From Gaertneriomyces semiglobifer (Eukaryota > Chytridiomycota > Chytridiomycetes > Spizellomycetales > Spizellomycetaceae): a stretch of 64,000 nt of DNA. The notes beneath the pieces were generated by a model. That model made no database searches and had not been told where the DNA came from. It worked only from the letters and a program-made list of their open reading frames with translations. Position numbers and translations under genes: made by a program. Numbering within the stretch: position 1 is the first letter of the stretch; every line of letters begins with the position of its first letter. The DNA is taken from assembly GCA_025558075.1 (NCBI GenBank), contig JAHLKF010000032.1, positions 1-64,000 of the forward strand, in the 5' to 3' direction. This document shows, in pieces, positions 1 through 64,000 of the stretch.

Positions 1-12
1 TAACCCAGATTT

Positions 13-90
13 CAACAATGTCCATTTTGAGCCAGCAATGTCCATTGTCAGTCAGCAATGTCCATATGACTCAACAATGTCCATTGTCAC
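13..90. repeat. Four imperfect ~20-bp tandem repeats
   Basis: The core CAATGTCCAT recurs at a spacing of 20, 20 and 19 bases, with units starting near 13, 33, 53 and 72. The last unit runs into the left arm of the palindrome at 85-136. The array lies at the extreme left end of the viral fragment, just past and partly inside the 3' end of the penton-like reading frame. It may be a viral non-coding repeat or an assembly-edge product; the sequence alone does not decide. Confidence 0.8.
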
Positions 91-912
91 AGTGCAGACC
101 GACATTGCATATGCAATGTCGGTCTGCACTGTGACACTCGTATCAAAGACGTAGATAGGTGTTGGGTCCTCATAATGAATCATATCAAATGGTAGCGCGT
201 TGACAGGTATCTTTGCCAACACCCCGGCGTTTTGCATGGCTTTTCCGCTCACATGCACGTAACGGGAAATCCTAGCACCCAAAGTGTCACTACTAAGAAG
301 AAGGTAACTAGGGCTGGTGGGAAAACACGGGTAGGGTGGGTACACTATATAAGCGTATGCACCCAGTGGTCCAGTCTGTAAGGTGGGCGCAATTTCCTCA
401 GAAGGATATCTTCCACGGTCGAAACCCAGCAAACGGAAACTGTCATGTGTATGTTGAAGATCTTCTTCTTTTCCTTCAGGGTCAAGACCAAAGACCAATG
501 CAAACTCCGTACTTTTGCTAAAGACTGCATAGGTACTTGTACGAGCCTCATAGTCGATTTCCAAATCCAGACCGGCTTCCAAGAATTGATAACGTAGCTC
601 TCTCACTATTTCTTCGGCAGAGTAGTTTCCCTCACGAATACGTATGGCGGTACGTTTTGTCTGATCCAGGTCCAGTTCCTCCACGTAAAAAACGTTGTTG
701 CTTTTGTTAAAAGAATAATACACATATGGGATATCGGCACTGATGACTTTGATACCCAAAACGTTGTTCAAGGGGTTGCTCAACATGAATACAGGATGGC
801 TGTTGGTACCGTTGTCCCGTTGTGAGGAATCAAAGTGAAGTTCATGATAGACGTAGACGTCGTTGATGCCAACAGTTTGAATCGGAGGTCGGAGGGGAAC
901 AGCTTCGGCCAT
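52..912 (-). CDS. Penton-like minor capsid protein of a polinton-like virus
   Basis: About 286 residues from an ATG at 912 in the context AAAAAACATGGCC; the frame is open further upstream but only with a GTG. The length, the beta-rich composition and above all the position directly after the major capsid gene on the same strand match the single-jelly-roll vertex protein of polinton-like viruses and virophages, where penton and major capsid genes are usually adjacent. The N-terminal half has the alternating hydrophobic pattern of a jelly roll (for example VLGIKVISADIPYVYYSF). The last 25 or so residues come from the palindrome at 85-136 and the repeats beyond it, so the true C-terminus is probably lost or altered. 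Assignment rests on pattern and context, not on a diagnostic motif. Confidence 0.65.
   Translation of the reverse strand: MAEAVPLRPPIQTVGINDVYVYHELHFDSSQRDNGTNSHPVFMLSNPLNNVLGIKVISADIPYVYYSFNKSNNVFYVEELDLDQTKRTAIRIREGNYSAEEIVRELRYQFLEAGLDLEIDYEARTSTYAVFSKSTEFALVFGLDPEGKEEDLQHTHDSFRLLGFDRGRYPSEEIAPTLQTGPLGAYAYIVYPPYPCFPTSPSYLLLSSDTLGARISRYVHVSGKAMQNAGVLAKIPVNALPFDMIHYEDPTPIYVFDTSVTVQTDIAYAMSVCTVTMDIVESYGHC
85..136. repeat. Perfect 52-bp palindrome
   Basis: Two 26-base arms meet at 110/111 with no spacer and no mismatch; the symmetry breaks at the 27th base. The palindrome lies inside the last 30 codons of the penton-like frame, so the encoded C-terminus there is read partly from an inverted copy and is probably not native. 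It could be a fold-back chimera made during sequencing or assembly, or a real hairpin of the element. Confidence 0.9.
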
Positions 913-974
913 GTTTTTTCCAAGAATAAATACAGTATCACGTATGTAGTTCACTCATATTACATTGGCGCATT

Positions 975-2474
975 CTATTTGATCAGTTCTACAACATTGT
1001 TCTCACGCAGGACCAACATTGCATCGTAATAAACAAACGTGTAGTAATAAGTCTCTGGAGACTGTTCTGAACTGTAGTTGATCACAAGTGCAATGTCGTT
1101 TTGTTCTTCTCCGTTGATACCAGAAATCTCTGTACCATCACTTGTCTCGAGGTTGCACGCAATCACAAAGGCGGAGGGACCGTCAATGGTTTCGTTGCTC
1201 ATTGCGTCTTTCTGTTCTTCACCGATCCAATCACAGAAAATACTCTTGTCATCGCCACGAGCCCAACGTGTGCTGTTCAAACCTGTCGTTACACGATAAT
1301 CCCCAACAATATTCAACGCTTTGGCGAATTCCCAGTATGCGTCAGCAGCACCGTTGGTGGCAGTGTCCGTTCCACATACCACAGGTTGTGCGGGATGGTA
1401 TTTACCACCGATACGCCATTGAAAGTCCACCACATGTCCAACACACCAAGGTTTCTCCATGGCGTTAAAGTATCCAGTCGAGGACTGTAAAAAGGCATGC
1501 GAATCTTTGGGATATTTCTGGTCCACGTTGGTACCTTTTCCAGGTACTTGCACATTGAACACGGCCTTGATGGATCGGTTCCGTTCAGGGATCGTCAGGA
1601 CTTGTTTGTTGGACTTGTGAGGTGTTGCGATAAAACAATCGTAGGTCGCAAACTTGATAGGTACGCCACCCCCGCGTAATCCTTCCAACATTGCTTCGTC
1701 ATATGTGGCATCAAATTCTAACAGTTCCAGATTCAAAGACACGTTGGTCAATTCAAAATAATCCTCGAGTTGTTTGTTATCGGTCTGAGCCACACAATTT
1801 TCATAATCTGCCAATTCCAGTTCGATGGCCAGTTGCGATGCCATCCATTTGAGAGGAATGAGCTTGCTCTGTTGAAATAGGCCAAGGGGTAACTGAATGG
1901 TGTACTGTCGATTCACTACCATAGCCGCTGTCAAAGAGTCGTCCTCCGTAGACTTGCTAGTACCTCCTTGGATGTCTGCAAACCGTGTGTTCGTCACCGA
2001 CACTTTCTTTCCAACTTTATCCCAACATTGTGTAGTTCCTCCAACACCTTCGGCAATACTACTCTGAGCACTCACGCCTGTCGTGTTGTTGGTAGCACCC
2101 TCCGTCAAAACCCGCGTTAAGATGCCAGCATTTTGCAAGTCCTCAAATGTCATCGATCCATAGGAACATCGGATACGTCGAAAGATACTCGCAATATTGT
2201 TCTGGAAGCGTGGGAGGGGTGTGCCAACCGTTCGAGTTTTCAGGACGTGTTTGACTTGAAAGGAGAGAGAGTGATTTGTCGGGTTCAAGTATCCTGTAGC
2301 TGGAAGTTCGAGACGAATGGTGTTCTGCATACCGGACCGGAAGTCGAACCCGTTCTTGGGTGGAATTTTCACTAACGTCTTCCATGCTCGACTCGCTTGT
2401 GTCGGATACGAGTACTTGGCGTTCCACGGAACCACCTCTCCCACACTGTCGTGGATCTTGTAATGAGACGCCAT
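975..2474 (-). CDS. Major capsid protein, double jelly roll, polinton-like virus
   Basis: An intact 499-codon frame. PLV-type capsid features are visible: an N-terminal strand ending in LNPTNHSLSFQV, then a segment around residues 90-125 with FRRIRCSYGSMTFEDL followed by a leucine-rich turn. Next comes an insertion rich in Thr, Ser and Gly (residues 125-180), and the second jelly roll opens with YTIQLPLGLFQQSKLIPLKW and LAIELELAD. Length is normal for the family. The protein forms the pseudo-hexameric capsomers of an icosahedral shell. It is the most secure viral gene here, and its intact frame contrasts with the broken neighbours. The gap to the penton start (912) is 62 bases, consistent with a late structural cluster. 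No canonical TATA box is evident upstream. Confidence 0.85.
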   Translation of the reverse strand: MASHYKIHDSVGEVVPWNAKYSYPTQASRAWKTLVKIPPKNGFDFRSGMQNTIRLELPATGYLNPTNHSLSFQVKHVLKTRTVGTPLPRFQNNIASIFRRIRCSYGSMTFEDLQNAGILTRVLTEGATNNTTGVSAQSSIAEGVGGTTQCWDKVGKKVSVTNTRFADIQGGTSKSTEDDSLTAAMVVNRQYTIQLPLGLFQQSKLIPLKWMASQLAIELELADYENCVAQTDNKQLEDYFELTNVSLNLELLEFDATYDEAMLEGLRGGGVPIKFATYDCFIATPHKSNKQVLTIPERNRSIKAVFNVQVPGKGTNVDQKYPKDSHAFLQSSTGYFNAMEKPWCVGHVVDFQWRIGGKYHPAQPVVCGTDTATNGAADAYWEFAKALNIVGDYRVTTGLNSTRWARGDDKSIFCDWIGEEQKDAMSNETIDGPSAFVIACNLETSDGTEISGINGEEQNDIALVINYSSEQSPETYYYTFVYYDAMLVLRENNVVELIK

Positions 2475-2577
2475 CGTGCTCTCCCTCCAATAATACTCGG
2501 ATGCACACTATATTGAATGATTTTTGAAAAGAAATTGTAGCATTTTTAAAAACAGGCCCCTTCCATCATCTTGTAAC

Positions 2578-3655
2578 CTAATACCTCCAAGGTCTCGGAT
2601 GAAGCGGTCGAACTGTGACTGTACCATGCTTTTGACCGTTGTCCATTTTCTGACGCTTCTTTCGACCCAATGGGGTGTAGTCCACTTTGCCCCCGAAAAT
2701 GTTGTGGAGTTCATACATTTCACTACTGGTGTGTTTGCCTAATGTAGTCCCACCGGCATTCCCCTTTGATATGACCTTTGTACGTATAACGTCCGTGATC
2801 GCTTCTTTAGTATGGCGTTTATTTTCCGGTGACTTTCTTGTTATCAGAGAGGACGGTGGTTGCTGTTGTAGCTCCTTTCCCTCCACATAAACACTTTTCT
2901 TTGCTTTGACCTGATCCTTTACAGGTTCTGGTTTCTTATGGGCTTTTGATGTGGTATCTACTTCCATGGGTTCTGGTTTCGTCACACTCTGTTTCTTCTG
3001 GGCTTTCGATTTCTTATCCACTTCCATGGGTTCTGGTTTGCTGTGACTTTGTTTCTTTACAGCCTTGCCCCTCTTTTCTGTTTGGCTGGTTCATTTGTTG
3101 GACTCGAGTCCACGACCATAGGTCGTGCTACGTCGCCTTCAGGTACAGGTGTGTGGACGTTGATCTCTCCTGACCGAACTTTGTTCATATATGCTACCGG
3201 CCCGCCATGATGGGCGATCAAGCGTTTCCGTTCTTCTTGTGCCTCTTTCTCGTCCGCTGATGGAACACCATGTTTTTCCTTGTTGGGTACTGTCGTGTGT
3301 CTTTTCGGTAGAGAAGTTGTCGGCGGCAGCAGCGTGTCCTGTTTTAGCTTGTCTAACCAATTCGTTACCTTTTGTTTTGGATCAACTTGTACATTTGGTT
3401 CCTCATCGTCTTCCTCTTCCTCCTTTTTGTCGGGGAGGTCTTTTTCACGTGTTCCTTGACGAGGTTATTTGGGTCGTTGTAGCTGGTACCCCCACGCCCT
3501 CGTCGTTTTTTGAACTTGAGTTTCTCTAATGGCGCCACAAAGACAGCCAGCTTGCGTTGAGGAATCGTTGGGACGTCTCCCAATTGGTTCAAGAGGATCT
3601 GCGAACGTGGGTCGGCGTTCATTTTGTTCGCCCCAATATGATGAGATGCACACAA
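2578..3655 (-). pseudogene. Frameshifted basic/charged viral protein gene
   Basis: Three consecutive open stretches in two reading frames join into one plausible product of about 350 residues. The N-terminal part (best start at 3622, MNADPRSQ) is basic, with KLKFKKRRGRGG. The frame changes near 3445 inside an A-run and continues as a strongly acidic, then Lys-rich region. It changes again near 3065 by a G-run and finishes with two copies of KPEPMEVD and a basic tail. Both shifts sit in homopolymers, so they may be decay or base-calling error. No family is recognised. Its place upstream of the major capsid gene suggests a structural or DNA-binding virion protein; that is inference only. Confidence 0.55.
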
Positions 3656-3673
3656 AAAGATCAGCTAGATAGT

Positions 3674-6600
3674 ATGCAACCGACAGTATACGTAGCCAAC
3701 CAACAATGGGTGGCTCCACTATTGGACGTCGACCGGGCGGAGTAGGCGGTGTGAGTGCTGATGTTCCTCTCGTTGTGGATAGTAACAACAAGATTACGCT
3801 TCGTTTGGATCCAACGTCGTTGAAAATCAATGAGGACGATCAGTTAGCAGTGAAGGCCGACATCCCCGCCCTTATACCTGACCATGCACCACCTTTACTC
3901 ATCGACCAAGAGAATGCCGTTGTAACACTCAAACTGGACAGTGAGAAGTTTCGAGTCACACCTCAAGGAGCTCTGTCGACTACCAAATCGTTTGACGCCC
4001 CCATTATAAAACACCGGGGAATCCTAAGATCCAACTCAAATCAGATGATACCTTTTTCAAGGTCAAAGAAGACGGAACACTCACGATCAAAAATATCGGT
4101 GCCCGCCAAGTTCTTTTTGGAAGCGGTTCCGACAGGGATGACCCCAACAACCCTGACGGTTATGAATGCAGCAAGGAATTCTTTTTTGGAGAGCTTCCCT
4201 TGGGACCGATCAGTTTAGGTGCTGTCTACTCACCGATATACATCACTTCGGGAGGTTTCAACATTCTCAATGTGATGGAGTTCCCTGACAATGTGTGTGC
4301 ACCTGTTTTCTACGTCTGGCGATTCATGCGACCGGGGAAAGACTCTCCTGTATCTATCACAACCACTCCAAGAAAGGCGGGGACGTTCAAGAAAAAGGAA
4401 CTCAACATTCGTTACAAACCTCCTCTCAATGTTGTGGATACTGAGGATCTCTACACCGACGAAGAGCTTCCATTGGATGATGATACTGGAATGCCCTATC
4501 AACCGAAAGCGCTTACAGTCATCCACGACGATACACTGGTTGTATTACCTGCCAACAATATCGAGAAACCGCCCGGTCTTAGCATCAATTTTCATCATAT
4601 CCTGGATCGAAAAACCCTGACTTATGACAAAGCTAAGTTTCAAATGTCCATCAACCATGACTGGACACTTCACACATACGATCCCCAACCAGACAATGAT
4701 ACCACCAAACCGGCCAAGTTGGCAAGCTTTGGCGTTCAATTTGACACCAACACAATGATGAAGCAGTTGTTAAGTCCACCAGCTGAATATCCCGATCCGG
4801 ACGCTGCTGGTCGTCTAGCGGTTCGTACTGAAGGATTGATTGATAAGAGGACACTTCGTATCAAAACAACCCAGGATGTATCCAACCGTCCTTTGTATTT
4901 AATTGAAGTGGATGTCAAGAACCTGATTGACAATCAGACATTGAACGTTGACACTCATCCGGACACGGGAGAAGTGAAGATCAAAGTGGACCTAACCAAA
5001 CTGGTGGACAATGCGACTCTAACAACGGTAACCTCACAGGATGGTTCTCATCGCATCATCAAAGGAAATTATCATGGCAGTGGAGGTATCAGTGTGGATA
5101 ACAACACCGGCAAAATCTCTGGAAATTACAGTGGTGGAACTGGAATAAGCATCAGCAACGGTGTCATCAGCTTAGCGACAAAAGCTCCAGGACAAGGGAG
5201 CTCGGCAGCTGGAGATCTTGTCAAGGAAGGTGTTGCTGGATCTTTGGGAGGTTTAGCAAACAGTGTTGTCTCTTGGTATGCCAACAACGGTACCATCATT
5301 ACCATGGGTGCTTTGGCAGCGTGTTTAGGACTATCGACCGCAGCCATTGCTAAAGCTTATGGTGGTTCTAACGGCGCGGACGCCTTTGTAGTGATTGTAG
5401 ACGAGGATGGCAATGCTCGAGCATTCTACGATCATAATGCTACGGGTGATCCGGGCTCAGCGTATGAAGGAACAGAACTGGTCAATTATCGTACATTGCA
5501 ACAGGAAATTCAAAAAGCCATTGATCAGGGTGGTGATGATGGTGGTGTCCCAGATGATGATGATGATGATGATCAAATCAAGACAGTGGAACTCGACATG
5601 TCCGATCGTAACATTGTCATTGCCCATCGTTTTGGACCCTTGTCGATTCCTATCTATTCATTATCCAATGTGGAACGTCTGATTCAAAGGGGGAGACTCA
5701 AGTACATCGAATTTGATGTTTGCCGTACCGTGGATGGTGTCTGGTACCTGTCACACAATGATATGGAAGAATACGAGTACCCTGGAAATACTTCTGGACA
5801 ACTCCAAAAGGGGCACCTCAAAACTGGATGGTCCCATCTCTTTGATGGACAACCCTTACCCACCCTACGTGAAGCTTGGGACGCTTTGAGAAAGTATCCT
5901 CAGGTTATCATTTTCTTGGAACTCAAAAATGGAGACCCTACTGCCTTACTGAATGAATGTCGAACCATTGGATTGACTCCGGACCGAATGGTGTTCTCTG
6001 ACTTTGAACTTCAACAAGTGGCATTGTTCAAAGCAGCTGGGTATCTCACTGTGTGGATGGTCAACAACCCAACCCTTGTCCAAGCTCAAGATCCTACAAC
6101 GTATGACCACCTCTGTTGTTCCCACGATCAGTTGAGTACAATGTACCCTGTCGTTGACACTTTGGAGAAGTATCTGTTCCTATACACTTTGGATTCACCT
6201 CATCAGTGGAAGACCTACCGAGAAGAGTATGAGCGTGTCGTTGGCGCGTACGCAGATGCACCCATACCGGTTTCACAATGGTACAGATCATTTGCCCCGT
6301 ATCATTGGGAATGTTTGGATCCTCTCAACGGATACGTATCCACGAAATTGTTTTATGGTGCAGCTGGCAAGCCGCGGTTCGCTCGTTACGATTGGCTACC
6401 GAAAAAATGGGCAGCGCGATTGTCTGTTGCGGGATCGCCAGACAATTTGGATCAGATGTATGGGGCCGTGTTTCACAACTACAATCTCGATGCAACCGTT
6501 GAAGGACGTATCCGGCTCAACGCTGTTGGTGAAAGCACCAGATGGTTTGGTGTCCTTATTCGTATGTTTGATACGTACGAAGTTGACGACCAACCTGGGA

Positions 6601-8738
6601 GCCGACCACCGCAAATCAATATCCTCTTCCGGGCCAATCGTGTGGTGGATGTATATACACGTTTTAACAGTGAGCCGACAAAAGTGGCTTCTGCAACCCA
6701 CACTCTAACGGATCCGCGCCATCTCTATTTCCGTATCGTGCGTCAGACGATCTCCAACACGGTCGAGCTTTCAGTATACGTCGGTAACACCCGATCCGAA
6801 TTAGTTGCGTCACCACGAGTGCTTCTGTACACATTCACCAATGTGACCAACACACCTTGGTTAAGTCTCGGACACTTGACTTTGTTGAGCAACGGTGTGA
6901 ATCAAGGTTACATTGAATACTATGTTCCGAAATCGCCAGTTACCATTGCAACCAACGATACCACGCATTACATGGAATACACCAACATTGAAACAACAGG
7001 TTCCATGAACGTTGGCAGCAAGGCTGTGAATACCACATTGGTTCAAATGATATGCACCAACCGATTCAAGCATGCGAATGCTTTTACACAAGTACGCCTT
7101 GCTAACGACACCACCAAGGGGGCTTTTCTCCAATACAATTCATCTATATACACCGGCAACGGTGGACCGAACACCTGTATGTTGCGTAATACCGGTGGAG
7201 GGTCTCTGCTACTACAGTCCGACAATGTGAGCGGCGGAATTGCCGTGGAACCTGGGACGGGGGATGTGAACATGTTGGGTAACCTGAAAGTGAAGGGTGT
7301 GCCCATAGGTGCCCTGGCACTTAAACAGAGTCTGGACTGGAATAGCGACGATATCATCAACAAACCGACACTTGCTACTTTGGACAACAATGGCGCTATC
7401 ACGGTTAACCAGGCCAAGTTCCCGTTGGGAACACTTTCCAACTGGGACAATCGAGACTTGGTCTTCCCCCCGGCAACATTTCAATCCACCCATACTTCGA
7501 CATTCGTTGATTTACCCTATGGGAACGGTACTTATGAGGCGTCAGCGAGTAGTTCGTTCTACGTAAATACGGGTCCTGGAGGTGGTTTTGGATATGCTGG
7601 GAACGGAGGTTCACCTTCGTGGAGGACAGTCACCACCGCATACAATGCAGCTACAGGAGCATATGTATTGAATGCAACAACCCCAAGTAACCAAGGAGAT
7701 CTAAAAGGTGAATGGTTTCAACTACGATTGCCAGAACCCATCTTATGTAAGAAGCTCACTTTTACGTTGGTGACAATCGGAGTGCCTGCTGCTTATACTC
7801 TATGCGGATCAATCGACGGTGTTACTTGGAATGTTCTACTCTCTGTGGCGGACGCTCAACTGAGCCCAAGTCAGACCTCCACAGTGCCTGTGAGCAGTGC
7901 CCAACCATGTTCCTATTTGAGATTGGTTATTTTGCGCACGAACGCTGCACAAACATATGGCGATGCGATTTTGAAGATGGTCAAGTTCACCGGAGACTTG
8001 ATATCGAAAAACGGTATCTCTTTGGATACATCGTTGAATGTTGTGGATACTGTTCATTGTGGGAAGGCTCACGTCTCCAACGAGTTTCGTGTTCAAAACC
8101 GACAACTGGGCGATTTGGCTTTCAAAAATACGCTGTCCTATGAGGAGCTCACTGGTAAACCTGTTCTCCCTGTGGCTACGACTCAGAATTCCGCAGTCTT
8201 TCGATTTACCAACTACACTTGGGCACCTCCTTCGGACCGAACACTGGGGTATTTCGCTTTCGAAGCGATATCAGGTGTTCCGACAGGGGATTTCGTACCT
8301 GCAGTAACATATATGTCCGCACCATCGGGAAGCATCCGTTTAGGTTATGTGACGTTACCAACGGGTGTGTACGCTTTCAAAGTACACCTTACTTGGAAAT
8401 CACCACTACGTAACCAATCCACTACCTACGAGTGGCGTTTACAGGCAAACAATGTTGTGCGCGCCGATAATGGTACCTATTTAGTTTCGACGTTGTTGGG
8501 TCAAAGCAATCAGTTGACATTCAAAGAATCTGGAGTGACGACTACTACGGCTGGATCTAACCAGTCACTCATATTCGATATATGTGTTCATATAAAGGAG
8601 GTGACGAATTACCAGAACACCGTTATGTTCAGAATGCTTTACCCTTATACTACGATTACTACGGATATACCTGACGCTGCACCGTTCGCACTCGATGATG
8701 TTACCATGTCCTGGTTTATAGTAACTAAAGTTGGTTGA
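3674..8738 (+). pseudogene. Giant fibre-like virion protein with GDPD, F5/8C-like and knob domains; two frameshifts
   Basis: Likely start at 3674 (MQPTVYVANQQWV). Frame shifts near 3740 and near 4015 (a G-run) lead into an uninterrupted 1512-codon stretch from 4200, about 1,687 residues in all. In order: shaft-like repeats (nt 4850-5170, NLIDNQTLNVD / KLVDNATLTTV); a hydrophobic helix (5290-5360); a run of seven Asp (near 5555); a GDPD-like domain (5600-6110); a concanavalin-like beta region (6400-6960); tail-fibre spacers such as LGDLAFKNTLSYEELTGKP (8100); an F5/8C-like lectin fold (7640-8010); and a C-terminal beta knob (8190-8735). The GDPD segment keeps AHR, IEFDV, the following His and FLELK, which match the usual catalytic residues, although HRG has become HRF and the ENT motif is lost. 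Probably a trimeric host-attachment spike acting on lipid head groups or wall phosphodiesters (inference). Confidence 0.7.
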
Positions 8739-8746
8739 ATAAAAAA

Positions 8747-8755
8747 TATATAAAG
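8747..8755 (+). promoter_or_regulatory. TATA-like element before the VLTF3-like gene
   Basis: TATATAAAG lies 61 bases upstream of the ATG at 8808 and directly after the fibre stop codon. Similar elements sit 63 and 73 bases before the next two viral starts, so spacing is nearly constant. Confidence 0.55.
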
Positions 8756-8807
8756 GGCGATACACTTTTTTCATCTCTTTTCCGGGTTACCGAGCTTTTT
8801 CCAAAAC

Positions 8808-9643
8808 ATGTCCAACACATACCTGTCCATGCTTGCCGAGTTGGGGATCGAGGTCAGTCCTGATGAATGGAACTCGGCCCACAACGTTCCTAATGATCCT
8901 GCGCCACGTTCCCACCATTGTTACCCTCTGAGCCGGCGTATTATGACTCAGACGACGATCATCTTCCGATATTCACGTCGTCGCAGATTGCTTGGTGCGA
9001 CCCTGAAACTTTTGGGTACCACCGGTACTGTGTTGTTGAAGATGAGGAAACTGCGCATCCCATGGTTATGGATTATCAAGACGAACAACAATGGAAAATG
9101 AACCGCCAACGTACACACCACTATGATCGACTTTATCGAATACGTAGAACCTTCTTTCAGCTTCTAGGACATGCGACCACCAAACTGCCGCCCACATTGG
9201 AAAGTGACTTAAAGAAACACATCCACGGATCCCTGTTGATGTCTCGCAATATCTATGAAGTTATTCGAAAGTACCTAAAGCAACGCAAGCTCCCTCATCT
9301 TTATCCCGCTATACCCCTACTGATTTCCCGGCTTGGTGGTCCACGGTGGAACGTTCCGTACCATAAGGTGCAACTTGTTCTGGAAGATGCCTTTCAACTT
9401 CATCGGACTTTTGATTACCTCAAAAAACAAGGATCGCTTGGTCGCCAACGGTTTCCCAAGGTCCAGTACGTTGTGCTCATGCTACTTCATCGGCATACTA
9501 TCCTACCACCCTATCGGATCCCTTGGGCTCGTACAAGTATAAAAAGGAAGCAACTCTCCCAACTACTTTCAAACATGAAGGAGCAGAATCCTGTCTTACA
9601 ATGGGCAAACGACAAGCCCAAGACAGACCAGACCACACGTTGA
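8808..9643 (+). pseudogene. VLTF3-like late transcription factor candidate, one frameshift
   Basis: ATG at 8808 in the context CAAAACATG. The frame runs about 33 codons and shifts near 8905 by a short C-run. It then continues to a stop at 9643, roughly 278 residues. From about 9080 the pattern resembles the poxvirus A1/VLTF3 family of large DNA viruses: a basic helix with RTHHYDRLYRIRRTFFQLL, a helix with IYEVIRKYLKQRKLPHLYP, then ISRLGGPRW and a late segment FPKVQYVVLMLLHRH. The zinc-binding N-terminus usual in the family is not evident. Homology is proposed from pattern only. If right, it would activate the capsid genes. The 3' end contains the TATA box of the next gene and overlaps its start by 43 bases. 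Confidence 0.4.
9538..9547 (+). promoter_or_regulatory. TATA-like element inside the VLTF3-like gene
   Basis: TATAAAAAGG lies 63 bases upstream of the ATG at 9601 and is embedded in coding sequence of the preceding gene, as expected in a compact viral genome. Confidence 0.5.
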
Positions 9644-10128
9644 AACGAACTGTTTCGGCTTACGACAACATTCAACGCTTTGTAGCAAGACATATTGATT
9701 TTGTCAAACATCCGTTAGATGGTCGGCGAGTCTCCAACGAACTCTTCTACGATGTCCGAATTGTTCACACCCTCGATGCAATCACCAAGCTCCAGTTGTT
9801 CACCTATTTCGATCGCGGTATTGGACGACGTATCCTCTTCTGGGCCCATGCTGTCTACTCGGTCGGAAAACGATACACATGGATCAACGAACATATTCCA
9901 TTGTGTCCGTTGTACATCGAAGGGTTTCCAGATGAACTCGAACTTGCTAGAAGAATCGACAAAATTTCCAACGACGACTGTCCCACCAAACCGTTGGAAG
10001 TCATGTGTTGGAAGATTAAACCGCATAGGCGTCGCATTCAAGCACAAGATCGTCAAGGGAATATTTACATGTTGAAACACCATAATATCTGTTGTGTTGA
10101 ACAACCTGTCGGATACATCCAACAATAA
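9601..10128 (+). CDS. Viral protein of unknown family, paralogue A
   Basis: A 175-codon intact frame starting MGKRQAQDRP; the frame is open upstream but the first ATG is at 9601, 63 bases after a TATA box. I do not recognise the family. It is clearly related to the next gene: both begin with a Lys/Arg-rich head, continue with RFVARHIDFVKHPLDGRR (A) or AFAYRHVVIVKTPLSGRF (B), share RxLHSLD/TLDAxxxLxLF and RILFWAHAVY/RLIFFWDHCIY, and end in a strand with NGNTY/QGNIY. Copy A has an extra segment of about 45 residues before that strand. The shared aromatic core suggests a small globular domain. Position among late genes suggests a virion or regulatory role (inference). Confidence 0.7.
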   Translation: MGKRQAQDRPDHTLKRTVSAYDNIQRFVARHIDFVKHPLDGRRVSNELFYDVRIVHTLDAITKLQLFTYFDRGIGRRILFWAHAVYSVGKRYTWINEHIPLCPLYIEGFPDELELARRIDKISNDDCPTKPLEVMCWKIKPHRRRIQAQDRQGNIYMLKHHNICCVEQPVGYIQQ

Positions 10129-10158
10129 GACCATGGTTTTAAATAACGATGTAAAAAA

Positions 10159-10166
10159 TATAAAAG
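10159..10166 (+). promoter_or_regulatory. TATA-like element before paralogue B
   Basis: TATAAAAG in an A-rich stretch, 73 bases upstream of the ATG at 10232. Confidence 0.5.
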
Positions 10167-10231
10167 CTCTACACTGTTCGCCACTCCCTCGAAACATTTC
10201 TATAGTGTTATTTCAGTTCTCATTCTCACTC

Positions 10232-10615
10232 ATGGTCAAGCGTAAAACCGAAGCCGATGATGCTTGCGACGATGCCCTCAAGCATACCCTCAGAGTCACC
10301 GACCCTATTGCAGCGTTTGCTTATAGACACGTTGTTATTGTCAAAACACCTTTGAGTGGTCGCTTCATGAATGCTGATTCTTTTGCATTTACACGCCTTC
10401 TCCACTCTCTCGATTCTGCTGTTGGACTGCACCTGTTTGCAGCACTTGATCCTCGCTTCAATCGATTGATCTTTTTCTGGGACCATTGTATCTACACCGC
10501 TCGCCCCTATCCTTACGGTAGTGTTTGGAAAGTGTTACCGACAACCTTCAAAGTTCAAGTTCAAGGTCCCAATGGAAACACATACGCGATTCAACACGAC
10601 AGTACATGTGTATGA
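10232..10615 (+). CDS. Viral protein of unknown family, paralogue B
   Basis: A 127-codon intact frame beginning MVKRKTEADD. It is a tandem paralogue of the gene at 9601-10128, shorter because it lacks the segment between the FFWDHCIY core and the C-terminal strand. Conserved points include the His in YRHVVIVKTPL, the LHSLD motif and the aromatic pair in FFWDH. Each copy has its own TATA box, so they are probably separate transcripts. The duplication with divergence suggests different partners or a role where sequence change is favoured; no function can be stated. Confidence 0.7.
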   Translation: MVKRKTEADDACDDALKHTLRVTDPIAAFAYRHVVIVKTPLSGRFMNADSFAFTRLLHSLDSAVGLHLFAALDPRFNRLIFFWDHCIYTARPYPYGSVWKVLPTTFKVQVQGPNGNTYAIQHDSTCV

Positions 10616-10734
10616 CTCACTTTCATAATTAGAACATGAATGTTTGTGTTTGACTACCCCTTAAATTTTTTGCGAAAGCTTTTATGCTGCAAAGGCTCTC
10701 CTATTTCCTGTTCTCTGCCTCACATCTCTCAAAC

Positions 10735-11190
10735 ATGGCCAATCACAATACTATTCACGATGATTCTTCCTCTTCTCACCCTCCTCCTCCTCCTCCTCCA
10801 CCACCTTACGTCGCCACTCCAAAAGGTGCCAGGTCGCTGCTCCGTTGTTCCGCCTGTCTCAAAGCCATTTCCCCCGACGCTCCTCGGGCCTACACCAATT
10901 GTTACCACTTTTACCACCTCCGCTGTGTCGCTACGCTTCCTAGTATGGTATGCAGCGGTCCTTTTTGTTCGGCGATTCTAAGCCGCCCTGTCGAAACGGT
11001 CTGCTGTTGCCTTTGTAAAAGCGAGGTTGCCGGTCTCTTGAAACTTCCAGGATGTTCCCATCTCTACTGCAGAGACTGTTTTATCCGTACCATCAATAAG
11101 GACTATATGTGCTGCGTCCAGTGTAAGCTAGACGGTGGAGTGAACATTCTCAGCACGCACATTCGTCTCGATGGTGCCTTTCCACAATAA
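10735..11190 (+). CDS. Double RING-finger protein, probable viral E3 ubiquitin ligase
   Basis: A 151-codon product from the ATG at 10735 (CTCAAACATGGCC); the frame is also open upstream to 10684. Residues 16-24 form a proline run. Two zinc-binding modules follow. The first has CSAC, then CYHFYHLRC and a closing Cys pair in CSGPFC, a RING-H2 pattern. The second has CCCLCKSEVAG, then CSHLYCRDC and CCVQC, a RING-HC pattern. RING proteins recruit E2 enzymes and transfer ubiquitin, and many DNA viruses encode them to redirect host turnover. It is the last viral gene before the tRNA, 24 bases from it. A host origin cannot be excluded, but strand, spacing and compactness fit the viral cluster. Confidence 0.65.
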   Translation: MANHNTIHDDSSSSHPPPPPPPPPYVATPKGARSLLRCSACLKAISPDAPRAYTNCYHFYHLRCVATLPSMVCSGPFCSAILSRPVETVCCCLCKSEVAGLLKLPGCSHLYCRDCFIRTINKDYMCCVQCKLDGGVNILSTHIRLDGAFPQ

Positions 11191-11214
11191 TGCCACATGG
11201 AAGAACAGATGGAG

Positions 11215-11285
11215 TCCCAGACTGGGAATCGAACCCAGGCCTTCCCCGCGACAAGAAGAGATACTAACCACTATACGATCTGGGA
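11215..11285 (-). tRNA. tRNA-Asp (GTC), intronless
   Basis: A complete cloverleaf of 71 nt on the minus strand. The acceptor arms TCCCAGA and TCTGGGA pair over seven bases. The D arm contains TAGTGGTTAG (A box), and the anticodon stem TCTTC/GGGGA (two G-U pairs) holds the loop TTGTCGC with anticodon GTC. The T arm is CTGGG-TTCGATT-CCCAG (B box). The 3' end of the tRNA faces the viral block. It is probably a host gene used as an integration site, though some viruses carry tRNAs. Confidence 0.9.
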
Positions 11286-11801
11286 TATGTAGTGTTCAAC
11301 TGAGTCACCCCCGCTCACTCGGTGTCACCTTCTCCCGGCCCCGTGGGTCCCGCGTCAATGCAAACTTTATTTCTTTCACGAATCTTTCATACATTTCCGA
11401 TTCTTTCCGTTTGTTTCATAATAAGACGCGCGTCATATGAAATATATCGCAATCCATTGAAATCTATTGAAATTTACTCCGCTTCCGCGCCCACTTTTGC
11501 GTTATCGATACCGAAAAAGGTGTTACAAACTATCATACCCCCTTCTCTCGCGCTTGAAACTCAAGAGTGTGATCCACTTTCTGACATTCTCAGCACATAT
11601 TGCACATAGCACATTCCTTCCCGATGTTCTGGGGGACATTCTGGTGTACGTACAGGGGCATATCTGCTATGACCCCGGTATTGGGCCCCCTGAACGCTCA
11701 TATCACTGCATACCACTGCATACCACTGCTTATTACGCTTATTACTGCACACCAACCGACCCCTCTTATTAAAACCGTTAAAAAAACAGCGCCCACAACA
11801 T
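11286..11801. other. Non-coding spacer between tRNA and transposon-linked gene
   Basis: No convincing reading frame. It holds a GC-rich patch (11310-11360) just upstream of the tRNA on its strand, short repeats of ATACCACTGC near 11710, and the motif CTGGGGGACATTCTGGTG near 11630. A near-identical motif occurs near 13360, and a related inverted one near 17530. The left end of the transposon probably lies here, but no terminal inverted repeat could be fixed. Confidence 0.4.
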
Positions 11802-13275
11802 TCAGGGCTCCATATCCACCTCGCTTTCATCACTGTCCCCCCCCTCGTCATCCCCCTCGGCCTCGAGCTCTTCCTCCCCCGTCCCCACGGTCTCCTCGGA
11901 CTCCTGCTCCTCTGCCTCCTCGGGCACCTCAGTCTCCTCGGCCACCTCTTCCTCTGTGAGGTCTACGATCGGCTCCTTTCCTTTGGCCCTGCCAAATACA
12001 AGGTCTGTGCTGGCCTCATCCAGCTGCATATCATGCTCGTGCGTGTCCTCCTTCGGCACCTCCTTCCTGGACGGAGGCCTGGTGAAGGCAGCCCGGTCAG
12101 CGATGACGATGCCTTGCAGGTAGCTATGATAAGTTCTATGTTAATGTTACACTGATCAGATTGCAGTCATAGATATAGATCTACCTTTGGAGCTCGCTGA
12201 CATCGGGGTAATCGTCGAACAACCCGACGACGCTGGCATCAATGATGCCCCAGAAGTCCTTGCCCAGAGATTGCTGATCATCGTCAGCAATCATGCCATG
12301 AACCACGGCCCGCTGATGTTCCCGTTAGCCAACAGCAATGCCAATCGATTGAATGCTACGACTTACCAAGAAGGCAGCCCTCTGGAAGTGCTCGTTCGTT
12401 GGGTTCCGCGTGCAGAAGAGGATCCCGGCAAATGCCTCCAGCTCAAGATCATTGGTGGCCTTCTTGGCCTTCCCACCCGTCAGCAGGACGCTCTTCATCT
12501 GGTTCTTTGCCTTGGCAAGCGCCCCCGAGGCCTCCGCACGAACCTTCTGGAGAACCTCCGCATTACCTTGCAGCTTTTTGTTCAACCCGCCCCACTGCCT
12601 GCGGAATGCCAACAACGACAAACCCTCAGTTACATCGATGTAACGTTTTGCCATTGGGTTATGGCACAGCTTACGAGCGGCCGCGCGGATGTTTTTCTAC
12701 CCAGATGATGAGGAAGATTGCATAAGTGGAGTACGTAGCAGGTGAGAAAGAATATGCTCCGATCTTACCACCGCCGTCGCAGGTACCACGAAGTTCTTGA
12801 GCACCATCTTCGTGTTGTCCTTGCACATCGTCTCGATCCGCAACAGCGAGCATTTCAGTTCAAGGAGTTGTTCTCCAAGCGACGTCTGGGAGAACCTCAA
12901 CCCTGCGTCGCGATCTTCCGGTGAGAGATTCGCCCGGCCGATGATGTTCTGGGCCACATTCATTGGCACCGGGATCTTGGCAGTCATCGTATTTGCCGGC
13001 GTTCTGAGAGGGGATGATCTTCCAGCGACCACAGGCGACGCAGATGCAGATGTGCTCGTCAGTGAAGGAGACGCCGATGGAGAAAAATCCATCGATGTCG
13101 AGAAGGAAAAGATGGAGGAGGTATCTTCTGCCATGTTGACTGGTTTTACCTTCACTTTTTTGGCAGCAGGCGATGCCGGTGTTGTTGTTGATGACGGTCT
13201 TTTATATGGAGGCACCTTTACAGGCAAGACACGCATCCTTCCGTTGACGTTACCTTTGTTGATGATGGGTTTCAT
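11802..13275 (-). CDS. Transposon-linked companion protein, four exons, unknown function
   Basis: Exons 13275-12769, 12696-12367, 12312-12185 and 12123-11802 splice in frame with GT-AG borders to 428 residues. The N-terminal third is Ser/Pro/Ala-rich with a basic stretch (KKVKVKPVN). The middle (from about residue 110) is a helical conserved-looking core: MNVAQNIIGRANLSPEDRDA, then AKRYIDVTEGLSLLAFRRQW and AFAGILFCTRNPTNEHFQ. After GKDFWGIIDASVVGLFDDYP the C-terminus becomes an almost uninterrupted acidic tail of about 70 residues (EEEVAEETEVPEE). It lies downstream of, and co-directional with, the transposase with about 400 bases between, as in two-gene CACTA-like elements where the second product assists DNA binding or nuclear import. 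No known domain recognised; the role is inference. Confidence 0.6.
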
Positions 13276-13674
13276 CCCTGCACTGTATCGCTAATCTTGC
13301 TATGCAATTCTGAGATATGCAGAGTTGCAGAGCAGGATGAATGAGAACACTGCAGGGATATGCTGGGGGACATTTCTGATGTGCGGTGGCAAGAAGAAGT
13401 GGCAAATCCACCGGGAAAAAGATGATCTTCGTGCTCGGTGCACAGCGCAATGCACACTGATGGCAAATTTCCAGGGAAAAAAGCTGACACGGCAATAAAG
13501 GGTTATCAATTGCAGGGAAGTCGCGTTTTATTGCCACAATATGGTTATCAATTAAAAAATGTACGCGTTAGGACCCTGAAGAGTCTCCCAGCGACAGCAT
13601 CCACAGCGTCCCCAGCATCCCCCACCATCCTCAGGCAAGCAACCGACATTGAAATTTCAACACCTACGTTGAAC
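13276..13674. other. Spacer between the two transposon genes
   Basis: No gene seen. It contains CTGGGGGACATTTCTGATG near 13360, a second copy of the motif found near 11630, and a palindrome-like pair of ATTGCCACAATATGG / TTATCAATT segments near 13530-13555. The promoter of the companion gene should lie here. Confidence 0.4.
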
Positions 13675-16600
13675 TTATCGTCCTCTCCTCTTACGTCCTC
13701 TTCCTTCTCTACCTCCTCTACCTGTGCCTCTGGAGCCTCCCGCCGTGAACTGCCGCGACTGTGGATTTGACGCATCGACCATGATGAACGAGGCCTCTGA
13801 GTACGCAGTCTGCGAAAAGCTTCTCAAACTGCTGAGATCAAACTGTTCAGTTTCGTCGACAATTTGGATTGCGGCATCTGTGTGGGAGCCCACCGACTGT
13901 GCTTGGGAGCCACCTTCAGAATGTCCTCGGTGCGATTCTGCATTGGCAACCGCTCGATCGGAGCGTCGCCGCGCAAGGTGGGCCTGACGCTCGGTTCTTT
14001 GAATGTTCATCTCAATTCTTTCACCCAGTGCCTGCTGGATGTTCGTCAGAATGTCCACGTCGGGAATGTGGAAGCCTTTCGATGCCCAGGGAGTTGTATG
14101 ACAATGAATATTGAGGACAAATGGATCTGGTTGATCAAGGTGATTGTGGATGATGCAAGGTACTTGTTTTTCAATCGCAATACGTTCTTGGCGCACTGTC
14201 GTTGTTGTTTCGTAGGTGCATTGAGCTTGAGCGCAATGGTGCTGCACATTCAAAGGCCCAACAATGTCATCGGGTGCAATACATATGTGCGTCGGAGTCA
14301 ATTGCAGGATTGGCATTCCATACCAACGGGAAGTAACACCCTCTTCGCGCTGAATGACACACCCTTGGACTGAAATCAGAATGGCTCTCTGTGGCAGCGT
14401 TTTGAGAATCTCCACAACCCGGGCAATGAAATCAACCGCCTCATCATCGACATTGCGACGTTTGCCCATTATAAAGGTATCCACGGAGCATAGACGTTTT
14501 TCATCAAGCGCAAGGCTCTTCCATCGACGAACTTGATCATGAATCATTGGAACCGATAGATACCGCGCCGAGTGTGTTGACTCGAATGAAACCGGTGAGG
14601 GATCCAGTCGCCAGCGCAGCTTAAGATGGTTAACGGTGTCTTGTCTGTAGCCAAGCAATTGCTGTATCCTTCCCTCATAGAAGATACGTCTGAGTCCATC
14701 GCCCGGAGAGACCCAGCGCCCACATCGCAGAAACATTCCACCAGAAAACAAATGACGGACGGTATTATGTCGAGCGAACCTCCGCGCAATGTCTACCGAA
14801 GGTCCGTGTCGATTTGTATGAACTGCATGGTTGCGCATGACTTTGTTGAACGATTCGAACTTCTCCGACATGTAGAGAACTGCAGGACCAAACTGCCGGA
14901 TGTTCTCCTCGACATGAAGCAGAATGTGGAACTTAGCATGAGAGGATAACCATTGAACATCGACGTCGCAGATGCTAGCAATCATTGCATTGAGCGCGCG
15001 CTGCAGTGTGTCGAGGTAGATGTCCAGATGTTCGATACGTCTCGTGAACAGTAATGCCGCTACCGTCGCTAGGTATTGCCACGCTATGAGCCATTTTTGC
15101 GCCAACAACCCTTGGAATGCAAAGACAGCCACTTGAACAAAAGCACGTCGATCTTTGCCTTGCAATGACTTGCAGTATTGGACGAGTTGTTGACCACGGA
15201 ACGGACGCTGAAAGCCCACGGCACTGAGAGAGTTAATGCGCGTGACAAGTCGATTCTTTTCCTCATCGGTGAGCTCGTCGATCGATGCATTCATCAAGTA
15301 TTCGACGAGACCCAGTGATACAGTGTGCAGGATCTCCACAGGAATGTGCTTATGTGCATCGAAGTTGTAGCCCAGTTTGAACATTGGACTTATCTGATCG
15401 CGGACGGGACCAAAGCGCTGCTGCATATCCTGGAGAACATCCTCTTGCGTGCAACCTGGATGCTGGGCAACAAACTGACGCATGCGATCGATGAAATAAG
15501 ATGCGTATTTGCAATCAATACCGGTGCTCTTTTTGGCAATGTCTAACGCCCGCTTCGTCGTCTCAGGTTTGGATGCAAGGCTGAGGCGATCGATCAGCTT
15601 ATCCCTGGAGACATTCCACTGTCGCGCGAGGTGGGTTATTTGTGTCAATGCCTGCAAGCTTTCAACGTCGGTGCCCCGCTGAACATTACAGAATCGACAA
15701 AATCGCCCACCCCGTCGAAGATCAATGGTTGCTGCAAGCTCGTTGGCCATTGGATTGTCGCATTCAACCAAGAATACACCGCCAATTGCCAGGACATGCT
15801 CTTGCCGACGAGCATCGTATGCGTCAATGCCTTTCTCGATTCCATCAACGATGTCCTGGAGAACCTCTCGTCCAATTTGCAGCGGGGACAACGTATTACT
15901 TGTTGCGATGAAATGGACATTGTAATCAAGCTGGGTCTGCTCGAATGGAAGGCCGGCAAGCTGCATATACCAGTTATAGTGGGCATTCCACTTCTTGGAG
16001 ACATTCCCGGAGACGTCATCACAAAAGAGGATGAGAGGAATCATGACAACACGCTTGCCTTGCGCTTTGGTTCGCAGATGCTGTGCACGCTCGCTGAATG
16101 CTGATGCCTGTTCTGTTCTGTAGGAAACCCGTGTGACATTCCCCGCGCCATTCTCGCCTTCAACATAGCGACCGCGGATGACTGATGTTGGTGCGGGCGT
16201 ACAAACTTCAAGACATTCGATGGAATATTCGTGACTAGTTGCCGACAGCCAATACTCGTCGCCTTCCTGCTGAAGCGAAATACCTTTGACAAAGGTGACA
16301 TTGCCTCTTGAGAAGAAGGATTCAATGAGGATTAATACCCCTGCACATACAGCAAGCTCTCCGACGTAGAAATCTTGCCGATTGTGACGAATCATCGGTG
16401 TAGCAAATGCTGCGTCATTATTCCATCGGTTCGACTGGTACAGTTCAGCGACGGCATCGGCGGTATCCTCGGGAATTGTGCGCAGATGTTGCATTACACG
16501 CGGATTGGCCAGTTCAAGCTGAATGATGTTATTGACATCATTGACAAACACGACGTCACCGCTTGCCGTCATTCTCTGGTGTGTCTTTAGCATGCCGCTT

Positions 16601-17271
16601 GACTGCTGAACCTGATTCATCTCCTTGCGCACGCTCTTGTAGGAAGGAAGCGTGGCACCCAGCTGTCGTGCCCACCACCAAAGGATCCTTGCAAGAGATT
16701 CAGAGATTGGATGTCGTGGAAGTGTCAAGATAAGTGCACACAGAGCGCTTTCCTTGCTGGAGAATGGAACGTAGTCGCCTGATTCTCCGAATTGCAGAAT
16801 ATTCGACGGAAGGTCTTGATCATCGGAATCGGAATCGGAATCGGAATCAGTGGCAAATGCGGACAAGTGGGATTCCTCGTCATCAGTGATATCCGAGACA
16901 TCGTCGGCGACATCAGGAACTGCTCGATCAAACAACTCGTCGTTTATCTGTTGGAAAGCGCGCTGCTGCATCGACTGTTCTTGAAATGCCCATATATCGC
17001 TGCCCTGCGACTGCTGCTGCTGGATGTGCAGAAGGACATTCGCTGATTGAGAGGACATTTGTGATGACGCATTGCCGTATGGATCAGATTCAAGCGCTGG
17101 CTCGGTGGGTGCATCGCTTAAGTTGGCTGCTTCCTGCACTTGATTTAAGCGCAATGCCGCAATATGCCTTGCAGAGGAAATGTGTCGCTGGAGATTGAAA
17201 CGAGTATGCAGGATGTCCGTGAGACATATGCGACATTGCGCTCGAGATCCCCGGAGCTGAAAGACTTCCAT
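13675..17271 (-). CDS. Plavaka/KDZ-type transposase with N-terminal C2H2 finger
   Basis: An uninterrupted 1198-codon frame. Residues 15-37 form a zinc finger (CRICLTDIL...HISSARH). An acidic Ser/Asp linker lies near residues 120-165. The catalytic core matches fungal Plavaka proteins: DDVSGNVSKKWNAHYNWYMQ, VECDNPMANELAATIDLRRG followed by FCRFC, then HIPVEILHTVSLGLVEYL, and SSHAKFHILLHVEENIRQFG with SEKFESFNKVMRNH. These segments carry the acidic residues expected of a DDE-type nuclease. The C-terminus is Gly/Arg-rich. Such transposases are common in Agaricomycetes, so an intact copy in a chytrid-like genome is notable. The frame is open and free of stop codons, so the element may still be active. 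Its ATG at 17271 is directly preceded by a 30-bp tandem repeat. Confidence 0.85.
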   Translation of the reverse strand: MEVFQLRGSRAQCRICLTDILHTRFNLQRHISSARHIAALRLNQVQEAANLSDAPTEPALESDPYGNASSQMSSQSANVLLHIQQQQSQGSDIWAFQEQSMQQRAFQQINDELFDRAVPDVADDVSDITDDEESHLSAFATDSDSDSDSDDQDLPSNILQFGESGDYVPFSSKESALCALILTLPRHPISESLARILWWWARQLGATLPSYKSVRKEMNQVQQSSGMLKTHQRMTASGDVVFVNDVNNIIQLELANPRVMQHLRTIPEDTADAVAELYQSNRWNNDAAFATPMIRHNRQDFYVGELAVCAGVLILIESFFSRGNVTFVKGISLQQEGDEYWLSATSHEYSIECLEVCTPAPTSVIRGRYVEGENGAGNVTRVSYRTEQASAFSERAQHLRTKAQGKRVVMIPLILFCDDVSGNVSKKWNAHYNWYMQLAGLPFEQTQLDYNVHFIATSNTLSPLQIGREVLQDIVDGIEKGIDAYDARRQEHVLAIGGVFLVECDNPMANELAATIDLRRGGRFCRFCNVQRGTDVESLQALTQITHLARQWNVSRDKLIDRLSLASKPETTKRALDIAKKSTGIDCKYASYFIDRMRQFVAQHPGCTQEDVLQDMQQRFGPVRDQISPMFKLGYNFDAHKHIPVEILHTVSLGLVEYLMNASIDELTDEEKNRLVTRINSLSAVGFQRPFRGQQLVQYCKSLQGKDRRAFVQVAVFAFQGLLAQKWLIAWQYLATVAALLFTRRIEHLDIYLDTLQRALNAMIASICDVDVQWLSSHAKFHILLHVEENIRQFGPAVLYMSEKFESFNKVMRNHAVHTNRHGPSVDIARRFARHNTVRHLFSGGMFLRCGRWVSPGDGLRRIFYEGRIQQLLGYRQDTVNHLKLRWRLDPSPVSFESTHSARYLSVPMIHDQVRRWKSLALDEKRLCSVDTFIMGKRRNVDDEAVDFIARVVEILKTLPQRAILISVQGCVIQREEGVTSRWYGMPILQLTPTHICIAPDDIVGPLNVQHHCAQAQCTYETTTTVRQERIAIEKQVPCIIHNHLDQPDPFVLNIHCHTTPWASKGFHIPDVDILTNIQQALGERIEMNIQRTERQAHLARRRSDRAVANAESHRGHSEGGSQAQSVGSHTDAAIQIVDETEQFDLSSLRSFSQTAYSEASFIMVDASNPQSRQFTAGGSRGTGRGGREGRGRKRRGR

Positions 17272-17280
17272 GCTGAATGA

Positions 17281-17340
17281 TGTGATGCAGGATGGATGAA
17301 TGAATGCTGATGTGATGCAGGATGGATGAATGAATGCTGA
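17281..17340. repeat. Two exact 30-bp tandem repeats
   Basis: The unit beginning TGTGATGCAGGATGG is present twice without a mismatch, and a partial copy (TGCTGAATGATG...) precedes it. It sits immediately upstream of the transposase start codon on its strand and may contain transposase binding sites. Confidence 0.9.
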
Positions 17341-17375
17341 TTTGATGGAGAATATATGAACGGATGACTGAGTAT

Positions 17376-17449
17376 GCTTCAGATGAATGGCTTCAGATGA
17401 ATGTGGATGCGTCAGATGAATGTGGATGCTTCAGATGAATGTGGATGCT
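17376..17449. repeat. CAGATGAATG tandem array
   Basis: Four tandem units of 14-21 bases share CAGATGAATG, usually followed by TGGATGC. It belongs with the adjacent 30-bp repeats as subterminal sequence of the transposon. Confidence 0.85.
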
Positions 17450-18862
17450 GAAGGAAGAAAGATCTTGGCAAGCGTGGCAAGTTACGCGTCGAGGAGGCAA
17501 AAGGAATGTCAGAATGCAGAAATGTCCCGGGGAATGTCATCAACCGACGTCTGATCGCATGTTTCAGCAAGAAATGCGCTCGGGTACATCTGAACTGATG
17601 TCCTTTTTGCCTCCTCGGCGGGGACTTGCCGAGGAATGTCAGCGGAATGTGCGTCGGCAAATGCTGTTTGATGTGCGGACGGACGTTGGCAGGAAATGTG
17701 TCATAGCACCTTTTTAGGAAGGTTCACGCGTACATATTGATAACTATATGTCACATGGAATGTCAAACAGGGTTTGGGGTGTATATGTGCTTTCTCACTC
17801 ACTTCCAACCAGGTTATGTGACAGACACAGATACACCACAATGTGATTGCGCCATTGGCTTTGGCTTTTGTAAATTATTATGGCAAAAGCAACTCAGATA
17901 GCAAATTGCAGCTGACGCAGAAAGAAGGGCCAATTGATGTTGGTGGCTTGCGTGGTGCACTCCATTATGTAATTATGAACATCCATCATACCAGTTACAA
18001 CAAACCAGTCAGATTGCAATGAACATCCATCTTTTGTTTGGTGTCATGATGAAACAATTGCTCAGTGCAAGGTGGATGGAATTAGCCAGTGAGACTGTGA
18101 GACTGCCAATTGGCTTGTTTAGAAGCATATTCTGTAAGGAATGAATACATTCTTACTTTCTGCTTATATCCAGCCAGCAGGCATGTTTATGAGGATTTTT
18201 GTACTTGTACAAAAGACACATCCATGTTGTGGAATATGACAGTTACCTGCAGGGCTGCCAACCTGAAAGTAGTGTTGCGGATTTCATTTGCATTCTGAGT
18301 CCTCTTCCCTGCAAACTAGAAATAGAAAATCTCTATCATTCAGAGGCTTCTTGACTGGGACGCAGCCTTTTGCTGTTGGCATTATGCATATGCGTTGTTT
18401 GAATGGTGCTTGATGCAAATTGCTGAAGGGAGATTTTCCCATTGATATACTTGATTGAGAAATGCTAGAATGTTGAATTACTACATGACAACAATGTGCC
18501 TCGGCAGGAACTTGTGGGATTCACCATTCCATAACAAATTCTGCACTGCCACAGCCAGGTAACACATTATATAAGTGCCATTTTGCTTATAAAACAACCT
18601 CCAATTACAGGGTAAACTTGCAGAACTCACGTTCACTCCATGTTGGGCAAAGGCATGTTGCGCTACAAGTGCATCATATATCCACCTTATCTCTGTGCTG
18701 TGAGTTGCCTGGAGGATGCTTCATGTGAGCTTCCGGCCAGGTACACGTATTCACATTTCATAATTTGTTGGACGTGGATGAGGCATCTAAATGTGAGGCA
18801 TTTCAATTGCAATGCGAAGTAAAAAGTTTCATGAGAGACAGTGTATGACCCATTTCAGAGAT

Positions 18863-18880
18863 GGGGGGGGGGGGGGGGGG
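18863..18880 (+). repeat. G18 homopolymer
   Basis: Eighteen uninterrupted G residues. Comparable runs occur as C22 at 52651 and C18 at 52864, so long G/C tracts are a property of this genome or of its assembly. Confidence 0.95.
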
Positions 18881-19667
18881 TACTAGTGCATGCACATATT
18901 TCAGACTCACTTAGCCCATGTAACTTTGATTGTGCATTACAGACCTCTCATTCAGTTGACAGATGCCAGAACAGGACAAACAGAATGCTTGCTTGCTGTA
19001 GTCCAAAAGTACCATGGTAGCAGTAAGAAGTTGCCTGCCTGTTGGAATAGTCAAACACTTGATCATGAACATATACATGTGTTACAAGCTGTTCCACTAG
19101 GACAAACACCGGGCAGTGTCAATAAATCAACCGGCTACAGCTGGTAGGAATTAGGGTGACAATATATGCTTATTGAAGAATTGCTATAGAAGCAATCAAC
19201 TACTTGGCAGCCCTCAATGGTAGATGTTGGAGTCCCACCAAGGATTTGTCCAAATTTTGGCAAGTGAAATTCACATCTTGTCCGTTGAAATGATGCTATC
19301 AATGAGATACTCGTGGGCCCCTGTTGACAAATGTTTTGACAAGACATTCATCTAAAAAGGGATCAAGTCTGGTGTTGGCATGGTCATTAATGTAGATGCA
19401 ACAACAACAATAAAGACAGATCAAGTGCTGTGATTGCAAGATTACCTTTCAGAGCAAACTAATGTGGATGCAACATACCATAGGATCATGCTCCATCTGG
19501 TCCCACATCCAAATATTGCAGTGCTGGTCCTCTGTACCTTTCCAATTGAGCATTCCTGAAACCATACAGGAAGCAATGTAGACCAGCATTAAGTGCGCAC
19601 CACTGGTTAGAATGGCAATGCAATCAGAATGCATGAGGTGATATACAAACAGATCAAGCTTATTATT

Positions 19668-19865
19668 GAAGATAGGTTTGAATACCAATGTATTGTAGGT
19701 GTCTACCTTAATCTTAGCCAGGAGAAGTCCTGAGAGGACCCCTCCTTTTATAACAGAGAATTACAAATCCTTATCACACACTGATAACGTATCTGTGATG
19801 GCACCTTCCTACAAAAACTTCTATCTAGGTGGCACCTTCCAGAATGTTCTAGCACAGTCCATGCT
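19668..19865 (+). repeat. Diverged direct repeat, copy 1
   Basis: Shares ordered blocks with 20289-20480: GGTTTGAATACCAAT / GATTTGGATACCAAT, then CCTCCTTTTATAACAGAGA / CCTCCTTTCATATCAGAGA, then TACAAATCCTT / TACAAATACTT. Identity is clearly partial, suggesting an old repeat family. Confidence 0.6.
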
Positions 19866-20288
19866 CATTGTCTTCCAACACTTATTAGAATGATGCTTCC
19901 TTGCACAATCGTTCCAAAGGTTACTGGACATTATGCAACGAATGTCATAATGACAAAGCGCAACGGACTTGCATTTCCTCTACCATAGTTAAGCCATATT
20001 TATGCATGGAAGGAGAATTTCACTAATGCTAGCTCCTGCCATTTTCTATCACAACACTGATGTACATACCCACTTTTGTTGAACATTATTTGAACAACCT
20101 TACAACAAAGTGGTTTTGCAATGGCATCCAGGTTTTTCCACTGGTTTCTACCTACTTCAGGTAAATCAAATGGTTGACAAAGGTTAAGAAGCCGGAATTG
20201 CTTACAACTGGCTGCACCACATAGCCAAATCTGTCTTTGGTAACAAACATGGCAGCACCTCTGTGCTTTAGAGGTGATGTATTTGCTA

Positions 20289-20480
20289 AAGGTAGATTTG
20301 GATACCAATCTTTTGTGTATCGACCTTCATCTTGTCCTGGAGTTGTGCTGGGGGGGGGCCTCCTTTCATATCAGAGATTTACAAATACTTTACACCAAAC
20401 TGATCATTTATCAGTTCAGTTTAGAGCTTCCCTCCAGGTAGCGCCTTTCCATAGAGTTCTGTCTGTCTGGCTCCTTTCAG
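20289..20480 (+). repeat. Diverged direct repeat, copy 2
   Basis: Second copy of the segment at 19668-19865, about 620 bases downstream in the same orientation, with extra sequence around TTTATCAGTTCAG and a G-run. Confidence 0.6.
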
Positions 20481-21916
20481 AGTGAAGAGGTCCTTGAAAA
20501 CTACTTTTATGATTACTTTAAATCATCTGTGCTGCCAATGCGAACTGTTTGGTACAAGGATGTTGAAGTACCAAACTGGTGCTTGTTGGTTACCGTAAGA
20601 ATGCATGAGCACTGACCATGCACACCAATGCAGTAATCATGCAAGAAATCTTGGTGCATATCCCTGTGAAAGCGAGCTTTGTGGTCATGTTTTTCTTAAA
20701 TTGATGACATTCTCGTCTCGAACGCTGCGAGCGGGCTGTGGAATTCATGATTGCACCACGGGTTATTGATCTTGCCTGGGAGGCTCTGGCTCCGCCGGAA
20801 TCAGTGCGACTGCGCGGTAGGGTTAGGGTACACAGCCACCTTGGTGTATCGTTCCAGCGTTTCAAATGACCCCCGTTTCGAAGCGGGACCGAGCGGGAGG
20901 ACTGCACTAACCGAGACCTTGGGCTCTCAGTTTTCAACAGCGATTAATCGGGACTGGGCGGCAGGGGGTGAAGCAAAACCTTTGAGTTGCGTGGGATGTA
21001 CCGTGCTCTGCATGTGGATTGCAAGCCAACACGATCGGGTTGTATCTGCGCACCATAGTGTGTGGTAGCATCGATTATCATAGTGGGTGTCTTTTAGGGG
21101 CTTGTATGGTTCTGGCCCGGTGTTTAAAAATACCTGACACCCATTTCTTTGCCTGGGTCCATGCCAGCGCACCGGTACCGATTTTCTTTTCATTTTTAAT
21201 AAGAGGTACCGTAACCGCGAGTCCTGGCGCTGGCCCCCCCGGGTCCTTGCCCCCCAGGCCTTGGTTTGGGTCGCGGACGCCCACCACTTATTTTCTATTC
21301 TTCATACACACAAACTTACGCACACCACTCGCTCGGACCCACCGCCCACCCACTTTTGGACCTGTGGGAACGAACCGGTCGTTTAGACCCCTCTCCGTAG
21401 ACACGCCCCACGTTCTACTGTTCCTTTGGATACGCTTGGCTACGGCCTTAAATCGTGCCCACCCGTGATTACTCTATCTATTCGCCGGTGCGCTCCATCA
21501 AAATATCCTACTACGAGGTATGTATGTACAATTTGAATTGCTTGCAAGCGTCGGGCCTACCTGTCCTGGTTGGTATATACACGCATGTGTTATACAAACA
21601 TGGGTATTCCCCAGTGGCGGGACCCTCATGACCAGTGGACTGGCTTATGCCAATGCATGTCCCAGACCCTAGGGGGCCCGTCTATTGGTCGCTGCGCTTT
21701 GATCTTGACTTTGTCGGGCCTATTTCATTGTGCTCACACATGGATCTAATGTACCCAATGCACTACTAGAATCATCGCTGGACCGTGGTGAGTCCGTCGG
21801 ACCCAACTATATATGCGCCGCCAGCAGCCCCTTCGGTACGTTGTTGTACGTGCCATGGATCACAGTACCTCGAATAATCTGGGATGTTGTCCATGCACTA
21901 GCATATATTAGAAGAA

Positions 21917-24398
21917 ATGTCGACGCCAGCTGGCAGCGGTGTTCTTGAGAACAACCCTTATCAGTTTATAACACTGAATCAGAGTCCGCGACAGCGACAA
22001 AGCAGGTAGGAGAATGACCGGCGCGGCGCTCTGGAGTTCATCAACCATGGTGGTTTACAGCTGCTAATGTAACCTTTCAAAGGCACTACTTACTGAAATT
22101 ACGGCAGCAGCCCAAACACTCTCGTATGTGCGGCTTTGGCGAAAAGGTGGATCGTCGCCCGTTGGATCCTCCTCCGATCATCGTGCGTTGAACCTTGCAG
22201 ATTCCTTTTGATTTATGTCACCTTAACCTTATCACCCATGGGACGCATTTAGCAACTGGAAATACAGAACCCATTGTCCAACGATGAGAGGTAAAGCGTG
22301 TGTTAGTCATTTTTTGCTGCGGCTTTTTTCGCTGACTTCATTAGCACTTTCATCAGTTCGTACTTATACAATCCGTACTATTTCATGTACGCGTCGCTTA
22401 TTGCGGCTGACACTGAAGAGGAACTACATTTACTTCGCGACGGCAAAACGCGGTCTACAACAGGATCCATTGTATCCTCACTCTATCGGTTGAAAGATTT
22501 GGACAACAGAGATGGTGCTTTCTTCGTGTTCCCGGATCTGTCGGTGAGAATGGAAGGTGCCTATCGATTGAAGGTCAGGAAGCTTATTTCATTCATGTTA
22601 TTGGCCGACCAGTTTAACTGAACTATCTATCGTCCCTTTAGTTCTCACTATTTGAAATCATCAACACAGAGATATACTACTGCACTTCTATATGTTCAGA
22701 AGTATTCAGTAAGTTAGATAATCGTGAAGCCGGTTTTGCTTGCGAAGTTGTTCTACGATCTTCTAATCCGTTCGATATCAGACGTTTACCCGGCCAAGAA
22801 GTTCCCGGGAATGGAAGGTTGGTTTGTCATTCGTTGTCAGAGCGTTACATGTATCTAATTCATTGTGAAGAGTCCACCTTCTTGTCGAGAACTTTTGCTG
22901 AGCAAGGGCTGAAGATTCGTATTCGCAAAGAACTTCGCATGAGAAAGTGAGTGTGTTGACACTGATCTATTGTACTCTTCGCACTGTTGTTCATCTGCTT
23001 GAATATGTAGGGGCCGCGGGAAGAAGGGTACAGTAGAGACTGAAGCAAGTCCGGATATTAAGAAACGGCCGCGTAAGAAGAGCAGACGTGCAAGTGCTGA
23101 AGGCAGCGAAATTGGAACTGAATCAGGTGGCTCCGACGACGGGCGCCAGGAGTCTGCTCAGCGACGCAAGGTTGAGAGAAAGGAACGTGCTGGCGTAAGT
23201 TAACCTACTTCGGCACGTCAACATGTTACATCTCACTGAAGTTGCTTGGTAGTCTTCAAAAGAAGTAGCGACGACGAAAGCGCCTCACAATCCTCAAGGG
23301 TTTTCTGGTTATGAGCGCGCCTATAGCGCACCTGCACACGTAGATCAGCGACATTACAGTCACGTTGCTCACGACCCTATGTATACGCATTATGCGCCGG
23401 CTCCCGGAATGCAGTCAAAAGTTTGGAATGCACAAGGCGACCCGTATGCCCACAATGTGGCATCGCACTACACGCCAATGATGCATGACCCGAATGCCTA
23501 TCCAGTGCAGCCCACCGCTCCGGTGGGACCTGAGGAATATGCCATGTCGTACGAGGCAAGGGTGGGGTACCCGCATCACTACCCGCCTCGGGATCAGGAG
23601 CGTCCAATGTCAGAGTGGCATCATCGCGAGTATCCGCGCCATTCGTATGGTCCGGCGCCATACCCGGCAGGGCATGGGTACGACGATGTACACTCGCGAC
23701 CGGCTCCTCAACCTGGCGATCATGCTGCTGGGCCTCACGGTGGACCCGTATACTACGGTCAGCACCCGGCGGCAAAACACGGAGAGTATAAGCAGGATGG
23801 TGCGCACGCTTCGAAATACCCAGCTGGATATGGTTTCAACGCTGCTTTCCACGTTCCGTCGCAGCATCATATCGGTGAACCTGCGGCTGCTGTCCGCTCA
23901 ACGCCGAATCCACAACATGCAGAGTATGCGCATTCGGTGCATGGAGGTGACAAGGGTTACCCAATAGCACAACATCTCGCTCATCCACAGTACTACGCCG
24001 GTCCTCCAGCACCTGGAGGCCCGGGTTCGTATGGTCAGCCAGCCGGTGGCTCGTATCCATACCCCTCAGGGAATGGAGGCGGTCCTTCGGTTCAGGCAGA
24101 ACCGCAAGCACCAGCGCCTATGGCGGGTGGCGATGGGCGACCATCTGGTGCACACAAGGCGGACCCCGGTTATCCTGGGTATTCATCGCAGCAGTTTCCG
24201 GCTTACGGGCAGCAACCTCCGTATAAGCTACCACCCATTCACGAGATTACAGATCGTTCGCAACAGTCGGAAGGAAGCCTGCAAACGCCTGCACACACAC
24301 AGCTCGCTACTGCGTCAAACGCACAAGGCGCGCAGCAACAACCTCAAGGGACAGGACAAGGGACCCAGGGCTCCCGTGGGGACGGAAACTGGATGTAG
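21917..24398 (+). CDS. Velvet-domain transcription regulator, nine exons
   Basis: Exons 21917-22005, 22083-22182, 22253-22290, 22357-22573, 22642-22708, 22782-22817, 22871-22946, 23011-23194 and 23253-24398 keep frame throughout and give 650 residues. The velvet fold spans residues 10-220: RMCGFGEKVDRRPLDPPPI, then YFMYASL, GSIVSSLYRLKD, FFVFPDLSVRMEGAYRLK and KFPGME...LSRTFAEQGLKIRIRKE. These are hallmark segments of VelB/VosA/VeA proteins, which bind DNA through an NF-kappaB-like fold and couple light and nutrient cues to sporulation and secondary metabolism. Two basic clusters (KKRPRKKSRR and RRKVERKER) follow as likely nuclear signals. The tail of about 380 residues is rich in Pro, His, Tyr, Gly and Gln and is probably disordered. 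The intron-4 donor is GTCAGG. Confidence 0.9.
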
Positions 24399-24634
24399 AT
24401 TTCAAGAAGTGGTAATGTTAAAGCGACGTTGAGCGTCTGGGTGATTACTGTACATGTTTGATGAAGATAATGTAGCTTTGCGCACATGCACAATTATCCA
24501 ATTAGCATTACTCGATGATATGTACAGTTTGAAACGGTCCGTCCATAGCTCGTCCTGCTGACGATTGGCGATCAAAGGTGCAGAGTACGGCTCCGACCCT
24601 AGTTGCAGAGGCTTCAGGCGAGATGCGACATGTT

Positions 24635-25525
24635 TCACCAATTAGCGAATCTCTCTTGTCGCAACTTCATGCGCCTTGCCAGAGCAACGGAATCTTGAAG
24701 ACATACACTCATTCGTTCCGCTTTGCATTCGGACGAGCAAAAGACTAATCTGACAGCCATCGTACCGAAGAGACAGAACTTTTCTTGAACAATCAGCCAC
24801 GTGTAGGGAGTGATCATAAAACGACCACACCTCTCGCAACAGGTATGTTGCATGCGAGCTTCATTCTTGAGCGTGACCACCATCTCAGACAAATGCGAAC
24901 CCTCACGTTTTAGTAGCTGCCGATGACTAGCCTGATAAATCTTGGCTAGGCACAAGTCGTACAGCGACAAGGGAACCCGCGACGTATACTCGTCAGTTAC
25001 GCCAAAGGATTCTGATGAAAAGCCATCAGGCCGAAGACTCCATATGTTCCCACTATAGCATAATTTTTTCCACCCTCGTTTCTTGATAGAACTCGGTAGA
25101 AAGAGCAGTCTGTTACTTTGAAGGTTCAGCGAGGTTAGTCGAGGCAATGCTTCGGAAGCAATAGCGTAAGGGATAAATGCCAGCTTGTTGCGTGACAGGT
25201 TCAGAGACTCAAGGTTAGGAAGGCCGATTACCTCACTAGGGAAACGCTCCAGGCCTAGGTTGCTCAAATTGAGTGACCTCAGGTTTTTTGCAAGAAGCGC
25301 TTTCATACAGACATTCGTCGGCAGAAAGAAGGCTGCCAACGTATCTTCCAGTGAGAATTGCCCAACTGGTGAGGTACAGGTGGAGGTATCATTTCGCGGC
25401 GTCGCACGTACTCGTCTTTCTTGAACAGCGGAGTTCGAATTCCGAGTACTACGTAGCTTTCGGGTTCGACGTTGAGAGCATATTTCTGGGTCCTTCGTCT
25501 GCATAACGTTGATGGTAAGGGACAT
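24635..25525 (-). CDS. Leucine-rich repeat protein with Cys-rich C-terminus
   Basis: A single exon of about 296 residues from the ATG at 25525; an in-frame ATG at 25552 would add nine residues. The N-terminus is basic and Ser/Arg-rich. Residues 75-160 hold three to four typical LRRs (LRSLNLSNLGLERFPSEV, LESLNLSRNKLAFIPYAI, LTSLNLQSNRLLFLPSSI). The C-terminal 80 residues carry a possible zinc site: CCERCGRF, then CLFGTM and CSSEC. This LRR plus Cys-cluster layout occurs in small fungal LRR proteins of unknown role. It converges with the velvet gene, whose stop is 237 bases away. No signal peptide or membrane segment, so probably intracellular. Confidence 0.75.
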   Translation of the reverse strand: MSLTINVMQTKDPEICSQRRTRKLRSTRNSNSAVQERRVRATPRNDTSTCTSPVGQFSLEDTLAAFFLPTNVCMKALLAKNLRSLNLSNLGLERFPSEVIGLPNLESLNLSRNKLAFIPYAIASEALPRLTSLNLQSNRLLFLPSSIKKRGWKKLCYSGNIWSLRPDGFSSESFGVTDEYTSRVPLSLYDLCLAKIYQASHRQLLKREGSHLSEMVVTLKNEARMQHTCCERCGRFMITPYTWLIVQEKFCLFGTMAVRLVFCSSECKAERMSVCLQDSVALARRMKLRQERFANW

Positions 25526-25718
25526 CCTTACAAAAATATGAACGGCAGCCACCTAGACAATGGTCAGCAGAATGCCGTTACGTTTTCCACGCGTCAAATA
25601 TTTCTCAACGGGGAACTCTTTCAATGAAAGCAGATATCGATATCTTAACCCAGTCGCAATTTATTCACCGTTCATACGCACAATACCACAAAACATATAC
25701 AATTTGCAACACTACTCT

Positions 25719-27496
25719 TTACGCTTGCCAGATGCTATAGTTGCGGGGTTTGCCGGTGCGCATTTGATATGACCGCATCGTGTTGCCCACGGTCGATAGG
25801 CCTCCAAGCAAAGCCATAGACGTTGGGAAAATATGTCGGGTTCTTGCAGCGCGCGGTAGGGTATACGCTGTCAGGCCAAGAGATGCAACAGAAGCGACAT
25901 CATAGCCGCTGCGTGGGTTATCGCCGCGAAGTAAATACCCAGAATAACCGAATGCCGCTCCGATGCCAGCATAAACAAGTGCGGCGCTCGGGTTCTTGAC
26001 TACGTTCTGGGCATATAGCGCTCCACCGGCACCTGCAAATATACTATGTTAGCGCGGCTCATTTGCAATATCGTTCATAATAGATACTCACACATGGTCG
26101 CTAGCAAGATATGAGGGGTGGGGTCGAGGCTCGAGGCAACCGTTGTTACAACAGCAGCCGCTGACTCTGCACGCGTATCGTTCGGGTTGAGTATGACACC
26201 CATGTGCGGCACCTTACCGTCGCCAACTGCCTCAATCGTGATAATATCAACTTCTCCAGCTTTCTGGTCCTGTGTGGCTCGTGAAATCTTTTCATTGGCC
26301 ATTTCAGTCGCGCTTTTAACCTTGTCCGTGGCACCATTTATTCCATGCAAGATGGTTTGCTTAGCTTTGTCGATTGATTGGTCCGCTAAACGGGAGATGG
26401 TTGCTGCTTTTTGCTCTGACGCGTGTAAGGTATCGACCGCTGCCTCTTTGAGATTATCCACAGATTCCCGTGCACGACCGTAGCCCTCCTCAGCAATATG
26501 TGAGGCTTCATTAACTGCCTTCTCTGCTTCACGGGTGGTTTGCCACCATCCGGAGAAAAAGCCTTTCTTGACGGTATCCGCTGCTTCCTTGCTAGCTTGA
26601 ACGGCGCGCTCCCCAATATCATCTGCACGGCGAGAAATACTCGCCGCACTCTGCTCAGCATCGCGAACAGTGGCACTGACAGACGTTTTTGCCCCATCGT
26701 AAGCTTTAAGAGACATGTCCTCGGCCTGCCTGGCAAGCTGAGCAGCCCGCTCTGCGGCTTCGCGGGTTAAATGTTCGGCCTTCTTCTCGGTTTCCCACAT
26801 GGAACTAATCAACCCCTTCTGTGCGTCCTCAACAATTTGCTTTCCCTTCTGATATTCGTTTTTCACCTCCTGCGACCCATTGTGGATTGCATGTTTTGCA
26901 CCCTCCAGCTTACTTCCTCCAGTCGATGTCAAATGGCGCGCTTTGTCAGCTACTACTCCTCCCGCATCCTGTGTCGACTGAGTAATGTTCGCCCAAGTTA
27001 TCTCTGTACTTGGCGATTTCTCATCAACGGGTTGCACCTTACTTCCCCAGCTAAACCATGATGACTTTGCCGACTTTTCGACCGCGGCCTCTTGATTCTT
27101 GACAGAAGACCACATCCGACTGGCGGCGGTTTCAGCTTCGACTTTTAGTGCTGCAGCTTTCCTTTCTGCAGCTTCGATTGCTTCTTGGGTATACTCGGTA
27201 GCTGACTGTTTCATCCTCTCTGCCTCATGCACGGCATTCTCGTATCGCTGTTTCGCATAGTGGTTGATGTCTTCCATGCTCTGCTTGGCAGCATGACGCA
27301 CATTCGCACCCTTTGTGCGATCGTCCGTCGAATGCAATACTAGATGACAACCAATAAGTTCTTACGCTGGCACTAACATCACAAGATAGGCAGCCTCACC
27401 GTCTTCTACAGCCTGTTTGGTTTCGTGGCCGACATCTTCGGCTCTCTGTTTGGCATTGTGTGCGGCATCATCGGTGGTTCGAAACCATGTGACCAT
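25719..27496 (-). CDS. LEA/apolipoprotein-like amphipathic-repeat protein with hydrophobic C-terminus
   Basis: Three exons (27496-27400, 27339-26092, 26032-25719) splice in frame to 552 residues. Residues 10-400 are one long chain of Ala/Lys/Glu-rich amphipathic helices (AAERKAAALKVEAETAASRM, KKAEHLTREAAERAAQLARQ) with little Cys, like group-3 LEA or apolipoprotein-type repeats. Two evenly placed SSWFSWGSK / FFSGWWQTT segments interrupt them. The last exon encodes a compact hydrophobic module: NPSAALVYAGIGAAFGYSGY, then a second and third hydrophobic segment. This resembles small mitochondrial-membrane proteins such as TMEM14-like ones. Probably anchored in a membrane with the helices lying on its surface; a role in desiccation or stress tolerance or organelle contact is inference. 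A TATA box lies about 105 bases upstream. Confidence 0.75.
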
Positions 27497-27598
27497 CGTT
27501 GCTGTGCTTCGTCTTAACAAGTGTTGCTTCAAGTTCTAACTCTTTTCGAGTCTGATATGGGTTTGTGAGGTTGGCAGGAAGTACCTGGGCGTACTCGC

Positions 27599-27611
27599 TT
27601 ATATTTATATG
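27599..27611 (-). promoter_or_regulatory. TATA box of the amphipathic-repeat gene
   Basis: TATAAATATAAG on the minus strand about 105 bases upstream of the ATG at 27496. Confidence 0.5.
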
Positions 27612-28390
27612 TGCGAGCGACATCTCTTTATGATGACGCAGCTCGCGCCGAGGCTTGGGTTCTTGAGAGTTCGTCAGAATTTAATCAGTTGGGGCAGGTT
27701 CTTTAAGAGCGCACGCGTAATAGTAAACGCCCGTGGCGGAGCTTATGCAATGCTTCTAAGCCTCATCACGTAATCAGTTTCTTTCCGCACTCGTATAAAA
27801 GGAATCGCTGATCTTGAAGCGCTTGTCAATTCTAACAACACTCTCATTCGACAACGCACTTTGACGTTGAGATGTTGACCGGTTGACGAAGGAGACGAAA
27901 CTCGTGAGACGATGACGATTGTCGTTGCACGCCTTTCCTCTCTGCGTGAACCATCAACGGAACCACCTATTTATCATCATCTGTGATACTGGTATGCAAA
28001 CGCCATCTTTTAAGCCGGCGCCTTACTCTTTGCCCTGTGAGTTTGAAGCGTGACTAGTATGGCGGAAACTGATGCGCTCGTTCTCTGATGCGCACCTTTT
28101 ACGAAAGGCAGTGCTCGAGAATGACGAAGAGAAATTGTCTGCCCTGAATGACAACCCAGGATTGAAGGGCCTGTTTTCTCACACATTTTGCCACACTTTA
28201 ACCCCTAGCATGAATTTATAGTTGTACGCACTCGCAGGTACATATACACCTTACGTACAGGACTCGGCTTCACAGTTCAAACTCGGTCCTCTTTTTAAAA
28301 TGACTCAACACAGCATATTGAAATACACCGGTCTCTTGTGGGCAAAATCCCGCACTCAGGCTAGCCTGTTTGCTAAGGCGAACTCAAGCC
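27612..28390. other. Intergenic region with a plus-strand TATA box
   Basis: No convincing protein gene. TATAAAAGG at 27793 points rightward and could start an uncharacterised transcript between 27.82 and 28.2 kb. Its partner on the other strand is the promoter of the amphipathic-repeat gene. Confidence 0.35.
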
Positions 28391-28651
28391 TTATGCTTGC
28401 GATCCCCTGCTGAACCCAGGATAGATCGAGAAAATCAAGCTGGCTAGCATCGACAACTGCTGCTGGTGTTCAGAAAGACAGATCGGCATTTGACTGGGAG
28501 GAGGGACGGGAGGTTGCCGATGTACACGTCGACCCTGAAGATAACATGAATCGCAGCCCCCATCCTTGCTGCAGCCCCAGCAGACAGTGAACCATAAAAG
28601 GCTCACTATCCCGATAGATACCACAACTCGTGAGACAGGATTGATGGTCAT
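28391..28651 (-). CDS. Small hypothetical protein with N-terminal membrane segment
   Basis: An 86-codon frame from the ATG at 28651; the frame is open to 28693. Residues 8-24 are hydrophobic (VVVSIGIVSLLWFTVCW), then a short Cys cluster (CWGCSKDGGCDSC) and a Pro/Gln-rich tail. This would fit a signal anchor or secreted peptide. Support comes from a TATAAAAGG box at 28831-28823 and a GTGAGT donor near 28715 that could open a 5' UTR intron. No homologue recognised; it may be chance. Confidence 0.3.
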   Translation of the reverse strand: MTINPVSRVVVSIGIVSLLWFTVCWGCSKDGGCDSCYLQGRRVHRQPPVPPPSQMPICLSEHQQQLSMLASLIFSIYPGFSRGSQA

Positions 28652-28822
28652 GGTCCCAGCAGGCTTTCGAGACACACCACCAATGCGCTTCAAAGCTACC
28701 TAGCTGAGTGACTCACCTGAATGTTGAAGGGGACTCGTGATTCGTGTTTTTGATGATGGAGGGGTTCGGAGGGGAGGTGGGAGGAATGGTGAAGAAAAGG
28801 GTGATGCGGCTGCAAGCGAGCG

Positions 28823-28831
28823 CCTTTTATA
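28823..28831 (-). promoter_or_regulatory. TATA box on the minus strand
   Basis: TATAAAAGG about 175 bases upstream of the small frame at 28651-28391. Confidence 0.4.
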
Positions 28832-29668
28832 TTTAGGCGATTCCCTGTTGAACTGCTTTGTGAACTTTGACAGGTCTGAGGACGACGCGGAACAGTGGGT
28901 CTCCTGTATGTTTGGACGCGCATAGCTGGTGTTAGGGTTTTACATTAACTGGTCGCACATGACCGTTTTCCGTGTTCGACTGACATGTGTGGCCACTGAC
29001 CTGCTTCACTTCTGTCCAATTGCATTTGTGACTGTGGCGTTATGAGATACACTTGACTTGAGTCAGGGACTCAGGGGCGCGTTTGAGAACGACGTTTCAG
29101 ATGGCTTATTGCCGCGATCCGCGAAGAAGGGAAAACGCAGGCATCGTCGCTCGCTCTGTCCTGCGATTCCATTTCTGCAACGTAACTTGCCGACCGTGAA
29201 CGAACGTACACAGCAACTGAAAGGAGAACCCATACGTGTGGTTTACTGGTGTCGAAATTTGACAGCTGTGACTGCTGGCAGCCTTCTAGAGCACCATTTA
29301 TTCCTACTTGTGGTGCACCTCGAGCAATAAGAACCATCTGTTCTTCCTTACACGTCCGTCAGCTCACTCTCTCTCCGCCGGAATTACTTCCGAAGGACGT
29401 TACTTGGAGCCTTCTCGACGACCGAGGAGATATATGCAGATTTTTGGGGCGAATAGACGACTGTTTACTGCCGGCCCAAACGTGATCTGGAAAAGTGGTA
29501 GTAGGAACCTCATCGGGCGACAGGGACTACCGCTAAGAAAGGAGAAGGCGTATCGAGCGGGCTACGGCCCTTCGCGGCGTAAGGCCGTCGGCCCTTGCCT
29601 AGTGAGGAATTCATCACTCGTCCGTTTGACGACTATCTTTCCTGCCATACCCACAACTCCACAACAAA
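28832..29668. other. Intergenic region upstream of the Spa2-like gene
   Basis: No gene supported. The segment 29500-29600 is rich in GGCC/GCCG. No clear TATA box near the Spa2-like start. Confidence 0.4.
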
Positions 29669-31793
29669 ATGGCAGAATCCGTTTCGGTACAATACAATCT
29701 GCTGAAGCAGTATCTAGCCGTCTTCCTGCGAGAGAGGAATGGGGCATCCGACCGAATAGGGGCAAAGGAAAAGCTAGCAAAGCTGTCTTCATTACAGCTA
29801 TCAGAACTTTCGACGGACGTCTATGACGAAGCCAACCGGCGAATGGAGAACGCTCCTCCGCCATTCTTGCCCGTACAACCCCAGTTTCCCTCCAAGAGAA
29901 ATCAAGCTCGACAAAAGCTTGCTACGCTCCAGTCGTCCCGGTTTAAAGAACTTGCCGCCGAAGTGTTTTTCGAACTAGAGCGACGCTACCCTGATCTGTC
30001 GCAGCAAGGTAGATTCGCGGGCGCGGGACGCCCGAGTGGTGCCGCGACTATGCCGCGAGGATCAGGATCAGTATCGAACGCGAGAGCAGTGGGAGATGCC
30101 GTGCGCGCTATGAACTCGAATAACCGAAGCATCCCTGAACGTGGAGCGTCCAGGACGGCTGCTGCGATGACTTTGAACAGAGCGGCTGCGCGACAGTTTA
30201 CCAACACGTCAGCAAATCGACAGCCGCCCATGGGAGCGGCGGCTGTGATGGCGCAAAGAGGCAGGAGCAGAGAACGACCACCGCTTCCCCCAGTACCCCC
30301 AACCCCTGAAATAGATGGTATTTACAGGTCGAGCCTGACATCTCCCAGGCCACCAAGTGGGCGGCAGTCGGGAGCACCTATGGTGAGTGCATATGGCCTT
30401 GTTAAATGGCTAAGGAGAAGCCTAGGCTCACATACATATTAGGGTGGAAGTGGAATGTCAAACATAAGAGAAGAATACGAGACACAGATAGTGACATTGA
30501 AACGACAATTGAAAGAGGTTGCGGCATCCAACGATGTAATACAGCTGCAAGAGGAACTTGAGGAAGAGAGAGAATCATTACGGTTTCTGCAAAAGAAATA
30601 TGACGACCTTCTCAATGACTATGACGCAGTACGAGAAGAACTCTCTGTCCAGCAACGAGCAGCTGAGGCTTCAAAGGCAGATGCCGATGCGTTACTACGA
30701 GATGTACAGTTGCTCTCGGACAAAAACCAGAGATTACAGCAGGAGAAGGTTCAGGACATGGAACTGATTCAACAGCTCAAAGATCAGGTTAGTATACAAT
30801 GCTGGCCGTTTTCCTCAAAACACTTTCTGACGCCGCATTTAGATACAGCAACTTGGTGCAGAGGGGGGAAGTATAGCTCCTTCAACGCCGCGAACGAGAA
30901 TGGACTCCGCAAAAGGTGATCTGTTCTTAAGCTCGGATCCAGCCGAAGACGCGCGCGTACTCGTGTTCCAGGATACGGCGGAACGGTTCATTGTGTCAGC
31001 ACGCCAGGATCAACCGAGCAATCTGCTTTCGAATGTTAAAGCGGTAATTCTCTGCATCAAAGATCTCACCGAAGAGTCCGAGCGGTTGGAAGCGACCGTT
31101 GAGTCTGACCTTGACTACCAAACATTGGTTTCGTGCCGAGAGACCTTGTCAAATCATCTTGCGGATTTGGTTAATAATACCAAATTGTACTCGCAAGGGT
31201 CAGGAGTTGACTTATCGGCACTCGAGGATGGTGTCAGAACTCTGGAAAAGGATGTCCGGACGCTCGTTGAGACACTTGCACTTGTTGCCGGAAGTACCCC
31301 GCCGGCGTCGCCTGACCTTCCACCCGTGCCCGCTGAACCGGTACCAGAAACGAAGCCGCTCTCTGCGATTGACTTGAAACTCTTCATTGAAGATCAAACG
31401 GACGCGATTGTTTCACAGATTCAAAACCTGTTGATGTCTCTGAAAGATTCGTCGCCCTCTGCAAGCATCAACTCCATATCCTCCATCAGTTCCACTGTCG
31501 ACAATGTTATCTATGAAACGCGGCGAACCGCACCGATGTTGGACAGCGATACACGAGATATGAGCGAGGCCGTGCTCCAGCTCATGGCGAATAGTGCAGC
31601 CGACTTGAACGACTTAGGCAACACCCTGGAAAAGGAACGGGGAAGTAAGATCGTAAAACAAAAGATCGGCAACAGCGCCTATGAAGTTGCTAAGGTATGT
31701 GTGTCGCATTTCGGCTCTGGATTGCGTTCCTCACTCTCATCAAATCAATTCTATCATCAGCATGTTAAGGACTTGCTTGGCCTCTTCGAGTAA
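29669..31793 (+). CDS. Spa2-like polarisome scaffold (Spa2-homology/GIT domain)
   Basis: Four exons (29669-30382, 30443-30787, 30843-31694, 31761-31793) give 647 residues. Two Spa2-homology repeats lie at residues 20-50 and 70-108: AKEKLAKLSSLQLSELSTDV followed by EANRR, and ARQKLATLQSSRFKELAAEV followed by ERRYPDL. This is the SHD-I signature shared by yeast Spa2/Sph1 and animal GIT proteins. A Pro/Arg/Ala-rich linker leads to a coiled coil at about residues 245-355 and a helical C-terminal half (SAKGDLFLSSDPAEDARVLV onward). In yeasts Spa2 organises formin, MAPK and Rab-GAP components at growth sites. Here it would act in rhizoid or sporangium polarity (inference). The ATG at 29669 sits in CAACAAAATGG. 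Confidence 0.85.
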
Positions 31794-32030
31794 TGCCTCT
31801 GTGTCCCCCGGCTCCGCCTCTGGTACTATCTCGTACTCATCCTATTCTTAATTCTATTCTACGATACCTCATCCAGGCGTTTGTCAACGCACAATTTTGG
31901 GACTTTTGCATGGGAAATCAAGATAATTGTTGTATATAGCATCTAGCATGAACAAAGAAGTGTATAATACAATTGAAGTGCCACCGGGCACAGAGACAAA
32001 CAGTGCGCAGTCGTTGTGATATGCACCCGA
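31794..32030. other. 3' intergenic region between convergent genes
   Basis: Short AT-rich spacer between the Spa2-like stop and the phosphatase stop; no gene seen. Confidence 0.5.
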
Positions 32031-33785
32031 CTATGCATATGGAACTTCAGTCATCTGTGTGTCATATCCTAGGGCGCCATCCAACTGTGGCCGACTCGAT
32101 TCATCCGTGCCTGGTAACGGCTGCTGTTCCAGGGATGTTAGGGAGACACTAATCATTCGCCGAGAAACATCCGATGCCCGCTTCAGAGACTCTACAACTA
32201 AATCCTCGTCCTCGTCGGGTATTGTTTTGACGGCAGCTTGTGGTGACGCTGCTACTGGTTTACCGTACTCGTTACAGATGTAATCTCGGGCAAGATCGAA
32301 GAGAAAGTTTGCTAGTACGTTCATTTCCGATTTCTCTGATTCGGCGTCGACAGCATTGCCAGAACCGCCTCCCGGGAAGTTGGAAGTCGTCGGAGTCGAG
32401 ATGGGTGCTTTGCCGACTTTCTGCACAAGAGCTTTGACCTTGTTGGTGTAGAGTAGCTGTGGGACAAATGGGTGCTTGAGGTTTGTTCGCGCACGGGTGA
32501 GAAAGCGCGCGAGGTGCTCAAAGACCGCTCGATCTGATGAGCCGCGGAGTGGATTGATGAGAACGTTGAGAGTGTAGAGTATACCCTTATCCAACTCAGC
32601 AATGCTGGCAGTTGAGAGTTGGCTGGTGAAGGTGCTGGTAGCCAGGGGCGTCTTGAGAGACGTTATCCAATACAGTAATAGTGCGACCAAAGTGCGTGGG
32701 GGGAGGTCAAGATTCGGTGTCAGCGATGTATTGAAATCTGCCTGGCGGCGATAAAGTACAAATTACGTTAGTCGAAGACCCAATTATGGTGAGCTCGTAT
32801 TGCCATTACCATAATCTCCACCAATTCATCGGAGACTTTCTCTAAACCTTCGTACTCTGCCACGTAGGCGGCGACTGTGTCACAGTTTTCGTTCACAAGC
32901 TTATCGCATATTAACTTGACAACCTTTGGCAGCCATCGTCCCCAGCGGCCATCACCTCCTCTCAACCACACGCGTTGCCGTTCCAGTATTCCTTGCAAGT
33001 CGTGTCCCTCCATGAACACCCCAGGATACTGTGTTGGACTCTCATCGCATACCCCAGGGAACACCACGCGTAGAGGACGAAGAGATTCCGTAAACGAGTA
33101 AACGAAGAGCGTCTGCCGTCGAGTCTGTATGGAAAGTGGGCGTCGGGTGCGTATCAGCTGGATTGCCTACTCAACAAATATGTCAGCAAGTAGCAGGCCC
33201 TCAAGAATGCATGGTTGATGTAAGAGTAACCTTATCTGCATGCCAACCATCATAAACGAGGTAACATGCAATTGCCAATCCTGTTCGCCCCAGTCCGGCA
33301 TGGCAATGCACAGCGATTCCACCACCTATTTCAATCACGCTGGCCATGACTTGGACGAGTCTGAGCATGTGTTTGACGTCAGGCACATCCATGTCCCGCC
33401 ATCCAAACCAGTACCAATGAATTCCAGCATCCATAAAATCCTCCACGTTATAACTCCAACCATTGGATTGAACTCCATCACCACAGGACGCATGCTCGCC
33501 TGGTTCCTGCAGACAGAAGACTGCTGTGATATTTTTTTGTTGAAAGCTTTTGACAATAGAATGTGCTTTCATGAGTCGCGTAGAAGGACGAGCAGTTGCC
33601 AAAATGGTATCGGTTATCCTATGAAGACGGGGTAACAGGGTGAGGTCTGCAGGTTAGCGAGCCCTAGGCTGGCTGTATACCCACCAGCTTGAATATAGCC
33701 CCTCAATAGCAACATCGCTCCAAACCCGCCAATTCTCATACTTGCAATCCTTCCCACCACAGAAGAAACATAACAAGGCGCTCAT
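32031..33785 (-). CDS. PTPDC1-like dual-specificity protein tyrosine phosphatase
   Basis: Four exons (33785-33685, 33618-33231, 33166-32810, 32741-32031) keep frame and give 518 residues. The start MSALLCFFCGGKDCKYENW leads to GLYSSWITDTILATARPS, both typical of the PTPDC1 family. The signature loop is HCHAGLGRTG with the catalytic Cys, Arg and following Thr-Gly intact. WRDMDVPD provides the general-acid Asp loop, and IRTRRPLSIQTRRQ follows the active site. The C-terminal 230 residues are a helical extension without a recognised domain. In animals PTPDC1 has been linked to centrosome and cilium function, and the family is otherwise unusual in fungi. Its presence supports a flagellated fungus. 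All catalytic residues are present, so an active enzyme is likely. Confidence 0.88.
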
Positions 33786-34091
33786 CCTGGTTGCAAATGC
33801 CACTTTTGAGCAGCGATTTTACGCGTAGAACTTGACCGAGAAAATGCGCTGGTCGGAGCTTACGAGAGCACCGTGCACAGTCATGTAACGGGAAACTCGC
33901 CTGAAATCGCTTCCCCCTTCCAGGAAGCCTTGAAGAGCGTTCTTTTTCTGCATCAAACCAGCTGTTCCCGTTGCTCTCGACTCTGAACTGGCTTGCCCGG
34001 CACCTTCAAGGAAGGAAAACTACGCGCCTGACACGTAGAGCTGCTGACGGCTTTAGACTTCAAGCACCGTTAGCGTCGAGAAAATTCTCTC

Positions 34092-35765
34092 ATGTCAGTG
34101 CGAGTACGCTGGCGCCCGCAAACGCCGCGCCCGGCGGTGATCTGGCCGCCGAGACCGTTAAGCCGTAAGCGTCTGGCGAGGCGGCAGAGCGTCAAGTCTG
34201 CCGCGTTGGGGCCAAGTTTGTTAATCTTACCCCCCGAAGTTCTTATGATGATTGTCTCGTACAATTCCTGCACCGCCAGCTACCATATGGGAAAGGTCGA
34301 CCACAACGCTCGTCGAGATTTGGTTTCTCTACTACGTACATGCAAAACTCTATTCGACATATGTGTTCCGCATGTATGGGCTGTGGTGTCAGAGTTTCCG
34401 GATCAACGAACATTTGACAGATTCTGCGACACATTGGCAACGAGCCCTAGGGCGCCTATATATGCCAGGGCGATCCTAACACTGGACGCTTTTGTACCAC
34501 ACGACTCCTTGGAACATCTGGCCTTAAAACAAATCGGGACAAGTTCCAATGAGATTCGTAAACTTGCCAGAGTGGACTCTAGCTGGGAGCCTGGGCCGAA
34601 GTTTCCAAAGTTGATCATCCTGTCGCTGGGGTAAGGAAAGAGCATGGAATGATGGGAACGGTTTAACGCCACGCACTTAACTTGATGATTTGACAGACCT
34701 TCTACAACAACGCGGAAACCTATCACGGACGCATCAATATGTGCTCTTGTTAAACAATGCCCACGGCTTATAAATCTTGGCCTCGACCGTCTCGATGAAG
34801 TCAAAGGAAATTTTATAATTCGCTTGGAACAACAACTGTCGCATTTGACTCTTCGAAATTGTATGAATACGGCTGGCACAGTCTCCCGCATCATAGGTCG
34901 GCACGCACCCACACTTGAACACGTCGACATGACCGATATATACCCACGGCATCTACAGGCCATATCAGAGTGCCGCAATTTGCAAAAGCTATACCTCGAG
35001 GACCTGCACGTTGATGGAAAAGAGACAACCGCTTTCCGTAGCCTTATTGGCACGATACCCAAGCTGGAAGAGTTTTGCCTTGTGGGCGCGCGCAATCTCG
35101 ATTCTGACTGTATGAAGGCCATTATAGAAGGCATAGGCGCGAGCCTACGCGTTCTATGCTTAGGCGCTGTAGGTCGGGTGGGCGACCATGCCATCCAGGC
35201 GTTAGCAGATAAATGTCCCAACCTTGAACATCTCGACCTCGGGGATTTGGTTGTGACGGACGCACCCTTGATTGTAAGCCACTAGCGTGGGTTGTTCGGT
35301 ACTCGCCCTCTTATGACTTACCATTCCTTCTCTACAAAGGAAATTGCAAAGAAATGTCCCAAACTTAAGTACCTTGATATAACGTACAACGATCTCGTCA
35401 CGGATGACCTTCTTGATGCGCTTGCCGTGCATTGCAAGAACCTTCAAACCTTCTATGCAGCTGAAGCATATCATTTGGGGCTGTATAGTTGGACGCAATT
35501 TCTGAGTGTTCAGGTGCCGCGCGGCCTAGCTTCTTTTTCCGCAGGTGCCTTGTGGCACGCACGATGGGAAGGCTGGGTCTTTTATAAGCACGTGAAGCAA
35601 AGGTATCCGCAATTCACGGCGTATGATGCTGGAGAGCGAGAGTTCAGCCTGACCACCTACGCGAAACTGATTGCACCTGCGATCCGCTTTGACCCTATTC
35701 CATTACCGGCTCGACCGGCTGGCGTTGACGCTGACCCAGACTTTTGGGCGCAGAATATTGCGTAG
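34092..35765 (+). CDS. F-box and leucine-rich-repeat protein
   Basis: Three exons (34092-34630, 34697-35273, 35340-35765) splice in frame to 513 residues. A basic N-terminus of about 35 residues precedes an F-box-like helix set (SLLILPPEVLMMIVSY, DLVSLLRTCKTLFDICVPHVW). LRRs of the cysteine/ribonuclease-inhibitor type fill the rest: ALVKQCPRLINLGLDRL, ISECRNLQKLYLEDL, ALADKCPNLEHLDLGDLVVT and IAKKCPKLKYLDITYNDLVT. Such proteins are substrate receptors of SCF ubiquitin ligases, with the F-box binding Skp1. The C-terminal 100 residues (from TQFLSVQVPRGL) lack repeats. The substrate cannot be told. The upstream exon could be longer, but the ATG at 34092 is the first in frame. Confidence 0.8.
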
Positions 35766-36697
35766 ACTTAGTACTTAGCGAGATACCAAGGAATGTACAT
35801 ATTGAGGATGGGGAAGAGAATAGCTGTATGATATTATTATTATTATTTAGCCCGTGATGGCGGTATGGGTCTTGTATAATTAATAGGATACTTTGCTGAT
35901 AACCATGCGGACGGAGATTCTGCTTTGGTCATCACGCGTGTGCGCAGTCGCTGTTGGCACCGCGTTTCCGCCTTGAAGAAATCACATGGACCGAGCTGAG
36001 ACAGACGGGATATAATCATCAGCTCACCACAAACGATATCATAACTATTAGATCTAGAGAAATGGGTATGATACGGTGGCAGGATGGTCAGAGCGAATTT
36101 GCGAGGATAGTCCCACGAGTTTGGGTTGGTATCTTTTCAGAGGCCCAGCGATAATGTGAGGGTCTCGGGTTCGTTTCGCGTCCTGTGAGAGGACATTTGG
36201 GGAGGAAGCAGCCTGGTGTGGTTTCGAAGTTGGTGTGGCGTGCAGCTACCCAGAACAGGATAGCTGCGTATTACGAGCACCCCTTTCCGAAAGTATCGAA
36301 TCCGCAGGCTTCATTCAAAACCAACTGGAGGTTGGCGTAATCCATACATTTACAGATTCACAATTGCCGATTGGTGCGGACCTGCTCAAAATAATCACGT
36401 CAGAACACACGCAAGTGTTCTCTTTACATAACATAATAATCTTATCAGGTGCCCCCATTCCGACCGCCGTGCGTTTTTGACAATCACATTCCGCCAACGG
36501 CTTACAATATATCCTACGGTGCAGGACATTCGCTGTGCTGTAAACAAAGTAACTCTCAATTGCAGCGCCCAACTCTCTTCATCGGCAGTTTTCCAAGTCG
36601 CACTTAGGACGAAAGTCTCCGGAACGCCCTCCAAGTTAGAGTAACAAGTTACACTACTTCACCTGCCGACCCCGGCGACCTCCTCACCTCAGTTCGT
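35766..36697. other. Intergenic region, no supported gene
   Basis: Contains a TTATTATTATTATT run near 35835 and short open frames without coding character. A segment near 36080-36180 has tRNA-like A-box and B-box words but does not fold into a cloverleaf. Confidence 0.45.
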
Positions 36698-37977
36698 ATG
36701 ATGACACGGTTTACAGCTTACGACAGGGCGTCCGCGGTTGTCAATATGAACAGCATGGCCGAGTACACGGCTCTCACCCGCACCCGCCGTGTTCTTGCTG
36801 CTCATCAGAGGTTCTTGCGAGCTCTTGCAAGCGCACTCGTCCGCACAAAAGCTGGCTCGAGCGCGACAGATTCGACTCTTGGCGTCAGTGCTGCGGCCGT
36901 AGCCGCTGGAGCTGCTCTCAACGCGACTGGCCAGTCCCCATCAATCGCCGTGACGCATCGGGCTTTCATGCGCACCATTGCTGCTAGGAGCGAGGTAGCT
37001 TGCTTAGCTTACGCGGGCATCACCGCGGGTGACGTCCTTGGAAGGATTCCTATTGGCATATCTGGAGAGCTTGCGACGGCGGCTGACAGGGCCATGGCCC
37101 AGTCAGCGCCGAAGGTTACTGGAGGTGGGCTACAGAAAGACGTTTGGGTTGCATTGCACGGCTCGATTCGCGCCGTGCTCGCGGCCGCGAAGGACCTATT
37201 ATCGCGACCGTGGGTGGACGTTGGACTTGTGGCAGCGGCAATAGCTGCTCTCTCGTACTTGTACTTTCGACGAGCGGGGAGTGAAAAAGATAGCGCATTG
37301 CGCAAACTTCAGGATGACGAGTCATCCGTGTTTCCGACGAAGGATTCGGAGGTTCCACCCGGCGAGGAGCTGCAAAACATCTCGTCGATGGTCGCGGCCG
37401 CTGCAGAAGCATCTCCGCCAACGGATTGGACCGCGGAGAGATCACAATTGCTGAGCCATATATCCGAACTTGAATCTGCAAATGCCGCGTTATCTCACAC
37501 TTCCGACGACACAATCGCCGCAGCACAAGAGTATGTATCTTCTTTGGAAGCCCAAACTGCCTTTCTCTCTGCCGAGCGCGATACCCTTGCAAGCCATGCA
37601 CGAGAGCTAGCAAGTGCGTTGGAGAAAACAATGGTCGAAGCGCGTGTTCTAGGCGAAGATTGCGATCAACTGAAGGAGATGGTGGAAAATCTCGAGGAGG
37701 AGAACAGAGTCTTATTGGAGGTCCGTCGGTTTATTCGCGCTGTGTTCCCCGGTTGATTGTTCCTAATGGCTCATTTTTCAATTAGCGCTTGGCTATGCAA
37801 TCTGAAGCTGAGACAACATCACCATCACTGCTTTCCAGCCAGGAAGCGGTTTCGTCCATGTCGTCTGCATCCAGCGTCGTGTCCGTTCCCGCAGTATCGA
37901 CATCCGCTCGGCTTTCGCACACGGATTCGGATGATTGGGAACATCTGAGTGTGGGTACGCCTCCGCCGATCGCTTGA
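36698..37977 (+). CDS. Membrane protein with coiled coil and C-terminal LIR/AIM-like motif
   Basis: Two exons (36698-37720, 37786-37977; CTAAT branch site in the intron) give 404 residues. The N-terminal 165 residues are Ala/Arg-rich and helical (ATG at 36698; MNSMAEYT at 36746 is an alternative). A transmembrane helix lies at about 172-191 (VGLVAAAIAALSYLYFRR), followed by a charged stretch. A coiled coil runs from 245 to 341 (LLSHISELESANAALSHTSD, DQLKEMVENLEEENRVLLE). The second exon is Ser/Thr-rich and ends with DSDDWEHLSVG. This acidic W-x-x-L is the consensus for binding Atg8/LC3. The layout resembles organelle-autophagy receptors or contact-site tethers. No homologue recognised; the function is inference. 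Confidence 0.65.
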
Positions 37978-38304
37978 TACCACATATATCACGACATTTT
38001 GGGAGTAAATATCACAGCAACTTATGCCAGTCGATAATCACCGTAAGGAATGAGTTTAGTGAACGGAAGGAGTTTCACAGAAATATGATGAAATACGCAT
38101 TGACAAGTTAATTAAACACCCTGACAATTGTGAGCCGCTTTTACCTTTACCTTTACCTCATGCTATGAAAGTAGTTCTATGTATCATTCCTTCTCTTTCT
38201 CGTTTGTAAGTATTAGTTCTTGATACACAAGTTTTCATCATGGATCTGGAGGACGCGAAACGGTCTTCTTCACTTAGCGACTTTTTAAAGGCACGGCGTA
38301 TCAT
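37978..38304. other. Intergenic spacer with CTTTAC repeats
   Basis: TTTTACCTTTACCTTTACCT near 38140 is the only structure noted; no gene seen. Confidence 0.5.
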
Positions 38305-39814
38305 ATGGATCTGTTGGACATTGCCATCTCTGTCTTTCACTTTTTGGACAAAGTCTCACTAGTGCGTTGTGAACGAGTTTGCAAGGCATGGAAACGCATC
38401 TTAGATGACAATGCTCAAGGCTTATGGCAAGCGCATGTTGCCGAAGTTTCGCCAGTACAGGGACAACTTCCAGGTACGAAAAACAAGCGACTTGTATGTG
38501 CGGACCCGTTCGTATGATTGAATGCTTCTCGATAGTGAAACTGCCGAGCCAAACATGGAAAGATGTTCTAAAAGTAAGAAGGGGATGGGATCACATCTTC
38601 AATGACCTGGCGCAAAAGTCCTCAATCGCCTCGGTTGATCCCATCGTGGCGAATGTGCTGGTTGAGGACATGCCTGACATGGAAGGTAGCTCGACAATAG
38701 TCATACTGTATATTGTGTTGAGAGTCAGGTAACCTAACGTCCATTAGACAGACCAAACGAAGATTTTGTTATCATGAGTTCATACGGATCCTCACGCTCT
38801 CGACTAGTCGTTCAAAGCGAAGCAATCGGTCCGTACTTCCTGTATGCTACCCCACAAGGCGAGAAGCAGAGAAAGATGTACGTTGGGAATCTCGATGTTC
38901 GGCAGGCAACATCGACACAAGCCAAACGGCTGCTGCCACCGACAACACCAGGGCCACCTCGGCTTCAACCAGCAGGTCATGCGTCAGCCATACCAGTGCA
39001 CGAAGGCGATGGATGGATGAGTTTCTGGGACCCGAAAACTGGCGAATGCAAGTGCAGATTTCGGGCCATCGATGACAGATGGTGTCAGGGACGTCTCTAC
39101 GGCAATCTCTACGCTTGCTTCAATCCCAGTTGGGTAGATGACGTGAGTGAATTTGCTGATGCTCGCAGGAGTGTCCGAGTATGGAATCTCGAAGATCCGG
39201 AAGTACCTCGAATACAATGGGAAGTGGAGACGCCGTCACACATTGTTGATGTGGCACACAACGATGCCGTGATTGCATGTGCGTACGGTTCATCTTTTGT
39301 GGATGATGAACCAGATCCGGACTCGCCCTTTGGCCTGGAGATACGCTCGGTAAAGACTGGAGAGTTCATCCGAAACGTCCCTGCTCTTAATGGCGCCTCG
39401 GACGTGATGTTCCTCGCCATCACAAATTTCCATATTATCATATCTCGTGCACCGGTCACTCAGATATTAGCAGTAGTGTCCATCAAAGCGGGCGAGCTGC
39501 TTTATGAGATTAATTTGATGACGAGCTTTGCGAGGGAATGGTGTGGCATGAACATCAGTGGCGATGGCCGGACTGTGATCTTGTGGAGCACCAAAAACAT
39601 GTTGGCAGTTGTCGATTTGGTCAACGAAGATTGGAACCTGTATCATCGTGAAGTAGAAGTGGATGATGAGGCGGAAGAGCAATGGGACTTTGGCGTGTGG
39701 GCTGTCGTCAGGACCGGGGGAGAACCCACAAGAGCAAGTCGACGAAACCACCTGGTGGTGTGGAGAGCCATTGGAGGACTTGAAGTTCCCGATACAGGAT
39801 ACGCCGGCATTTGA
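38305..39814 (+). CDS. F-box protein with propeller-like C-terminal region
   Basis: Three exons (38305-38473, 38536-38685, 38748-39814) give 461 residues. The F-box is at residues 1-45 (LDIAISVFHFLDKVSLVRCE, VCKAWKRILDDN, LWQ), as usual for Skp1-binding adaptors. The rest shows WD40-like strands without clean WD repeats: GWMSFWDPKTGECKCRF, RSVRVWNLED, GLEIRSVKTGEFI, RTVILWSTKNMLAVVDL and NHLVVWRAIGG. The C-terminal region is therefore probably a seven-bladed propeller for substrate capture in an SCF ligase. An ATG at 38240 exists upstream in another frame. Substrate unknown. Confidence 0.7.
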
Positions 39815-40027
39815 TACTGGGAAGCTCGGGGGATATGTGCCAGTATTACCATGAATACTCAGCAAAGCGTCGCACACACATGTCACAGAAGAGCCTGGTG
39901 TTCATCAATAATGTGCAATGATGCTTAGATTTATACAAGTGTCTTTAAAAAGCATTCACAGTGAACTCACTATCTATGTACTACAGTCTATATGGCATTC
40001 TATATACGCGGTGTTTGGTAACGACTT

Positions 40028-42214
40028 TTACATAACTAAAGCTCCCGCCACAACAGCGACCAAAGCGCATACTGTCCCCGCGACAGAGGAGGACGCGCCT
40101 GAGATGATTGGAGCCTGCCCAGTGGCCGCCCCGTTTCCGCCAGTGGCCGCAGCAGACGTCTTGGGGACCACCTCTCCCTTGGAGTTCTGAACCGGCTTGT
40201 CAGCTTCGTAGATAGGCAACGTGTTCAAGTCGACATCGCATTTCAATCCACCAAAGCCGGCGTTGCAAATGCAACCGTTAGGAGTACACTGTCCGTGGGC
40301 ACCACAGCCTTCACCGCAGTTGACCTCCTTCAAGTATACCGATTCCCGAACGATCTTTTCAGATTCCTCTACCTCAATGGGGTCAGCAGAGTTCTGCTTT
40401 GCATCGAGCTTGGCCAAACAACTGCCCATCATCTGTCGCTTTCCACCTTCGGCAAAGACAAAGGATCCAACGCGAACGGCATCATGAATACAAGAGCTGA
40501 TGTAGAAGTCGGTGTCGACTAATGCCTTGCAAGCCGGTACTTCGTAAAGGGAATGGCAGTACTTGACGGCCGAGTCGTAGAATTCTTGTGGACAGCCTGC
40601 GGGCTTGGTAGGCTTGGGGTCGGTTCCAGGAGGGTAGTAAGGATAGTTGGATCCATCGTCGGCTGGGGGTGCGGGGGGTGCGGGGGGTGCGGGGTTGGTG
40701 GGAGGGGTGTCCTTTGGCGGTTCGCCAGCTGGGGGTGCGGGCTCTTGGGGGTAAGGGTACGGCTCAGGGGCCTGAGTCGGCTCCGGCGCGGGGACGGGCG
40801 GCGGTGGTGGTGCGGTGTACTTTGGCATTTCAGTCACGGTAGTAAAGTAAGTCTCCTTGGCAGTCTCAGTGGCGACGAGGGTGGTAGTGGCAGCCGTGGT
40901 AATGATCTGCGTGATTTCCGTGCTGATGGTCACTGTGCGCACAACTTCGGACGTAGTCACATGGTTCCCTTCGTCGGGGTTGCCGGTGGGTTGGGGCTCA
41001 GCATCTGTTGTTGCAACGTCTGTGGCCGGAGGTTGGGTATTAACGTCTGTGGAGGCTTCCTTGGTGGCTGGTACCTCGTAGGTTTCAGTGATGACAGAGA
41101 CAATTGTGGTTGGGATGATGACTTCGGTGGTGACAGGAGGGTGAGTCTCCTTAGGAGGAGCCGGCTCTTCAGGTCGAGGTGGTGGGAACGGCAGAGGTAT
41201 TTTGCAGATTTTCCCATCACCTGTGTTGGTGTTTCCACCCTTGCCTCCAACACACTTGGCACCGCACTTGAAAATATCGTCATTCTCAGGAACAATCCAA
41301 GAGTCACCGAAGATCTTGGGGTTGGTTGTTTTGACACCGTTGGAGCACTCAAGACCGTCATCGGGTTTGCCAGTGTAAACATTGCAGAGACCGCCAACTT
41401 GATTCAAGTATGTACCACCAATCCGAATGACTGTGTTGATCCAGTCCATGTTCGCGAGCCAGCCGAGGCCGGTCAAGGTGATCTCAGTTTCGTCAGCGGG
41501 AATTTTGATGACGGCGGTGACGTTATCGGCACCTTGGGTAATTTCAAGACCTTCAACGTTGTCGGAAACCTGGTTAATGGTGAGCTGGTTGGCTTCATTA
41601 ACGTTGACAATGACGATGGCTTGGCCATATCGGATTGCCACTCCGTTGGTACAAGACCCACTAGCTGCCGGGTCTGCAGGGTTAGCGACGCAGATGAACT
41701 GAGACATCTCCACAGTGAGCATGTCGGACTTGATGGCGTAGAAGGTAGAGGTGGTCTGGTAATCGAAGCGGGTTCCTCCGAAGGTTTTGAAGTGTGGATC
41801 ATCGAGGATGGTGCAGTCAACGGCAGGTACATAAGTCCTCTTGACGGGGTAGAACTGCCTTCCAGTGTGGTACGGCTCGGTTGGGGCATCACATTGCGCG
41901 GTGATTTTGTACGTCTCTTCGCCAACTTTGGAGTATTGTTTGAGTGGCTGAACTCGGACCGGCTTGAAGATGTTCCAGTCCTCAGTTGTCCAGGTCGTAG
42001 TGCACTGAGTAGACTTGAGTCCAGGTGTTTCCCAGTAGACGACTGCGGTGCCGTTTGGGGGCGCCTTTAGGCGCACTTGAAAGTCGCTGAAGGCCTTGAG
42101 GTCCGTGATATCAATTCCTGGCGGGTCGAACTCAAGGAACTCTGGCTCCTGAGCGAATACACTGGAAGCGCCCAGTATTGCCGCAACAGCTACCAAGTGC
42201 TTTGAGAATATCAT
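40028..42214 (-). CDS. Secreted GPI-anchored protein with vWD, C8-like and EGF-like domains
   Basis: A single exon of 728 codons. Residues 1-21 are a signal peptide (IFSKHLVAVAAILGASSVFA). After a beta domain, a von Willebrand type D domain starts near residue 133 (CTILDDPHFKTFGGTRFDY) and ends around 320 with GGLCNVYTGKPDDGLECSNG and its Cys pattern. A Pro/Thr-rich stalk follows (about 345-560) with PPAPPAPPA runs. Next come a C8-like Cys module (YCHSLYEVPACKALVDTDFY, SSCIHDAV) and one EGF-like module (CGAHGQCTPNGCICNAGFGG). The end, GASSSVAGTVCALVAVVAGALVM read in part as a hydrophobic tail, fits GPI addition. This vWD-C8 order is that of animal mucins and vWF. Probably a cell-surface adhesin or matrix protein. 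Confidence 0.85.
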   Translation of the reverse strand: MIFSKHLVAVAAILGASSVFAQEPEFLEFDPPGIDITDLKAFSDFQVRLKAPPNGTAVVYWETPGLKSTQCTTTWTTEDWNIFKPVRVQPLKQYSKVGEETYKITAQCDAPTEPYHTGRQFYPVKRTYVPAVDCTILDDPHFKTFGGTRFDYQTTSTFYAIKSDMLTVEMSQFICVANPADPAASGSCTNGVAIRYGQAIVIVNVNEANQLTINQVSDNVEGLEITQGADNVTAVIKIPADETEITLTGLGWLANMDWINTVIRIGGTYLNQVGGLCNVYTGKPDDGLECSNGVKTTNPKIFGDSWIVPENDDIFKCGAKCVGGKGGNTNTGDGKICKIPLPFPPPRPEEPAPPKETHPPVTTEVIIPTTIVSVITETYEVPATKEASTDVNTQPPATDVATTDAEPQPTGNPDEGNHVTTSEVVRTVTISTEITQIITTAATTTLVATETAKETYFTTVTEMPKYTAPPPPPVPAPEPTQAPEPYPYPQEPAPPAGEPPKDTPPTNPAPPAPPAPPADDGSNYPYYPPGTDPKPTKPAGCPQEFYDSAVKYCHSLYEVPACKALVDTDFYISSCIHDAVRVGSFVFAEGGKRQMMGSCLAKLDAKQNSADPIEVEESEKIVRESVYLKEVNCGEGCGAHGQCTPNGCICNAGFGGLKCDVDLNTLPIYEADKPVQNSKGEVVPKTSAAATGGNGAATGQAPIISGASSSVAGTVCALVAVVAGALVM

Positions 42215-42294
42215 GATTGTGAGCTTCGAGGAGTGTAAGGGTAAAGAGGCACTGCAGGATGGAATACACTGGAGGAAACCGGCAGTGTCGGGTG

Positions 42295-42303
42295 CCTTTT
42301 ATA
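42295..42303 (-). promoter_or_regulatory. TATA box of the vWD gene
   Basis: TATAAAAGG on the minus strand, about 85 bases upstream of the ATG at 42214; the flank is CG-poor. Confidence 0.6.
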
Positions 42304-42900
42304 TTCACGACATCTCAAGAGCCTGAGAACGCTCCTGAAAGCAGCGCTGGCTTAAACGCAGACCGAACGCCGTCGAAGCCACTTGTAGAAGGGATGCCAC
42401 TTTGCGTTCCATTTGCCACCATGACCGCACTGCCATTCGCAGTTGACTGTGGCAACAACCTCCCGAAAGCGCAAACTTCGAAAATGGAACTTATCCATGA
42501 TCAACAATGTGCTTTCCTTCCTCAAAGTGGTTTCTTGCAAAAACCTCACCCATTCCTGGCTCGCAGGTGGAGCGCGCTTTTCCGACGCGTCAAAGTGCTT
42601 ATGTCATCCTCCGACCGACGCACAAACGCGTCAGCAACAATAAAAACATCCTCGGCGTTGTGTTCAAAACCTTCAGCATAAACTCTGCGGCACACCGCTG
42701 TGATCCACGAGCGGCATCTGCTCTCGTCGCCGCCACCACTTTGTGTATGCTGCGCAGATGCGCCTCTGCCTACAGTGTAGATATCATCATCACCAGGTCC
42801 GCCACAGCTGGGCATGAGCAATTCTCCGCATATCGTACCTCTTATTGCATAGGCATTTCGTCCGTCCATCCGCCAGTTGATTGAAGCGCCACAGTGTATC

Positions 42901-43774
42901 CTATCCATGGGCCATCCGAATTAGTTCTCCTCTTGCGACCGATTTCAGAATAAGTGTTCGTACATGACGCTTAGATAATTCCAGATTACGGCGTCTATCG
43001 CCAGACACCTCGTGCGCCAATCGCAATGCATTCGGATGACTGGCAACGTGTGAATGTCCGGACACCGAGGCAGCCTGAGGTTTGTTTAACACAGATCCCC
43101 CGCGCGTGCTTAACATATTACGGATAATGAAATCCTTCAGTGAGGGATACTGCAACATCCACTCTTCCCTAAGCATTCCTGGCAGCAATCTAGTGTTTCT
43201 ATCAATATCGTCTATGGCTACGAGCCCTGTAGGACGCCCGTATTAGCAGATTGATTAATAATCTACCAGCTACTGTCAGGTGACCACCAGCCAGATGGTA
43301 GTCGCCTTTCCGCTTGCATTTCCGCGTAACTGCTAGGCGGAGCATTCCAAGCAACCCGGCCTTGAAGTTGCTTGCAATAGAAATGGTGCGCTCACCGATA
43401 GGGTTCGAATGCAAGGGTAGATGTATCACTACTGTCGTACCGACATTCTTCCATGTATGTAGGAGTGTCCCGAGAGCCGATACAACTCAAAAAAGTGAGG
43501 CAACGACCGTAAATACGGCTCACCCTTCCCATCTTGTGTATGTACGATGACGGTCAACAAATCCCGCACATGTATCAAAAGCCAAGCAACTTTTTGGAAA
43601 CTTTAGATCGTCACTGACTCGAGTCAAGTCTGCCAGTGAAGTCACGCGGCAAGTCTCCGCCACTTGAACGGGTTTCGACGCTCGAATTTGAACCTTTGCC
43701 AAAAACTTGCAGCCGACGACGCCGAACGACGAGCCCACGACGAACAACGACGCTACGAACGTGAACAGGCACAC
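42901..43774 (-). pseudogene. Possible spliced or decayed secreted receptor-like protein
   Basis: Minus-strand pieces join with plausible GT-AG introns. A first exon starts at 43774 with a signal-like MCLFTFVASLFVVGSSFG. A middle exon near 43440-43280 reads VVIHLPLHSNPIGERTIS. A last exon runs from about 43220 to 42901 with GLVAIDDIDRNTRLLPGML. The combination of AIDDI and LLPG recalls the ligand-binding (ANF/PBP1-type) domain of fungal and animal membrane receptors, but only a small part would be present. Splicing and family are both uncertain; it may be a gene relic or chance. Confidence 0.25.
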
Positions 43775-43913
43775 GCATGTGCAGGTGGTTATGGGCTTGG
43801 GAACGCAATTTAGGAAGATCGTCTGAACACATCAAAGAGGGGTGAAGTGGATTCACCTTCAAAAGTGTCGTTCGCCTGGCGCAACGACGAATGATTTCTT
43901 TCGGTCATAAGAG

Positions 43914-46301
43914 ATGAAAGCGACCGCTGTGTCTGTTCGTCAAGAGACCTCTCCTCCCAAGTTGCCGACATCGGACGCAACAACAATCAAAACTCCACGC
44001 GCAACGTCGGCGCGTCTACGCTATAGCAAGAGTCTGGATAGTGGTTACAACACCTCATTGGATTCGGATGATGATCCGGAAGAACGCATGGCTGACAATC
44101 GTGATGAGTATGCGGGCGGCGAGCCGGTGGCTGGACCTGCGAGCGAGGACGTTGGCGCTTCTTCTATGAAGCCTGCGGACGTTTCGCCGGAAACCCCGGC
44201 AGCAGACATTTCAAGTGCCCTCCCTCTCGCGCAATTCATACCCTATGTTTTATCGTCTGATATTCAGGAGGAAGAAAAGCGACAGCAACTGACTGTGGCG
44301 TTTATCCGTGCGGCAAGTTCTGGCGATGTCGGTGGCGTTAGGCTGTTTCTGCGAAGCTGCAAAGAGCACATTGACGTAAATGGTTTGGATGAGGATGGTA
44401 GCTGTGCTTTAATATACGCGTGCGCCATCGGACATGAGGAAGTTGTAGGTTTGCTCCTAGGGGAGGGTGGCTGTGCGGTGGACATCCGCGACAAGCATGG
44501 ATGGACACCTTTGATGTGGGCGTGCGCCAACAACTACTACGAGACAGCGAGGTTACTGGTTGATATGGGGGCATCAAAAGATGTTCGTTCGTATTCGGGA
44601 CGCTCTATCAAAGACCTCGTTGGTCGGTCAAGCTCGTCCCGACAAATAGCACGTATTCTCGATTATGACGGCTCGGACACCGCATCGTTGTTTTCCGAGT
44701 ACACGCAAACGAGTGGTGGCAGTAGTGGAAGCATGTATGGAGATGAAGACGACAGGCTGAGCATCGATGAATACGGTATGACTAGCAGCTCGGCGGACAG
44801 ATTGATGCCATTCGAATGGGATGTATGCGCATTGGATCAGATGCTTGTTTTCGATGAAGATAGATGGCCGGTCATATTGCACACGATCGTACATAAGATC
44901 CGACCGGTTCCCTCACGACAGGCTCCACGGCCACTACCGGCGAATATTTTGTATTTGCTTGCGCGGTATGCTTTCAGTTTTCATTCAGAGGAGCTTGGAC
45001 GCAGACTTCTGCAGGAAGCGAGTGATGAGATTGAACGAACGTGTAGAGCAGAACAAAGTGATGCTCCTGTTCTGGCGCATTGGCTCGCGAACGCCAGTCA
45101 ACTGCTTTATTATCTCAAGCGGGACGGAATTCTGTTCATCATGACGCTGGATGCCCAAGCCCAGCTATCGGAACTAGTGCATAATATCTACACCATTTTC
45201 ATTCATTCGACCACCCAGCGTATACTGAACATCATGGATGCCGCTTTGATTGATCACAAAGGCGACGAAAGTCGAGAGAGCGCCAAGTTTGAAAACGCGT
45301 TTGTTGGACGCGTACAACGCAAAGGGTTGTCCACCACCATTTCTTCAACGTTAGGCCTGGATGGCATCTCGCTTGATCTAGGGCGAATCAACATGGGCCT
45401 AGGCCTGAACACATCAACATTATCCTCATCACCTCCTCCGTCCCCGCCACCCGCACCATCACCCCTCCGTCCCCGCCGCACCGCAACCGCAACCTCTCAA
45501 ACGCGTAAGAAACGCCAACGCATAGATCCTCGAACACCTCACGCCATCACACCAAAGACACTCACAAACCTCCTAACATCCACGCTTTCCTCGCTCGCTC
45601 ACGCCCCCGTCCACCCACACATCCTCAACCGCGCAACCCACCAAATCCTCCACTTCCTCTGCGCAACCCTCCTCAACACCATCCTCGAAACTCCACTCCT
45701 CTGTTCCCGATCCTCCTCCCTCCGTCTCCTCCAAAACCTCTCGCACCTCACAAACTGGATTAGGGATACAGCATACAGACTCGTGCCTGCATCCAAAGTC
45801 CCTCTCCAAGCACGCCTCAAACCCGTTCTCCAACTCCTCAAGTTCCTCGGTGTCGCAAGTTCTCTCCACGATCTCGAGGATTTCCTCGAAATTAAAGCGC
45901 AGGGGGCGTGGTCTTCACTCACCTTCCCGCAACTGTCTCGCGCCGTGTCGCAGTACAGATACGAAGTGGAAGAAGACTCGATTTCCCCCGATATCGAGTC
46001 CTACCTCTCTGCCATGTCTGAAACCGTCCAACACACATCCCTATCCCACACCGACAATAACAACAATCACAACAACGACGACCATAATGATGATTCAGAT
46101 TCAGATGATGATGGGGTACCTAACCCCCTTAAAAACCCAGATATCTGCATGCTCAATCCTGACCTCGAACTCGGGTTCCAAGTCCCGAGTTGGACACGCG
46201 GTGGAGACTGGTATTGGACCGTCGTACCCATCGTTGGTGAACACGTCATCAAATGGATTGATGGAGGTGGTGAAGGGTCGAAACCTGACGACCCATTTTA
46301 A
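43914..46301 (+). CDS. Ankyrin-repeat and dilute (DIL) domain protein
   Basis: A single exon of 795 codons. After a Ser/Thr-rich leader, residues 120-245 hold three to four ankyrin repeats (AFIRAASSGDVGGVRLFLRS, GSCALIYACAIGHEEVVGLL, GWTPLMWACANNYYETARLL, with SGRSIKDLVGRS closing). From about 305 a helical domain begins (MPFEWDVCALDQMLVFDEDR, ILYLLARYAFSFHSEELGRR, LAHWLANASQLLYYLKRD). After a Pro/Ser linker it ends in the DIL core at about 545-690 (HILNRATHQILHFLCATLL, NLSHLTNWIRD). DIL is the cargo-binding fold of class V myosins. Fungi have stand-alone ankyrin-DIL proteins like this, of poorly known function. The last 35 codons are repeated downstream (46342-46455). Confidence 0.82.
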   Translation: MKATAVSVRQETSPPKLPTSDATTIKTPRATSARLRYSKSLDSGYNTSLDSDDDPEERMADNRDEYAGGEPVAGPASEDVGASSMKPADVSPETPAADISSALPLAQFIPYVLSSDIQEEEKRQQLTVAFIRAASSGDVGGVRLFLRSCKEHIDVNGLDEDGSCALIYACAIGHEEVVGLLLGEGGCAVDIRDKHGWTPLMWACANNYYETARLLVDMGASKDVRSYSGRSIKDLVGRSSSSRQIARILDYDGSDTASLFSEYTQTSGGSSGSMYGDEDDRLSIDEYGMTSSSADRLMPFEWDVCALDQMLVFDEDRWPVILHTIVHKIRPVPSRQAPRPLPANILYLLARYAFSFHSEELGRRLLQEASDEIERTCRAEQSDAPVLAHWLANASQLLYYLKRDGILFIMTLDAQAQLSELVHNIYTIFIHSTTQRILNIMDAALIDHKGDESRESAKFENAFVGRVQRKGLSTTISSTLGLDGISLDLGRINMGLGLNTSTLSSSPPPSPPPAPSPLRPRRTATATSQTRKKRQRIDPRTPHAITPKTLTNLLTSTLSSLAHAPVHPHILNRATHQILHFLCATLLNTILETPLLCSRSSSLRLLQNLSHLTNWIRDTAYRLVPASKVPLQARLKPVLQLLKFLGVASSLHDLEDFLEIKAQGAWSSLTFPQLSRAVSQYRYEVEEDSISPDIESYLSAMSETVQHTSLSHTDNNNNHNNDDHNDDSDSDDDGVPNPLKNPDICMLNPDLELGFQVPSWTRGGDWYWTVVPIVGEHVIKWIDGGGEGSKPDDPF

Positions 46302-46455
46302 ACCAACACAAAACAGACACACGGCGTTTTGTGGTGTGAGATTGGACACGCGGTGGGAGACTGGTACTGGACCGTGGTTCCCATCGTTGGCGAACACGTC
46401 ATCAAATGGATCGATGGAGGTGGTGAAGGGTCGAAACCCGACGACCCATTCTAAT
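46190..46455 (+). repeat. Tandem duplication of the 3' end of the ankyrin-DIL gene
   Basis: Segment 46190-46303, including the stop region, recurs at 46342-46455 with few differences. Both copies encode TVVPIVGEHVIKWIDGGGEG. Copy 2 carries an extra G in CGGTGGGAGAC and lies beyond the stop codon, so it is a duplicated exon tail in the 3' flank. The repeat period is about 152 bases. Confidence 0.9.
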
Positions 46456-47275
46456 TCTACACAAAACATATGTGTTGTGACATTTTTATTTTTGGGAGAA
46501 TCGGAACGGTTTTCGTATCCGAAGACATTTATGTGGTGGGACAATTGTGCGTGTTCTTTTTTTTGGAGGTGGGGGATTGGGGGAAGGGCGTTTCCGATTC
46601 AAGTTTTTGGGGTTACTACTATGGCGGTGGGACAAAAGAAAGAAAGTTATGCGGTGGTCAAAACCTATGCGGGACGAACAAGAAACCCAAAAGTCCAAAG
46701 CCAACAAACCCAACAAACCCGACAAAAACAAAACAGCGAACCTCTCGCTTTTTTGTTGTTCGCTTTTTCGTCGGTTGCGTTTTGGTGGAGACAAATGCCC
46801 AAGTGCAAGAGTGGAAACGCGGAAACGTTGGGAACAGTCTCGGGACCTTTAGGGAATCACAGGAGAAGTTGTTGGGAAACGGTAGGACTTTTGGAGAACG
46901 ATGGGAAGGAGACCAACAAACAATGCTCATGTACCATAAAATAAAATTTCTATTACGCTTTGTTACCTCTCTCTTCCTAAATACACCAATCCACCTACGT
47001 GTAATATCCACATCCAAATCCTCAAACACAACATTACGACCACATCAAAACAGGTAGAAGTAGTGCGACAGAAATCATAACCATGTATATAAAACAAAAA
47101 AACATTGTGCAAGCCTCATATATACAAAAACAACAAACACAAAAAGAAAAGAAACTTTACAAAAAAAAAATGTCCCCCACATCCCACCATATAACGAATG
47201 ACTCCAAATAAGGGAGTCAAAAACAACAAACACAATCTATATACGTCCACACACATATATATGTGTTTTTTTTTT
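46456..47275. other. 3' intergenic region
   Basis: AT-rich to purine-rich spacer with CCCAACAAACCCAACAAACC near 46705, A-runs near 47090-47170 and a T-run at 47267. No gene supported. Confidence 0.45.
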
Positions 47276-48596
47276 TCAAACCGACCAATCGATTGTAGTC
47301 CACGTTCCCGGCTGCCACCCCTGCACCACCGTACTCGGCGAGGTCGAAGGAACTATCGGTCCCAACACACCCACACCAACAGTAGAACCACCACCAACAC
47401 CAGTAGTTGTGCTTGTGGTTGTGGTATGACGAGTAGCTGCAGCGGTGCATGAGAAGTCAGAGTAGGAGAATGCGTTGGCGGTGGTGGTGGAGACGGAGAG
47501 GTGTCGGAGAAAGGCTTGGTATTCGGGGTCGTGGGTGTGTTGTTGTTGTTGATGCTGCTGCTGGTGTTGTTGATGTTGTTGGCGGTATTGTTGATGTAGT
47601 TGTTGAAGGTGATGATGATTTTGATGTAGTTGGTGTTGAAGGTGGTGTGGTTGTATTGGTTGTTGATGATGTGTTTGCTGATGGTGTTGTGTTTGTCCCA
47701 TAGCCGTCCACCGAGGCGAACGTTTCGCAACCATCCCACCACCAGCACCGCCGTTCCCCACCCCGTGTCGTGGTGTCTCACCGTCGTTATCGTCGTTATC
47801 AGAAGAAGAAGTAGTAGAAGGAGGACCCACAGGATCCACCCCTGAGATATCCATACATGTAACAGCCTTACCACCCACACGCATAACCCCCTCATTCTCT
47901 CCCGATTCCATAGTTGTACCAGAACCAGATGTGTTGTTTCCAAACATCTCAGAAAACAACTTTTCGGCGTCGGCAGATAAGGGGGGATAAACAGCATGCG
48001 TACGCACCACCGCTCCATGTGGTAACGCCAACACCTGTGGATCACGACGAATAACACCATCATCACAACCAGGAGGCGAGGTCGAACGCGCATTATCGTT
48101 TCCCCCATGTTGCTGATTCACATCATCTTTCTCATCAACTTCCACAAACCGCACCCTCACCATCCCCACCCAATACACCGACCTCACAACCCCATCCACC
48201 TCCTCTTCCGGCCTCTCAATCCCCACCCACCTCTCCCAATCCCTCTCCGGACTCCTCCACTCAATCCTCACCATCCACCTCCTAATCGCTCCCAACCACT
48301 TCAAATCCCTCTTCACACTCTCCACAAACGACTTCTGCATCGCTCTTCGCATCCTCACAATCTGAAGCACCCTTTCAGTCGTGATGGTTTCAAGAGACGG
48401 TAAGAGGGGTTTCATGCGGATCATGACTCCGAACCCGTCGTCAAAGGGACAGGAGGTGTAAGGGTCCGAGTTGTTGCAGAGGTGGAGGATCGCGGTGACG
48501 ATGAGGTCGGCGGTTTGCGTGAAGAGTTGGCGGGCGGAACTCGGGGATAGCGCTTCACGGCCCAACGGTTTCATTGATACGGTTTCACCACCACCA

Positions 48597-48627
<31 letters not shown>

Positions 48628-51016
48628 TAGCATCACCAGTAGTAGCACCATCAGCATCAGTAGGGTCTTGACCAGAAGTGCACGCGTCTTTTGCAGTAGC
48701 AGTAGTAGTAGTAGTAGTAGTAGCAGTAGTAGTAGTCTCAATTACCCCGCCACCGTTCTTCGGATCCGCAGCACCCCTCACTCCTACTTCGTTCTTCCGC
48801 ACCTTTAAACTAAACCTCGAATCCTCCGCCTCCCTCTGTCGACTCTTCCAAAAAACCCACGCGCCCAAACACCGATACACCAAATAGCTGTACTCCTGCG
48901 TCGTCCCCACCCCTTCAACAGCTTTATCCACCAACATTCGCTTGTCAATCGCGGGCACGTTTGGATGCACGATTTCTAACATGGCTTGATGGCATATATG
49001 GCTGGGGATGTACGTGATGTCCATCCTCTCGATCAGGAGGGCATAGTGCGACGGAAGTGCGCGGCATGTCATATTGGTGTACGCCTTGAGGAAACTGTGG
49101 GAAAGAAAAGAAGGCGCGTGATCAGTAAAACGTTATAGAGGACGCTGTAAAACATTTTGAGAAAAAGCAAACAACCCCGCCGACCATGGCACACGCAAGC
49201 TGGAAACCCCCCGAGCGACCACGCAAAAAGAACTTGCTCCACAGCACTCTCTCCACACAAAAACAATACGCCGCCTATGCAACCGTCCAAACTGGACACA
49301 AGCTCCGCGTATACAGTCATCCAACCTGGACACAAAAAACTCCACATCCAACATCCATCCTCACACAAAAACCAAACTCTGACGCCAAGGAGAAGGGGAC
49401 ATTGAAGAGCCGGCGTACCTTTTGAATACACTGGCCCGTATCCCCACCTGAACATCACTGAATCCCCCCAAAGGCGATATAAACCGATTTCCCACAGTCC
49501 TTACCAGGGCGCTTTGCTGCGAAATCTCTTCCCGCTGCTGCTCTATACGCCGTCGCTGCGTTTGCGGCGTCGAAAAGACACCAGCGTCAGACGGGTCGGA
49601 AATGTATGCCCCGAGATCTTGGGACGCCGGGTGGTCGCCGCCCATCGTGTCCATGATCAGACGCGCAGCACTCGTCGCATGACGCACATTATGGTCCGAG
49701 AACTCGCGTTGGGATTGTTCCAGTCCGCCTTCGGCACCCAGTGACGCATCCTGTACTGCTCCTGGATGTGCAGGTCGATCCACCGCAGAGGGTGGCGGTG
49801 TGTTGATAGGTATCATGTACTGTTGTTGATCGTTATAGTACATTGGTTGTTGGTAGTGTGAAAATGTGGCGGTTGGCGGGAGCGAGTGATAGAATGACGG
49901 CGGATATCCCTGGGCGTACAAGATGCCGTTTTCTACTGGTGACAGGCCGGCGGGTCCGGGACCTGGTAAGCCAGACCATGTATTTTCCCACGGTCGCCAC
50001 GCCTGTTGATGTTGTATCGGGTATGAATTGTACACTGGTCCTTGTAGCTGGGAATAAATGGGGGCACTCGACGCAGGAGTATGTGGTGGTGGCGGCAGTA
50101 CGCGGGTATGCGCCCCGCAGGACGATGTTTGAGAAGTCTGTGTGGGAGAGGAGGATGCAGAATCGTCGCAAGACTTGCGCTTGCGAGGTTTCGCCTTTGT
50201 TGACGATACGCTTTGGGTGGTGGTCACGGCTGCCCCGTCCTGGGGAAGGTGCTTTTGCTCATGGCGCTTGACATCTTGTCTGTTGCGCAAGTGCTGTCCA
50301 CAGAGCTAAAGGAAAAAAAAAGGTGGTCAGGAACGCGTTCATGTGTGTGTATGAGTCCACTGTCACAGCAGCAAAACCCGTCTGTGAAAAACGCTTACCG
50401 GACACTCGATGGGACGAAGGGCCTTTGAAAAGTGCGTCACGACATGATCGGCAAAGTTGCCACGATTTCTCAAGGCCTGCCCACAGACTGGCCTGCCTTC
50501 ATGCGGGTGCCACTTGCACGATTGTTTCCCATTCTGCGCGTGGACTTCTAGCAGATGGGCAAAACACGCATCCTCGGTGACAAACGTGTCGGTACACCCA
50601 GTCCACAGGCACGCTACAGGATGGTCGGTGGTTGGTGGCGGCAACGGTACAATGATGACAGGGACGTCTGGAGGAGGAGGAGGAGGATGATAGTGTTGTG
50701 GCTGCGACGTAGGTGATAAAGAGTATTCTTGTATTTGTTGTTGTTGTTGTTGTTGTTGTTGTTGAGGATCGGTGGTTGACGCCGTCGAGCCCGAAGCCGA
50801 AGCCGACACAGGGAACGGTGCGGCGGCGGCTGTTGTAGACTGTATATGTAATTGATGTTGTACAGGTAGCATGTCTGTTTCACTTTGCTTGTGGACGCTA
50901 TTACTTTTGCTTTGCGATGTCTGCGTCTTTTCTGCGGAAACGGCTGAAGCTGGACGCTCGGCCCCGCCGACCCCGATCGCCGAAGGCCTCTTTATATGTA
51001 TATCGCTACTCATCAT
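47276..51016 (-). CDS. PacC/Rim101-like three-finger C2H2 transcription factor, homopeptide-rich
   Basis: Three exons (51016-50399, 50305-49419, 49094-47276) splice in frame to 1107 residues. Three C2H2 fingers span about residues 139-228 across the first intron: CLWTGCTDTF...HLLEVH, CKWHPHEGRPVCGQ...HVVTH and CPLCGQHLRNRQDVKRHEQKH. Their spacing resembles the pH regulator PacC/Rim101. Basic KAKPRKRKS follows. The middle is Pro/Tyr/Gln-rich. A folded-looking region begins at SFLKAYTNMTCRALPSHYAL and another at FTQTADLIVTAILHLC, neither recognised. Long Thr, Ala, Gly and His/Gln runs fill the rest, encoded by pure trinucleotide repeats. It probably binds DNA in the nucleus. The PacC relation is by finger pattern only. 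Confidence 0.75.
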
Positions 51017-52650
51017 CGGGGAGGCGCGGGGGGAGGGATGTGCGTTGTGGTGTTGGGTGGTAGGTGAGAGGGCGGCGGGGGTGTGGTGAGCGCGCGATCA
51101 CGGAGCGCAAACGTTCAAACAGGGAAGGCCCCCCAAAAGATAAAAAGTTCTACTATTGGGGGGGAGGTGTTCTGGTGCGTTCGTTTTCCGGCTGCGAACG
51201 GGAGGGTAAATGGTGGCTCTTTTCCGTGATGCTTTGCGATGCTTGACGCTTGGCACTGGTGGTGTGAGCGAGTGCGTGTGATGTGGTGGGTTGTTGAATA
51301 CAAAGTTGAGTTGTGAGCGAGAGTGCGTGCGACGTATACGCTGCGACGAGTGAGCAACTAGCAATCCCGGTTCCTGCCGGCTTTTGGTCGGTCAGTTACG
51401 ATTGGCCGGTAACGATTGGACGTTCAATTCTACTTTCCAAAAGCGTGAAATGGAGGATGGAGATGGGCGTAATGCGGTGCCGTGGAAGTTGTCGCAGTAG
51501 GAAAAAGATCGAGGGCGTAACACAAAGCAGCTGCTTTGCTCAGGCAGAGATTCGAGAGACAGGACGCAGGACGAGGGGGAAACACAAAAGGCTACTTCTT
51601 AGTTACTTATGATGGGTGACGAAGGTGACAGCAGAGGCGAAGGGCAGGAGCGAGGAGGGGACACAATATATCACTTCCCCGGGAGAAAGGCAGAGATATA
51701 ATAATAGAGAGACGGAGCTTCACGGCATGAATAATAATAACAACAACAACTTGCTTTGCGTTCTACGGGGCACAAGACAACAATTAAAGTTGGGGGGAAT
51801 GACCACCTGCGAGGGCGGCATAGATTGGAATTGGATTGCTATGGCATCGTATTCATATTCATAGGCAGACGGAGATCTTGAAATTGAGAGAGGGCGGGGG
51901 CGACGGAGTGATGATGCTCAAGATAAAAGTTCAAAAGGGGGGGAATAGATTCGACAATTCTATTATCTTGGGCTTGCGCGCGCGTGCGCGTGTGCGAGTG
52001 CGAGTGGGGGGGATGAGCTTGATTGAATTGAGGGGTCATCTGCATACGCTGTTCTTCTTCTTACAACCGATTCAATTGCTATGAATGGGAGAGAGTAAGT
52101 AAGAGAATGGACATTGTCAGCATACGCATGGCCCATTGTATTTTTAGTTTTGACGCTGAGACAATTCATCAGCCCCGCCCAGCGTACTTATTGTTGCCGT
52201 TTGCTCCTTTCATTTCTTACTTGGTTGCTGTTATCCTGCTGCGGCGAGACTCTTCATGTTAATTCGCCCGTGTCGTTGTCAACTTGTCGTGAACTGGATC
52301 AGACAGAAAAAAGGACAAAAAACACACACCCGAGCGGGCAAAATGGCAACTCTGTTCTGCCCCGCCCACTCAATAAATGATGGATCCATATGTGACATGC
52401 ATACGCGGGGGGGAAGGGAAGGATGCATAACAGCGTAACAAAAAAAAAGGGGACTACAACACTCACCGCACACCACAAAACAACAAACTCACCCATTACT
52501 AATAATGATAATAAGCGCCCTTGTGTCCCCAGTGTGTGGTGATGATGTGTGAGCGCCCCCCATCACTCTCACCCATCTCCATCCCCCAATAATCACAACT
52601 GCCAGCAAACGACCCAATCCACTAGTACTAGTTCACAATGGCAAAACAAA

Positions 52651-52672
52651 CCCCCCCCCCCCCCCCCCCCCC
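52651..52672 (+). repeat. C22 homopolymer
   Basis: Twenty-two consecutive C residues flanked by AACAAA and AAAAG. Confidence 0.95.
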
Positions 52673-52863
52673 AAAAGTACATACATATACGCGTTTGCCC
52701 CCCTTTTCCGAGCTCCGCCGTTCCATTTCGGCAAAACATACAGCCCGCAGGTCACGTGTCCATTAAGTATCAGTCTGTCCACCCGTCTGAAGCGGACATG
52801 TGCGGTGGTGACACTTCATTAACGGCGTGTGACCGTGGAGTCCCCACTGACAGGCAAGTGTTA

Positions 52864-52881
52864 CCCCCCCCCCCCCCCCCC
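52864..52881 (+). repeat. C18 homopolymer
   Basis: Eighteen consecutive C residues, followed directly by GGGAG. Confidence 0.95.
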
Positions 52882-53714
52882 GGGAGATTTCCCAAAGGGG
52901 GAGTGAGCAAGCCGCGTGACGGTGACGCGATTTCAACACACATACACAACTTAAAACCCACATCTCCATTTTGTTTTTTATTCCCCCGTTTCCCTTTGCT
53001 CATTGATCCACGCCTCAAACACGGGTTTGAAAAGGGTGTCAGTCAAATGCCAAACAAAGTTGGCAACTTGGGCAGGCAATGGCGACAGATACAGCACCGC
53101 CCTCCGAACCTTCCCGCTCTCAATTTCAATGATCGATAATATATACACCATAATGATTGATTGGGGCAAAGCCCTTCTTCTTCTTTCTCATCGCCCAAAG
53201 TCTCACGACTCCCAAACTTTGCGGCAACGCGTGAGCTGAGGCGCGGTCATGGTTTGCTGGATCTGGACGGTGGAGATGGTCGGATCTTTTTTTTTTTACA
53301 AAGACGAAACGGTGGACCTGAATTTGAACGTATCTTGAAATTGATGTAGTACGCTCAACAACACAACCATACAACTGGCAACCAACCATCAAACGCCGGC
53401 GGGAATATACGGTTTTGGTCGTCTGACCCAAAAGCAAAAAAAAAAAAAGTGTATTCATAACCATAACTTCCATGTCTTACAGCGTGCCAAACAACAAAAA
53501 AAAAACATAGTACAAGAAATGGGGCATAACGAGTTGGTGGGTGGTCTGTGCATTTGTGTGTGTGTGTGTATGTTTGTGTGTGTGTGGATGTGCTCTACTT
53601 TTGCGTTTTCGAGTTGAAATTTGACCAGTTTGACCGTTGATCTTGACCGCGTTCAATTCACGTTCGCTCAAACGAAAAACGCGCGAGATCCCCCCAAAAA
53701 AAAACACCCCCCCT

Positions 53715-53999
53715 TCACTTTCGTTCATGTATACCATACAAATTCATCGTTCTCCATCGTGTCGGCAACGACGTTCCCGCAACCTCATCAAACCCTTCCA
53801 TCGCCTCCGCACCCGCACCCGCATTCGCCGTTGCAGTCTTGTCAGTGTCGGGTTCGGGAAAGGGATAGGCCATGGACCCTCGACGCGTCGGTGGCGAGAT
53901 GGATGCAGATCCAAAAGATGTGTCAGAGGACGAGTCGTAGGATGTTGCGTGGGCGGAGCGGGAGGATGTGGGGATGGAGATGGGTGTGACTTGTGACAT
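53715..53999 (-). CDS. Hypothetical small Ser-rich protein
   Basis: A 94-codon frame from the ATG at 53999 (an in-frame ATG lies at 54008). The product is Ser/Thr/Pro/Ala-rich (SQVTPISIPTSSRSAHATS, SISPPTRRGSMAYPFPEPD) without domains. RRGSMAYPF looks like a basophilic kinase site. Third-position bias looks coding, but no intron, promoter or homologue supports it. It could be one exon of a larger gene or chance. Confidence 0.3.
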   Translation of the reverse strand: MSQVTPISIPTSSRSAHATSYDSSSDTSFGSASISPPTRRGSMAYPFPEPDTDKTATANAGAGAEAMEGFDEVAGTSLPTRWRTMNLYGIHERK

Positions 54000-54008
54000 T
54001 GCTTTCAA

Positions 54009-55063
54009 ACAACCAAATTTGGGTTCGGACTGTTGGGGTATGTCAAACAGCTAACGAAGTGGTTTTATGTAAGGGTGGATGATACTCGCTTTCTACTAAT
54101 GAGACAGTCAAAGAGTGTGTGTGTGGTGGTTGTGTTCGTGCAAATAAAGGATCCCTTCTATTGATGGATGTGTACGAGACGTAAGAATGAGTGGGTTCTG
54201 TTGAATGAATGCAAAGATAAAGTTCCCAAAAAAATGTTGCAGCGACAACTTGTGTGAGGGGGGCCCACGTTGTGTGTTGGGCTTTTTAAAGGGGGCACCA
54301 CCGCCTCCGAGGACACGATGTACGGCTGACTGATATTGATGGGGCAAGGCACAAGCCCTTTCACACGAACCGAACGAGTAAGCAAACCGGTGTTATCGTT
54401 GCACACTCTGACATTTCAAAGGGAAAAGGCGGCCATAATCGTGAGATGCATAAACATGTGAGGTAAGTGTGGACGGAACCGATAAGTGCGGTTTGCTTGC
54501 TTATCCATGATTGCACACACCACAGCACACAAGGGCGGGGTTTCGTCATAATCAATGCCATTATTACGTTACCCCCGTAATCAATGCAATGTGAGCATTA
54601 ATAGATACACACACACACAGAATCGCATCATGGTCGGCTAACGGTAACTCAGGATGACAACAGGCTGTGATGGGGGAGAGCCTTTTTGCTCCTTCTTACG
54701 ATTACTGTTACCCATGAGCAAAGGGGGTTGTGCCAGTTGATCACGCGCGCGCGTGTGTGGTGTTACGTAATGAGGGACAAAGGGCGGAGTTGTTTCGCGT
54801 CAACGAGGGTCTCTGTCAGGTCAGGTTTGGGAGGAGACTAGATCTAGATCTAGAACTTTTGCTTTTTCCGGGTGGATTGGATCTTGACAATTGATGAGAA
54901 GACGGAGTAGAATTAAGAAATGGGTGCTCACTTGCTCATTGCATCGGAATGGCTCATATTTACACGCGGTAGATACGCTAAGACTCGTGTACGATCATGA
55001 CCAGTTTGACAAGTACCGTACAAATTCAAAGTATAAACGACGTTAGCCTAAATGTGTTAATGC
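54009..55063. other. Intergenic region without supported gene
   Basis: Contains AGATCTAGATCTAGA near 54839-54853, CACACACACACAC near 54610 and CGCGCGCGCGTGTG near 54745. No convincing coding sequence. Confidence 0.4.
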
Positions 55064-55520
55064 CCAAAGCCCACAAACCTGTTCCAAGCCCACTTTCGCC
55101 AAAAAAACGCCGCCCCAAAACTAAAGATCTGAAGGTTTTCCAAACTGCGGTGTAAAGGTTTTGAACAAAGCGGGTATATCGGAGGTTACTTGGTTCTTTG
55201 ATACCTCCAATCCACTTGTTTTGGTCAGAAAATCAAAAGCCTCACCAAAGTCTCGACGCCGTTTTACACATTTTTTGCACATGATGTTGTGAACTCGGAG
55301 CTCTTAAACCCAGAGAGAGAGTTGTTTCGCAACCTGAAAATCTGTGGAAGGCTTTTCAAGATTTCGGGAAAAGCGTTAGACACTCGCCCTCTCAGGTTCT
55401 CAAATGATATGATAAACGCCCGGAGGAAGCGTATGAGAAAGCCCACAAAGATGTAAGCCTTGTTGAGGCTTTTTCCTACACGTGTTTATGATGAATTCCA
55501 GATGAACGTTACTTTTGCTG
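55064..55520 (+). repeat. Diverged direct repeat, copy 1
   Basis: Shares ordered motifs with 56164-56475: AAAGCCCA at its left, then ATGATAAACGCCC, and at its right TGTTGAGGCTTTTTCC with ACACGTGTTTATGATG. The right-hand block is nearly identical over about 35 bases. The pair encloses a small frame at 55639. Confidence 0.6.
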
Positions 55521-55638
55521 GTAAAGGGTACAAAGCCTTGATTCAATTATGCAAGAATGCGGGTCGTTTCTTGATATATAAGAGATTTCGCAACGGTCGT
55601 TATGGTCATGTTTGCTTGAAGAGCCAGATCTCACAATC

Positions 55639-55965
55639 ATGTCTTCCTCCGATGAGGCAGCTGATCTTAACGCAACGCACGAAGAAGCGCCGGTATGTAA
55701 CGAGGGATCGCAGCTGAACAAAAATCTTGAAAACAGCCACATCGAAGCTACCGAGAGTAAGGACTTCCGCCAAAACATGCCTGCTCCCAGCAAGGACGAC
55801 AAAGTGCATCATTGCGAAGACGGGGAAGGCCGTACCAGTCGGGTGGTTCATGGTAACACCCACCTTGAAGATCAAAACAAGATGATAGGAGATCTCTTGA
55901 AGCAGGTTGATATAGCGAGTATTGCCGCATTTGGATGGAGAAAGAAAGGGAGAATACGAAATTGA
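55639..55965 (+). CDS. Hypothetical small acidic protein between direct repeats
   Basis: A 108-codon frame from MSSSDEAADLNATHEEAP at 55639; the frame is open to 55612 with a TTG. It is rich in Glu, Asp, His and Ser with no membrane segment or signal peptide. It ends ASIAAFGWRKKGRIRN. It lies between two diverged direct repeats and may belong to a small mobile element. No homology recognised. Confidence 0.3.
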   Translation: MSSSDEAADLNATHEEAPVCNEGSQLNKNLENSHIEATESKDFRQNMPAPSKDDKVHHCEDGEGRTSRVVHGNTHLEDQNKMIGDLLKQVDIASIAAFGWRKKGRIRN

Positions 55966-56163
55966 TCATATCCCCCTGCCGAACGGTGAACTGGCGTTTA
56001 TGATTTGGCGTAGTTTACGTATTACGTTGTGCGGGTGCTTTCAAAGGAGGGTGGAATACCCGTGGTTCAATACATAAGCAAGTTCGGCGTTGTCCTATAG
56101 CAGATCACGCATAGCGTAGCGTTCACAACCTATTATACCGCGGGACGAAGGCACCAAGCCTGG

Positions 56164-56475
56164 TCAAAGCCCAAACTGTTAAAAGCCCAAACTGTTAAAA
56201 GCCCACTTTATCGACTCTCGACCACCAAAAGAACAACATCAAAACCTGGGGTTATTTTACGGCCGGAGCCTTTTCAAACCTCAATCCCTTTTGTTAACTG
56301 TTCGATGGTGTCAGGTTCTGAAGCACATTCAAAGCTAGCGAGGATGGGTGTTTTTCCCCACATTGGGCAATATGCAATCCCACTCTGATCCCCTCCGAGA
56401 TTTTTCGAATGATACCATGATAAACGCCCCAATCGTAAGCCCTGTTGAGGCTTTTTCCCACACGTGTTTATGATG
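56164..56475 (+). repeat. Diverged direct repeat, copy 2
   Basis: Second copy of the segment at 55064-55520. At its left end AAGCCCAAACTGTTAAA is itself tandemly repeated. The right-hand block CTGTTGAGGCTTTTTCC...ACACGTGTTTATGATG matches copy 1. Confidence 0.6.
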
Positions 56476-56943
56476 GTGCGATGGAATGTGGATCTACTCT
56501 CATCGTGACTATACGTATATATATATAGCCCTTGTGTGTGATGGATGTCGGAAGAGCATGGGAAAGTCGTGTGTGCGTGTGCCAAGCACGTCCAAGGCCG
56601 TTGTTGGCATTCAGTTCGGTGAAGATTATTTATCGTAACCTCTAACCTCCAACGGTGAACAGAGCGCAGGATGGGGTTGTATTTATCCACCTATATAGCC
56701 TCGCACAAGTCAGCGTTTTGCGTACATTATGGCACGCTTTTGAACGTTAATTGAGTCGGCATGCGATTCCGCCTTGGTGTTTTTACGAATAGAATGGATG
56801 AAGTTTGCAACGGAAAAAGGGGACTCAACTGAAGACTCAAAATTGGAAATAGTATTAACTATTCAGACGTAATTAACCCGTGACAGAAACTAATGATTGC
56901 CGAAAAAAGCCAAAACCTCATCGAAAGTGGTAGTTGCGAGAAG
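56476..56943. other. Intergenic region, no supported gene
   Basis: A TATATATATATAG run near 56515 and otherwise featureless sequence. Confidence 0.45.
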
Positions 56944-57966
56944 TTAAACCATTCCATGCAAGGCACTCCCCATTCGCGCCCTCCTCACTGCCATATCATA
57001 TCCATATTCTTTCTCACCCTTTGTCTTTGCGATGCGAACCGTCGAACTTCTCATCAACTCAGCTCCGTGGTGTTCATTCACACTCGGCTGTTGAGTCTTG
57101 TTGAACTTGCTGCCTTTTAAGGGGTTCACATCATCCTCATCCTCGTCATCATCATTATGATTGTTATTCGTCCTCTCTTCATTCTCATGGGGTTTCCAGA
57201 ACTGGTCCTTAAGACGCAACACAGATTTGCGAACCCGTCTGAGAGTTGTACTCGTGACGGAGCGCAGACTGGTGCGGCTGGCTTGGAACCTGACTCTTTT
57301 CGAGGATGAGTGAAAGAGGGTATCATTTGAGGAAGCAAAGCTGCCGAGACTTGTTGTGCGGAGGACGCTTTTCTTCTTCTTTTTGGGTGGTTTGGGAGGG
57401 AGTGGGATTGGAAGAGGGACGTGATGGGGATGCATCATAGTCATCATTCTCCTCTCGTCACATTCACAAGAGAGATTGCGGGAAGGTGGTGATTCGGTTT
57501 CGGAAGCAGGGAGGAGTTGTTTGATGTCCATTGTGGATGTTGCGGGTGGTGGATAAACGATGGCAACCACTGGTTGCTGGTGGTGTTTTGAAGTAGGACG
57601 ACGATCGAAATCGGGAAACATGGAGTGGTCTAGGTCTGACGAGTCACGCCAAAGAGTTGCTGTGGCGGTTGTTGTGGTTGAAGAGGAAGATTCGGAGGTT
57701 CGTACGCTGAGGTCGCGGAGATGGTCTTCCAGAGTCGGTGCCGTCTGGGGGTGACCAGCGACAGTTGATGCTTGGATCCATTCGTAGGGAATGGATTTAC
57801 GGTACTTTGGCAGGGCGGTGATGAGGCGATCTTTGGAGCTGGGTACGCCTTCGGTGTTGGTAGGAGGAATGGGTAATTCCTGTTGAATGTGTTCGTCTTC
57901 CGATCGGTTGGATCGTCGGAAGAATGAGGCGAGAGAGGATAGGGATTGCTTCAGTTTTACAGACAT
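56944..57966 (-). CDS. Basic disordered protein with PP1-docking motif
   Basis: A 340-codon product if translation starts at MSVKLKQSLSSLASFFRRSN (57966); an in-frame ATG at 58032 would add 22 residues. The N-terminal amphipathic basic helix could bind membranes. Most of the protein is Ser/Thr/Pro-rich and probably disordered. Features include a PKPPKKKKKS basic patch, then SSKRVRFQASRTSL with the RVxF consensus for protein phosphatase 1 docking. Repeated LRSVTSTTLRRVRKSVLRLK is potential phosphorylation or DNA/lipid contact, and an Asp/Asn run (NNNHNDDDEDEDD) follows. No family recognised; a PP1 regulatory subunit is a testable guess. Confidence 0.55.
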   Translation of the reverse strand: MSVKLKQSLSSLASFFRRSNRSEDEHIQQELPIPPTNTEGVPSSKDRLITALPKYRKSIPYEWIQASTVAGHPQTAPTLEDHLRDLSVRTSESSSSTTTTATATLWRDSSDLDHSMFPDFDRRPTSKHHQQPVVAIVYPPPATSTMDIKQLLPASETESPPSRNLSCECDERRMMTMMHPHHVPLPIPLPPKPPKKKKKSVLRTTSLGSFASSNDTLFHSSSKRVRFQASRTSLRSVTSTTLRRVRKSVLRLKDQFWKPHENEERTNNNHNDDDEDEDDVNPLKGSKFNKTQQPSVNEHHGAELMRSSTVRIAKTKGEKEYGYDMAVRRARMGSALHGMV

Positions 57967-58703
57967 TGTTGAGTGCGTTGGATGGAAAGGTTTCTTGCCG
58001 CTTGCTGGCTTTAAAAAGGCCAAGTGAGACAATATATGGGTATGCTACACTGGCTGCAGGGGTCAGAAGGTATCTCTAAATGAAGGGTATGGTCTATTTA
58101 TCCCGTCTACGTTGTCTTTTTGTTGATGAAATACATGGAGAGTTCACCGCTCTATGTTACTACCTGCTCTTTTATCACCTGTCGAACTTGAGGGTTCATG
58201 TAAAAAAGCAAAAGATCCTTGTTGACATGCTCATCCCTGCCCCCTCCTTTCGACTCCTACACACGTCAGTCGGAGCACTTCATGTTCAGGGTGTCAGACG
58301 TCAGTGAGGCATGTTCATGTTCTGCAAAGCGTATCCCAAGTCAACAACACTCAACATCCACCACATCCACCGTAATAAGGGAGCCTATGCATGTCCCTGT
58401 TATTTTTTTGACAGGCAGCTGTCGGACGAGGCATTTTGAGCGTGCAACTTTCGCACGCGTGTTGGTGCTGAGATAAGCGGTTGCTGAGATAAGCATGCTT
58501 ATGTAATGCTATTCGTTGCCGATGCTTTCCGGCGTGGTCCGACATTCCCCGGCGCGTGCGTCAGTTACAATTGTTGTCGTCGCAGCAAAGCACAGCAGCC
58601 AAAGCAGAACGACATCAGAGACTTGAACTGAAGTAACATCAGCGCAGGCAAAAGCAAGCACATCCTTCCCACATACATTATACAGATCGAGATATCCTCC
58701 ACC
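57967..58703. other. Divergent promoter region of the PP1-motif and MDH genes
   Basis: No gene seen. CTTTTTAAAG on the minus strand near 58015 is a weak TATA candidate for the leftward gene. A duplicated GCGGTTGCTGAGATAAGC lies near 58480. No TATA box is evident before the MDH start. Confidence 0.4.
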
Positions 58704-59969
58704 ATGGTAAGTTGGTCTCTTGCTCATGCAGATCAGATCTATCAATCGCGATCTATGGCTGATCAGCCTTCTCTTTGATGACAGACCAAGGTCGCTGTTC
58801 TCGGAGCCGCTGGCGGTATCGGCCAACCCCTGTCACTTCTCCTCAAGATCAACCCGCTCGTCACAGATCTTGCACTGTACGATGTTGCCAACACGGCCGG
58901 TGTTGCCGCCGACTTGTCTCACATCAACACTCCTGCCAAAGTATGTCTGACTGTGCCGGGGGCGTTAGGTCCCGCTTTATCGCGCGTGATAAAAACTCAC
59001 CAAATGCTCTTTTTTGATTTAGGTTACTGGTTACAGAGGAGATGAGCAGATTGAAGGTGCTTTGAAGGGTGCACACCTCGTTGTCATCCCGGCAGGCGTT
59101 CCTCGCAAGCCTGGTATGACTCGTGACGACCTTTTCAAGATCAACGCTGGCATTGTCAAGACGCTTGCGACTGCTTGCGCAAAGCACTGTCCCAAGGCAT
59201 TCATTGCTGTCATTTCCAACCCTGTCAACTCGACCGTCCCCATCGTTGCTGAAGTGTTCAAGCAACACAACGTTTACGACCCAAAGAGGTAGGAATTGAA
59301 TTTGTTTTGGGCGAGACTGTGCGTATCAGAATATGAGAAACTAACAGGCGAGGATGACAGAATCTTTGGTGTAACTACGCTGGACATTACCCGTGCCAAC
59401 ACGTTTGTGTCCGAGCTCAAGGGCGCTGACACCAAGACCACCAATGTGCCAGTGATCGGTGGTCACTCTGGTGTTACCATCATCCCCGTTCTTTCTGGTG
59501 TAAGTGGCCCACCGCTTATTCGTTCCTAGCTCTGCTTGTAGGCGGACGCGTCCTAACCGGGGGGTTTCTTTTACCTAAACCTATATAGTCTGGACACCAG
59601 TTCTCTGAGGCGGAAGTCGAGACCTTGACCCACCGTATTCAGTACGGTGGTGACGAGGTCGTCAAGGCCAAGGACGGTGCAGGATCCGCGACGCTGTCAA
59701 TGGCGTACGCTGGCGCACACTTTGCCAACTCATTGCTCGAGGCATCTGTTGGCAAGAAGAGCGGAGTGAAGGAATGCACCTTTGTCAAGAGCGATGCGGT
59801 AGATGGTCTGGAATACTTTTCTACTGTTGTTGAGCTTGGACCCGACGGTGCCAGCAAGATCCACCCTGTGCCGCAATTGAACGCGCATGAGAAGAAGCTG
59901 TTGGAGGCTGCTGTGCCGGAATTGAAGGCGAACATTCAGAAGGGTGTCGAGTTTGTCAAGGGTGCCTAA
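58704..59969 (+). CDS. NAD-dependent malate dehydrogenase
   Basis: Five exons (58704-58706, 58785-58940, 59023-59288, 59361-59499, 59589-59969) give 314 residues, the normal length of a mature MDH. The first exon carries only the ATG before the GT donor. Motifs: [13 protein letters not shown] (NAD dinucleotide fold), [13 protein letters not shown] (substrate Arg loop), [10 protein letters not shown], and [13 protein letters not shown] with the catalytic His. It interconverts malate and oxaloacetate. There is no mitochondrial presequence ahead of MTKVAVLG and no C-terminal SKL-type signal (ends VKGA), so this reading predicts a cytosolic enzyme. The sequence is nevertheless closest in style to the mitochondrial/bacterial class. 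An alternative upstream start exon could add a presequence. Confidence 0.93.
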
Positions 59970-60575
59970 GCTTGTTGAACTGAAGCGTGAAGGATTTGGG
60001 AGGTGAAAATGTATTTGTAGCACATTTGATTAATTATCATACACCATTGAAAATCACCCTCCGACCGGCGTGTGCGCCGCCGCAAAGTACTCGTGAGCAG
60101 ACGGTGTCAAAGTATGCATCCGTAGTTGGATGAGGATAGCTTGATTTGCAATTCACTATTGATACCAAATAGGAATACAGAATGCTAAATGCATATTGCA
60201 AACCGCGCGTGCGACATTGCAACGCGGCTGAACCTTCTTCCCTTTCCCCGCCAGACACCAACCGTTACACTATATAGCACACTCATAACAATAATGTTGT
60301 TGGAGTTGAACACTTGGCACTTTCGCAACATTCGCAAGTCAGCGTGGGGAGATACAGATGGGCCGCTGGTGAATCGCAAGTCGGCGTTGCGCAAGTGTGT
60401 TTGAATTCAGCGGGTGAACAACGGCTGCTTCCCCAAAAGTGTATATACATCTCCCCAACCACTGAACTCCTACCCGAAAACATTCATTTGCTGCTTCTCC
60501 CCTACAACGGACATTCTTTGACCAGGACCTCATCATCTTTATCTTGTACCTGAATCATCAGCGTTCTCAGCTACG
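59970..60575. other. Intergenic region upstream of the paraoxonase-like gene
   Basis: No gene seen. TATATAG at 60271 and GTATATAC at 60441 are the only TATA-like words; the second lies 135 bases before the ATG at 60576. Confidence 0.4.
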
Positions 60576-61964
60576 ATGACCGAACGTACCCGCGAACCCC
60601 AGCGACACCTCCGTTCCCGCGGGCCCCTCGCATTCGCGCTTTTGGTACTTCTCCTTTCATTCTCCCCACGCATCCTATCCTACCTCGCTCACCTCCGGCA
60701 GGCTACCGGCTACGGCACTCTCTCTCCCTCTACACCGTTATCTCACTTTGACGCGCACTGTCAAAAGGTGGGCGTCGACAAGGGCGTGTATGGATGTGAG
60801 GATGTGACGGTGTGGGGCAAATGGGCGTTCATGGCCTGCAGTAGCCCTGGGAAACGGGAAGGTGGCGACGGGTGGTTTCCGCCTCTGGCCCATTTTGGGA
60901 GCAAAAAGAATGTGAAGGGAAAAGTTTGGAGAGTGGATTTAGAGGTAAGTCCTCTTCTCTTTGTTTGTACCATGCCGAGAGTGGGTTTACTGATGGGTGT
61001 GTTTTTTTGTATATTCTTGTCGTTTTTTTAGAGTGGAGATGTGGTGGAATTGGACTACACCGGGTCATACTCGAAACCCTTACATTTACACGGCCTCGCC
61101 GTCTGGGCTCCCTCCGACCCTGATACCATTGAGGACGCTGCGACCGATAACTCTACCATTCACCTGTTCCTCATCAACCACCAAGATCCTTCGTCGGTTG
61201 TCACCCGGTTCACGCATTCCCTAGCCACCACCACCCTCACCAACCCGACCACATTCGCCCACCCTCTGATTCGCACCCCGAACAATGTCTTCCCCGTGGC
61301 AGCCGACCGCTTCTTCGTGACGAACGACCATTGGTATCGATGGGGGGTTGGTCGGAAGATTGAAGATTTCGGAGCGATGGAATGGGGAAGCGTCGTTTTC
61401 GTCAACGGCGAACAACAAAAGGATGTACCTCCCCGCCGACAACATGGAGGAGAGACGGTCGTCCTTCCCAATGCACGTGTCGTTGCGGACGCCATTTCCT
61501 CGGCGAATGGAATCACGGGTGAGCTCTCGTCACGCGATGACGGGAAACATTATTTGTATGTGAATGCCGTGACGGGGTTGTCGATGCACACGTTTGAGAT
61601 TCTGGATCTCCACACGGGAGAGCTGAAGAAACTGTCGACCACCTATGTCGCCTTTTTGAATGATAATGTGAATCGCAATGCGGACGGCACCTTGACCATT
61701 GCGGGACATACGAGTGCTTTGCAGTTCTTGAAGCATGCCAAACAACCCAATGAGGTGAGGAGTGGTGCGAAGGCTGTCGAATTGAGAAAGCAACAGACCG
61801 TGGGCCAGGAATGGAAGGGTGAATGGGATGTCAAGGATCTTGTGGTGGATAATGAGGGATTGAGGTTTGGTGGTGCAACTGTTGCGGCAAAGACTGGGAA
61901 GAAGGACGAGATCCTCGTGGGTGGTTTGTGGTATGAGGGCGTGTGGAAGTGTACTGGGTTGTAA
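60576..61964 (+). CDS. Paraoxonase/arylesterase-like membrane-anchored hydrolase
   Basis: Two exons (60576-60944, 61032-61964) give 433 residues. A signal anchor lies at about residues 17-40 (PLAFALLVLLLSFSPRILSY) after a basic head. The body is a six-bladed propeller of the PON family: CEDVTVWGKWAFMACSSPG, HGLAVW, HLFLINHQD, then TPNNVFPVAADRFFVTNDHW, which corresponds to the calcium-ligand Asn-Asp segment, and VVADAISSANGITGELSSRD. The blade motif LNDNVNRNADGTLTIAGH carries the second Asp/Asn pair. Known members hydrolyse lactones and aryl esters using a central calcium. Likely facing the ER lumen or cell exterior. The upstream intron is 87 nt. Confidence 0.82.
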
Positions 61965-62146
61965 ATGAGGATCGCACCTGATAGAATGAGTGATTTGGAT
62001 GCATTGTATTAATGATTCGCAAGTGGGGTACGCAAAACATTTAGTAGATTTGAGCAATTGCCGGATGTCTGTAATTAGACCGAGGTATACATGAATATCC
62101 CAATATACAAAACCAAAACAAGTGACCACTGGCGGGCAATGACTGT

Positions 62147-63882
62147 CTACTGCCTCAATTCGGCCCCCTCAAAGCGTCCGGCCTCCACTTCGCCTCTCAT
62201 CCTCAACACTTCACGTTCCAACACTCTCCGTTGTGTGGTCGCCCTCTCAGCCAGTTCCTCCAAAATCAACCTCGTGCTTCCGGGCATCTCCATACCCTCA
62301 ACTCTCTGTGCTACATTCTCCATCTGTTCCAACACTGTCTTCAACTGATTCGGCAGCCACGACACGATGGGCGACCCGCCAGTCGCAGTCGGATGCGAAC
62401 TGTGTTTCAAAATGTACTCTTTGGTAAAGTTCCAGTGACGGTGACGGAACGCTCTCGTCTGGTCCAACAAACTCAAATACAACACGGCCGACTCGGCGTC
62501 TTGCAGCGCGTAGTCCCGCACGCCCACTTCGGACGCACGGCGTTCGAGCCACGCGACCCACTGACGGTGGTCTCCCGGTCTGTAACTCCTAAAGTCACGC
62601 AAGATCTCTGTGAGCGGGTTTTGGGGCATGTAGCGGGTGACCTCCAAAAAGTTGTCGAGGGACGGGATGATACTGTCGTTAGCACCGCTCTCCCCTCTGT
62701 AGAACGTTGGGGTGGGGGAAACGCCTTCATAGACGACACCGTGCGGGAACATGGGCTGGTTCTTTGTTCCCATAATGAACGTGCGGAAATGGGTGTACCC
62801 GCCCGGCCGGGACTTTGTCCACATGGTTTCCATCTCGGCGTTGATGGTTTCCATGGTCGACAGCAGACGTTTAAGGGCCTGTGTGAAATCCGAGCGGGAG
62901 TTTTGCGCGGCGGCGTCAAGAGCGGAGAGGATGGAGGAGACTTGGTTCCCACTGTGGGCGACCATTGTTACGTGGGTCACGACAAAGCCGCGTTCGTCTT
63001 GGCATCCGCTGAAACGACGGATGAGATCGAGGTTCTCGTATTCAAGGCCTTTGGAAGCGTCGCGCTTCATGTAGTTGTAGAGCGCGTAGGATTGGGCGTA
63101 TTCCATGAACGGTTTGGCGCCGAGTTTGGTGGAGACGATGTGGAGTGGGACGGCGATCTGGCGGGGAAGAAGCGGGCGGCCGTATCCGTAATCCTTTGTG
63201 AGGCGGAAGGAAAGGTCACATGGCTCGAGGAGGTAAGCAGAAGCAGCGAAAGTGAGGTCGCGGAACAGGGCTGTTGTTGGTGAAAGAATGAAACAAACGG
63301 AAGAGGTCAGCTTTGCTTCAATTGCCTATGCCCGCATATCTAGTCACTTCTCATGATCTCTCGGGCTTCTGCCCACTTCCGACCAGTGTCGAACACATCA
63401 CCAAAACATTCGTCAAAGAAATAAAACGACTTACCAGTCAAAACCCTCACATCCCTCTCTGCTGTCACTGCCTTCTCCCACCGTTCACCCTCTTTCCTCA
63501 CACTCTCGCTATCCACCACGCCGCCAAATTTTCCGTCCTTCAACAGTCCAGCACTCCCATCGCGCTTCTCCAATGGCATTTCCTCCAGAATCTCGTCCAG
63601 GACTTTGTATTCGGCTGGAAGGCTCACGAGCGGGTCAGCAGTGGGCAAGAACCCGTTTTGAGGCGTAATGGTGAAGACGGAGGGGAAAACGGATGCTTCG
63701 ATGGCGTCAGTGGGAGCGGCGGTAGTGGTGGAAGGGAATGGAGTGGATGGCAGTTCATAGGATGTGGGTGGGAGAGGTGAGAACCCAGGGATGGTGGATG
63801 TGGTTGCCAACATCCTAGTCCGCATAACGGTGTTGGCGAGCCCGAGTGAGCGACGGAGGTGGGGGACTCCTGACAAGCGCAT
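62147..63882 (-). CDS. Indoleamine 2,3-dioxygenase (kynurenine pathway)
   Basis: Two exons (63882-63435, 63270-62147) give 523 residues. IDO landmarks in order: GFLPTADPLVSLP and YKVLDEILEEMPL, LFRDLTFAASAYLLEPC, YGRPLLPRQIAVPLHIV, FMEYAQSYALYNY, GGYTHFRTFIMGTKNQP, GVVYEG, RGESGANDSIIPSLDNFL, and HRHWNFTKEYI with the probable haem-ligand His, followed by ATGGSPIVSWLPNQL. The enzyme opens the indole ring of tryptophan to N-formylkynurenine, the first step to NAD or kynurenines. The first 30 residues are Arg/Ser/Leu-rich without acids (RLSGVPHLRRSLGL), like a mitochondrial presequence. That is unusual for IDO, which is generally cytosolic. A coiled-coil tail (VLEREVLRMRGEVEAGRF) extends the C-terminus. 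Confidence 0.93.
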
Positions 63883-64000
63883 GGTGATTGCTTCTCTTGT
63901 CGACGTAAATGTGAATATGCTGGAATTGACGGCACCCTCTGAGTTGCTTAGACGGTATGAGGAAGTTACAGAACACAGAGGAGAACTACTTTGTTTTCAA
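63883..64000. other. 5' flank of the IDO gene at the window edge
   Basis: Only 118 bases remain; no TATA box is seen on the minus strand in this stretch. Confidence 0.4.

What the first reader, a model, noticed from the sequence alone, without database searches (positions are those of the whole stretch)
1..11200. Endogenous polinton-like virus in a chytrid-like fungal genome
Capsid, penton-like, fibre-like, VLTF3-like and RING genes are packed in two convergently ordered arms without spliceosomal introns, next to intron-rich fungal genes. No packaging ATPase, protease, integrase or polymerase is visible, so this is either half of an element cut by the window edge or a truncated insertion. PLVs are best known from algae and other protists; a fungal host would widen their range.
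Basis: partly seen in the sequence, partly recalled or inferred. Interest (0 to 1): 0.9.

Follow-up and report, generated by a model that had tools for sequence, protein, structure and literature searches.

The report
Two nested viruses in a chytrid genome
The stretch is half of a virus genome (a polinton-like virus) built into the DNA of a chytrid fungus; a second, different virus-like element is lodged inside one of its coat-protein genes, at a spot that recurs in several other copies.

The parts
1..136 (+). End of PLV-B (its terminal repeat); 85-136 is a perfect 52-bp palindrome
   Evidence: 11 places at 98-100% over 132-136 bases, the window itself included; not present where PLV-A copies continue; palindrome checked
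137..141 (.). Target-site duplication CTCGT made by the PLV-B insertion
   Evidence: left junction (C19) ends and the window's right junction begins with CTCGT; the empty copy on C1 has it once
137..912 (-). PLV-A penton gene, first 259 of 332 codons, cut by PLV-B
975..2474 (-). PLV-A major capsid protein, 499 aa
2578..3622 (-). Unknown gene, split here in two ORFs (2578-3027 and 3365-3622); one ORF of 358 aa on C7 and 305 aa on C20, split also on C28
3706..4218 (+). Fibre-like ORF, 170 aa
   Evidence: weak Av_adeno_fibre match, E 0.001, below Pfam cut-off
4275..8738 (+). Fibre-like protein, 1487 aa, with a GDPD-like domain at residues 442-663 (window 5598-6263)
8808..9643 (+). VLTF3-like gene, split here near its start (8808-9101 and 9062-9643); one 278-aa ORF on C7
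   Evidence: Pox_VLTF3 E 3.3e-4, below cut-off
9601..10128 (+). Unknown ORF, 175 aa, paralogue of the next
   Evidence: 27% identity, E 7e-19
10133..10615 (+). Unknown ORF, 160 aa
10684..11190 (+). RING-finger protein, 168 aa
   Evidence: zf-RING_11 E 6e-4, below cut-off
11214..11285 (-). tRNA-Asp (GTC) carried by the element
   Evidence: ARAGORN, Rfam tRNA 46.6 bits; 11 element copies 96-100%, 7 other loci 86-90%
11324..11549 (.). Right terminal inverted repeat of PLV-A; outer end at about 11549
   Evidence: 82% inverted match at the far end of the C1 and C38 copies; flanks diverge right after it
11550..11723 (.). Host flank; an uninterrupted relative of this target lies on C7:166484-166660
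   Evidence: 82% over 171 bases, 98% over the first 50

Best explanation
PLV-A is an endogenous polinton-like virus of the virion-forming type, about 24-25 kb long, with inverted terminal repeats. Inferred life cycle: a B-family (probably protein-primed) polymerase copies the linear genome from the terminal repeats, the A32-like ATPase packages it into an icosahedral shell of double-jelly-roll MCP with pentons at the vertices, and the long fibre with its phosphodiesterase-like domain binds or trims the surface of the next host cell. VLTF3-like and RING proteins run late transcription and host manipulation. Copies then settle in the host chromosome without a clear target duplication, often at sites that begin G[C/T]G. 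Shown here: gene set (across copies), folds, terminal repeats, copies, and purifying selection on structural genes. Inferred: virions, replication mode, fibre function, integration route. A second virus of another gene plan, PLV-B, inserted in the PLV-A penton gene, most likely by its own chromodomain integrase (inferred from its 5-bp duplication and TG..CA ends); this junction is where the window begins. The most likely reason why the same junction recurs is one or few insertions, spread and evened out by gene conversion among PLV-A copies, and partly multiplied on paper by the assembler.
For: MCP and penton folds. ATPase Pox_A32 E 7.2e-7, above cut-off; 1076-aa polymerase, DNA_pol_B_2 E 9e-37. 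Terminal repeats. Low dN/dS: MCP window-C38 dS 0.135/dN 0.003, window-C1 0.154/0.010 (C-terminal 289 aa), window-C20 0.483/0.040 (whole); VLTF3 0.07-0.18 in 3 of 3 pairs. tRNA called in 10 of 10 other right ends that keep the segment. PLV-B: Prim-Pol 3.6e-26, rve 4e-10, Chromo 3.2e-15; MCP-B matches MCP-A by profile, probability 89%, E 2e-6. Junction: TG..CA ends and 5-bp duplication. Hint of gene conversion: C1 and C38 share 4.7 kb of flank at 99.94% but their PLV-A arms are 99.04% alike.
Against: No integrase or protease recognised in PLV-A. Virions, transcripts and reads were not seen. Some dN/dS pairs are not low: ATPase C1-C38 0.84 (12 changes) and penton C1-C7 0.51 (14 changes). VLTF3, RING, DUF5901 and fibre matches are below Pfam cut-offs. 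The penton model is weak (pLDDT 58.7). Several copies are broken or truncated. Gene conversion is not shown: C1 and C38 could be alleles.
Confidence: 0.88

Rival explanations
1. PLV-B is a site-specific hyperparasite: it repeatedly and independently integrates at one base of the PLV-A penton gene, as a homing element would.
For: Seven left junctions (C2, C19, C30, C34, C39, C47, C59) stop at one base, the base that the window's right junction starts from. Carriers {C30, C19} share alleles about 232-259 bp from the junction with empty C38, the other five carriers with empty C1, C7 and C20, so carriers are not one clade there. A 2.6-kb Prim-Pol stretch rounds to 100% in all seven while the PLV-A arms differ by up to 2.6%.
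Against: Five of the seven contigs end at the same PLV-B base, 14,789 bases in (my subtraction from contig lengths), as if the assembler reused one path, so identity there is weak evidence. C1/C38 hint at gene conversion. PLV-B ends on C43 and C35 lie outside PLV-A. RVE integrases with chromodomains are not known to be base-specific (recalled).
Confidence: 0.15
2. The recurrent junction is an assembly effect: one real PLV-B insertion, with other PLV-A left arms threaded into it through the repeat graph.
For: Same contig end and 100% identical stretches in C19, C30, C34, C39, C47. One right junction with the insert was found (the window) against seven left ones; C28 ends inside the penton gene before reaching the spot.
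Against: C2 (97% over a 2-kb core; tail of 14,751 bases) and C59 (tail of 16,228 bases) were assembled differently. An allele about 102 bp from the junction is found only in carriers C30 and C19.
Confidence: 0.3
3. A composite PLV-A+PLV-B element arose once and moved as a unit.
For: One junction with one 5-bp duplication.
Against: Divergence of arms and inserts is discordant: C2-C59 arms 99.93% but C2's PLV-B core is 97% and C59's about 100% to C19's; C59-C19 arms 97.7%. Empty C1 sits beside carriers C2/C59.
Confidence: 0.2
4. PLV-A is only a transposon that kept capsid genes by chance and makes no virions.
For: Broken copies and nested elements; no particle was looked for here.
Against: MCP and penton genes are under purifying selection in 9 of 10 close pairs tested, and the MCP has 118 listed relatives from other sources at 37-53% identity, of 603 found.
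Confidence: 0.1

Closest known systems
PLV of Spizellomyces punctatus and the 'S. punctatus group' (Bellas and Sommaruga 2021, PMC7805220; passages read)
   Same: PLV integrated in a chytrid of the same order (Gaertneriomyces; Spizellomyces recalled)
   Different: 52% of that group carry chitinase, which none of the ORFs scanned showed; their sequences were not on hand, so kinship of PLV-A or PLV-B to that group is untested
Tetraselmis viridis virus S1 (TVS1)
   Same: Penton and MCP models hit TVS1 proteins M4QZG2 (E 3.6e-11) and M4QM72 (E 5.9e-11) in BFVD
   Different: identity only 12 and 16%; many giant-virus proteins score as well or better
Polintons/Mavericks
   Same: B-family polymerase, A32 ATPase, DJR MCP, penton, terminal repeats (PLV-A); rve integrase with chromodomain and 5-bp duplication (PLV-B)
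   Different: no RVE or protease recognised in PLV-A; PLV-B has Prim-Pol rather than polymerase B in the part seen
Ngaro retrotransposons nested in endogenous virophages of Cafeteria (PMC8547959, passages) and retrotransposons in cryptophyte PLVs (PMC12220804, passages and section 16)
   Same: mobile element interrupting an endogenous virus
   Different: here the intruder itself encodes capsid-like proteins, and one base of one capsid gene recurs

Membership tests
Polinton-like virus (PLV-A) | double-jelly-roll major capsid protein | tested here: met
Polinton-like virus (PLV-A) | penton / minor capsid protein | tested here: met
Polinton-like virus (PLV-A) | A32-like packaging ATPase | tested here: met
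   Pox_A32 E 7.2e-7, above cut-off, on a sister copy; not in the window
Polinton-like virus (PLV-A) | linear element of 14-40 kb with terminal inverted repeats | tested here: met
   repeat pair on C1; about 24-25 kb reckoned from C1 and window coordinates, no single complete copy read
Polinton-like virus (PLV-A) | integrase (RVE or tyrosine recombinase) | tested here: inconclusive
   no Pfam hit at E <= 0.1 in the PLV-A ORFs scanned
Polinton (classical) for PLV-A | B-family, protein-primed type polymerase | tested here: met
   DNA_pol_B_2 E 9e-37; protein priming is inferred
Polinton (classical) for PLV-A | 6-bp target duplication | tested here: inconclusive
   flanks of different insertions into one target family overlap by 0-1 bp; no intact copy with both flanks was read
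S. punctatus group of PLVs | MCP of that protein cluster | not tested
   no sequence on hand
Virophage | virophage-type MCP and cysteine protease | tested here: inconclusive
   MCP model scores higher with PBCV-1 than with Sputnik/mavirus; no protease hit in the ORFs scanned
PLV/polinton (PLV-B) | DJR MCP, A32-like ATPase, integrase | tested here: met
   415-aa protein matches the MCP-A profile (no fold of its own predicted), Pox_A32 E 7e-7, rve 4e-10, Chromo 3e-15; read only to a contig end

The most novel reading that the evidence does not exclude
PLV-B is a hyperparasitic virus whose integrase homes to one base in the penton gene of another virus, disabling that virus's capsid while it supplies its own: a natural virus-against-virus homing system in a fungus.
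Probability: 0.13. Interest if true: 0.85.

Novelty: new variant of a known kind. Interest (0 to 1): 0.62.

Why it matters
DNA viruses with capsids are little known in fungi (recalled). A chytrid genome with two PLV lineages in several copies, one with capsid genes under selection, makes it testable whether such viruses still circulate in fungi. Recurrent insertion of one virus into another's coat gene, if real, would be a new form of virus-virus conflict. A relative, S. punctatus, can be transformed (abstract start of PMC7213984 in the listing), so tools for chytrids exist.

Tried and rejected
Contamination by a free virus: rejected, copies sit in large contigs. Window-edge palindrome as a mere assembly hairpin: rejected, the sequence has ten further near-full-length places. 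Insertion into a tRNA gene: rejected, the tRNA lies inside the terminal repeat and travels with the element. CpG loss as a sign of silencing: none, observed/expected 0.93-1.05 against 0.97 in the host part of the window. IMG/VR relatives: none by the single MCP or by its alignment, the latter with only two patterns. MCP by sequence against PDB: nothing meaningful (one chance row at E 0.42; none). VLTF3-like: none. Polymerase: one chance row at E 0.15. NCBIfam: 0 of 8 proteins matched. Penton homologs outside this genome: 1 weak. The MCP alignment A1 used 33 of the 120 listed homologs of 603. A first dN/dS script failed part-way after printing 0.17 for window-C1 over a longer open frame of C1; it was rerun with cleaner pieces. 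Papers on PLV with glycerophosphodiester phosphodiesterase: 0. Gaertneriomyces with 'virus': 3 papers, none on this by title; none of the 15 listed of 217 papers names Gaertneriomyces; PLV with 'chytrid': 3 papers; polinton with Spizellomyces: 2. Papers seen as passages: PMC7805220, PMC10675990, PMC10120064, PMC11071308, PMC12220804 (plus its section 16 in full), PMC8547959, PMC12721341; all others only as search listings.
Full report
Host and place. The window is the first 64 kb of contig C32 (164,520 bp) of a 20.86-Mb assembly. Two MCP relatives at 95-96% identity are named Gaertneriomyces semiglobifer and lie on contigs of 1,960,441 and 263,468 bp, the lengths of C1 and C28 here, so the host is that chytrid (Spizellomycetales). 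The right part of the window holds eukaryotic domains (GIT1_C and vinculin-like, VWD, ankyrin plus DIL) in 3 of 10 ORFs scanned.

The other half. DNA search finds five more MCP copies of near-full length, on C7, C28, C38, C1 and C20, plus two short matches on C45; the protein search shows the whole C45 relative (54% identity) and pieces on C8 and C15. In that search the MCP frame is uninterrupted in C32, C20 and C45, and in C1 from residue 3 on (a deletion took its first codons); it is broken in C7, C28 and C38. The other arm, read from C1, C38 and C2, holds the 332-aa penton, an A32-like ATPase (E 7.2e-7), a 1076-aa B-family polymerase open on C2 (E 9e-37), an ORF that on C38 ends in weak NUMOD4/HNH motifs, several unknown ORFs and the inverted partner of the terminal repeat. 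From these coordinates an uninterrupted PLV-A is about 24-25 kb; no single complete copy was read. The C1 copy lacks about 8 kb (window 2460-10408). The terminal-repeat query gives 41 rows: 11 ends with the tRNA (the window included), 22 places with the repeat core only, 7 loci with a tRNA only and one flank match (the tool calls such counts lower bounds).

Selection. Substitutions between copies are mostly synonymous: MCP dN/dS 0.02-0.12 in 3 of 3 pairs of window, C1 and C38 (C-terminal 289 aa) and 0.08 for window-C20 (whole); penton 0.11-0.15 in 5 of 6 close pairs, 0.51 in C1-C7; VLTF3-like 0.07-0.18 in 3 of 3; ATPase 0.84, 0.27, 0.17; fibre window-C28 0.22 on 12 changes. Synonymous change is saturated in pairs with C45. 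This fits copies seeded by a lineage whose capsid was in use.

The tRNA. It is called in 10 of 10 other right ends that keep the segment and is missing on C28. Element copies are 96-100% alike; seven other loci, taken to be host genes, are 86-90%. The window's copy has 72 bases, the others 73. tRNAs in PLVs are known (558 in the PLV/virophage collection of PMC12220804, section 16).

The contig edge. Homology to the copies on C1, C38, C20 and C7 stops at 137 (shown base by base for C1 and C7). Bases 1-136 are found at 10 further places at 98-100%. On C2, C19, C30, C34, C39, C47 and C59 the PLV-A left arm runs to the matching base and then enters the same sequence inverted. Empty site CCAGCG-CTCGT-ATCAAAG (C1), left junction CTCGT|TGTCACAG (C19), right junction CTGTGACA|CTCGTATC (window): a 5-bp duplication and TG..CA ends, as an RVE integrase would leave (recalled). 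Reading on from C19 for 14,789 bases to the contig end shows PLV-B: Prim-Pol (E 3.6e-26) with DUF5906 (E 4e-11; helicase part by recall), two related capsid-like proteins of 369 and 415 aa (26% identity, E 7e-33), an A32-like ATPase (E 7e-7), a conserved 205-residue piece that I take for a penton by its place only, and an integrase with chromodomain (rve 4e-10, Chromo 3e-15). The 415-aa protein matches the PLV-A MCP profile (probability 89%, E 2e-6) and has 11 relatives, 8 of them named, all from Gaertneriomyces and Phlyctochytrium arcticum. PLV-B-type integrases lie at 20 places at 59-100% identity, with 7 more at 26-32%.

Why one site. Near the junction the seven carriers differ from each other by 0.07-2.6% (about 1.5 kb; about 1.2 kb for C19, which has a rearranged stretch) and do not form a clade apart from empty copies, while the Prim-Pol stretch rounds to 100% in all seven. 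A 2-kb core rounds to 100% in five plus C59 and is 97% in C2. Five contigs (C19, C30, C34, C39, C47) end at the same PLV-B base, which suggests a shared assembly path. C1 and C38 share host flank at 99.94% yet their PLV-A arms are 99.04% alike, so either conversion between copies happens or these are alleles with different histories. I rank conversion plus assembly effects first and true base-specific targeting below them; the data do not exclude the latter. A separate PLV-B-like element also cuts the PLV-A ATPase gene on C20, and PLV-B-like genes lie near PLV-A copies on C1, C38 and C7, so nesting is common here.

Target of PLV-A. An uninterrupted relative of the window's target is on C7; next to the insertion point its left side resembles the left flank of the C1/C38 copy (18 of 19 bases by eye) and its right side the right flank of the window, with 0-1 bp overlap. 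Of 12 right ends compared, 7 flanks begin G[C/T]G and all 12 have G as third base, so the last bases of the repeat are uncertain by up to three. PLV-A therefore probably does not use an RVE integrase; its own integrase was not found.

What is new. PLVs in a chytrid and in Allomyces were reported in 2021 (PMC7805220, passages); the large 2023 survey left fungi out by design (PMC10120064, passages). As far as my searches go (open-licence papers only), new here are the two co-resident lineages in Gaertneriomyces, the GDPD-bearing fibre, and the recurrent PLV-in-PLV junction.

Noticed in passing
L019 (C20:340001-350000), 4061-8805: A PLV-B-like element (capsid-like piece, relative of the 205-residue protein, second A32 ATPase) interrupts the PLV-A ATPase gene after about 178 codons.
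   Followed up: partly
L025 (C45:1-10000): A diverged PLV-A relative (MCP 54% identical) with open MCP and penton frames, part of the fibre and a broken polymerase.
   Followed up: partly
L013 (C38:46001-56000) and L009 (C1:706001-716000): Further PLV-B-like lineages (ATPases 58% and 63% to their nearest, integrase pieces) close to PLV-A copies.
   Followed up: partly
L015:2617-4506: ORF next to the penton ends in NUMOD4/HNH motifs (below cut-off) on C38 (629 aa) but is 524 aa on C2: a possible homing endonuclease or its remnant.
   Followed up: no
L054, L055 (C35:115060-116705 and 90130-91780): PLV-B ends on C35 have identical, inverted 1.5-kb flanks: a hairpin-like assembly join or a real large inverted repeat.
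   Followed up: no
L038:181-1421: A right-end piece of PLV-A (window 10317-11553, inverted) abuts the left repeat of another PLV-A on C2: PLV-A nested in PLV-A.
   Followed up: partly
window 13675-17271: An intron-free 1198-aa ORF beside the element with a zinc-finger-like start (by eye) and no Pfam match; possibly another mobile element.
   Followed up: no
window 62126-63325: Long stop-free frames overlap on both strands.
   Followed up: no
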